Below are positions 1 through 33,565 of a stretch of 33,565 bases of DNA, in pieces. The stretch's first letter is position 1. The number at the start of each line of letters is the position of its first letter. The position numbers were made by a program, and so were the translations under genes. Below the pieces are notes generated by a model. It searched no databases and was not told the origin of the DNA. It saw nothing but the letters and a program-made list of their open reading frames with translations. The stretch comes from a virus: positions 1-33,565 of IMG/VR virus record IMGVR_UViG_3300042691_014702; one strand, given 5' to 3'.

Positions 1-511
1 TTAATGGATTTTCTTGTGCAGCTTTTCGCCTTGCACGTTCCATGTCAGCCACATTCATGTCGCGGACGTACTTAATTTCACCTGCACTAATGTCTGGTAA
101 AAACTGACGCCCGGTTACAAGTTTGCGACCATCTTCAACTTTATTGCCTTGTGTTACCTTTAACTTTTTTGCTTCAAGTAATCTGCGAGATATTAAGTTA
201 GATCCCTTTTGATACTCTTTTAACGATATATGACCTTTGTCATAAGCTGTCCGTAAATCACCGTCATCTTCCTTGATACCTTCCCGCTTCCATCTATCGG
301 TTGATAACTTTGAAATAATGTCTGGATATTTTTCGGTGCGGAATCTTTTTCGCTCAAGCTCATTTTCCTCATCGTACTTTGCTTGAAAAAATTCACCTAA
401 ATTGCGAGCGTTTTTTGTAGTAAGCTTCGGTGAAAGCTCACCCATATCTACCGCTTGACGAAAATAACCAGTTTTATTCTTAGTTTTCGATGTTACAGGT
501 GGTTTACGCAT
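1..511 (-). CDS. Hypothetical charged protein, C-terminus cut by window edge
   Basis: An open frame starts at the ATG at 511 and runs leftward without a stop to the window edge, giving at least 170 residues. The visible part begins MRKPPVTSKTKNK and is rich in Lys, Arg, Glu and Asp, with long predicted helices and no membrane segment or recognisable catalytic motif. It starts 15 bases after the stop of the 575-aa gene and is the last visible gene of the leftward virion block, so a structural or ejected-protein role is an inference from position only. The TTA at bases 1-3 is out of frame and is not its stop. I do not recognise the family. Confidence 0.75.
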   Translation of the reverse strand, partial: MRKPPVTSKTKNKTGYFRQAVDMGELSPKLTTKNARNLGEFFQAKYDEENELERKRFRTEKYPDIISKLSTDRWKREGIKEDDGDLRTAYDKGHISLKEYQKGSNLISRRLLEAKKLKVTQGNKVEDGRKLVTGRQFLPDISAGEIKYVRDMNVADMERARRKAAQENPL

Positions 512-525
512 ACGTTATTATCTCA

Positions 526-2253
526 CTATTCCATTGCATCAAGCCAACGAGTCAGATTTAAATTTTCCTCAACCTGTTTTGGAGTTAGTGGAACCCTGCC
601 TCTAGGTTGATGAAGATAATTAGTCTTTACAAAATCTCTTGCTTGCGCGGTCGCATTTGCATGAATTCCAAATAACTTATTGTTTCTTGCTTGCAGACCC
701 TCAAGTGAAGTCACTGGGCCACTACGTACGGTGTTAAACTTTGCCTCGGCAAGAACTGCACGTTTTTGATAGAAGGCTCTAGCTGCTTGGGTAGAAATAC
801 CAGACAGGTTTACATTAGGTATTGCTGTAAGTATTTGATCAAGTTTAACCTCGCCAGTGTCTAACTTTGTAACAATAGATTTGTCATTAGCAATGCCTTC
901 AAATACCTGATCGCGAGTGTATCGCTCTTCTTCCAGTAAGTCCTTGGGAGTCAATCCAGCTGGAGTTACCTTATTTGTGGCTGTTAACTTTGCTCGCTCA
1001 CCTGCTGCCTTCTCCTCATATTTAGTTGTGAGATCTTTAAATAATTGATCACGCAATTCTTTAAGGTCGGCTATTTGAGTTTCCAGTGATGATCGACGTT
1101 GTCTACGTCCCTCAGTAATCTGCGCTAACGTTGATTCATCTGGTTTTAAAAATGGTTGCAACGCAGAAGTTAAACGTAATCTTTGCTGTGGATCTAGATT
1201 TTTCCAGAAATCTGTCTTATTTGTTATATTGCCAGCTTCATCTATGGCAACAGGCCACAATGCTTTATCTGGGCCAATAACAGATTTTAATGTTTCTTCT
1301 GGATCAATGTATCTACCTTGTCCTACTAACAAACCGCCTCTTAAAGCTTCTTGTACTTGAGGCATGTTTACCTCAAGAAATTTCTGTGCATTAAGACCAA
1401 TGTTCTCAGGGTCTTTTACAGATGCGTATTTTAAGGTGCGAACCTTGCCGTTGATATCAACATATTGCCTTGTACCCTCTGTTAACGTTGGCATGTCGTA
1501 CATTGAGACGCCTAGATTTCCTAGTCCGTACTTGTTAATTGCACCCGTAATTGCTTCTATGTCTTCACTAGTAGGTGGTGGTAGTGGATATTTATCATCT
1601 CGTTTTACAGTTGTAGTTTGCTTTGGTAACTGCGTGGTGTCTGTAACTACATTGCCGCTAGTACCAGTACCAGTAACACCTGCACCAGTACCAGTTACAC
1701 CTGCACCGGCACCAGTTACTTGTGTCGGTTTTCCAAATTGACTAAATCTAGTGATGTATTTAGTAGGATCTTTCAATCCCGGTATTGACTGTAATCGACC
1801 TTGTAATCGAGCTGGTAATTGCTCAAGTGATCCATTAACTTGATCTAGTTGGCCAAGCAATAATGCTCGTCCGGGACCACGCTGAGATAAAATTTGCGCC
1901 TGTAATGTCGTCTGTTGACTTAGTAACTTTGCACGTTCGTCTTCTAAAGAAGCAGTAACAGCATCTGCATCAATATCAGGTTTACCTAAAGCAGTAGTAA
2001 CTTCTAATTCACGTACAGGGGCAAGACGCGCGAACTCAGCATCCTCGCGTTTCCTTCGTTCGGCTGCAGCAGCTGCCTCATCAGCTGCAAATCCAACCTG
2101 TTGTTTTTGCAATCCAAACGCACGATCAGCATCAAACTGTTGTTGCTTCTGCTGGAGAAATTGCTCACGTTGTTGATTACGTTGTTCTTGTCCTTGTTGT
2201 AACGATTGCAGAAAACCTAATAATGCCGATGCACCTGCTTGACTTGCTTTCAT
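526..2253 (-). CDS. Hypothetical virion protein with Q-rich coiled coil (575 aa)
   Basis: The N-terminus (about residues 10-75) is a Gln/Glu/Arg-rich segment of the QQREQFLQQKQQQF type that should form a coiled coil. A second helical part follows at about 80-165. Residues about 178-200 are a Gly/Thr/Val linker of imperfect repeats (GAGVTGTG). The remaining 370 residues are mixed alpha/beta with further charged helices at about 380-425. A ribosome site AAGGG lies 9 bases before the ATG. It follows the Q/N-rich 251-aa gene by 11 bases at the distal end of the tail module. Long coiled-coil proteins in this place are often ejected with the DNA or form the internal core, but no homologue is recognised, so that role is inferred. 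Confidence 0.8.
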   Translation of the reverse strand: MKASQAGASALLGFLQSLQQGQEQRNQQREQFLQQKQQQFDADRAFGLQKQQVGFAADEAAAAAERRKREDAEFARLAPVRELEVTTALGKPDIDADAVTASLEDERAKLLSQQTTLQAQILSQRGPGRALLLGQLDQVNGSLEQLPARLQGRLQSIPGLKDPTKYITRFSQFGKPTQVTGAGAGVTGTGAGVTGTGTSGNVVTDTTQLPKQTTTVKRDDKYPLPPPTSEDIEAITGAINKYGLGNLGVSMYDMPTLTEGTRQYVDINGKVRTLKYASVKDPENIGLNAQKFLEVNMPQVQEALRGGLLVGQGRYIDPEETLKSVIGPDKALWPVAIDEAGNITNKTDFWKNLDPQQRLRLTSALQPFLKPDESTLAQITEGRRQRRSSLETQIADLKELRDQLFKDLTTKYEEKAAGERAKLTATNKVTPAGLTPKDLLEEERYTRDQVFEGIANDKSIVTKLDTGEVKLDQILTAIPNVNLSGISTQAARAFYQKRAVLAEAKFNTVRSGPVTSLEGLQARNNKLFGIHANATAQARDFVKTNYLHQPRGRVPLTPKQVEENLNLTRWLDAME

Positions 2254-2264
2254 GCTATTAGCCC

Positions 2265-3020
2265 TTAACTTCTATTAAAGTTTGGATCACGCATACGGAA
2301 ATTTGCTTCTTTTTGACGTAATCCAAAATCACGATCTGCATTGCGCTGATTAATGAATTGACCACCTAATGCACCAAACTGACTTGCAATTTGATTACGT
2401 TGGTTCTGCATTGCTGCATCAGATTCCATCTGTTGTTGGGCTTCACCCATATATTGATTGTATAGATTATTTGACATATTCGATGCAGTGCCGAATGATT
2501 GATTAGCAGTGTTTTGATAGTTACCTAAACCCATGCCAGCCAATCCAGTTGCCTCACGTAAACGCTCACCTTCTTTAGCAGCATAGTTGACAGCACCTTG
2601 AGATATAGCCTGTGATATAGGATTATTGTAGAAATTGTCCTGCATCATATTCCCGGTCATGCCAGCACCAAGGTTTAACTGATTACCCATTGAGTTATAA
2701 CGAGCTTGCGCTTGAGCTGCATTACTAGTAATGTTGCCCATCTGTGCTCCAGCTGACCTAAGCATTGCATTAGTTGCATCAGGATTACTAAGACGTTCCA
2801 TCTCATTTTGTAGACCACGAGAATACATTCCAGAAAATTTATCTGCTTGTGCTTGACTTCGTTGTCCCAATCCGTATTGTTGATTCTGAATGTTTTGATT
2901 AAACATACGTTGTTGAGACAATTGATCTTGATATGGATTTTTTTGTTTTCCAAATAAAGACCCGACCCCCTGACCAAGAAGAGTACTTCCTAAACCTATA
3001 GCATATGCTGGAATTGGCAT
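2265..3020 (-). CDS. Gly/Gln/Asn-rich virion protein, possible ejection protein (251 aa)
   Basis: The protein opens with a hydrophobic glycine-rich segment (residues 4-24, AYAIGLGSTLLGQGVGSLFG) that could insert in a membrane. A long Gln/Asn/Met/Ala-rich region with almost no Lys follows, probably mostly helical. A glycine zipper near the start plus a Q/N-rich helical body is a composition seen in phage DNA-pilot and ejection proteins; that comparison is by style, not by a recognised family signature. The start has an AGGGG site 8 bases upstream. It sits between the 147-aa and 575-aa genes with gaps of about 10 bases, clearly in the same transcript. Confidence 0.78.
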   Translation of the reverse strand: MPIPAYAIGLGSTLLGQGVGSLFGKQKNPYQDQLSQQRMFNQNIQNQQYGLGQRSQAQADKFSGMYSRGLQNEMERLSNPDATNAMLRSAGAQMGNITSNAAQAQARYNSMGNQLNLGAGMTGNMMQDNFYNNPISQAISQGAVNYAAKEGERLREATGLAGMGLGNYQNTANQSFGTASNMSNNLYNQYMGEAQQQMESDAAMQNQRNQIASQFGALGGQFINQRNADRDFGLRQKEANFRMRDPNFNRS

Positions 3021-3030
3021 TTCATTTCCC

Positions 3031-3474
3031 CTACTGTAAAACGTACCAGATACCTTGTCCTGATGAATCTACTTGCGCAACTAAAGTAACTGTTTCATAT
3101 TGAGCTACTGGCCATGCTTTTGCTGCAGCCCTACCAAGCGTATCGCCTGTTTGTACAGCAGCACTAACTTGATTTGCAGTACTATCTGTTTTGATTATAT
3201 GTATAAATTGCCCATTAGCATAATATGCTTTTGGTAATGTAACAATTATTGCTGCAGATGCCGCATTAGCACTCACTATTAATTGCCCAGTATCTGCATT
3301 TGCACTTGCATTTATAGATAATGGCGTAAAGTTTGCAGGAGTATATGGTGGAGCAAATGCTCCACGTGTCTGCACATTTGATGTAACAACTGCCTTGCTT
3401 TTTCCGGGACCAACAACACCACCAGTTAACGATGTAAATTGATCTGGAGTTGCTAATCCTCCGGGTAATGCCAT
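3031..3474 (-). CDS. Small beta-rich tail-associated protein (147 aa)
   Basis: This is a Thr/Ala/Ser/Val-rich protein with alternating hydrophobic residues typical of beta strands (IIVTLPKAYY, FIHIIKTD) and a C-terminal aromatic tail (GIWYVLQ). The pattern of a non-polar N-terminal arm with strand-rich C-terminal half resembles small tail-fibre, tail-knob or decoration proteins. It overlaps the stop of the nozzle-like gene by one base (TAATG at 3474) and has a strong GGAG site, so translation is likely coupled. No enzymatic motif is present. Function beyond a probable virion role is unknown. Confidence 0.8.
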   Translation of the reverse strand: MALPGGLATPDQFTSLTGGVVGPGKSKAVVTSNVQTRGAFAPPYTPANFTPLSINASANADTGQLIVSANAASAAIIVTLPKAYYANGQFIHIIKTDSTANQVSAAVQTGDTLGRAAAKAWPVAQYETVTLVAQVDSSGQGIWYVLQ

Positions 3475-6400
3475 TATCCTCTCCTTACTGCACTTTCAGT
3501 AGACATAACAGACAAAGCATGTATTTCTATTCTAGATGTAGCACTCGTCCCATATATTTCTACCTCTAACCATGTGCCACGTAATTCATTTGGCACTTGA
3601 CGAAATCCTACTGCTTTATCTTGATTTGCAAGTGTTGTGTATTGACCAGTAGTACTTATGCCTTTATTGTTCGACAGCTTCCAAGTAAAAGTTGTAATTG
3701 ACGGTACATAATAATGCACATTAACCTGATGTGGCCTATTTGTACCGTAATATGCAACCCCTTCCGCATAAGTTTGACCATAACGACGTGTTGTAATTTT
3801 CCAATCAATACCTTGCGTTGCACCTGCGTATGTTGGCCTGTCAGTAAAGCCTTCAAGTCTATATATTTGCCCATTAGATGCACCAACATACATATCTGCT
3901 ACATCATTAGTAGATGTACATGAAACAGCACTCGTTGCATACATCTGTGCACTACTGAATACTGGAAGCTTCCATTTTACCCAGCCAGTAGTTCTTGTGT
4001 CGTACAGATAAATAACCGTATTCTGATTTGCTGTTGATGCACCGGCAACTGGAGCGAATGCATACAATCTACGCTCATGTGCCAACATGATAATGTCACT
4101 ATATGCTGCTGCTCCAATATAATTTGCAGATCCAGTAGGTCCATAATCCATAGACCGTGGATTTAAAACTGCTTCAAGAGGAAGGCTTATTGGCTCTATC
4201 TTTGTGCCATTCATTACACTGATGCCAAAACTCGATACGTGTAATGCCTGACCAACTAAACTAGCAATACCTTTACTTGCCAGTAAACCAGCACCGGGTT
4301 CACGTATAAATTGCTGTGCTTGAAAAGAAGTTGGATCAAATCCCATAATTGGGACAATGCTGTTTTCGCGATATGCGATAAGTACAGCAGATGTATCACC
4401 ACCTGCTGCAACCATACCGTCAGCAACATATGACAATAGGTTAACAATCTTCTCGTTATCATCCTGTGAACCAATCGTCATAAATGCACCCTTGATTGCC
4501 ATAAAGGGATCTTGGACATCAGGGATATTTGTTGTGTATACGCCGTATTCGTTGTCTTTATTTAATGGCCATGTCGCATATAGCCCATTATCCTTTGATA
4601 CAAATAACCTCTGTTTGTGATTTGCAATAGTGCTTAAACCAGTTGGTAATTGATTTCTGCCAGTGTGATGAAACATCCCCGGCCTACCAATGTTTGTTGG
4701 AAACAATATATCTGTATCACGAACGTCATCGTAGATTGTGTAGGACGCAGTATTAGTTGACCATGTTACATCAAACGTTACAGCATCACTATTTACTAAC
4801 GTGCTAGTAGTGTAGTCGAATACTTTTGCGTTTTGCCCCGTATAAGATGCGCCTGTACCGATGTTTGTCGGTATCATCGCAATCAGTCGCGGCATACCAT
4901 CAGTAAATAACGTGTCGCATCTACGATAGATTAGTATGTAATCATAATCATAATTTGTTGTAGATGTTCGCAAACCAGTGTCAGTAAACGTTATACGCCC
5001 ACGACTATATGCTACGGATGACTCTATCTCAGGGCTAAACTCTGATGGCACTGTCTCTACACCCTCACCCGGAGGTGCAACAATGTTGTATGCAGATGTT
5101 GCTCTCCATGCAGCAGGAGCTGATTTCCATCTAGTGTAAAGGTATTTATACCTATTGTCTGGAGTCATACCTCCTTGGCGCACAACGTCACCAAGGCCAA
5201 TTAATACTGCGTCTACGGGTACATCTGGTATATCTTCGTCAAAACGTAGATAAATAGCAGTAACAGCATCACGACTCGTACCCGGTATGGGAAATAACTG
5301 AAACTCTAAAAATCGAGTTTGTGCGTTATATGCAGCTTGACCTGTCCAAACAATGGACCCAGCTTCTTGTATCCCAAGACTAATCGGCATAGCGACAGTT
5401 CTAATATTAGGGTGTAGCTCAGCACGTATACCAATGCCCCTATCATTAGATAAGTCTGGTGTTCCTGTAATAGCCAGCTTTATCAGTCTATTCTGTACAT
5501 ATCCGCCATATAAACCTTTTACGTTAGTGTTTATCTGAGCAGCTTTAAATCCAGCTAAACCTAGATCTGTAGTTGTTGCGTTGTCATTAGCACTAGAGAG
5601 GACGCTGTATAAATACACGCCATCAATTAATACGCCGGGATCATTGTCGCGTGACCACCCACTATTGCTTAATTGGATGCGTACCTTATCAAGAGTTCCT
5701 TCAAAATCACGGAAGTCTACAACATACTCAAATTGAACCCAGTCAGCTGTAGTTTGCTTAGGGGCTGCGTCTGCCACTGCTGTAAATTGCGCACCGTTAA
5801 TAACGCCAGTAGTGCTGTATCCAGTAACTGTAACGTTTAAGTATTGACCATTAAAAGGTTTAGCATCATCATAATTCATTAGGTTGAATGTCAACCTAAA
5901 TAATCCATTTACCTTAGCCGTACTACCATTTTGCGAATATGTAGGTAAGCCAGATATCTCTTGGATGATGTAATCTGTTGGCTTATCGATATGGACTATA
6001 TTTCCTGTAGTACGCCCATCAGCACCCTGTGAAACAGTACCTTTACTACCAGCCCACGGTAATGCATGAATTCTAACCAGCTGTCCTGAGCCTGTACCGA
6101 TCGATGGCGAGCCACCAATTGTGTTCCAGTTAGAACACGTAGTACCAGTAGCTGTACCAAAAAGAGGATTAAGAACACGGTTGTCAGATGGACTAGCACT
6201 TGAAAATGTTGCTTGCGCTGCACTGTCACCATACGTACCAGACGTGTACGTCTTAATTGCTTTTACAATCCCAACAGCATTTGGCTTTGTTGACGTAGGC
6301 CCATTCACCGTAGGTAAAGATGCAGCAATAGTGCCGTTAGTTCTAAATAATGAGAACGATGAGCCAGCCCCACCAACTCCATAAATGTATCGACCATATT

Positions 6401-6779
6401 GAGTCATACGAACAAGTTTCCCCGATGAGGGGAAACTAAATGACGCACCAGTCGTTTGGTCAGTTAATTCCGTTTCAGCAGCTGGAGCACCTGATGGGTC
6501 AGTAGCATATAACTTTCCATTTTTTGCATAAACTAACTTGCTGACTGTAGCCGAACTTTTCAAAGCTGTAAGTTCGTATACAGGATTAGCAATAAACGTA
6601 TTCATGATTCCGCGAAAACCATTCCTCAAGACGGGAGAGCTTCCATCAATCATCATGTTTTCAATATTTTGCGCGTAACCATCTTTCAACTTATTTGGCT
6701 GTGTTCGAGTATCCATGCCAATCCATGTAACATCACCTAATATATATGATTGCTGATTGTTCATTGCTTTGATTGCCAT
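3474..6779 (-). CDS. Large tail protein, candidate tail nozzle/hub (1101 aa)
   Basis: The largest tail gene in the window. The N-terminus has a pattern (Q-N-I-E-N-M..DG..V.RNGFRG) like the opening of podovirus nozzle and DNA-stabilisation proteins of the T7 gp12 and P22 gp10 type, where an 'all proteins named, then R-x-G' loop precedes a beta-propeller. The rest is almost entirely beta, with repeated blade-like segments (for example LVYAKNGKLYATD near residue 65, LFVSKDNGLYATWP near 720 and DMYVGASNGQIYRLEG near 1000). The role as the tube or nozzle below the adaptor ring is inferred from this pattern and from gene order. I start it at the ATG at 6779, which overlaps the upstream stop as TAATG and has GGGG 8 bases before it; an ATG 9 bases further upstream is in frame but badly spaced. 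Confidence 0.85.
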   Translation of the reverse strand: MAIKAMNNQQSYILGDVTWIGMDTRTQPNKLKDGYAQNIENMMIDGSSPVLRNGFRGIMNTFIANPVYELTALKSSATVSKLVYAKNGKLYATDPSGAPAAETELTDQTTGASFSFPSSGKLVRMTQYGRYIYGVGGAGSSFSLFRTNGTIAASLPTVNGPTSTKPNAVGIVKAIKTYTSGTYGDSAAQATFSSASPSDNRVLNPLFGTATGTTCSNWNTIGGSPSIGTGSGQLVRIHALPWAGSKGTVSQGADGRTTGNIVHIDKPTDYIIQEISGLPTYSQNGSTAKVNGLFRLTFNLMNYDDAKPFNGQYLNVTVTGYSTTGVINGAQFTAVADAAPKQTTADWVQFEYVVDFRDFEGTLDKVRIQLSNSGWSRDNDPGVLIDGVYLYSVLSSANDNATTTDLGLAGFKAAQINTNVKGLYGGYVQNRLIKLAITGTPDLSNDRGIGIRAELHPNIRTVAMPISLGIQEAGSIVWTGQAAYNAQTRFLEFQLFPIPGTSRDAVTAIYLRFDEDIPDVPVDAVLIGLGDVVRQGGMTPDNRYKYLYTRWKSAPAAWRATSAYNIVAPPGEGVETVPSEFSPEIESSVAYSRGRITFTDTGLRTSTTNYDYDYILIYRRCDTLFTDGMPRLIAMIPTNIGTGASYTGQNAKVFDYTTSTLVNSDAVTFDVTWSTNTASYTIYDDVRDTDILFPTNIGRPGMFHHTGRNQLPTGLSTIANHKQRLFVSKDNGLYATWPLNKDNEYGVYTTNIPDVQDPFMAIKGAFMTIGSQDDNEKIVNLLSYVADGMVAAGGDTSAVLIAYRENSIVPIMGFDPTSFQAQQFIREPGAGLLASKGIASLVGQALHVSSFGISVMNGTKIEPISLPLEAVLNPRSMDYGPTGSANYIGAAAYSDIIMLAHERRLYAFAPVAGASTANQNTVIYLYDTRTTGWVKWKLPVFSSAQMYATSAVSCTSTNDVADMYVGASNGQIYRLEGFTDRPTYAGATQGIDWKITTRRYGQTYAEGVAYYGTNRPHQVNVHYYVPSITTFTWKLSNNKGISTTGQYTTLANQDKAVGFRQVPNELRGTWLEVEIYGTSATSRIEIHALSVMSTESAVRRG

Positions 6780-7465
6780 TACATACACCCCATTCGCTTG
6801 TAAGTTTTTACAAGAGTTGCGTCTCTAGTACTTGTATCTACTTGATCACCAAGTAAGTCATTTACCGTATACCCACAGGCTAATGGCAATAGATTTAAAT
6901 AGTCTGGGCATTCACATAAATTAGGTTGTGTGCCATTTGCAACAAGATTTGCAATACCAATAATATTTGCAAATAACGGTACAGCTGGAGTAGTTGGAGA
7001 AATTGCAAACGCTAAAATATTTGCTGTGCCAGATATAGAAGCAGTTCTTACAAATGATAATTCAGCAGTTAGATTTGCATTACCAATAATATTGCTAAAT
7101 AAAAGCGTAGGACTTACTACAGTACCTGTAGAGCTAAGTGAACCTGTGCCAACTATAGATGACTGCAGTTGCGTAGATCGCAAAGCTGTTAAGTTTGCAA
7201 TGCCAGTAATTGACGCTGAACCGGGACTTACTACAGATGCAACAGAAGTAAGATTAGCAATACCAGTTAACGATGCACTGCGTTGAATTGCTGGTTGGGC
7301 GTTAAGTGTAGCAATACCAGTAAGCGATGCACTACGTTGAACAGCAGGTTGTGCATTAAGCGTACCAATACCATTAAGGCTTGCTGATGCATTTGTAACT
7401 CCAACTGAGGGTGCAGCAAGCCTTGCAGCAATAAATGCTACTGTTATGTAACCAGCAAATGCCAT
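6779..7465 (-). CDS. Tandem-repeat beta protein, fibre-like (228 aa)
   Basis: Residues about 24-165 consist of tandem imperfect repeats of roughly 16-22 residues with the core SASLTGIATLNAQ and variants such as SASITGIANLTA and FSNIIGNANLTA. Two adjacent 18-residue copies are also near-identical in DNA (about 7270-7370). Such short repeats with periodic Gly and small hydrophobics suggest a beta-helix or beta-solenoid. The C-terminal 55 residues are different: they carry CECPDYLNLLPLACGY, with three cysteines close together, and a charged helical end. The protein lies between the 154-aa tail protein and the nozzle-like gene and overlaps the latter by one base. No good ribosome site is visible. 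Function as a tail or fibre component is inferred. Confidence 0.82.
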   Translation of the reverse strand: MAFAGYITVAFIAARLAAPSVGVTNASASLNGIGTLNAQPAVQRSASLTGIATLNAQPAIQRSASLTGIANLTSVASVVSPGSASITGIANLTALRSTQLQSSIVGTGSLSSTGTVVSPTLLFSNIIGNANLTAELSFVRTASISGTANILAFAISPTTPAVPLFANIIGIANLVANGTQPNLCECPDYLNLLPLACGYTVNDLLGDQVDTSTRDATLVKTYKRMGCM

Positions 7466-7469
7466 TTAA

Positions 7470-7934
7470 TTAGTCAAGCGATACAGAAATTGCACCAGCT
7501 GCAAACGTAATGGATTGACCTGCTGTAAGAGTTACTGATCCTCCAGTTAAATCTCCATAGTAAATTCCAAAAGTTTCAAGTGATGATCCTACGGTTGAAC
7601 TTGTACAAATAGCAATACCGACAATACCTGTATGTGTTGCTGTAGCAGTAAATGTAATTGCTTGTGCATTGACTAATGGTGCTCCATTAGCTGAAGCTAC
7701 GTTAGTACCAGCTCCAGTTGAAAATTGCTGTCCAGCCGTACCACTAAATGCTGGTCTTCCAGTTCCTGTATAGCTACCACCTGCTGCTAATTCAGCAATA
7801 GTTCCATCGTTTGTACTGTTAGTCAGGAATGCTAAGAATAAAGCGGTTCCGCCTTTAGCTGTAAAACCAGCTCCGCGTAAGGTCGAATTTAATACTTCAG
7901 ACTCTAAAGTGTTTGTGAAAGCTGTATTTGCCAT
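7470..7934 (-). CDS. Small beta-rich tail protein (154 aa)
   Basis: The protein begins MANTAFTNTLESEVLNSTLRG, a short amphipathic helix, and continues as a Thr/Gly/Ala-rich beta domain (GTALFLAFLTN, AITFTATATHTG, SVTLTAGQSITFAAG). This helix-then-strands layout matches a family of small phage structural proteins common in environmental phages and usually annotated only as hypothetical or tail-fibre related. AGGTG lies 7 bases upstream of the ATG. It sits two bases after the 479-aa fibre-like gene and four before the repeat protein, in the receptor-binding part of the operon. Confidence 0.83.
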   Translation of the reverse strand: MANTAFTNTLESEVLNSTLRGAGFTAKGGTALFLAFLTNSTNDGTIAELAAGGSYTGTGRPAFSGTAGQQFSTGAGTNVASANGAPLVNAQAITFTATATHTGIVGIAICTSSTVGSSLETFGIYYGDLTGGSVTLTAGQSITFAAGAISVSLD

Positions 7935-7936
7935 AA

Positions 7937-9376
7937 CTACGCACCTACCTTTACAATTGGATCTGCACTAGCATTTGTTGTAATTGGTTGCGACCAGATT
8001 ACTGTTGTATCCGCTTCATTGTACACATCAACTTGCGTACCGCCCGATGCATCTACCTTGTTGCGTAAAATGCGTAAGGCATTACGAACTGTTCTACCAT
8101 TAGATGTAGTTGACACTTCATTTCCAGAACTGTCAAGATTGCGTTTAAGAATAGCATCAGCTATTTCCTCAACCGCACTAGTAGCAAGTGCATTTGCATC
8201 AATAGCACCAGCTGCAAAATCTGCAGCTATGATCACTCCCGGTTGAAGTTCATGTACATCAGATGCAATATGGAATGAGCCAGTAATCGTAACTTCATTG
8301 GATGGCGATGTTGATCGTGTTCTTACAATCCTTGCACCAAACGAGTTGGCAGTTGCATATGATGCAAGTAATGCGTTCCACACGTCAGCAGCTACTGCAC
8401 CAGTTTCAATCCGTGCCTCTGATGGAGTTCCATCTGTAGCAAGGCGTATTGATATTGCACTGTTAGCAATTTTAGCAGCCGTAATTGCATCAGCAGCAAT
8501 AGCGTCGGCATCAATTGCTCCTGTTGCAATTTTAGCAGCGGTAATAGCATCGGCAGCGATTGATGTAGCCGTAATTACATTGGCGTTTATAGTACCGACA
8601 GTAACAGCAGAAGTAACAGAGTTAACGGAACCAGCAACATTACCGCCAACATTTCCAGTAACAGAACCAACAGCACCGGTGACAGAAGCAACAGAACCAT
8701 TTACGTTTCCACTAACAGTCGTTATTGTTCCCGCTGTAATGTTTGTTGGACTTGCTACTGAAGTGGGGAAAGATGCAGCAAGAAAACCTGTAGGCTGTGT
8801 ATAGGTAGGCATTGGCATGCCTGTAACACCAACACTATTCCATTGAGTGGCATTAGCAAGTGCTACGCCGGATGTTACTGAAAGCTGAGCCGTACCAGTG
8901 CCACTCGTAATTAATGCACCGGCATTACCCTGTGCAATGCTAGGTAGTGCAGTAAGCCCAAAACGAACAGTGTCCATCAAGTCAATTGCAACAATTTGAT
9001 ACTCAACAAATACAGGTGCTACTCCAGTACATTGAATGCTAATTAACAGTTGGGAAGAGTTAGCAACAGCAAATCTAGCATCAGCAATATGTATTTCATA
9101 TACACCCGGAAAGTTCGTAGCATCGACTTCACGGAATCGACACTTACCTGCTGTTGGCGCAGCAAATGTACCAAGCGTAGTAATTGTTTCTACATTTGTT
9201 GCAGCACTTGTGTATGTAGTTGCCGTAGCCTCAAGATCAGCAATAGTAGAAATAATTAAGCCACTCGATGTGCTAGTTAATGCAGTTTTACCTGCACCTG
9301 TAGTAGAGGCAGAATCCTGTAAAAACACCCGTAAGATGTTACTTGTTGCACCTCGTTTAAGTATTTCTTTTGCCAT
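7937..9376 (-). CDS. Tail-fibre-like protein with collagen-style repeats (479 aa)
   Basis: Residues 1-130 form a conserved-looking beta domain (LKRGATSNILRVFLQDS, CRFREVDATNFPGVYEIHI) that is widespread in phage fibre and virion proteins. From about residue 195 the chain becomes low complexity: an NVNGSVASVTGAVGSVTGNV stretch, then tandem ADAITAAKIATGAID units around 275-320, a pattern typical of extended trimeric phage fibres. The C-terminal 100 residues are again globular and include a charged segment (EEIADAILKRNLDSSGNE). GAGAGG precedes the ATG. The role in receptor contact is inferred from composition and position. Confidence 0.85.
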   Translation of the reverse strand: MAKEILKRGATSNILRVFLQDSASTTGAGKTALTSTSSGLIISTIADLEATATTYTSAATNVETITTLGTFAAPTAGKCRFREVDATNFPGVYEIHIADARFAVANSSQLLISIQCTGVAPVFVEYQIVAIDLMDTVRFGLTALPSIAQGNAGALITSGTGTAQLSVTSGVALANATQWNSVGVTGMPMPTYTQPTGFLAASFPTSVASPTNITAGTITTVSGNVNGSVASVTGAVGSVTGNVGGNVAGSVNSVTSAVTVGTINANVITATSIAADAITAAKIATGAIDADAIAADAITAAKIANSAISIRLATDGTPSEARIETGAVAADVWNALLASYATANSFGARIVRTRSTSPSNEVTITGSFHIASDVHELQPGVIIAADFAAGAIDANALATSAVEEIADAILKRNLDSSGNEVSTTSNGRTVRNALRILRNKVDASGGTQVDVYNEADTTVIWSQPITTNASADPIVKVGA

Positions 9377-9377
9377 G

Positions 9378-10544
9378 TCAGCCTCTCATTCCACCAGCCA
9401 TGCCGGGATGAACAATCATTCCGCCACCACTACCACTAGCAGTAGTTATATCTGTAAATTGAATCTTAGCAACAGGCGCAACAAAAACACCACTACCACC
9501 ACTATATGTGTTAATTTCCGTCCACGGACCACTAGTTGCACCACGCCTAATAAAATTAACGTTACTAATACATCCCCACTGATTTTCCCACGCAGTTCTT
9601 GTGTCTGTGTCTAAGTCAACAACGTTAAACCCAATATTGGCGCCGTTAGACGCTTCAACAATAAATGCATAAGTTACACCGGGTGTTAGTGTTGCCAATG
9701 TATCTGTAAATGAAAACTGTATTGGGTTTGTTAATTGAGTTGTTCTGTAATGAGCAGCATCAACAGATGCAGACCCAGATTGCAATGTTGTATTTGTAGT
9801 GTAATCAAGAATCCGTGGAGTTAACGTTCCTGTTCCAAATCCAAATTTAAATCCCTGAAACCACAAGTCGCTAATTTTAGCTGAGGTAATTGTTGTTGGT
9901 AGTCTAAATCTAAATCCGCATTGAGTAGTACCACCGACTGCTCCTTGTTCAACAAATGTAGGCGCAGTAAGTACTGATGGAAATCCATACCACTGAGTTG
10001 ATGTTCCAATTGCATAACAAGGAACACCACCACTATTCTGCGGCAATGTAGCGGCATTTATTGAATACCATGTCTGTGATGCAGTAAATGGAAGACCAGA
10101 TAAACTAGCTCGGACGCTTACGTTGTTACCAGCACCCCACGCTGTATTTGGCTCCATAACTAATGCGTAACGTTGACCTTTAACAACACTTTGGTTTAAA
10201 CCAGTAAGAATGTTCATTCCAGAAAGAACGTTTGCATTGTAAACGTCAAATCCACTTGCGTCTACAGTAGCAGAGTTTGTAAATGTTCCACTAGCATCTC
10301 CACCTCGGCCTAGTGAGTTAGCAACATCTACAACGTTCTGAAATCCATATCTAAGCAACTGTCCAGAAACAGTTGTGTTAGCAGTAACCAATATAGCAAT
10401 GCGTGTAATTGTCCCAGTTATAGGAGACGTAAAAATCATCTTCTGTTTTGATGTAACAGCATTACCAATAGTTCTAGTAACAATTGATACAGATGTGTCG
10501 GCAAAATCTAACCAAAGTGGTGATGTTACTGCTAGTGTTGCCAT
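9378..10544 (-). CDS. Beta-sandwich-like tail fibre or receptor-binding protein (388 aa)
   Basis: The protein is almost entirely Ser/Thr/Gly/Asn-rich with strand-like alternation. Two similar halves can be made out: one near residues 35-130 (KMIFTSPITGTITRIAILV and RYALVMEPNTAW) and one near 215-320 (RFRLPTTITSAKISDLWFQG and VTYAFIVEASNG), each with a 'strand, fibre-like linker, YALV/YAFIVEA' pattern. This suggests an internal duplication of a jelly-roll-like module. The C-terminus is glycine-rich (GGGMIVHPGMAGGMRG). The start overlaps the upstream stop as TAATG and has AAGGA 7 bases before it. Receptor binding is an inference from position among fibre genes. Confidence 0.82.
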   Translation of the reverse strand: MATLAVTSPLWLDFADTSVSIVTRTIGNAVTSKQKMIFTSPITGTITRIAILVTANTTVSGQLLRYGFQNVVDVANSLGRGGDASGTFTNSATVDASGFDVYNANVLSGMNILTGLNQSVVKGQRYALVMEPNTAWGAGNNVSVRASLSGLPFTASQTWYSINAATLPQNSGGVPCYAIGTSTQWYGFPSVLTAPTFVEQGAVGGTTQCGFRFRLPTTITSAKISDLWFQGFKFGFGTGTLTPRILDYTTNTTLQSGSASVDAAHYRTTQLTNPIQFSFTDTLATLTPGVTYAFIVEASNGANIGFNVVDLDTDTRTAWENQWGCISNVNFIRRGATSGPWTEINTYSGGSGVFVAPVAKIQFTDITTASGSGGGMIVHPGMAGGMRG

Positions 10545-10819
10545 TAAACAATCCTTATAATATTGCCGTTTGGTTCGGCTGGATCATAAATAATTTGCTT
10601 ACCAATAAGGGTGTCTCCGTAAATATCCATTAACGACTGAAACACCGAGTCCCATGGAGAAGCAAATGAAAATGGAATTGTTACAGTAGCATCCCCATTC
10701 CATTCGTATGTAGTGTTTTCACCTGTCATCAATTTATACATTGGAACAGCTGGTGTTTGGAATAAATCATTTGCAGGAATAATGTACTTACTGCAATCTA
10801 ATACATTTACAATTTGCAT
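10544..10819 (-). CDS. Hypothetical small protein in tail module (91 aa)
   Basis: A 91-residue acidic protein without membrane segment or cysteine motif (one Cys). It contains a Tyr/Asp/Pro-rich central part (YKLMTGENTTYEWNGDATVTIPFSF) and ends IIYDPAEPNGNIIRIV. It overlaps both neighbours by one base, at 10819 with the holin-like gene and at 10544 with the 388-aa gene, showing translational coupling. No ribosome site better than GATGGG is visible. I do not recognise the family; a minor tail or assembly role is only suggested by location. Confidence 0.78.
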   Translation of the reverse strand: MQIVNVLDCSKYIIPANDLFQTPAVPMYKLMTGENTTYEWNGDATVTIPFSFASPWDSVFQSLMDIYGDTLIGKQIIYDPAEPNGNIIRIV

Positions 10820-11109
10820 TAATTGTTGCCCATCTTATCAATCTGTTTTTCTACTATACGGTTAATTCCTTGAACAGCTCTAAGACCAAGTGTACCAAGT
10901 AGAAACGACAAACCTAACATTTGCTCTGGCGTTGACCATCCAATATGACGTGCAACTAGCGGAGTTAAATACAACGCTGATGCAGCACCAATAAATACAG
11001 TCATTACGCCTTGAAACACAGTTTTAATTTTATGCCAATCAGTTCCAGCAATTGCACCAGCAACACCGGCAAGTAACTGATTTATATCAATGTGTAGACC
11101 TTTATCCAT
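10819..11109 (-). CDS. Small membrane protein, holin candidate (96 aa)
   Basis: After an amphipathic start (MDKGLHIDINQLLAGVAGAIAG) there are two strong hydrophobic segments, about residues 33-54 (FQGVMTVFIGAASALYLTPL) and 63-80 (MLGLSFLLGTLGLRAVQGI), followed by a charged tail KQIDKMGNN. Two or three membrane spans with a Lys/Asn-rich end fit phage holins, which open the inner membrane at lysis. I take the ATG at 11109 because GAGGG lies 6 bases before it and it overlaps the upstream stop; an in-frame ATG at 11136 would add nine residues without a good ribosome site. No endolysin is seen nearby, so the holin call is by topology only. Confidence 0.75.
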   Translation of the reverse strand: MDKGLHIDINQLLAGVAGAIAGTDWHKIKTVFQGVMTVFIGAASALYLTPLVARHIGWSTPEQMLGLSFLLGTLGLRAVQGINRIVEKQIDKMGNN

Positions 11110-11398
11110 CGATGTCCCTCGTTGCTTGGCTGACACGCTTCACCTCTGGTAGTTTAACTGAAAACACTGGAAGGTTGCTATCCTGTCGCATAAAGAAGGC
11201 AATCAACGCAGTTGTCATAGCCGGTATACCAGCACGTATGCCTTCTATGCTACACAATAATAAACTGCGTGTCACCATGCCGAATGACGCATTCTCTGGA
11301 ACATGCATGGCTTTCCATGCAGAATCAAATTCAGGAGCAGCTGATGCAACAAACGCGCCAAGTGCTAACAAAATTAATCGACCCCATGCAATGTTCAT
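11102..11398 (-). CDS. Small membrane protein paired with holin candidate (98 aa)
   Basis: Two hydrophobic segments are visible, about residues 7-22 (RLILLALGAFVASAAP) and 45-70 (SLLLCSIEGIRAGIPAMTTALIAFFM). The C-terminal 28 residues are polar and basic. The first segment could instead be a signal peptide ending at ASA-AP. A GGAGG site is well placed 6 bases before the ATG. It is directly coupled to the 96-aa holin candidate (8-base overlap). Two adjacent membrane proteins in a late operon suggest a lysis pair such as holin with antiholin, but this is inference and a virion membrane-contact role is possible. Confidence 0.78.
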   Translation of the reverse strand: MNIAWGRLILLALGAFVASAAPEFDSAWKAMHVPENASFGMVTRSLLLCSIEGIRAGIPAMTTALIAFFMRQDSNLPVFSVKLPEVKRVSQATRDIDG

Positions 11399-12096
11399 TA
11401 TTTACCTCCGGCTGACATAACTGGTGGCACTGCAAAAATTCCATTCGGTCCTTTATATGATGAGTCTAATCTCATCCATAGTTGCATGCGTACTTGGTCG
11501 TACCAATCACCCCAGAAAGCACGACCTACAATTGATGGATCATCGTAATTCTTCAATGCAATTTTGCGAGCAGTGTATGCCGGAAGTGCTTGCATAAGTA
11601 GATCATCACTTATAAATGAGAACGTACCGCTACCTGTAGTAATAGCAGTTGGTAACCCTGCGCCACGTGCAGTAAATGCGATAGCAGTAGATGGCACAGG
11701 ATAAAAACCAAGATTGTTGTAGCCAGCTTCATACCAATACGTTGGCTCACCTGCTGTCGCAGTGTAACCAAGATCGTAAGAACGTAACTCGTTTTCACCA
11801 CAGTGAATAATAGGAGTAGTTCCACTATTGATATGTACAGTAAGTGGAAACGCCATTGCTGATCCACTAAAGTCATATGTGCGTCCTGTATGTGATGCGA
11901 TTGTAAGAGTAGTTGGTAAATACACGCACGTGCGACACATGTCAAATGCGGCTTCATTTAAATACTGCAATATGCCATCATTGTTACTAACTGTAACGCC
12001 ACCGATACCATCGGGTACTTCTGCTACAACAGTGTCGTTAGTTTCATTTAGCAGACGAATAACTTCATTTTTTAAATCAGTAAAACCTTTAGCCAT
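11398..12096 (-). CDS. Head-to-tail adaptor-like protein B (232 aa)
   Basis: The N-terminal helices (MAKGFTDLKNEVIRLLNET and GILQYLNEAAFDMCRTC), a beta middle with the GFYPVPS turn near residue 135, and C-terminal helices (DLLMQALPAYTARKIALKNYDD) follow the helix-bundle plus beta-sandwich layout of podovirus adaptor and gatekeeper proteins such as P22 gp4 and T7 gp11. The helical start, 'aromatic-x-P-x-P' strand and helical end are shared with the next upstream gene, suggesting two related adaptor proteins. It follows that gene with a one-base overlap and has an AGGAG site. It should bind the portal ring and carry the nozzle. The assignment is by pattern and order. Confidence 0.8.
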   Translation of the reverse strand: MAKGFTDLKNEVIRLLNETNDTVVAEVPDGIGGVTVSNNDGILQYLNEAAFDMCRTCVYLPTTLTIASHTGRTYDFSGSAMAFPLTVHINSGTTPIIHCGENELRSYDLGYTATAGEPTYWYEAGYNNLGFYPVPSTAIAFTARGAGLPTAITTGSGTFSFISDDLLMQALPAYTARKIALKNYDDPSIVGRAFWGDWYDQVRMQLWMRLDSSYKGPNGIFAVPPVMSAGGK

Positions 12097-12743
12097 TACT
12101 TTGCTCTCCTGCCATAAGCACTTGCAAAATTATCTACCATAGCTAAGCGGTCAAGGTACTCAGCTTTAAAAATCTGATAACCATTCATCTCACCCATTTG
12201 CATGGCACGTGCTTGAAGAACTGCATACACGAGGCAGTCATGTGCAACTTCTGGTAATGGGCACTCTGTAGCATCCGTATTTGGCAGAGCTGTTCCAGCT
12301 GAGTCATAAGACCAATAATCACCGGGTTGAGCATAACCTTCAATCAATAAACCGTTAACAAGCGTTGTTATAACTGCTGGATAAACACTTATGTTATTCA
12401 TCCCACGCAAAACTACAATTTCGGGTCGCGTATCATCCGGTTGATTACGCCAGTTGTCTACATATTGATCTTGATAATCAAAAACTCTAACTTTCTGGTA
12501 CTCGTTAATTGTGTCTAGTAATTTAATTACTTTAATTCTATAAATATCTGGAGCGCAATAATCATTGACTCCAGCAGTTAGATCTAAATACCGACGGCCA
12601 ACCAGACAGTCCGTTTGTCGAGCTATCTGATTGGCCTGTTCTAGAATTAGATAGTCTAGGCCAAATGGGTCACGGTCTGCGTCAGTGCCAAAGTAATTTC
12701 TACCCAGCATCCTAACATTGCGTTTAATTTGACCTAGATTCAT
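12096..12743 (-). CDS. Head-to-tail adaptor-like protein A (215 aa)
   Basis: The protein starts with two helices (MNLGQIKRNVRMLGRNYFG and LDYLILEQANQIARQTDCL), has a central beta region with a YPAVITTLVNGLLIEGYAQP strand pair near residue 115-135, and ends with long helices (AHDCLVYAVLQARAMQMGE). This is the typical layout of phage head-completion adaptors that sit under the portal. Position directly after capsid and decoration genes and before the 232-aa similar protein supports this. GGGAG lies 10 bases before the ATG. Which of the two contacts the portal cannot be told from sequence. Confidence 0.82.
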   Translation of the reverse strand: MNLGQIKRNVRMLGRNYFGTDADRDPFGLDYLILEQANQIARQTDCLVGRRYLDLTAGVNDYCAPDIYRIKVIKLLDTINEYQKVRVFDYQDQYVDNWRNQPDDTRPEIVVLRGMNNISVYPAVITTLVNGLLIEGYAQPGDYWSYDSAGTALPNTDATECPLPEVAHDCLVYAVLQARAMQMGEMNGYQIFKAEYLDRLAMVDNFASAYGRRAK

Positions 12744-12745
12744 AT

Positions 12746-13294
12746 CTAGAGTACTCCCTCACGTCCATTCTGGATGTGCATGCGAGTGATATTGACTGCC
12801 GCTGGGTTTCGTCCTTGAGAGCTAGTAACTTTTAACCTTAAGAACTTAGCATATGTCTGCAGCGGAAGAACAATCATGTCATCTCCCGCTGCTGCTGCTG
12901 CTGTATAAACACTCTGTGATAACAACGTCGTTGTAGACGGTGTAAATCCAGAAGTATCTGATCCATGCAACTCAACAGTCACTGTGTCTGCAGCTGTTAC
13001 GCCAGTGTGGTTAAAAGCAACATTGACATATAACGGATTAAGAATCTGACCACGTACGTAGTCGGCAGCTGTAACAGATCCATCATTGTTTGAATCCATA
13101 ACAGCACCACTGACGCCGTTAGTAACAAGCCCGCCATAATTCAATTCAGAAGACGTTGCAGTAACGTTTGCTCCCGACGTAGTACCATTCATCGTTAGTG
13201 TTACAACACCATTTGCGGATGCAGTACTAATTAAGTATGCACTAGCACCTGCCGATTGTGTTGCAAATGCAAATGTAAGTTTTGCGTCTCTCAT
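12746..13294 (-). CDS. Capsid decoration/cement-type protein with calcium-loop motif (182 aa)
   Basis: A Thr/Ala/Val-rich beta protein placed directly after the major capsid gene, where decoration proteins of the Bordetella phage BPP-1 Bbp16 kind are found. It opens MRDAKLTFAFATQ, similar in style to those proteins (MRDA..LSF.). Residues 67-78 (DSNNDGSVTAAD) match the 12-residue dockerin or EF-hand calcium loop with acidic or polar ligands at positions 1, 3, 5 and 12 and Gly at 6. Calcium could thus stabilise the capsid lattice. A very strong AAGGAGG site precedes the ATG, consistent with an abundant product. Capsid decoration is inferred; the loop itself is visible. Confidence 0.8.
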   Translation of the reverse strand: MRDAKLTFAFATQSAGASAYLISTASANGVVTLTMNGTTSGANVTATSSELNYGGLVTNGVSGAVMDSNNDGSVTAADYVRGQILNPLYVNVAFNHTGVTAADTVTVELHGSDTSGFTPSTTTLLSQSVYTAAAAAGDDMIVLPLQTYAKFLRLKVTSSQGRNPAAVNITRMHIQNGREGVL

Positions 13295-13305
13295 ATCAAT
13301 CCTCC

Positions 13306-14319
13306 TTAGTTAGTTGCCAACCGCAGGCGTCCGATTGAGCGAGTGTTTGGCATCCAAAGACCCATGCCCCAGTCAAACAGAACATTGTGCATAATTCCGT
13401 TTTCCTTTGACTTGCCTAAGTATTCAGGCTTGAATGGGCCAGACTGCCAACCCTGCACATAACCAGTGCCGTACCGTACAGCATAGATGTCAGCAAAGTT
13501 TGCAGGAGCAGTAATGACAGGGGAAGTGCCGTCAAGTTTACGTCCAACAGTGCGGATCTTTGCACCCTTGTAGGTATCTACGGATCGATCGAATGCGTCA
13601 GTATCAGTATTAAAACCAGTACCTGCACCAAGCAATCGAATGACACCTTCAAAACGGCGCTTCGTGTCTTCATTCATATAAAGAACAATGCCGTTACCAT
13701 CAGGAGAGTTTAAGTTGTCAAATAATTCCTGAAGAGCTAACAAACAACCGTTTGCTTCAACCTGAGTAAACGTACTACTAACATCAAGCGACGCAACAGT
13801 AGATACAGGTGCAACAAGACAGTCTGTCGGAATATCGTAATCAGCACGATGCTCTAAACGATACTTAATTCCGGGAAAACAGTCTGGGCTGTTACCAGAT
13901 GTAGTAGAAGTTGGATCGTTATTAATGAACTTGTCATTAAAATCATACGCAAAACCTTCCATAAAAATCTTGATCTGTGCTTCTACAGGATCAATGATGT
14001 TATTTGGTTGATCAAGTAATCGAGAGTCAACAGTAATCTTATTGCGAATAAGATACATCTGCTCTTCGTATGACTTTGGCTTGCCCTTAATTGCATTTGG
14101 CTCACCGTTGATGGCTGACCAAGTTGGCGTCGGGATTGTGCCAGCTTCGTTTGTATAACGAACACCAACCTGCCGGAGGGAAGGCGATGTATAAAACGGG
14201 ATGTCCTTGATAGCGTTCCATGTCTGGTGCAAGGACATGGTGATTTCTTTTACAAGAGGATCATTTGAAAGGACAGCTTGGTCTGCGAGTGTAAGTGCAC
14301 CATTGAAATCAATAGCCAT
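13306..14319 (-). CDS. Major capsid protein, HK97 fold (337 aa)
   Basis: Length, position after the scaffold gene and internal pattern fit a major capsid protein. Features are an N-terminal helical arm (NDPLVKEITMSLHQTWNAIK), an E-loop-like extended region with IPTPTWSAING near residue 62-72, the spine-helix segment ending KFINND near 130, and the A-domain sequence ALQELFDNLNSPDGNGIVLYMNEDTKRRF near 190-220. The C-terminus reads DWGMGLWMPNTRSIGRLRLATN, a typical capsid P-domain end. There is no obvious protease gene or cleavage site in the window, so prohead maturation may not need an N-terminal cut. AGGAG lies 7 bases before the ATG. Confidence 0.93.
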   Translation of the reverse strand: MAIDFNGALTLADQAVLSNDPLVKEITMSLHQTWNAIKDIPFYTSPSLRQVGVRYTNEAGTIPTPTWSAINGEPNAIKGKPKSYEEQMYLIRNKITVDSRLLDQPNNIIDPVEAQIKIFMEGFAYDFNDKFINNDPTSTTSGNSPDCFPGIKYRLEHRADYDIPTDCLVAPVSTVASLDVSSTFTQVEANGCLLALQELFDNLNSPDGNGIVLYMNEDTKRRFEGVIRLLGAGTGFNTDTDAFDRSVDTYKGAKIRTVGRKLDGTSPVITAPANFADIYAVRYGTGYVQGWQSGPFKPEYLGKSKENGIMHNVLFDWGMGLWMPNTRSIGRLRLATN

Positions 14320-14328
14320 TGTCTACTC

Positions 14329-15186
14329 CTACCGAATACCTAGTAGTCTTGTGATTCCAGATAAACGGTTCTGTTGATTAGTTTGCTGTGGTGGAACTAT
14401 GGCATTTGCAGAGTCACCACTACCAATAGGTGTTGGGGTTGTTTGTTGATTCGTAACCATGTCCACTAACTGTGGAACAAGAGATTCAACTAAACCTGTT
14501 ACCTGACGATGCACAGCTGCTGCTGCATCCATAGGACTAACGCCTTGCTGGATAAGACTATCCATAACATCTTGTGCGCGACTAGCATATGGAAACTGCT
14601 GCAATGCCTGTTCACGTTGTTGTGCCACCATATAGGAGTTCATTTGACCAACTACTTGGTCATAACGCATCTTCTGTATTTCGGCCTCGGCTTGTACACG
14701 AGCTAATTCGGGATCGAGATAATTATTTGAAATCTCGTTTTCCCACTTAGCTCGTATTTGAGATTCTTGGTTTTGCTGTTGCTGTTCCTGATATGCTTTC
14801 TGCACTTCAGCAGCTGACTGAAAACCACTTTCCTCAAATTGCCGAATAACATCAGCCCACTTGGAGTACGCTTCCTGCGCAGCTCGGAGCTGTTTAGCTT
14901 CATCGTTTACTTCTTTGAAGCGTTCATATGGTACGTTTCCCGGTTGTTTTTCCGGAAGAACGTTATCTAATAGTTGTTTCTTTACTCGTTCTTGTATAGA
15001 AGATTGATCAAAAACACTATCTGTTTGCGGTTGAGCATTATTGTCGCTTGTGGATTCGTTTAACGTCCCTACTCCACTATCGTTAGAACCGGACGAATCT
15101 CTAACGAAATCAATTAAAGCTCCACCAACATTGCCCGTTGCCGCTGCTGGCGAATCAGCGGTTCGTGTCACCATCTCTTCGGACAT
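14329..15186 (-). CDS. Scaffold protein (285 aa)
   Basis: This is a Gln/Glu/Ala-rich, mostly helical protein. The N-terminal 75 residues are polar and disordered (Ser/Asn/Asp-rich), then VPYERFKEVNDEAKQLRAAQ near residue 85-105 gives the sequence typical of phage capsid-assembly scaffolds. Coiled coil follows to about residue 200. A charged and polar tail with QQTNQQNRLSGITRLLGIR ends the protein; such basic helical tails bind the capsid protein. It lies between portal and major capsid genes, the standard place. The protein would direct prohead assembly and leave before or during packaging. Confidence 0.9.
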   Translation of the reverse strand: MSEEMVTRTADSPAAATGNVGGALIDFVRDSSGSNDSGVGTLNESTSDNNAQPQTDSVFDQSSIQERVKKQLLDNVLPEKQPGNVPYERFKEVNDEAKQLRAAQEAYSKWADVIRQFEESGFQSAAEVQKAYQEQQQQNQESQIRAKWENEISNNYLDPELARVQAEAEIQKMRYDQVVGQMNSYMVAQQREQALQQFPYASRAQDVMDSLIQQGVSPMDAAAAVHRQVTGLVESLVPQLVDMVTNQQTTPTPIGSGDSANAIVPPQQTNQQNRLSGITRLLGIR

Positions 15187-15207
15187 TTACATCATACCTT
15201 TACTTTT

Positions 15208-17511
15208 TTAAAAAATGCCAGCATCTGCTGGTGGTTGCGCACCCGATTGTGGCAACATTGGTTGCGATTGCTGTGGCATAGGTTGTTGCATTGATGGTTG
15301 CATTGATGGTTGTTGCCCACCCATCATAGCCATTGGATCTTCTGGCTCCATCATTTGCGACTTACCTAGTTCAGTCATCGCATATTCTTCATTCTGCTGT
15401 GCATCAATTCCAGCCTTAGCAGCATGCAGTGAAATATCTGCTTCAAGTTTTGCTTGAATAATTGCTTGTTGCTTTTGTACATCAAGCTGCATCTTCACCT
15501 GTTCAACTTCGGGGTTAAACTGCTCTTGTTTTGCTTGCGCTTCCATCATTGCCTGTTGTTGCATCATTGCTTGCTGTTGCTGTTGCATTGCAGCCATCTT
15601 TTGCGCTTGTTGATCAAGATGTTGATAGATGCGTGAAGCATGCGGAATGTTAGCTAATTCAATAAATAAACGATTAGTGTCTGGGTCAGCTGGATCTCCA
15701 AACACTCCCATTTGCCGTAAAGCAGCAAGTTTTTGCAACTTTTGATCTGGACTGTCTTCCATTGATGATCCGGGAATATAAACAATGCGATATTGTCCAC
15801 CGGATCGCAATGCATCAAAGCGCATCACACCTTGTTGAATTTGATCTTGCGGTAGCATCTTGCCTTGTATGTTTCCAATAAATGGAACAATAGCAAATTG
15901 CTCTATAAGAGATACTTCCCACTCTTTAATTTTAGATGCACTAATTTCAATATCTGCACGAATAAAAGAGTGTTGTGTATTATCTGACCGCTGTAATAAC
16001 CTGACAGATTCTGCAGGCGTACCAGCACTTGCTTGACCTTGACTTACATCATGCAATCCAGCTACGTCCATCATGTCTTTTTCTAACATCTGGAGTAACG
16101 GGAATAGATCTGAGCCAATGCCGGGTGCACGTTGAATTGCTGGTGGATGTGAACCACGCTTGTAATTAATGCGACGATAAATACGATTTTTATCATCAAT
16201 ACTGTCACCAGTATTGTCATAAGCATCAGCACCTACACCGCTTAAGTTCTCAACTAATATGTAATCTTTTTGATTCTCAAATTGCTCTATAAGTCGCGAA
16301 TAAACTCGGTTGTAGGTCAACTGAAGAGAACAAAGATCCCAACATAAACTATAGCCATACGGAGTACCACTACGTGGTTGCCAACGTAACGGAATAAATG
16401 GAAACGAATCTTTCTTTTTGTATGGCCATGGTCCTGCATAAAGCAAACAACTATTTGTGCTTACGATGTATCTACCACTTGGGTATAAAGCTGTAGGTTT
16501 TTCCCAATATTCATAAACAATAGCAGCTTGTTTCTTCGTGTCAGTATTACCTAAGTTACTCGGTGATGGCGGAACCCAGCCACGACCATTGCCGTTAGTT
16601 CCATCTAGATAAGTGTCTACATACCCAGCATTCGTACCCGTTTGTCCATCTGGTTTTACTAACTTACCTTCTTCACCATACTTATCTACAAACCAAGATA
16701 AAGGTTTTACCATTGCGTGGATCATCCATCGGATGTCTGCGTCACGTTTTGCTGTAGGGTCGAAATAGACGTCGAATGCTGGAAGTATTTGTTCCACAAC
16801 GTCACCTACACGCATACTCGTATGGCCAATCACCTCAGATCCAGTGGCATCCATCTGTGGAACAATTTGTTCTTGGCTCGCATCCCAAAACACTTTTAAA
16901 AATGACGTGCCACAAACACACGCCCATCGTACGCGCTCCTTGGTTTGTGTTTCACGATCAAACTTGCGGTTATAGTGATTAACAATAAAGTTGGCCTCAT
17001 CTGATGCCATCAAATCCACTGGGTTTGCACTAATTGGAACAGCACTGGAATCGGGTGCGCATTGAGTCAATTTTCCGACTACACCATCAATAAGAGGGCG
17101 CATTTTATTAACTGTCATATACCTATTTGGCTCGTCTTCATTCTGCAAGCTTTCGAGGTTACGAGCCTGACTATTTATACGAAACCACTGACGCCCTTCA
17201 AAAAAGGCGGTAGCCATTACCCACTCAAGTTCCATTTCTTGTCGCGCACGATATGACAAGTCAAATTGCTGCTTAATAAAACCTGTAAGGCGTTTAGCTT
17301 CTTCTGGTTGATCTTTCGGTATTACACGCCAATCTTTTGGTGCTAAGTCTATGTTTAAATTTTGTGGGTTTTCTTTACCCATATTTTTTAGGTCAAAACT
17401 ACCCGGTGTACCATTAGCTGATGGCTTTGAAAACGCCGACACTTTTGGCTGCTGTTGCAGTAACGCTTTGCTCAATGTCCCGCGAACAAGATTGTTTATA
17501 TCAACAGACAT
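15208..17511 (-). CDS. Portal protein (767 aa)
   Basis: A large portal of the P22-like size class. Residues about 60-110 (TGFIKQQFDLSYRARQEMELEW, then ATAFFEGRQWF) and the later EYWEKPTALYPSGRYIVSTN segment near 345 are characteristic of podovirus portals. The DNA-channel and stem helices lie around residues 390-500, with ALHDVSQG-type 'GLHDVSQGQASAGTPAESVRLLQR' split near 490-515. The C-terminal 120 residues are a Met/Gln-rich coiled barrel and a disordered PQQSQP tail. The portal forms the dodecameric DNA gate. I start at the ATG at 17511, which has AAAGGTGG upstream, rather than the in-frame GTG at 17523, which falls inside that ribosome site. Confidence 0.93.
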   Translation of the reverse strand: MSVDINNLVRGTLSKALLQQQPKVSAFSKPSANGTPGSFDLKNMGKENPQNLNIDLAPKDWRVIPKDQPEEAKRLTGFIKQQFDLSYRARQEMELEWVMATAFFEGRQWFRINSQARNLESLQNEDEPNRYMTVNKMRPLIDGVVGKLTQCAPDSSAVPISANPVDLMASDEANFIVNHYNRKFDRETQTKERVRWACVCGTSFLKVFWDASQEQIVPQMDATGSEVIGHTSMRVGDVVEQILPAFDVYFDPTAKRDADIRWMIHAMVKPLSWFVDKYGEEGKLVKPDGQTGTNAGYVDTYLDGTNGNGRGWVPPSPSNLGNTDTKKQAAIVYEYWEKPTALYPSGRYIVSTNSCLLYAGPWPYKKKDSFPFIPLRWQPRSGTPYGYSLCWDLCSLQLTYNRVYSRLIEQFENQKDYILVENLSGVGADAYDNTGDSIDDKNRIYRRINYKRGSHPPAIQRAPGIGSDLFPLLQMLEKDMMDVAGLHDVSQGQASAGTPAESVRLLQRSDNTQHSFIRADIEISASKIKEWEVSLIEQFAIVPFIGNIQGKMLPQDQIQQGVMRFDALRSGGQYRIVYIPGSSMEDSPDQKLQKLAALRQMGVFGDPADPDTNRLFIELANIPHASRIYQHLDQQAQKMAAMQQQQQAMMQQQAMMEAQAKQEQFNPEVEQVKMQLDVQKQQAIIQAKLEADISLHAAKAGIDAQQNEEYAMTELGKSQMMEPEDPMAMMGGQQPSMQPSMQQPMPQQSQPMLPQSGAQPPADAGIF

Positions 17512-17513
17512 TG

Positions 17514-17666
17514 CTAAATCCACCTTTCATTTGAAACGAGCTTTTGCACTAACAATCTTTCTTCTCGTATAAGACGCAAATTATTTACGATGCCGTACAT
17601 TAGTACGGTTTGCAACATTACGCACAATGTCATCAGTACACCACATATAATAAGAAAGACGCTCAT
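17514..17666 (-). CDS. Small single-span membrane protein between terminase and portal (50 aa)
   Basis: This ORF is short but fits the gap exactly. Its ATG overlaps the terminase stop as ATGA and its TAG ends two bases before the portal ATG, while its last codons include the portal ribosome site. It begins MSVFLIICGVLMTLCVMLQT and residues 3-27 form one hydrophobic span, followed by a basic amphipathic helix (NNLRLIREERLLVQKL). One span with a charged cytoplasmic helix is seen in small holins, pinholins and spanin-like proteins, but also in membrane proteins of no known function. An upstream AAGTGG may serve as a weak ribosome site, and translation is probably coupled to terminase. No homologue is recognised. 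Confidence 0.7.
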   Translation of the reverse strand: MSVFLIICGVLMTLCVMLQTVLMYGIVNNLRLIREERLLVQKLVSNERWI

Positions 17667-19408
17667 AACCACTTATTATTATCCTTTTTCTTTAGCCAAC
17701 TAGGTATGTATTTTTCGTTAGATGGCATTTTGTCATCTACTTCCGGACACTTTACAGGATACTCACGCCACATTACACCGTATCTAAAACTATCAATAGC
17801 GTGATCATTTTTTGTACCACTATCAATATCTTCAGGATCACGTGGATGTGACATTGTATTTGCTAATTGTTTTATAAGATTTGGACAAGCACCACGTACA
17901 ATTTGCAACTTAGGTTTTGGTTGGCCATCAATGATGTCAGTAGCACTCAACCATTCCTTAACTCTTCTCCAACCTGCTTTGCGATCTTTAACAGCACGCA
18001 CTGCTGGAAGTCCACGTTCCCACCAAACCTCAACAGGATATTCACCAATGCGCTCTTCTGATTTCATTGGAGGAAAAGTATTTGCCCAGTCAAACGCAAT
18101 AGCCTCTAGTTTGGTGTTCCATATTCCATCACGTAATTTAGTATTGACTGGAGAAGCTAATTGTTTAGACTCTAACATTTCTAAACACTTTTCAGCTTGC
18201 TTGCTACTTACTAGTCCAGCTTCATACATTTCTCCAATAACGTAGACGTTTTCTCTGTCATCGCTGGCATACAACAAGAAACACGCTGGAGCACCAGTAC
18301 CAAAGTCGTGGCTTGCCCACATTCTCCACCATGGTTGAATTTCAACGTGATCAACAACATGCCACGGTTTACCTTCAGAGTTGTATTCTCTAAAATCTGG
18401 AAAGAATAAACCGCCGACACCTACTTCATGTTGACATTCTCGCAAGAAAGAAAGTAATCCATATGTGTCAATCTCGTGTTGGCAAACTTCAATTGTTTTA
18501 TGCTGCCACGTGGGTGTACCTGCAGTAATCTTGTAACCCATACGCCCGTCATCGCGTTCGTATGTTGTGTATTCTAAATCCTGCACGGCTGGAACAATTG
18601 GTGACTGTATACGATTTTGCAACATGTCTAAGTCGCCACTCAAAACTTGAGACATTACCGAGTTGGCATGAATCCTGTTCTGTACGAATACAACAGCGCA
18701 GTCAGTGCTTTTTGCAGGAAGAATTGTTTGTGTAATAGTCCTAATTTTTTTATCGACACCGTTGACCGAGTCATCTAACTCGTCAATGTCATCAAGGATA
18801 ATCATGTCTGGTCTTAAATGGTCAAGCTTCACACCACGAGCGCCAGTATCAAGCCCAAATGCCAACACGTTAAATCCGTTTGCTGTACGTAACTTACTTG
18901 CACTCCAACCTTTTGAGAAACCGTATTTATTTACAGCTCTTTCAATACCACAACGCTCCATTGCAGTTGCAATATCTTGCACGTGCCTATCTGCCATGTC
19001 TTGTGTAGCGCATACATACACAGCAAATCTACGTGTAGCTTTTACCGCTAACCTACTTACGATAAGTTCCATTGTGGTACTTTTGCCTCCACCACGGAAC
19101 CAACACTCAATTAACGCAGGTCCAAATTTTCCTATTGCTATGTCTTCAGCCCATTGCCACGCACGATGATGATGTTCCGCTAATGTAGAGGATGCTGCAT
19201 GGGGGGCATATACACGTAGCCAATCTTCATAATGCATATCATGACCCGGCAGTGCAGTTGCTAAACCGCTGTCGTAATCACCTAACTCAATTGCCTGATC
19301 AATTTCCCCTTGCAGAGCTTCTAACAAAGCCACTGCTAATGGTTTTGTTGGCCTTACATATTTTTTAAATGCTCGCGGTGTTGCGCGAGTCGATACTTGA
19401 TTCTTCAT
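17663..19408 (-). CDS. terL: Terminase large subunit (581 aa)
   Basis: The packaging motor ATPase and nuclease. Residues 105-111 (RGGGKST) are the Walker A loop, and 202-207 (MIILDD) followed by IDE give Walker B and the catalytic acid. The C-terminal RNase H-like nuclease shows its acidic residues at D368 (SHDFGTG), D440 (IAFDWANTF) and D535/D539 (NDHAIDSFRYG). Length is usual for the family. The start codon lies 44 bases inside the small-subunit gene and has no close ribosome site, so coupled translation is likely. The enzyme packages DNA into the prohead by the portal and cuts it at the end; headful or cohesive-end mode cannot be decided from this sequence. Confidence 0.96.
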   Translation of the reverse strand: MKNQVSTRATPRAFKKYVRPTKPLAVALLEALQGEIDQAIELGDYDSGLATALPGHDMHYEDWLRVYAPHAASSTLAEHHHRAWQWAEDIAIGKFGPALIECWFRGGGKSTTMELIVSRLAVKATRRFAVYVCATQDMADRHVQDIATAMERCGIERAVNKYGFSKGWSASKLRTANGFNVLAFGLDTGARGVKLDHLRPDMIILDDIDELDDSVNGVDKKIRTITQTILPAKSTDCAVVFVQNRIHANSVMSQVLSGDLDMLQNRIQSPIVPAVQDLEYTTYERDDGRMGYKITAGTPTWQHKTIEVCQHEIDTYGLLSFLRECQHEVGVGGLFFPDFREYNSEGKPWHVVDHVEIQPWWRMWASHDFGTGAPACFLLYASDDRENVYVIGEMYEAGLVSSKQAEKCLEMLESKQLASPVNTKLRDGIWNTKLEAIAFDWANTFPPMKSEERIGEYPVEVWWERGLPAVRAVKDRKAGWRRVKEWLSATDIIDGQPKPKLQIVRGACPNLIKQLANTMSHPRDPEDIDSGTKNDHAIDSFRYGVMWREYPVKCPEVDDKMPSNEKYIPSWLKKKDNNKWL

Positions 19409-20126
19409 CTATTATTTCTGCATCCTGAATATCTTCTTCGTTTTGATACTGTTTTAGTAATTTGCCAAAGCCTTCTTTAATTGCTTGTAGCTGATTTGCA
19501 TCATGTACACATTTTTTTACTACACCAAGAATTTGCATTGCTAGGCTATATGCTTGGTCAACTTCCAATGTATATGCTTTTGTGTGCAACATTCTTGCTT
19601 CAGCTTCAACGATATCGGTGCGCTTTTCTATCAAGGCAACAACATCTTGACTAGCTTTGTACACGTCAATTCCCTCGTCTATCATTTTGCCAAGAGTCTT
19701 AAACGCTTTTCCGAATTCATCTGTTCCTACTGTCGCTTTGCACACTTGCATTTGATCTTTAATCAACTCGTAATGCTCAACAGATATTCCGTTACTTGCT
19801 GCCTCAGCCCTGACATCCATTAGAGCTGTCAGGTATGCAGCATCATCTTTAAGACTAAATAGTTCTGGATCTTCGCGTAACTCTTCAATTCGTTGTAGTA
19901 ATTTAGGAGCAACACTAGCAAAACGACGACGCTGTTTAGACCACAACCCAGTTTTAAACACTGGGCTTTCAGGTCCAGTTAATGCACGTCCACCATGATG
20001 TATACAGTAATCTCTGCCTTGTACTGCAGTTACTCTGCAACGTTCACCATCTGCTTTTACGCCATGACACAATTTAACAGTTGCACCATTAGCTAGTTTA
20101 CGTACATGTTCCTCGGTAGTACTCAT
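19365..20126 (-). CDS. Terminase small subunit-like protein with zinc motif (253 aa)
   Basis: Immediately upstream of and overlapping the large subunit, the usual place for the small subunit. The N-terminus carries a Cys/His cluster, C20, C30, C41 and H43/H44 (LCHGVKADGERC and YCIHHGG), then the GPESPVFKTGLWSKQRRR segment. This 'zinc cluster plus HGG then GP..P.FK.G..S' pattern is common in phage terminase-associated DNA-binding proteins. Residues 70-230 are helical and probably drive oligomerisation. It should recognise the packaging site and stimulate the large subunit. It overlaps the upstream 321-aa gene by four bases (ATGA). Confidence 0.8.
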   Translation of the reverse strand: MSTTEEHVRKLANGATVKLCHGVKADGERCRVTAVQGRDYCIHHGGRALTGPESPVFKTGLWSKQRRRFASVAPKLLQRIEELREDPELFSLKDDAAYLTALMDVRAEAASNGISVEHYELIKDQMQVCKATVGTDEFGKAFKTLGKMIDEGIDVYKASQDVVALIEKRTDIVEAEARMLHTKAYTLEVDQAYSLAMQILGVVKKCVHDANQLQAIKEGFGKLLKQYQNEEDIQDAEIIDEESSIDSRNTASI

Positions 20127-21088
20127 TGAAGTGGTAATGATCTCCCTCCTGATCCACGCTCAGTACGGTTTAAAACTGGTGGCACACTTGTATATCGTTT
20201 TCCCGGTTTAGTTGCGTTACTACGTAACATTGCCATAGTTGCTTCCGGATCAGATATGAAATCCATTAAACCTTTAGAGGTAGGAGCAACTAAATTTGCT
20301 TTTGCAGTTACGGCTTTTGATAACGTATTCAATACTTTTGTTTTTTGTTTTTGAGACTTACTATTATCCTTTGCTGTAAATGTGTAATCTGGATTCATGC
20401 GTGGTGCTTTGTCTTTACCTTGCAATCGCATAAGTTGATACGCCAACTCGTCTTCCGTTAGTACATCATCCTGTCTTTCTACAGACGTTCTTGCGTTTCT
20501 AACGAATGGAGTTCTTGCTATATTTTTTTGTGCTCCGAGTTCCATTAATTGAGGAATAGCAGGTAATCCCAAAAATGATGTAGCTGGCAACATTTTTCCC
20601 ATTTGATATGCAATTTCACCAGCACTAACATTACCTAATGCTGGATACGGTGTTGTCAAATACTTGCCAACTACATTAGCCATTGCAGGATTTGCAATGT
20701 CTGTAACAGCATTCAATAATCCAGCACCTTTACCTTTTGTTGCACTGGCGATAACAGCATCTTTAGTAGCATTAACACCTAGTAAAGACAAAATTCTAGT
20801 CGCTAATAGCGCACGGTCTTTTTCATCAACATCTTCATCTAGTGATCTCAATAACGGTATAAGCGAATCAACATATAAAGGTGCTTCACCAACAATTCGT
20901 CCAGTTGCTCGTGATGCAGGACTTTTACCCATTGCTAATATTTGTTGCAATCCAGCATTTAAACCAAATCCTTCAGGAGTATTTTGAATTCCAAGAGCAC
21001 TGTCAACAAGTGCCTTTTTCGGATCATTAGTTATTCTGGATGGCAATGCTTTTGGAGAGTATTTTTGCGGAATTGTTTCTTGTGGCAT
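20123..21088 (-). CDS. Hypothetical virion-associated protein (321 aa)
   Basis: An Ala/Leu/Pro-rich protein with helical segments (ALLATRILSLLGVNATKDAVI around 95-115) and a stretch rich in small residues (GAGLLNAVTDIANPAMANVVG) around 125-145 that may contact membrane. The C-terminal part has a basic 'DNSKSQKQKTKVLNTLSK' region. AGGAG lies 8 bases upstream. The gene is placed between the 1377-aa internal-protein gene and the terminase pair and overlaps terminase small by ATGA. The pairing with a giant internal protein suggests an ejected or core protein, but no family is recognised. Confidence 0.75.
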   Translation of the reverse strand: MPQETIPQKYSPKALPSRITNDPKKALVDSALGIQNTPEGFGLNAGLQQILAMGKSPASRATGRIVGEAPLYVDSLIPLLRSLDEDVDEKDRALLATRILSLLGVNATKDAVIASATKGKGAGLLNAVTDIANPAMANVVGKYLTTPYPALGNVSAGEIAYQMGKMLPATSFLGLPAIPQLMELGAQKNIARTPFVRNARTSVERQDDVLTEDELAYQLMRLQGKDKAPRMNPDYTFTAKDNSKSQKQKTKVLNTLSKAVTAKANLVAPTSKGLMDFISDPEATMAMLRSNATKPGKRYTSVPPVLNRTERGSGGRSLPLQ

Positions 21089-21097
21089 TTCTTACTC

Positions 21098-24000
21098 CTA
21101 CCTTGTACGTCGTCGTTGCGATATGTCGTACATGCCCATTACTAAACCTGTAGCTAAACCACCACCAATGTTTTTCTTGACAGTCGATCCCTTACCAGCC
21201 TTTGGTGCTGCTGGTGGCTTAACAGTAGTAGTACGCAATGCTCCCGGTGCTAAATTTGTTGGCGCCTTAAATTTAGGATCAAGTCTCTTTAAAGTTGCAA
21301 TACTTGTTACTGGCTCTGCCTTGACAAGATACTTACGTCCTTCTGGCGTATCCATCTTACCTTCAGCAATTAATTCAGTTACAGTTCTTGCTTCTTCTGC
21401 ATTTAACATCTCACCATTACTTGTACGCAGTTCTACCCATTTACCATTATGCTTATAGAACTGTGTTTTGTTTCTGCGAGCTGCACTTTCCTGACGCGCT
21501 CTTTCTTGGCGTTTATTATTTGCGTCAATTTTGCGTTGACGCGCTTCATCTTCACGTGCCTTTTTCTCCTCTGGGGTAATTGTGGCTGCGTTACCGCGTC
21601 GTATCTGTGTTCTAATAGTTTGTTCTGCAACAACAGGTGCTTCGTCACGTATTAAAGACCTAATATTATCTTGCGCTTGTTTATGTATCGCTATCTGACC
21701 CGCCGGATCATCTTTAATGTACGCATCTAACCACTGATCTAGATTGCGTAAGATCAACTGCCCTGATGGCGTGGAGTCATTAACACCTTTGTGATTTTTT
21801 AAAATCTCTCTTGTAATAACATTTTTAGTCGATGTCAAATCTGCTTCTGCGTCAATAAACTGTGTTCGCGCTTCCATTTCATTGACAATATTTCTTGCTG
21901 TTGCAGTAACACTATGCCACGTTTGCTGCATGTCGTTTTGCATAGAATCTCTAGCATCTGCAAGCGCACCTCGTTCAATATTTGCAATAGCTCGATCAGA
22001 AACATCTTTCGTTTTACCTCTGTCAGATGTTGCATTCATAGCCCACGATACGCGAGACGATGGTGCAGTTACTGCCGTTTTTGAGAAAGTGTTTAACCAA
22101 CCGAGTAACTGTTTGCCTTTGTATGGAGGCATTGTAGTAAGGAAGTTATTAAAGTCATTAAATGTAAATCGCCCATTTTTTTCAACTGGAATACCAGTAA
22201 TTTGCTCAAACGATGAAATCATATCTTGGCGTGATCCAAAAATTGCACCACCTTCGCCACCATCAATTTGATCTGTTGCGTCTGCCATCATTCCCATGAT
22301 GTCACGTGCAAACCCGTTAACTTGTAACCTGACATAATTTGCATCTACACCAACAGTCGTTTGATCACTTTGAGCCATCTGCAGAGCTGATGATGTAGCT
22401 GCAATTTTAGGGTCAATAGCCTTACGTCGTACTATTTGTCGTCCAGCTGCATCTGTAGCAGGTTCGTATTTTCCATCAACTTTACGGAAAACTTTTGCAT
22501 TAACAACACCACTTTGTTTACCCTGATAAATAGGCTTGCTTTGAATTGGATTCCCGTCTACATCCTCATCAAAACCTATAATAGTTGAGGGTCGGTTTAC
22601 TATAGATCGTTGCTTTGCTTGGAAATAGTCATTAACATCGACTCCGGGTACTCCTGCAACCCAAGCGCCGATCATGTCAATCGCCTGTGCTGTTCGTCCT
22701 TTTCCAGTTAATGCTTTAATTGGCTGTGAGTAATCTACGTCACTTCCTTTAGTTCTAAATAATATTCCTCTGTTAGTGCCAACCTCTAAGCCGGATTCTA
22801 ATTGAGCACGTGCAGTATCACGTGAGTCAATAAGTGTGTCGAGTAGAATCCGTGCATTACTTTGATTTTCTTTAGCAATTACACCAGAGTTTAAATTTTT
22901 ATCTAATTCAAATATTGCTAAATCCAAAGAACGTACCGATTGATCCCATGATTCATCTGGTACATAATTCATTTTGTCATCAACATTTGGTGTAATAAAA
23001 TGAACTAAGTCTTCTGAATATCTTGCAGCCTCATTCATTTTTAAATCTTCTGGAGTATTTAAAAATGCGTTATATGTAGATGTGACGTCCTCACTCTGTG
23101 GTAGGCCAAGCATTTTTGGAGAGATGCCGTGCATTGCTGCTAGTCCAGCTAATACTGGTCTGCCAGATGACAAACCACTTTGTGATTCTTGCCGACGTCT
23201 TTCAGCAAAAAGTGTGCGTATCTGTAACGCACGATGAGCTTCAATACGCTGACGTCGTGAACCACTAAATCCCGTCATTTGCTCAAGAGGAGCTGTGTAC
23301 GGATCTTTAAACGTGTTTGGTTGCTCTCCAAAAATTCCTACGTTTGTTGTATTTTCTTCACCAAATATCAATCGTAACTGATCATCGCTTGCGTATGGCA
23401 CTAATGCTAGTGCTGCACCTTGTGGGTCATTTGCAGCCATCCGTTGATTTACAATATTAGACGCAGCCGTAAATTCTGCCTCACGGCCTTTGTAATTAAA
23501 GTCAAACAGGTTATTAATAAAGCTTTTACCAGAATAACTACCTGCAGCTGTCTTTAATAGGGCATCTCTAGCTGGACCAGATGGTAAGTCTATAACCTTT
23601 CCAATATTTGGATCAGCAACATCGATCAGGTTTGCAATATTCCGTTGCATATGCCGCACCCATGGCGGCATTGTAGAATCATAAGCAGTAAAGTCACCTC
23701 GTTCCAAAATAGGCTTTACAAAATCCATAACCAACAAGTTACGAGCGGACAATGCAGGAGCCATTGTCTTGCCTGTTTGGAAATCACGTAATACAGCATT
23801 AGTACTAGTTTTAATAATCTCACTAGCATATGCTTGCTTTACTTTTTGTCGTTGACCTTGCTGTTCAAATGTAAGTGCTCCACCTCTTTTAAAGTATTTT
23901 TCAAATCCCGGTGTCTGTGCCAGCATGTCTTCAAAGCCTGTTTCAATGTCAGTCTTTAATGCCATACCACCAGCAGCCATTCGCTCATTAGCAAAATATC

Positions 24001-25231
24001 TTTGTGCTCTTACGCGCTCTGCTGAGCTATCATCTGCTTTTAAACCTAGCATGAATGCTAATCCGCCACGTGCTACACGTTGCGCATTGCTACCAGATGC
24101 TTGCCCTGCCAGATCAATAGTATTCTTTAATGCTTTGTAACCTGCGGAGTTTTGAATATCAGCAATCTGTTGATCAATACCTTGCAGTTCACTTTTTACG
24201 TATTGATTTGTACCTTTTAACTCACCAAATCCTTGACCACGTAGTTCTTCACGCATGACATCCATTGTTGCGCCTTGCGTACCACGCATTGCCTGTGCAA
24301 CTGGATCAGATTCAATAAGCGGTAAAGTTTCCATTACTGCATTTACATCACCACGTAGTAATGCCTGTCGCTTTGACTGTAACGCATTTATTTCGGATTG
24401 CAGGGATGACCATACCTGCTTTAGTGGTGCTAACGGGTTAGTACTAGAAAAACGTCCTGTTGCTGCGGAAATTACACGATCTGCAATTTCTAAAGACCTG
24501 TTATTTGCATTTGTATTTTCATCGAACGCAGGTTTAAGAGGATCAAACTCTTTTAAAAATTTTGCAACAGGCGTTTCTTCAGCACCAGTTGGATCTGTTG
24601 TAAAACCCTGTGACATTGAATATCTTTTTGCTTCAATATCTTCTGGTTGTACTGGTGTGTTTAAAAATGGATTTACAACACCACTACGTCTTTTGACTGT
24701 TGGGAGTTCACGTTCTTGATCTTCTGGTAAACCTCGTGTTTCTGGCTGTTGCGCGAATTGTTGTAAGTACGCATCACGTGGCAAAGTTGGATCAATTGAA
24801 AAATCAGTAGTAACGTCGAGTGCTGGATCTACATATGTCGGCGTTGGTTCAGGTGTTAAAGGTGGTGTTGGTGCTCCGGCACGTGGAGGTAAAGCTCGTC
24901 CACTACGTGGAGGCAATGCTCTTCCGCCACGTACTGGCGCAGGTCGTGCTTCTGCAGACGCAGGATTAATAGGCCCACGTCCTTGTGCTAATAAAGACAT
25001 CACATCAATTGGTGCTGCTTGAGTTGCAGGAGCTGCCGGTTGTGCGCTTGGAACACTTGGGCCAACTCCCGCGCCTTCTACCTGCGCCGGTGTACCCGGT
25101 ACAGGCGGTGATGGCATCTGCGCAGGAACATTGCCAGCAGGTTGCTGACCTGTTTGTGGACGTGCTGCAGGTGCAGCTGGAGAAGTTTTCTTTTCTTCAT
25201 CCATCATCATGTTCATTAATGCAGATGCCAT
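21098..25231 (-). CDS. Giant internal virion/ejection-type protein (1377 aa)
   Basis: The longest gene in the window. Residues 1-165 are Pro/Ala-rich and disordered, with a short tandem repeat (RGGRALPPRSGRALPPRAG) near 100-120. The middle is mostly helical with no membrane span, and the C-terminal region near 1230-1300 is a very basic coiled coil (RQRKIDANNKRQERARQ). The last 60 residues are Lys/Gly/Thr-rich. Giant helical proteins of this kind in podoviruses usually lie in the capsid and are injected with the DNA; this role is inferred. It lacks a recognisable transglycosylase or polymerase motif that I could find by eye. Position upstream of the terminase genes, rather than after the tail genes, is unusual. 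Confidence 0.82.
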   Translation of the reverse strand: MASALMNMMMDEEKKTSPAAPAARPQTGQQPAGNVPAQMPSPPVPGTPAQVEGAGVGPSVPSAQPAAPATQAAPIDVMSLLAQGRGPINPASAEARPAPVRGGRALPPRSGRALPPRAGAPTPPLTPEPTPTYVDPALDVTTDFSIDPTLPRDAYLQQFAQQPETRGLPEDQERELPTVKRRSGVVNPFLNTPVQPEDIEAKRYSMSQGFTTDPTGAEETPVAKFLKEFDPLKPAFDENTNANNRSLEIADRVISAATGRFSSTNPLAPLKQVWSSLQSEINALQSKRQALLRGDVNAVMETLPLIESDPVAQAMRGTQGATMDVMREELRGQGFGELKGTNQYVKSELQGIDQQIADIQNSAGYKALKNTIDLAGQASGSNAQRVARGGLAFMLGLKADDSSAERVRAQRYFANERMAAGGMALKTDIETGFEDMLAQTPGFEKYFKRGGALTFEQQGQRQKVKQAYASEIIKTSTNAVLRDFQTGKTMAPALSARNLLVMDFVKPILERGDFTAYDSTMPPWVRHMQRNIANLIDVADPNIGKVIDLPSGPARDALLKTAAGSYSGKSFINNLFDFNYKGREAEFTAASNIVNQRMAANDPQGAALALVPYASDDQLRLIFGEENTTNVGIFGEQPNTFKDPYTAPLEQMTGFSGSRRQRIEAHRALQIRTLFAERRRQESQSGLSSGRPVLAGLAAMHGISPKMLGLPQSEDVTSTYNAFLNTPEDLKMNEAARYSEDLVHFITPNVDDKMNYVPDESWDQSVRSLDLAIFELDKNLNSGVIAKENQSNARILLDTLIDSRDTARAQLESGLEVGTNRGILFRTKGSDVDYSQPIKALTGKGRTAQAIDMIGAWVAGVPGVDVNDYFQAKQRSIVNRPSTIIGFDEDVDGNPIQSKPIYQGKQSGVVNAKVFRKVDGKYEPATDAAGRQIVRRKAIDPKIAATSSALQMAQSDQTTVGVDANYVRLQVNGFARDIMGMMADATDQIDGGEGGAIFGSRQDMISSFEQITGIPVEKNGRFTFNDFNNFLTTMPPYKGKQLLGWLNTFSKTAVTAPSSRVSWAMNATSDRGKTKDVSDRAIANIERGALADARDSMQNDMQQTWHSVTATARNIVNEMEARTQFIDAEADLTSTKNVITREILKNHKGVNDSTPSGQLILRNLDQWLDAYIKDDPAGQIAIHKQAQDNIRSLIRDEAPVVAEQTIRTQIRRGNAATITPEEKKAREDEARQRKIDANNKRQERARQESAARRNKTQFYKHNGKWVELRTSNGEMLNAEEARTVTELIAEGKMDTPEGRKYLVKAEPVTSIATLKRLDPKFKAPTNLAPGALRTTTVKPPAAPKAGKGSTVKKNIGGGLATGLVMGMYDISQRRRTR

Positions 25232-25238
25232 TTTTTAC

Positions 25239-26390
25239 CTACTTACCCATTAACTTCTTGCGAATTGGCGATACATACGATCCATTGTTAGATCGCTTTT
25301 GTTCTACACGTGGACCTGATGGTGCTTTGCCAAGTTGTTTATTTGTGCGTGGACCAAGAGGTGCTTTTGCGCCAGTTGATGTAGTTTGACGACCAGCAGC
25401 CTTACCAGCTTGGAATCCTTTAAATTCAGCGTCTCCAACATCGCGTTGCCTACGAATAGCCATTGCCCCAACGCCAGTAACAAATCCAGCTCCAAAACGC
25501 CCAACAGGACTTTTTGCTGCAGATCCAACAGCTCCAGCAACATTACGTCCTGCTTGTCGCACTGCACCAACAGCATTATTGACTGCTGACTTGACACGCG
25601 CTGGACGTTGTGCTCTTGCTGCATCATTGGCTTTCATCTGTGCTGCTGCATTATCACGAACTTTTTGCATTGCATCACGACCATATTTAGCCTGTGCAGC
25701 TAATCGTGCCGTATTGTTGCGAGAATCAATTTCGTCTGCACGTTTTCGCCCTTCGATCGAGCGCTCTCGTTCTGCATTTAACCTGCGTTGCAATGGTTCA
25801 GTCGGTCTACCACCCATTAAACTAATTTTGCGTTCTGTAATACGTTGGTTGTAACCAACTTTACCAGCTTGTTCTCGTACATCTCGGCCTTGCGCAGTGG
25901 TCAACCGCTTACGCATTGGATCGTTTTGCTCACCATATGTTTCACGGCTATATGGCTTATTTTCTTTTACTGGATAGTAAGCAATGCCCTCGTCAATTCG
26001 TGGAGATGGCTTGTATTTAACTTTACGTGAACCAATTTCTTTTTGACCAGCTGGCACACGACCCATTCGCTCACGACTATCAAGTGCTTCTTTTGCATCC
26101 TTAACTTGATAGCCTTTTCCAAGAGCAGAGCCGGGCTGACTTGTCTCATTGCGACCTTGCATCTTTGTGCGATACACCCTACCGCTATATGGGTTTACAT
26201 CATCACCTGCTTTTTGCGGTGTTGTTGGTGTACCCTTGGGTGTATATCGCTTTTCTGGTGCTTGTGGTGAACGAGGAGTTGCTTCTCGTTTACCCATTGT
26301 TACTTCACGAGTATTTGCCGCTTTTGCTCGCGACATTTTTTTCTTATCGGAGTCATCAGCTCCGCTTGCTACAACTTGTGGCATAGCCAT
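25239..26390 (-). CDS. Basic disordered/helical virion-module protein (383 aa)
   Basis: Strongly basic and low in hydrophobic residues in residues 1-225 (many KR, SP and TP pairs), followed by an Ala/Arg helix at about 225-275 and a Gly/Ala/Val-rich segment (VGAVRQAGRNVAGAVGSAAK) at about 285-305 that leads to FGAGFVTGVGAMAIRRQRD, a possible short amphipathic or membrane-active helix. The C-terminus is again basic. Such protein could bind packaged DNA or be ejected. The start is ambiguous: ATG at 26390 lies only three bases after AGGGGG, whereas the in-frame ATG at 26384 has better spacing. I do not recognise the family. Confidence 0.75.
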   Translation of the reverse strand: MAMPQVVASGADDSDKKKMSRAKAANTREVTMGKREATPRSPQAPEKRYTPKGTPTTPQKAGDDVNPYSGRVYRTKMQGRNETSQPGSALGKGYQVKDAKEALDSRERMGRVPAGQKEIGSRKVKYKPSPRIDEGIAYYPVKENKPYSRETYGEQNDPMRKRLTTAQGRDVREQAGKVGYNQRITERKISLMGGRPTEPLQRRLNAERERSIEGRKRADEIDSRNNTARLAAQAKYGRDAMQKVRDNAAAQMKANDAARAQRPARVKSAVNNAVGAVRQAGRNVAGAVGSAAKSPVGRFGAGFVTGVGAMAIRRQRDVGDAEFKGFQAGKAAGRQTTSTGAKAPLGPRTNKQLGKAPSGPRVEQKRSNNGSYVSPIRKKLMGK

Positions 26391-26406
26391 TACCCCCTAC
26401 AGTTTG

Positions 26407-26805
26407 TTATCTACCCTGAGTGCGCCTATTGGCTATTGCACCCATTCCAAGTAAAGTGGCATATACACCACTTGGCTTTACCTTCGTGCTGCCACGTAAG
26501 GAAACCATTTGCTTAGCAAGTGTATTACGACCTCTTGCTGCATCTTTTACGGCATTTGGTGATGGAGCCGGTGTTTCACGTTTGTCAAACATACGTTCTG
26601 TTGAAACATCTTCACCGTAATAACCGCGTTCTCTATTAGTTAGCGAATTACCAATTCGTGTCGCGTAAAAGTACTGGCTCTCACCGGGTTTTGGTGGAGG
26701 GGGTTTCATACCAGCACGATGCCATCGATCTATAGCATTTTGTGTAGTTGCATTTACTTTTGCAGGTCTACCTGAAGGCGTTGTGAATTGATATTCGTCA
26801 GCCAT
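26407..26805 (-). CDS. Hypothetical small basic protein (132 aa)
   Basis: A basic protein with the segment KPPPPKPGESQYFYATRIG near residues 34-55 and RERGYYGEDVSTERMFDKRE near 58-78. The RGYYxE block also occurs in the neighbouring 159-aa protein, hinting at a shared small module. The last 40 residues are Ala/Arg/Gly/Lys-rich. It follows the 159-aa gene by five bases with an AAGAAG site. It belongs to the group of five small proteins that open the virion operon. Function unknown. Confidence 0.75.
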   Translation of the reverse strand: MADEYQFTTPSGRPAKVNATTQNAIDRWHRAGMKPPPPKPGESQYFYATRIGNSLTNRERGYYGEDVSTERMFDKRETPAPSPNAVKDAARGRNTLAKQMVSLRGSTKVKPSGVYATLLGMGAIANRRTQGR

Positions 26806-26810
26806 TTTGA

Positions 26811-27290
26811 TTACTTCTTCTTTTTATTGGCAGCATAGATACGTTTTGATAACGTTGATCCACCACTTTTTGTTGGAGCAAAATCATTTTTTCCAACTTG
26901 TCGCTTTACGTAAGCTTGTCGTGCCTGTTGCTCCATAATTGCATTTTGTCGTTCACCACGATCCATGGCTTTACCTTGCAACTTTGAGTCATAGCGCTCA
27001 ATAGCGTCCTGAAGTTTACCTTCACTGTAATAACCACGACGCTCGTTCATTGACGCGCCAACTGCAAGTGCTCGTGCTCTATCACGTGTACTTGGCCTGA
27101 CGTCGTTATCCATCATCATTTCCATGCGTTCTTCTTGACGACGTGAATCCGCTATTCGTTTAACTGGATCCATTCCTTGAAGACGCATAGTTCGAGCATT
27201 GCGTACTGGATTACCTTGAGTATCTGTTGTGTAATACTCAGTTTCATATCCGGATGAACCGGCCATTCCAACATCACGTTTACGAGGCAT
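26811..27290 (-). CDS. Hypothetical small basic protein (159 aa)
   Basis: A highly charged protein (Arg/Lys/Glu/Met rich) with a Met cluster MEMMMDNDV near residue 57-65 and the block RRGYYSEGKLQDAIERYDSK near 84-103, related to that in the next gene. The rest is helical and ends AANKKKK. AAGGG lies 9 bases before the ATG. It has no membrane span or catalytic motif. The similar block in both genes suggests a common partner or past duplication. Function unknown, probably virion-associated by position. Confidence 0.75.
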   Translation of the reverse strand: MPRKRDVGMAGSSGYETEYYTTDTQGNPVRNARTMRLQGMDPVKRIADSRRQEERMEMMMDNDVRPSTRDRARALAVGASMNERRGYYSEGKLQDAIERYDSKLQGKAMDRGERQNAIMEQQARQAYVKRQVGKNDFAPTKSGGSTLSKRIYAANKKKK

Positions 27291-27292
27291 AA

Positions 27293-27499
27293 TTAGTATC
27301 CCTTACATCCACAATTAGCTTTGCCACATTTAGGGCATTTCTTACCTTTTCCGTATTCAGCCTTTTCATGCTTTGCCATCATTTTAGGTGACAAACCTTT
27401 TTTACTGTATTCTCGTTTTTCCATTTTTTCCATGGATTTACTCATTCCAGCATGACCGCCAATTTTCATTCCCATCATCTGGCCCATAGTCTTACGCAT
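27293..27499 (-). CDS. Met/Lys-rich mini-protein with zinc-knuckle-like Cys motif (68 aa)
   Basis: The first 45 residues are rich in Met, Lys, Gly and Ser (MRKTMGQMMGMKIGGHAGMS, about a fifth Met). The last 13 residues contain CPKCGKANCGC, two CxxC-like pairs that could bind one zinc ion. I place the start at the ATG at 27499, which overlaps the upstream stop as TAATG; an in-frame GTG at 27511 would add four residues. It is one of the first genes in the leftward virion operon. Small Met-rich proteins with a C-terminal zinc knuckle are found in environmental phages, without known function. Confidence 0.72.
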   Translation of the reverse strand: MRKTMGQMMGMKIGGHAGMSKSMEKMEKREYSKKGLSPKMMAKHEKAEYGKGKKCPKCGKANCGCKGY

Positions 27500-27747
27500 T
27501 AGCAGTTCCACGCTCTCAAAGATTTATTAATTCTACTATTTGGATCATTAGCAGTCTTAGTAGATGTACGACGCTTCTTCATACCTTCCATACGGGCGCA
27601 AAAAGAGGCACGACGTCCTGCGTCTGCCTTTGTTTTTGGGTTTGGTGCTGGTGGCTTTAAATTAGCTCCAGTCGTGCGTTTAAAATGTGCACGTCCAGCA
27701 GCATTTAAGCCACCGGATGGATTTTGATATTTTTTGACAACTCCCAT
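27499..27747 (-). CDS. Conserved small phage protein, DUF6321-like (82 aa)
   Basis: The sequence pattern KYQNPSGGLNAAGRAHFKRTTG, then ANLKPPAP, then RRASFCARMEGMKKR and the end SLRAWNC is the signature of a small conserved family of phage proteins that I associate with DUF6321. The function is not known; the recurrent place near terminase or capsid genes suggests a packaging or virion role. GAGGTG lies 6 bases before the ATG. This is the first gene of the long leftward block, 26 bases downstream of the ssb terminator hairpin. Confidence 0.85.
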   Translation of the reverse strand: MGVVKKYQNPSGGLNAAGRAHFKRTTGANLKPPAPNPKTKADAGRRASFCARMEGMKKRRTSTKTANDPNSRINKSLRAWNC

Positions 27748-27763
27748 TTATTCACCTCTGTAC

Positions 27764-27769
27764 ATTATA
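27764..27769 (-). promoter_or_regulatory. Candidate -10 box for the virion operon
   Basis: On the leftward strand the sequence ATGTATAATGTACA contains a perfect TATAAT directly after the T-run of the ssb terminator. No -35 box is convincing, and the predicted start site would fall only about 10 bases before the ATG, cutting close to the ribosome site at 27753-27758. The box is inside a small palindrome (TGTA-N5-TACA). A phage-specific factor or read-through from upstream is equally possible. Confidence 0.35.
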
Positions 27770-27772
27770 CAT

Positions 27773-27799
27773 AAAAAAAAGTCCGCATATAGCGGACTT
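27773..27799 (-). terminator. Intrinsic terminator after ssb
   Basis: An 8-bp perfect stem (AAGTCCGC at 27779-27786 with GCGGACTT at 27792-27799, loop of 5) is followed on the leftward strand by eight T residues. It starts 5 bases after the ssb stop codon and separates the ssb transcript from the virion operon. Confidence 0.9.
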
Positions 27800-27804
27800 A
27801 CTCA

Positions 27805-28212
27805 TTAGTCATCTGCAAACGGGTCGTCTATATCATCTACTTTTAATGATCCAGCAGGTTTAGGGTTTGAAGTATTACCGTTAAGTCTGTTTTCAATCTC
27901 TTCTTTCTTGCTATCTAGTAATTGCCAGTTATCGATAACAATTTTAACGGCTTGTTGCTTTGCACCTTCTTTATTTACATATTGCTCAAGCTGTATTTTG
28001 CCTACAATACCTAATAGTCGTCCTTTAGTTGCATATTCTGCTAGTGCGTCACCGCTTTGGCCAAAAGCAACACAGTTAAAAAAGTCTGTTTCTTTCTCAC
28101 GACCCTTTCTATCTACAGCTACACGAACATTGCAGATAGATTTACCACTTGGCGTCTGCTTGCTTTCTGGATCAGCAACCAAACGACCGACAATAGTGCA
28201 TTGATTAATCAT
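27805..28212 (-). CDS. ssb: Single-stranded DNA-binding protein (135 aa)
   Basis: An OB-fold SSB. The N-terminal strands (MINQCTIVGRLVADPE, then ICNVRVAVDR), the conserved TDFFNCVAFGQSGDALAEY segment at about 42-60, and GRLLGIVGKIQLEQYVNKEG at 64-83 match bacterial and phage SSBs. A disordered linker follows and the C-terminus is acidic (KVDDIDDPFADD); the DPF near the end resembles the partner-binding tip but is followed by ADD rather than ending the chain. The ATG at 28212 is chosen because GGAGG lies just before it; an open extension upstream of it runs through the divergent promoter and is not coding. The protein coats single-stranded DNA during phage replication. Confidence 0.94.
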   Translation of the reverse strand: MINQCTIVGRLVADPESKQTPSGKSICNVRVAVDRKGREKETDFFNCVAFGQSGDALAEYATKGRLLGIVGKIQLEQYVNKEGAKQQAVKIVIDNWQLLDSKKEEIENRLNGNTSNPKPAGSLKVDDIDDPFADD

Positions 28213-28234
28213 ATAACCTCCATATGGTATGATG

Positions 28235-28255
28235 ATTATATCAGATGTAATACAT
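28235..28255 (-). promoter_or_regulatory. ssb promoter with 11-bp palindrome
   Basis: On the leftward strand, the perfect palindromic arms ATGTA/TACAT (ATGTATTACAT, 28245-28255) are followed after 2 bases by GATATAAT (28235-28242), a perfect TATAAT -10 box. The start site would fall near 28228, giving a leader of about 15 bases to the ssb ATG with GGAGG. The same palindrome and GATAyAAT layout recurs before tRNA-Leu. Confidence 0.7.
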
Positions 28256-28275
28256 ATTGCATGGAGGTGGTTACT

Positions 28276-28473
28276 ATGAGTTGGTTTAGTCAAGCCGTCA
28301 AAAAATTGAGTAAAAATGTGATTCCTGAAGTAGATTTTTCAGACACATTTATTGCCAAAAACGTTACTGTAGTTGCTGTGCAAAAGTTGTTAGTTGAGTT
28401 AAGTGATAATGACTTGCGTCGAATATGGCAAATGATTGGAAATGAGTTAGCTAAACGTAAAAGCAACAGTTAA
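28276..28473 (+). CDS. Small rightward protein of unknown function (65 aa)
   Basis: One of the few genes on the rightward strand. The ATG at 28276 has GGAGGTGG 8 bases upstream. The protein begins MSWFSQAVKKLSKNVIPEVDF and ends LRRIWQMIGNELAKRKSNS. It is amphipathic and helical with a basic end and has no Cys, no membrane span and no recognised domain. It is divergent from ssb across a 63-base intergenic region and convergent with thyX, sharing a terminator hairpin. It could be a small regulator or host-takeover peptide; nothing in the sequence proves it. An in-frame extension upstream runs through ssb and is not coding. Confidence 0.75.
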   Translation: MSWFSQAVKKLSKNVIPEVDFSDTFIAKNVTVVAVQKLLVELSDNDLRRIWQMIGNELAKRKSNS

Positions 28474-28499
28474 AAAAAGGGGTGCTTATTGCACCCCTT
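28472..28499. terminator. Bidirectional terminator between 65-aa gene and thyX
   Basis: A 9-bp perfect stem (28477-28485 with 28491-28499, loop TTATT). On the leftward strand it is followed by seven T residues, giving a strong terminator for thyX whose stop codon lies in the loop. On the rightward strand the following tract (TTGTTCTTTG) is weaker but T-rich, serving the 65-aa gene. Confidence 0.88.
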
Positions 28500-29142
28500 G
28501 TTCTTTGTCTGTCAAATGATATTTTTCAAACGCCTGTGTAGTGTTCGGAAGTACTTTGCATAGTACATTCCAGCAATCTGTAGCAATTTCGCGATGCTCT
28601 TGTTGTGTATGACTATCCATGCGAACTCTACAATAATGTAGCCAGTCCCTGACAGTGCCTTTCATGTACATTCTTGTGCCAACACATAATGGGAGTACCA
28701 TTCTGGCTGATTCTAAGGCTACTCCTGACTTTACAAGGTCGTCATACGCTCTAATTGCAACCAAAACTGGAGCCAATGCCTTATTATCCATCTGGAATTG
28801 CGTCTCTTGATCTTCAAACATAAGGCTACTTTGACGATTAGTGCTACCTTTGCGACGCATAACAGGTAGATCTAGCTCAATCTTGTTTGGGTTTGCATAC
28901 CTTTGACTAAACTCTTGGAAATGAAAGCTCCTGTGACGCAAAATCTGTGCTGCAATAGCCCTAGATGTGTAGATTTCCATTACGACATCGGCCATTTGAA
29001 ATACAGACCAATGTTCTTTTCGCATACAGTAGTTAAGTAACTTGACATAATCCGGATTATCTTCATTATCCGACGATATACGAGCAAGATGAATCATAAA
29101 TTCTTCTGCGTCAGGTTGAATGTACTTAAGTGTTGCTGCCAT
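28486..29142 (-). CDS. thyX: Flavin-dependent thymidylate synthase (218 aa)
   Basis: The ThyX signature RHRX7S is present at residues 69-79 (RHRSFHFQEFS), followed by QRY. The earlier EHWSVFQ block (43-49) and the C-terminal VLPLCVGTRMYMKGTVRDWLHYCRVR segment with substrate-binding Arg residues complete the family pattern. The enzyme makes dTMP from dUMP using FAD, NADPH and methylene-tetrahydrofolate. With the phage dUTPase, which makes dUMP, it supplies thymidine nucleotides for phage DNA. The ATG at 29142 has GGAGG 4 bases upstream; the open frame upstream of it is read through tRNA-Leu and is not coding. It ends in a strong terminator. Confidence 0.96.
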   Translation of the reverse strand: MAATLKYIQPDAEEFMIHLARISSDNEDNPDYVKLLNYCMRKEHWSVFQMADVVMEIYTSRAIAAQILRHRSFHFQEFSQRYANPNKIELDLPVMRRKGSTNRQSSLMFEDQETQFQMDNKALAPVLVAIRAYDDLVKSGVALESARMVLPLCVGTRMYMKGTVRDWLHYCRVRMDSHTQQEHREIATDCWNVLCKVLPNTTQAFEKYHLTDKEQGVQ

Positions 29143-29152
29143 CTTTCCTCCA

Positions 29153-29233
29153 TGCCTCAGACGGGACTCGAACCCGTACACCTTGCGGTAACAGATTTTA
29201 AGTCTGTCGTGTCTACCATTCCACCACCAAGGC
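29153..29233 (-). tRNA. tRNA-Leu (anticodon UAA)
   Basis: The leftward strand folds to a full cloverleaf with long variable arm. The acceptor stem is GCCTTGG/CTGAGGC with two G-U pairs, the D-arm is GGTGGAATGGTAGAC, the anticodon stem-loop is ACAGA-CTTAAAA-TCTGT with anticodon TAA, a variable arm follows, and the T-arm is ACGGGTTCGAGTCCCGT. CCA is not encoded. The thyX ribosome site starts directly after the discriminator base, and the promoter start site lies only a few bases before the 5' end, so tRNA and thyX are probably one transcript that needs processing. UUA is a frequent leucine codon in these AT-rich genes. Confidence 0.95.
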
Positions 29234-29242
29234 TAATGTCCT

Positions 29243-29264
29243 ATTGTATCACAATGTAATACAT
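29243..29264 (-). promoter_or_regulatory. Promoter for tRNA-Leu and thyX with 11-bp palindrome
   Basis: Leftward ATGTATTACAT (29254-29264), 3 bases, then GATACAAT (29243-29250). The same elements in the same order precede ssb. A start site about 7 bases after the -10 box would lie near 29236, only 3 bases before the tRNA 5' end, which supports a real promoter. Confidence 0.65.
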
Positions 29265-29272
29265 GATATATT
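29244..29272 (+). promoter_or_regulatory. Candidate rightward promoter for small RNA
   Basis: On the rightward strand TTGTAT (29244-29249) and TATATT (29267-29272) are 17 bases apart, fitting a sigma-70 type promoter with a good -10 and weak -35. It is back to back with the leftward tRNA-Leu promoter. A start near 29279 would lead into a structured sequence ending in a terminator. Confidence 0.45.
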
Positions 29273-29278
29273 ACTAAT

Positions 29279-29378
29279 GAAACGCGATGATATCTTAAAA
29301 GTCCGCCCATCATGCCACTATCGCGACAGTTAAGACGAGCGAATCTAAGGCCCCTTCATAGAGGGGCCTTTTTATTTT
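29279..29378 (+). ncRNA. Candidate phage small RNA (about 100 nt)
   Basis: A gene-free stretch starts a few bases after a candidate promoter. CGCGAT (29283-29288) can pair with ATCGCG (29320-29325), closing a stem with further GAT/ATC pairing inside. It ends in a rightward intrinsic terminator at 29347-29378. A tiny ORF of 18 codons (29278-29334) has no ribosome site. No known RNA family is recognised; regulatory small RNA is inferred from promoter, fold and terminator together. Confidence 0.45.
29347..29378 (+). terminator. Rightward intrinsic terminator beside HNH gene
   Basis: AAGGCCCCT (29347-29355) pairs with AGGGGCCTT (29362-29370), followed on the rightward strand by a T-rich tract TTTATTTT. 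On the leftward strand the hairpin lacks a T-run. It thus ends a rightward transcript, and its T-tract overlaps the 3' end of the HNH gene. Confidence 0.75.
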
Positions 29379-29629
29379 ACGGAATGGTCACTATTGCGTT
29401 TGTATGATCTATTTGCTGATGGACTTTTTAAAATTAAATTACGCATAGAGTTGGATCCGCCTTTAGATAATGGTTTTTTGTGATCTATGTCTTTACCATT
29501 ACGGTCAATTCCTTTTGCGTCCATAGCTCTACGAGCGCGTTGTCTATCCATGCGTAGTGGGTGTTCACCACGAGCTTTTTGCTGTGCATACTCTTTCTTG
29601 TATGGGCGAGCTTTGTTGACGTATGGCAT
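29372..29629 (-). CDS. Small HNH endonuclease (85 aa)
   Basis: The core IDHKKPLSKGGSNSMRNLIL at residues 48-67 is the HNH metal-binding and catalytic element: D49-H50 with the general-base His, N64 in the middle, and N73 (SANRS) in the last position. The N-terminal 45 residues are Arg/Lys/Ala-rich and could bind DNA. No Cys zinc knuckle is present. I take the ATG at 29629 that overlaps the upstream stop as TGATG, not the GTG one codon earlier. Phage HNH nucleases of this size assist DNA packaging cleavage, act as free-standing homing nucleases or degrade host DNA; which applies here cannot be decided. Confidence 0.85.
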   Translation of the reverse strand: MPYVNKARPYKKEYAQQKARGEHPLRMDRQRARRAMDAKGIDRNGKDIDHKKPLSKGGSNSMRNLILKSPSANRSYKRNSDHSVK

Positions 29630-30015
29630 CACCTATGCCTTGCTGCTTTCTGTGCAATTGTTTTAGGTTGTGCTACGAATTGTTTACCCGCTCTGTTACC
29701 AGCAGCTTTAGCGCGATTAGTTGCTGCTACTTCACTCTTACTCAACGAACCCCATGCTTTATCTGGAAGATAACGCTTAGTGCCCTTACTAGGAGTTCCA
29801 TCACTAGTGCGCCACTTTTGATCTGTCCATTTAGACAAACTGTTATCACTTGATTTAGGGCCTACGTATCCACCACCAGATTTCTTGTACATCTGCGTAG
29901 CCAGCTGTGCTTTACGTGCAGACCACTCTCCGGGATCTCCACCTTTTGTGCCAGACTTTACCCTAGATACTATTGACTTCCATTTACCGGGATCACTCTT
30001 TGTCGCACTCGGCAT
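29629..30015 (-). CDS. Conserved basic phage protein, DUF5872-like (128 aa)
   Basis: Two conserved blocks stand out: DPGKWKSIVSRVKSGTKGGDPGEWSARKAQLATQMYKK (split near 8-45) and the SKWTDQKWRTSDGTPSKGTKRYLPDKAWGSLS region near 60-95, followed by AATNRAKAAGNRAGKQFVAQPKTIA. This matches a small basic family present in phages and giant viruses that I associate with DUF5872, of unknown function. AAAGGAG is 6 bases before the ATG at 30015; an ATG two codons earlier directly abuts that site. It is coupled to the HNH gene by one base. Confidence 0.85.
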   Translation of the reverse strand: MPSATKSDPGKWKSIVSRVKSGTKGGDPGEWSARKAQLATQMYKKSGGGYVGPKSSDNSLSKWTDQKWRTSDGTPSKGTKRYLPDKAWGSLSKSEVAATNRAKAAGNRAGKQFVAQPKTIAQKAARHR

Positions 30016-30241
30016 ATTCATCTCCTTTGTGTTCTATAATTTCGACACCTTCTAATTGAGACAGCCTCCACATAGTGTAATACTTAGTAATGTTTTTGCC
30101 TTTTAAGTCTTCGTCTGTAATATCCCTATCGTCACACCATCTACGGAAATTTAAGTAACTTCCAAGATCGCAGATTTTTTGACAGATAAACATAATTCCA
30201 CTGGCAATTATTATTCCTATTAAAACTGACTCAAGTTGCAT
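29993..30241 (-). CDS. Small single-span membrane protein (82 aa)
   Basis: Starting at the ATG at 30241 the protein is MQLESVLIGIIIASGIMFIC..., with one clear hydrophobic span (residues 5-22) and a soluble charged domain of 60 residues (RRWCDDRDITDEDLKGKNITK). It overlaps the thermonuclease stop by 11 bases and the DUF5872-like gene by 23 bases. A GTG at 30304 would add a basic 21-residue extension read in another frame through the thermonuclease gene; neither start has a clear ribosome site. Function unknown; it is likely anchored in the inner membrane. Confidence 0.62.
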   Translation of the reverse strand: MQLESVLIGIIIASGIMFICQKICDLGSYLNFRRWCDDRDITDEDLKGKNITKYYTMWRLSQLEGVEIIEHKGDEYAECDKE

Positions 30242-30638
30242 CTGTGATAATAGCTGTTGCACGTACTGCCTTCTTCTTTGACCAAGACGTTTTTTTATTG
30301 CCACCTAAATATGGAACTGCAAGTCCATCACGTACTAGCTGTTTATTTAGTGTGCAATATCCTTTATCGCTGCGTACAGTAACTAATCTGCGACCATATT
30401 TGTCTGCTTTAGCTTCTACTAAAATTACAAACTTTTCAAGCTTAGCGGCTGCATCATCAAACCAAGTCTTGACTTCTAGGATGCATTTCTGTCCTTCTGG
30501 CGTTGTTTTCTCCGGCGTATCAATTCCGTGGAGCCTACAATGCTGATCCATCAACCAGATGCCAAAACCGAGATCGATATCACAAACAAAAGTATCGCCA
30601 TCAATAACTCTTTTGTATTTAATTGCATATTCATACAT
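30231..30638 (-). CDS. Thermonuclease (SNase)-like nuclease (135 aa)
   Basis: The staphylococcal nuclease fold is clear: VIDGDTFVCDIDLGFG at residues 11-26 (metal-binding D15), CRLHGIDTPE at 34-43 with R35, D40 and E43, and KYGRRLVTV at 80-88 with the second catalytic Arg. NKQLVRDGLAVPYLGG at 98-113 ends the domain. The protein is a minimal domain without signal peptide, so it acts in the cytoplasm, probably on host or phage nucleic acid for nucleotide supply or recombination. GGAG is placed 8 bases before the ATG. It sits directly after the phosphoesterase gene. Confidence 0.92.
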   Translation of the reverse strand: MYEYAIKYKRVIDGDTFVCDIDLGFGIWLMDQHCRLHGIDTPEKTTPEGQKCILEVKTWFDDAAAKLEKFVILVEAKADKYGRRLVTVRSDKGYCTLNKQLVRDGLAVPYLGGNKKTSWSKKKAVRATAIITDAT

Positions 30639-30640
30639 AC

Positions 30641-31537
30641 TTAAAGCTCCAATGTATCAACTACAACAACACCTGCCCCGTTTCCTCTTACAGCGTACGG
30701 TTTACTAGCTGTTAGATTTAACATAAGTCCACCTTTAGGTAATGATGGACTATCCCAGAGTGCTGCATATGAATCTTTTCTACCATGCTTAATTAAATCA
30801 GCACTAGTAGTTCCTTTATATGTATCAAAGTACGATCCAGTTCTAAGGGTTAAAACATCACGTGTTTGTACGCGATTTTCTAAATTTACAATACTCTTAT
30901 TAAATACAACTTTATTGTCTCGTCCAGCTTGCCTATGATGCGTGTGTCCACGCCAAATAGCATCTGCACCCTCAATCCACATAGCAGCCCGTGAAAAAGT
31001 AATAGCGCCCTTAGTTACAGGCGCTGCACCACCAGCTCCGTGATGGTAGTGAATAACGTAGTGTCCTACACGAGCATGTTCCTTATATGGACGCATTTGT
31101 ATATGTATAAATCCGTGATATCCACCATATTGTATTTTTCCATCAGTCCCATTAAGTAATACAACGAGTTGCTTTACGGGTTCAATGTGGTGGTATCTTG
31201 CAACGCTATCATCATGATTACCGTCACCAAGCATAATGATGTCATCTTTATAAGGAGCTAGTATTTCATACGCCCACCTAATGCTTTCTCCAAGCATGTC
31301 GTCACCAGCACTGTACATGCGAGGATGCAAATTATTAGCCCGGTATCTTTTACGATCACCGGGCATAATAGCATCAAAAATATCGCCATTTACACATATC
31401 TTTGCTCCACGTTTTTTAGCTGTAGAAAGCTCTTTTTCAATTAAATTGTAATCGACATGTAAACCTCCAATATGAAGGTCACTCATTAAGCATAAGTTTA
31501 ATTCTGGTGCTTCAACGCAATAGTCAATAACTGTCAT
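30641..31537 (-). CDS. Calcineurin-like metallophosphoesterase (298 aa)
   Basis: All five metal-binding motifs of the family are visible: SDLHIG at 19-24, NGDIFD at 50-55, GDGNHDD at 104-110, HYHHG near 163-167 and GHTHH at 197-201. The fold is the DNA-repair and phosphodiesterase type. The length and the arrangement (long helix after NGDIFD, C-terminal beta domain) fit phage DNA-processing phosphoesterases; exonuclease-like or 2',3'-cyclic phosphodiesterase activity is possible. GGAGGG is 6 bases before the ATG. It follows a terminator-promoter pair and heads a leftward operon with the thermonuclease, membrane protein, DUF5872-like and HNH genes. Confidence 0.93.
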   Translation of the reverse strand: MTVIDYCVEAPELNLCLMSDLHIGGLHVDYNLIEKELSTAKKRGAKICVNGDIFDAIMPGDRKRYRANNLHPRMYSAGDDMLGESIRWAYEILAPYKDDIIMLGDGNHDDSVARYHHIEPVKQLVVLLNGTDGKIQYGGYHGFIHIQMRPYKEHARVGHYVIHYHHGAGGAAPVTKGAITFSRAAMWIEGADAIWRGHTHHRQAGRDNKVVFNKSIVNLENRVQTRDVLTLRTGSYFDTYKGTTSADLIKHGRKDSYAALWDSPSLPKGGLMLNLTASKPYAVRGNGAGVVVVDTLEL

Positions 31538-31567
31538 TTACTGCCCTCCATTGCCGATACTAATACT

Positions 31568-31573
31568 AGTATA
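31568..31573 (-). promoter_or_regulatory. Candidate -10 box for the phosphoesterase operon
   Basis: On the leftward strand TATACT lies directly after the T-run of the upstream terminator, with a predicted start site near 31561 and a GGAGGG ribosome site at 31544-31549. It sits within the palindrome ATACTAGTAT. No clear -35 box exists. Confidence 0.5.
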
Positions 31574-31575
31574 AC

Positions 31576-31610
31576 AAAAAATTAGACCAGCGCTGGGAGT
31601 ACGCTGGTCT
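31576..31610 (-). terminator. Intrinsic terminator ending the tRNA-Asn/ncRNA transcript
   Basis: AGACCAGCG pairs with CGCTGGTCT (31584-31592 with 31602-31610), a 9-bp stem with 9-base loop, followed on the leftward strand by AA and six T residues. It separates the tRNA-Asn region from the phosphoesterase operon. Confidence 0.85.
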
Positions 31611-31760
31611 ATATTTGGGCAGTCAGTCCGGGTTTTCTGGAGGCTTTCGTAAAAGGCTCACCTGACTAAGGTGGCAAAAGAATAATACCACCACACGGGA
31701 GAAAGAGTAAGGACCGTGTGATGGTATTAACTTCCCCAGTGCGTTTGCATACATGGGGGA
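31611..31760 (-). ncRNA. Hairpin-rich non-coding stretch downstream of tRNA-Asn
   Basis: A 150-base stretch without a credible gene. Read leftward it forms CCCCA...TGGGG (31734-31758) with an inner TGC/GCA, then a long hairpin of 15 pairs with 15-base loop (31684-31698 with 31714-31728), then CACCT/AGGTG (31659-31673). One position of the long stem is U-G on the leftward strand but an A-C mismatch on the other, so the leftward RNA is the folding strand. It lies between tRNA-Asn and a terminator and is probably co-transcribed. I recognise no known RNA family. Confidence 0.5.
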
Positions 31761-31832
31761 CTCCTACTGCTGGGATCGAACCAGCGACCATTCGGTTAAC
31801 AGCCGAACGCTCTACCGCTGAGCTAAGTAGGA
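31761..31832 (-). tRNA. tRNA-Asn (anticodon GUU)
   Basis: A full cloverleaf: acceptor TCCTACT/AGTAGGA with discriminator G, D-arm AGCTCAGCGGTAGAGC, anticodon stem-loop TTCGG-CTGTTAA-CCGAA with anticodon GTT, and T-arm GCTGGTTCGATCCCAGC. CCA is not encoded. It follows the DUF3310-like gene by 7 bases and precedes a structured non-coding segment. Confidence 0.96.
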
Positions 31833-31839
31833 AAATAAA

Positions 31840-32268
31840 CTATTCTATTGCTCCTTTGAGCCAGTTTTTAATCCTGTCCGGATAGGATTCTTCAGGTACT
31901 CCTGTATTGCTTGCCTCACTAGCCAACTGCGGTTCCTTGACCCTGCATATTGATCGATACTCATCAACGTTTCCTGATCCAGCCGTAGTACTAACATGCT
32001 TGGGTAATTCTTCGGCCTTAATCTTTTGTGCTTGGTCGTACTCATAGCAATCAGCTACCAATCCCTTCACTTTGTCTGCAACTTCCGTTTGTCCGGTAAC
32101 TGCATAGGCAAGGAACCAAATAGCCTTGCACACGTCCTCGTCATACTTGGAACCGTTTTTCTTACCAGCTCTAGCAATGTATGCCAGCGCAGTAAAAAGA
32201 TACCTGTCAAGGTTCCAAGCGTCAGCTGCATGAACAGGTTGCAGATCACTCTTGTTGTAATACGCCAT
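31840..32268 (-). CDS. DUF3310-like protein (142 aa)
   Basis: Residues 1-60 follow the DUF3310 pattern common in phages: YYNKSDLQPVHAADAWNLD, then YIARAGKKNGSKYDEDVCKAIWFL. In that family this element is often fused to or found near nucleotide-metabolism proteins, but its biochemical role is unknown. The domain is complete by about residue 65. The remaining 75 residues are unlike the family and their DNA also encodes a complete RHH ORF in another frame, so part of this tail may exist only because of the overlap. I start at the ATG at 32268, one base after the dUTPase stop and with GGTG 7 bases before it; a longer upstream extension overlaps dut. Confidence 0.85.
   Translation of the reverse strand: MAYYNKSDLQPVHAADAWNLDRYLFTALAYIARAGKKNGSKYDEDVCKAIWFLAYAVTGQTEVADKVKGLVADCYEYDQAQKIKAEELPKHVSTTAGSGNVDEYRSICRVKEPQLASEASNTGVPEESYPDRIKNWLKGAIE
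31845..32045 (-). CDS. Nested ribbon-helix-helix protein (66 aa), out of frame with DUF3310-like gene
   Basis: This ORF lies wholly inside the DUF3310-like gene in another frame and gives a convincing RHH (Arc/CopG-type) domain. After a basic arm (MSTTKHKRLRPKNYPS) comes a strand MLVLRLDQ (17-24), helix A ETLMSIDQYAGS (25-36), turn NRS, and helix B WLVRQAIQEYLKN (40-52). Such proteins dimerise and insert the strand in the major groove, often as autoregulators. The ribosome site before the ATG is weak. Third-position base use suits the DUF3310 frame better, so this may be an overprinted gene or, less likely, a chance ORF. A plausible target is the twin operator at 33041-33075. Confidence 0.5.
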   Translation of the reverse strand: MSTTKHKRLRPKNYPSMLVLRLDQETLMSIDQYAGSRNRSWLVRQAIQEYLKNPIRTGLKTGSKEQ

Positions 32269-32269
32269 G

Positions 32270-32725
32270 TTATACACCAGTAGATCCAAAACCGCCAGAT
32301 CCACGTTCTGTTTCAAACAGTGATCCAGATGTAACTACAACGGGTTCACACATACACACTGGAGCAATAACAAGCTGTGCTATACGCATACCGGGCACTA
32401 TTGTGAAAGTATCAGAACTCATATTTTTGAGTATTACTTTTACCTCACCAGTGTAGTCAGCATCAACTGTACCGGGGCTATTTAAGACTACGATGCCGTG
32501 CTTATAAGCCATTCCGCTACGAGTGCGCACCTGTGCTTCAAAACCCTCGTGTAGCTTGATTTTCATGCCCGTAGGCACAAGCAATGTTTGGTCAGGGCGA
32601 ATCGGCATAGTCTTATCACCGATGTACTGCAGATCTATTCCAGACGCCTGTTTTGTAGCGCGATGTGGATCGAATAGATACTCACTAGTGCTACTACCGC
32701 AATAAACAATTTCAAGGCGATCCAC
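32270..32725 (-). CDS. dut: dUTPase (151 aa)
   Basis: All five trimeric dUTPase motifs are present: motif 1 ASGIDL (27-32), motif 2 RTRSG (67-71), motif 3 GTVDADYTGEV (85-95) with the catalytic Asp and base-stacking Tyr, motif 4 PGMRIAQLV (111-119), and motif 5 RGSGGFGSTG (141-150) at the C-terminus. The enzyme hydrolyses dUTP to dUMP and pyrophosphate, keeping uracil out of DNA and feeding ThyX. Translation probably starts at the GTG at 32725, which overlaps the stop of the 86-aa gene (TAGTG). The gene is one base before the DUF3310-like start. Confidence 0.96.
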   Translation of the reverse strand: MDRLEIVYCGSSTSEYLFDPHRATKQASGIDLQYIGDKTMPIRPDQTLLVPTGMKIKLHEGFEAQVRTRSGMAYKHGIVVLNSPGTVDADYTGEVKVILKNMSSDTFTIVPGMRIAQLVIAPVCMCEPVVVTSGSLFETERGSGGFGSTGV

Positions 32726-32985
32726 TACTCCGCGACCTCAATGCCAATAGTTGCCACAACGCTATCGAGCGCCATCATCAAGAAGTCAATCACAAAACGG
32801 GCTGGGAGCTTAACACCATCATTGCGCAAATTAGCACAATGCTGAGCAGCCTCAACAAGAGATAAACCAGTCTGGTATTCAGGGACGTTACCATCATCCT
32901 TGCGCTTTACAGTAACAGAGTACCCATGCTTGGCACTCTGTTGCACCGTTACTTCACTGTCATTACCTTGCGTCAATAAAAACAT
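32725..32985 (-). CDS. Hypothetical small acidic protein (86 aa)
   Basis: First gene of the leftward operon. The ATG at 32985 has GAGGTG 4 bases upstream. The protein (MFLLTQGNDSEVTVQQSAKH and later NGV/LPARFVIDFLMMALDSVV) has a beta N-terminal half and a hydrophobic helix near residues 63-80, and is acidic at the end. I do not recognise it. A much longer in-frame reading upstream is read through the regulatory region and is spurious. Confidence 0.75.
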   Translation of the reverse strand: MFLLTQGNDSEVTVQQSAKHGYSVTVKRKDDGNVPEYQTGLSLVEAAQHCANLRNDGVKLPARFVIDFLMMALDSVVATIGIEVAE

Positions 32986-33000
32986 AGCACACCTCAATAT

Positions 33001-33011
33001 ATGTATAACAT
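33001..33011. promoter_or_regulatory. Palindrome ATGTATAACAT over candidate -10 region
   Basis: Upstream of the 86-aa gene lies an 11-base palindrome of the same ATGTAWWACAT type as before ssb and tRNA-Leu. It extends to ATATGT-ATA-ACATAT. On the leftward strand it contains TATACA and TATATT, possible -10 boxes, and the ribosome site follows at once. It could be an operator over the leftward promoter. Confidence 0.5.
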
Positions 33012-33038
33012 ATGGTACCACATTTGTATGGATCCTAA

Positions 33039-33075
33039 TTTCTCCGCAGGGAGATACTGTTCTCCGATGGGAGAA
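33039..33075. promoter_or_regulatory. Twin operator-like inverted repeats, 20 bp apart
   Basis: Two copies of a palindrome: TCTCC-GCAG-GGAGA (33041-33054) and TTCTCC-GATG-GGAGAA (33060-33075). Their centres are exactly 20 bases apart, two helical turns, so bound dimers would sit on one DNA face. This is the classic layout of phage repressor or RHH operators. They lie 55-90 bases upstream of the leftward gene start at 32985. Confidence 0.65.
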
Positions 33076-33133
33076 ATAGATAATAGAGCTGAGAGAAAAT
33101 AGGCGTAGGAATCGGTATCTAAGCGACTTGACC

Positions 33134-33180
33134 GGGGCAGGGGTTTGCCATGTGGGGGGTGGGGGCGGGTTTCTGACGGG
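33134..33180 (+). other. G-rich island with G-quadruplex potential
   Basis: On the rightward strand six G-runs occur in 47 bases: GGGG, GGGG, GGGGGG, GGGGG, GGG and GGG. This is extreme compared with the surrounding AT-rich genome. Four runs of at least three G with short loops fit a G-quadruplex, although two loops are 8-10 bases. It is in the longest gene-free region of the window. Confidence 0.6.
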
Positions 33181-33252
33181 TAGCATCTAAGTAGCTTTTC
33201 GCTTCCCCCTCTTATTAGGTGTAGGCGACGCAACGTGCGTACCCTATAGGGA

Positions 33253-33292
33253 TGGGGCAGGTATCGCAGGATACCTGCCCCATTCTTTTATT
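33253..33292 (+). terminator. Strong rightward hairpin, terminator or leader element
   Basis: A perfect 13-bp stem (TGGGGCAGGTATC at 33253-33265 with its complement at 33270-33282, loop GCAG), followed on the rightward strand by TTCTTTTATTAT. It stops rightward transcripts from the left or acts as a leader hairpin for the gene at 33352. Immediately upstream is the palindrome CCCTATAGGG (33242-33251). Confidence 0.75.
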
Positions 33293-33351
33293 ATCGTTCC
33301 TGCCTTTTGTTTAGTTTTGTTTGGTTTGTTCGTTTATAGGAGTTAACTATT

Positions 33352-33565
33352 ATGCCACGTAAAACATCTGCGCCTATCGCGCCTATCGCACCTGCTACAC
33401 CTGCTGTGAACATTGCACCTGCGGGTGATAAGCGCACCTTCGATGCTATCGCGAATATGATTCGCTCTAACACGCAGTGTACGACAACGCTTGCAACGGT
33501 CGATGGTATCGTTGCTAGTACTGTCGATACACCGGGTGTACCGGGGTTCTTTGACACAATGCCTG
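33352..33565 (+). CDS. Rightward protein, N-terminal part only (at least 71 aa)
   Basis: An open rightward frame with AGGAG 9 bases before the ATG runs off the window. It begins MPRKTSAPIAPIAPATPAVN, a Pro/Ile/Ala-rich disordered arm, then NIAPAGDKRTFDAIANMIRS and a Thr/Val-rich part. No domain is recognised in the visible 71 residues. The codon use is more GC-rich than the virion genes. It marks the divergent, rightward transcription unit beyond the window. Confidence 0.75.
   Translation, partial: MPRKTSAPIAPIAPATPAVNIAPAGDKRTFDAIANMIRSNTQCTTTLATVDGIVASTVDTPGVPGFFDTMP

Follow-up and report, generated by a model that had tools for sequence, protein, structure and literature searches.

The window analysed here is the whole 33,565-nt stretch of viral DNA in IMG/VR record IMGVR_UViG_3300042691_014702 (positions 1 to 33,565). 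Within it, a small ORF with the sequence features of a ribbon-helix-helix (RHH) regulator gene lies out of frame inside the 3′ part of a DUF3310-like gene on the same strand. Both ORFs were found where the original prediction had placed them, and the locus is laid out as follows.

31840..32268, minus strand: DUF3310-like gene (142 aa, ATG start, stop included), with a homologous ORF in 19 distinct sequences
32060..32268, minus strand: core of the DUF3310-like protein, residues ~1-69, outside the overlap (from the Pfam match to residues 4-53, the group alignment and the AlphaFold helices)
31840..32046, minus strand: tail of the DUF3310-like protein overlying the RHH gene; stop-free, weakly conserved and predicted to be disordered
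32045-31845, minus strand: RHH gene (66 aa, ATG start, stop included), in the +1 frame relative to DUF3310
32062..32067, minus strand: AAGGGA, candidate ribosome-binding site of the RHH gene (from sequence comparison, with modest statistical support)
31758..31833, minus strand: tRNA-Asn(GTT), just 3′ of both stop codons

A TTG codon at 32316, 48 nt upstream of the ATG at 32268, offers an alternative start for the DUF3310-like gene, and an extension of the protein is thus possible. When known RNA elements were sought as a cause of the conservation, the tRNA was the sole match. A second tRNA gene, Leu-TAA, is located at 29153-29233 in the same leftward gene block as tRNA-Asn. A strong hairpin followed by a T-rich stretch (33248-33287) resembles a terminator and separates the leftward operon from a rightward ORF; the latter, which starts at 33352, had no Pfam or PHROG match.

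The outer protein scored 19.6 bits against DUF3310 (PF11753; E 9.7e-4), below the cut-off of 24, and it matched PHROG 236 with an E value of 5.5e-7. Based on these profile scores, it is classed here only as DUF3310-like. AlphaFold placed helices at residues 20-34, 40-58, and 61-84 of this protein, and the pLDDT of the tail was below 50 over residues 81-125, which predicts disorder. The inner ORF scored 23.6 bits against RHH_1 (PF01402; E 4.7e-5), above the gathering cut-off of 20.5, so that the absence of an RHH profile match, one of the outcomes that would have counted against the original prediction, was not encountered. Among the members of the phage group described below, RHH_1 was matched at E≤0.01 in 15 of 19 (window counted), with a best E value of 7.1e-6 in a relative. 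Six-frame searches of six relatives of 62-67 kb yielded a single RHH_1 match each; some relatives fell under the cut-off.

The strand-helix-helix pattern is present in the sequence of the RHH protein. In all 19 sequences residues M17, V19, and R21 are invariant, whereas L18, L20, and L22 vary. Strand positions 17, 19, and 21 are alternate residues, which we take to be of the kind that faces DNA in RHH proteins. The nearest solved chains were 6iya, 7etr, 2k5j, and the PutA RHH 2gpe; in alignments, the loop between the two helices was 2 residues shorter than in solved RHH proteins. An AlphaFold monomer built from the 19-sequence alignment was of low confidence (mean pLDDT ~61), with helices at 24-34 and 41-52 and the strand not built, and a Foldseek search with this low-confidence model returned no usable match. 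The domain had been called a textbook RHH; the assignment holds by its profile match and across the 19 distinct sequences, but "textbook" is slightly strong given the shorter loop and the low-confidence model. Judged from its sequence, this nested reading frame is probably a genuine gene that encodes a small RHH protein. A close stand-alone relative of this protein was not found in phage records, viral contigs, or genome contigs.

Two kinds of profile scan of IMG/VR, one with RHH only and one with DUF3310 (whole or core-only), were run separately, and both led to one and the same set of 23 contigs, representing 19 distinct overlap sequences when the window is counted. All relatives are uncultured contigs. 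The lowest identity to the window was ~43% for the RHH protein and ~50% for the DUF3310 protein. Both frames were open in every one of the 19 distinct sequences, and no stop codon or frameshift in the RHH frame accompanied a retained DUF3310 tail in any of them. The ends of the two ORFs lay within 5 nt of each other in 16 sequences, where RHH ends first, and within 13 nt in the remaining 3, where DUF3310 ends first. That both frames remain intact in 19 distinct phage sequences goes beyond what chance would give; the locus is thus very probably dual-coding, as had been proposed, and not a coincidental overlap.

The 3′ end of the overlap occurs in two unrelated versions, in which either an RHH protein ending in GSKEx is paired with a tail ending in WLKGxIE, or an RHH protein ending in KAK/KAN is paired with a tail ending in YS. 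When L035, L036, and L047 were compared against L032, contigs L032 and L036 were seen to have a common front and a differing 3′ end. This pattern suggests recombination within the dual-coding segment that left both frames intact.

The RHH start codon occupies the corresponding place across the group and is ATG, except for TTG in L089. In most relatives, a purine-rich site is located 5-7 nt 5′ of this start; in the window and in L027 the distance is 16 nt. The purine-rich sites are clade-specific (GGGAG, AAAGGA, GAGGG, or GGAGG), and occur where the DUF3310 amino acids differ. Ribosome-binding sites of equal strength were present in 2-21% of background windows per sequence and the relatives are non-independent, so these sites alone lend modest support to an internal start. 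These data also bear on whether programmed +1 frameshifting might fuse DUF3310 with RHH. As such a fusion would allow, the RHH frame of some relatives stays open 5′ of the RHH ATG. However, the window and several relatives have an in-frame stop 1-3 codons 5′ of the RHH start, no common slippery sequence was seen by eye, and the start codon is conserved. We therefore regard a frameshift fusion as very unlikely.

Selection on the two frames was examined in several ways. When the tail peptide was fixed and synonymous codons were redrawn, a mean of 1.6-3.4 RHH-frame stops arose per sequence; when the RHH peptide was fixed instead, the mean was 3.9-7.4 tail stops per sequence. In both cases none was observed in 19 of 19, although these tests were made per sequence and, the 19 sequences being related, are non-independent. 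Relatedness was allowed for in a simple, purpose-built tree simulation (600 runs), in which only the RHH frame was constrained and which was tuned to the observed divergence. In this simulation 16.3 of the 19 tips acquired a premature tail stop, with a minimum of 7; in the real phages there were none, indicating that stops have been removed from the tail.

Divergence at the three codon positions of the RHH frame was 0.32, 0.23, and 0.49, respectively, the second positions thus being the least variable. By pairwise site-class counts, dNN/dSN was 0.19 [0.10-0.34] for close pairs and 0.43 [0.26-0.71] overall (range, 0.19-0.47); values below 1 denote purifying selection on the RHH frame. The dNN/dNS ratio was ~1.9 and gave no sign of residue-level constraint on the tail, but this ratio is confounded, as most NS sites fall at the second positions of RHH codons. 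Moreover, the base composition at tail first positions was coding-like, more than stop avoidance explains. Selection thus acts on both frames, as amino-acid constraint on RHH and as stop avoidance plus coding-like composition for the tail. The tail itself, stop-free yet barely conserved and, according to the structure model, probably disordered, bears out across the 19 sequences the earlier view that it is free to vary.

Two simpler accounts were weighed against these results. Were the DUF3310 protein alone real and the RHH ORF a chance open frame, the more genome-like codon usage of the tail frame and the poorly spaced ribosome-binding site of the window would be readily understood; the RHH_1 match, the least variable second positions, the dNN/dSN well below 1, and the invariant RHH residues across the 19 sequences speak so clearly for a gene that we give this account the least credence of all those considered. 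Conversely, only the RHH gene might matter, with the open tail frame an accident of its sequence. The scant residue-level conservation of the tail and its predicted disorder accord with this idea, but evolution under RHH constraint alone predicts tail stops in about 16 of the 19 sequences, and stop avoidance does not fully explain how coding-like the tail first positions are in composition. An accidental tail is accordingly judged highly improbable, to the same degree as a frameshift fusion.

Given that both frames appear to be in use, we considered which of them is older. The original prediction had implied that DUF3310 was the original frame and that RHH was printed onto it, citing third-position base use. 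This codon evidence was reproduced in full: in 19 of 19 sequences, codon and third-position use favoured the DUF3310 frame, the tail frame resembling the rest of the genome more than the RHH frame did. It was given less weight than homology and constraint, because a tail that avoids stops reshapes the third positions of RHH. The RHH frame has relatives in a widespread Pfam family and is under the stronger constraint, while the tail, for which relatives were not found outside the group, is disordered by prediction and not shared by the outgroup described below. On these grounds the RHH gene is most likely the older frame, over which the DUF3310 tail grew, and the direction of overprinting first proposed is not the better supported one.

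The outgroup, L126 (IMGVR_UViG_3300032290_001036), is a more distant relative on a 66.5-kb contig; it is the nearest phage in which RHH is lacking, has dUTPase and DUF3310 in the same order as the window, and can serve as outgroup for the phage group as a whole. Its gene row reads thyX, a homologue of the operon's first gene, dUTPase, a 101-aa DUF3310 protein, and SSB. This DUF3310 protein aligned to that of the window over residues 10-67 only, with an unrelated end. RHH was sought across the L126 contig with the group profile and PF01402, and was not found. Since neither RHH nor the long tail was found in L126, both seem to be derived features of the group. A search for relatives of the tail in L126 and in the inspected DUF3310 proteins of cultured phages found none. 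In ten cultured DUF3310 proteins the ends reach 0-130 aa past the match, and no RHH of the same subfamily (E≤0.01) was found near those ten genes. Contigs L111 and L122 include the operon promoter but break off before reaching the place of DUF3310, and are therefore uninformative.

In the converse history, the DUF3310 tail was there first, and the RHH ORF arose on it de novo through overprinting and came to look like an RHH domain. If true, an RHH DNA-binding fold would have arisen from an alternative frame and then been kept across a phage family. The codon usage of the tail frame favours such a birth, as do the lack of a close stand-alone RHH relative, the RHH-less outgroup, and the loop two residues shorter than in solved RHH proteins. 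Nevertheless, the RHH_1 homology (in the window and, best, in a relative) and the position of RHH as the more constrained frame are hard to reconcile with it, and the absence of the tail from the outgroup and from the examined cultured DUF3310 proteins leaves an older tail without support. De novo birth of RHH is thus unlikely, though less so than a frameshift fusion or an accidental tail.

An inverted repeat, TCTCC-N4-GGAGA, was present ~88-97 nt 5′ of the operon's first gene in 17 of 17 distinct phages covering the region. Its arms were invariant in all 17, and the site was nearly unique per genome. The window has two copies (33041-33054 and 33061-33074) with a spacing of 20 bp, both upstream of the leftward operon. 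A role for this palindrome as an RHH autoregulation site was considered and rejected: L126, in which RHH was not found, carries the same palindrome within comparable surrounding sequence, and the repeat is thus not tied to RHH. TCTCC-N4-GGAGA is likely a regulatory site or a hairpin.

Returning to the reading in which the RHH gene is the older, the following course of events would account for the locus. In an ancestor of the phage group, an RHH gene most likely came to sit directly 3′ of DUF3310. Loss of the DUF3310 stop would then have let that gene read on over RHH, after which the tail would have been held stop-free. From the gene order, dUTPase and the DUF3310/RHH pair are probably co-transcribed on a single mRNA. 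Ribosomes that begin at the DUF3310 ATG would read through in one frame to give the poorly conserved, probably disordered tail, and others would initiate at the internal ATG to give the RHH protein. As suggested by its fold, the latter would dimerise and bind DNA as a regulator. Taken as a whole, this reading, an RHH gene with its own internal start inside a DUF3310-like gene whose tail overran it later, is in our view probable.

No account of an RHH gene nested inside another gene was seen in the titles and abstracts of the open-access literature searched. In tailed dsDNA phages it is unusual for a same-strand overlap to be long enough to span an entire regulator gene, and gene finders that bar long overlaps would lose one of the two genes. 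The 19 distinct sequences, together with an overlap-free outgroup, constitute a clean comparative test set for a regulator and a disordered tail that share DNA.

The RHH protein has the same strand-helix-helix sequence pattern as RHH_1/CopG-type regulators, but has a shorter inter-helix loop and is encoded inside another gene. The window's outer protein has in common with DUF3310 phage proteins (SaV of lactococcal 936 phages and the 'nucleotide kinase' genes of actinophages) a core motif of the LKYIARAGKK type; it differs in falling below the Pfam cut-off and in having a long tail overlying an RHH gene, an organisation that none of the ten cultured examples showed. In a survey of dsDNA viruses, same-strand +1 overlaps were the commonest kind once 1-nt and 4-nt overlaps were set aside, and +1 overlaps had a median length of 14 nt (IQR 8-26) (PMC8903798). 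The present overlap is likewise on the same strand with a +1 shift; however, at ~200 nt it covers a whole gene and, compared with that median, stands at the long end. Overlapping genes and C-terminal extensions are already known, for example in phage phiX174 genes A and C (PMC8227390). As in the phiX174 A/C extensions, an older gene here appears to have been overrun by a neighbour's extension in another frame, and the new part has no relatives elsewhere. The setting differs from phiX174 in being a 33.6-kb fragment of a tailed dsDNA phage with relatives of ~64 kb, and in that the overrun gene is, by sequence assignment, an RHH regulator that is fully or almost fully covered. Finally, the codon-usage criterion reviewed there, by which the older frame is the one nearer the genome's usage (PMC8227390), would make the tail older if applied here, and thus points the opposite way from its direction in phiX174.
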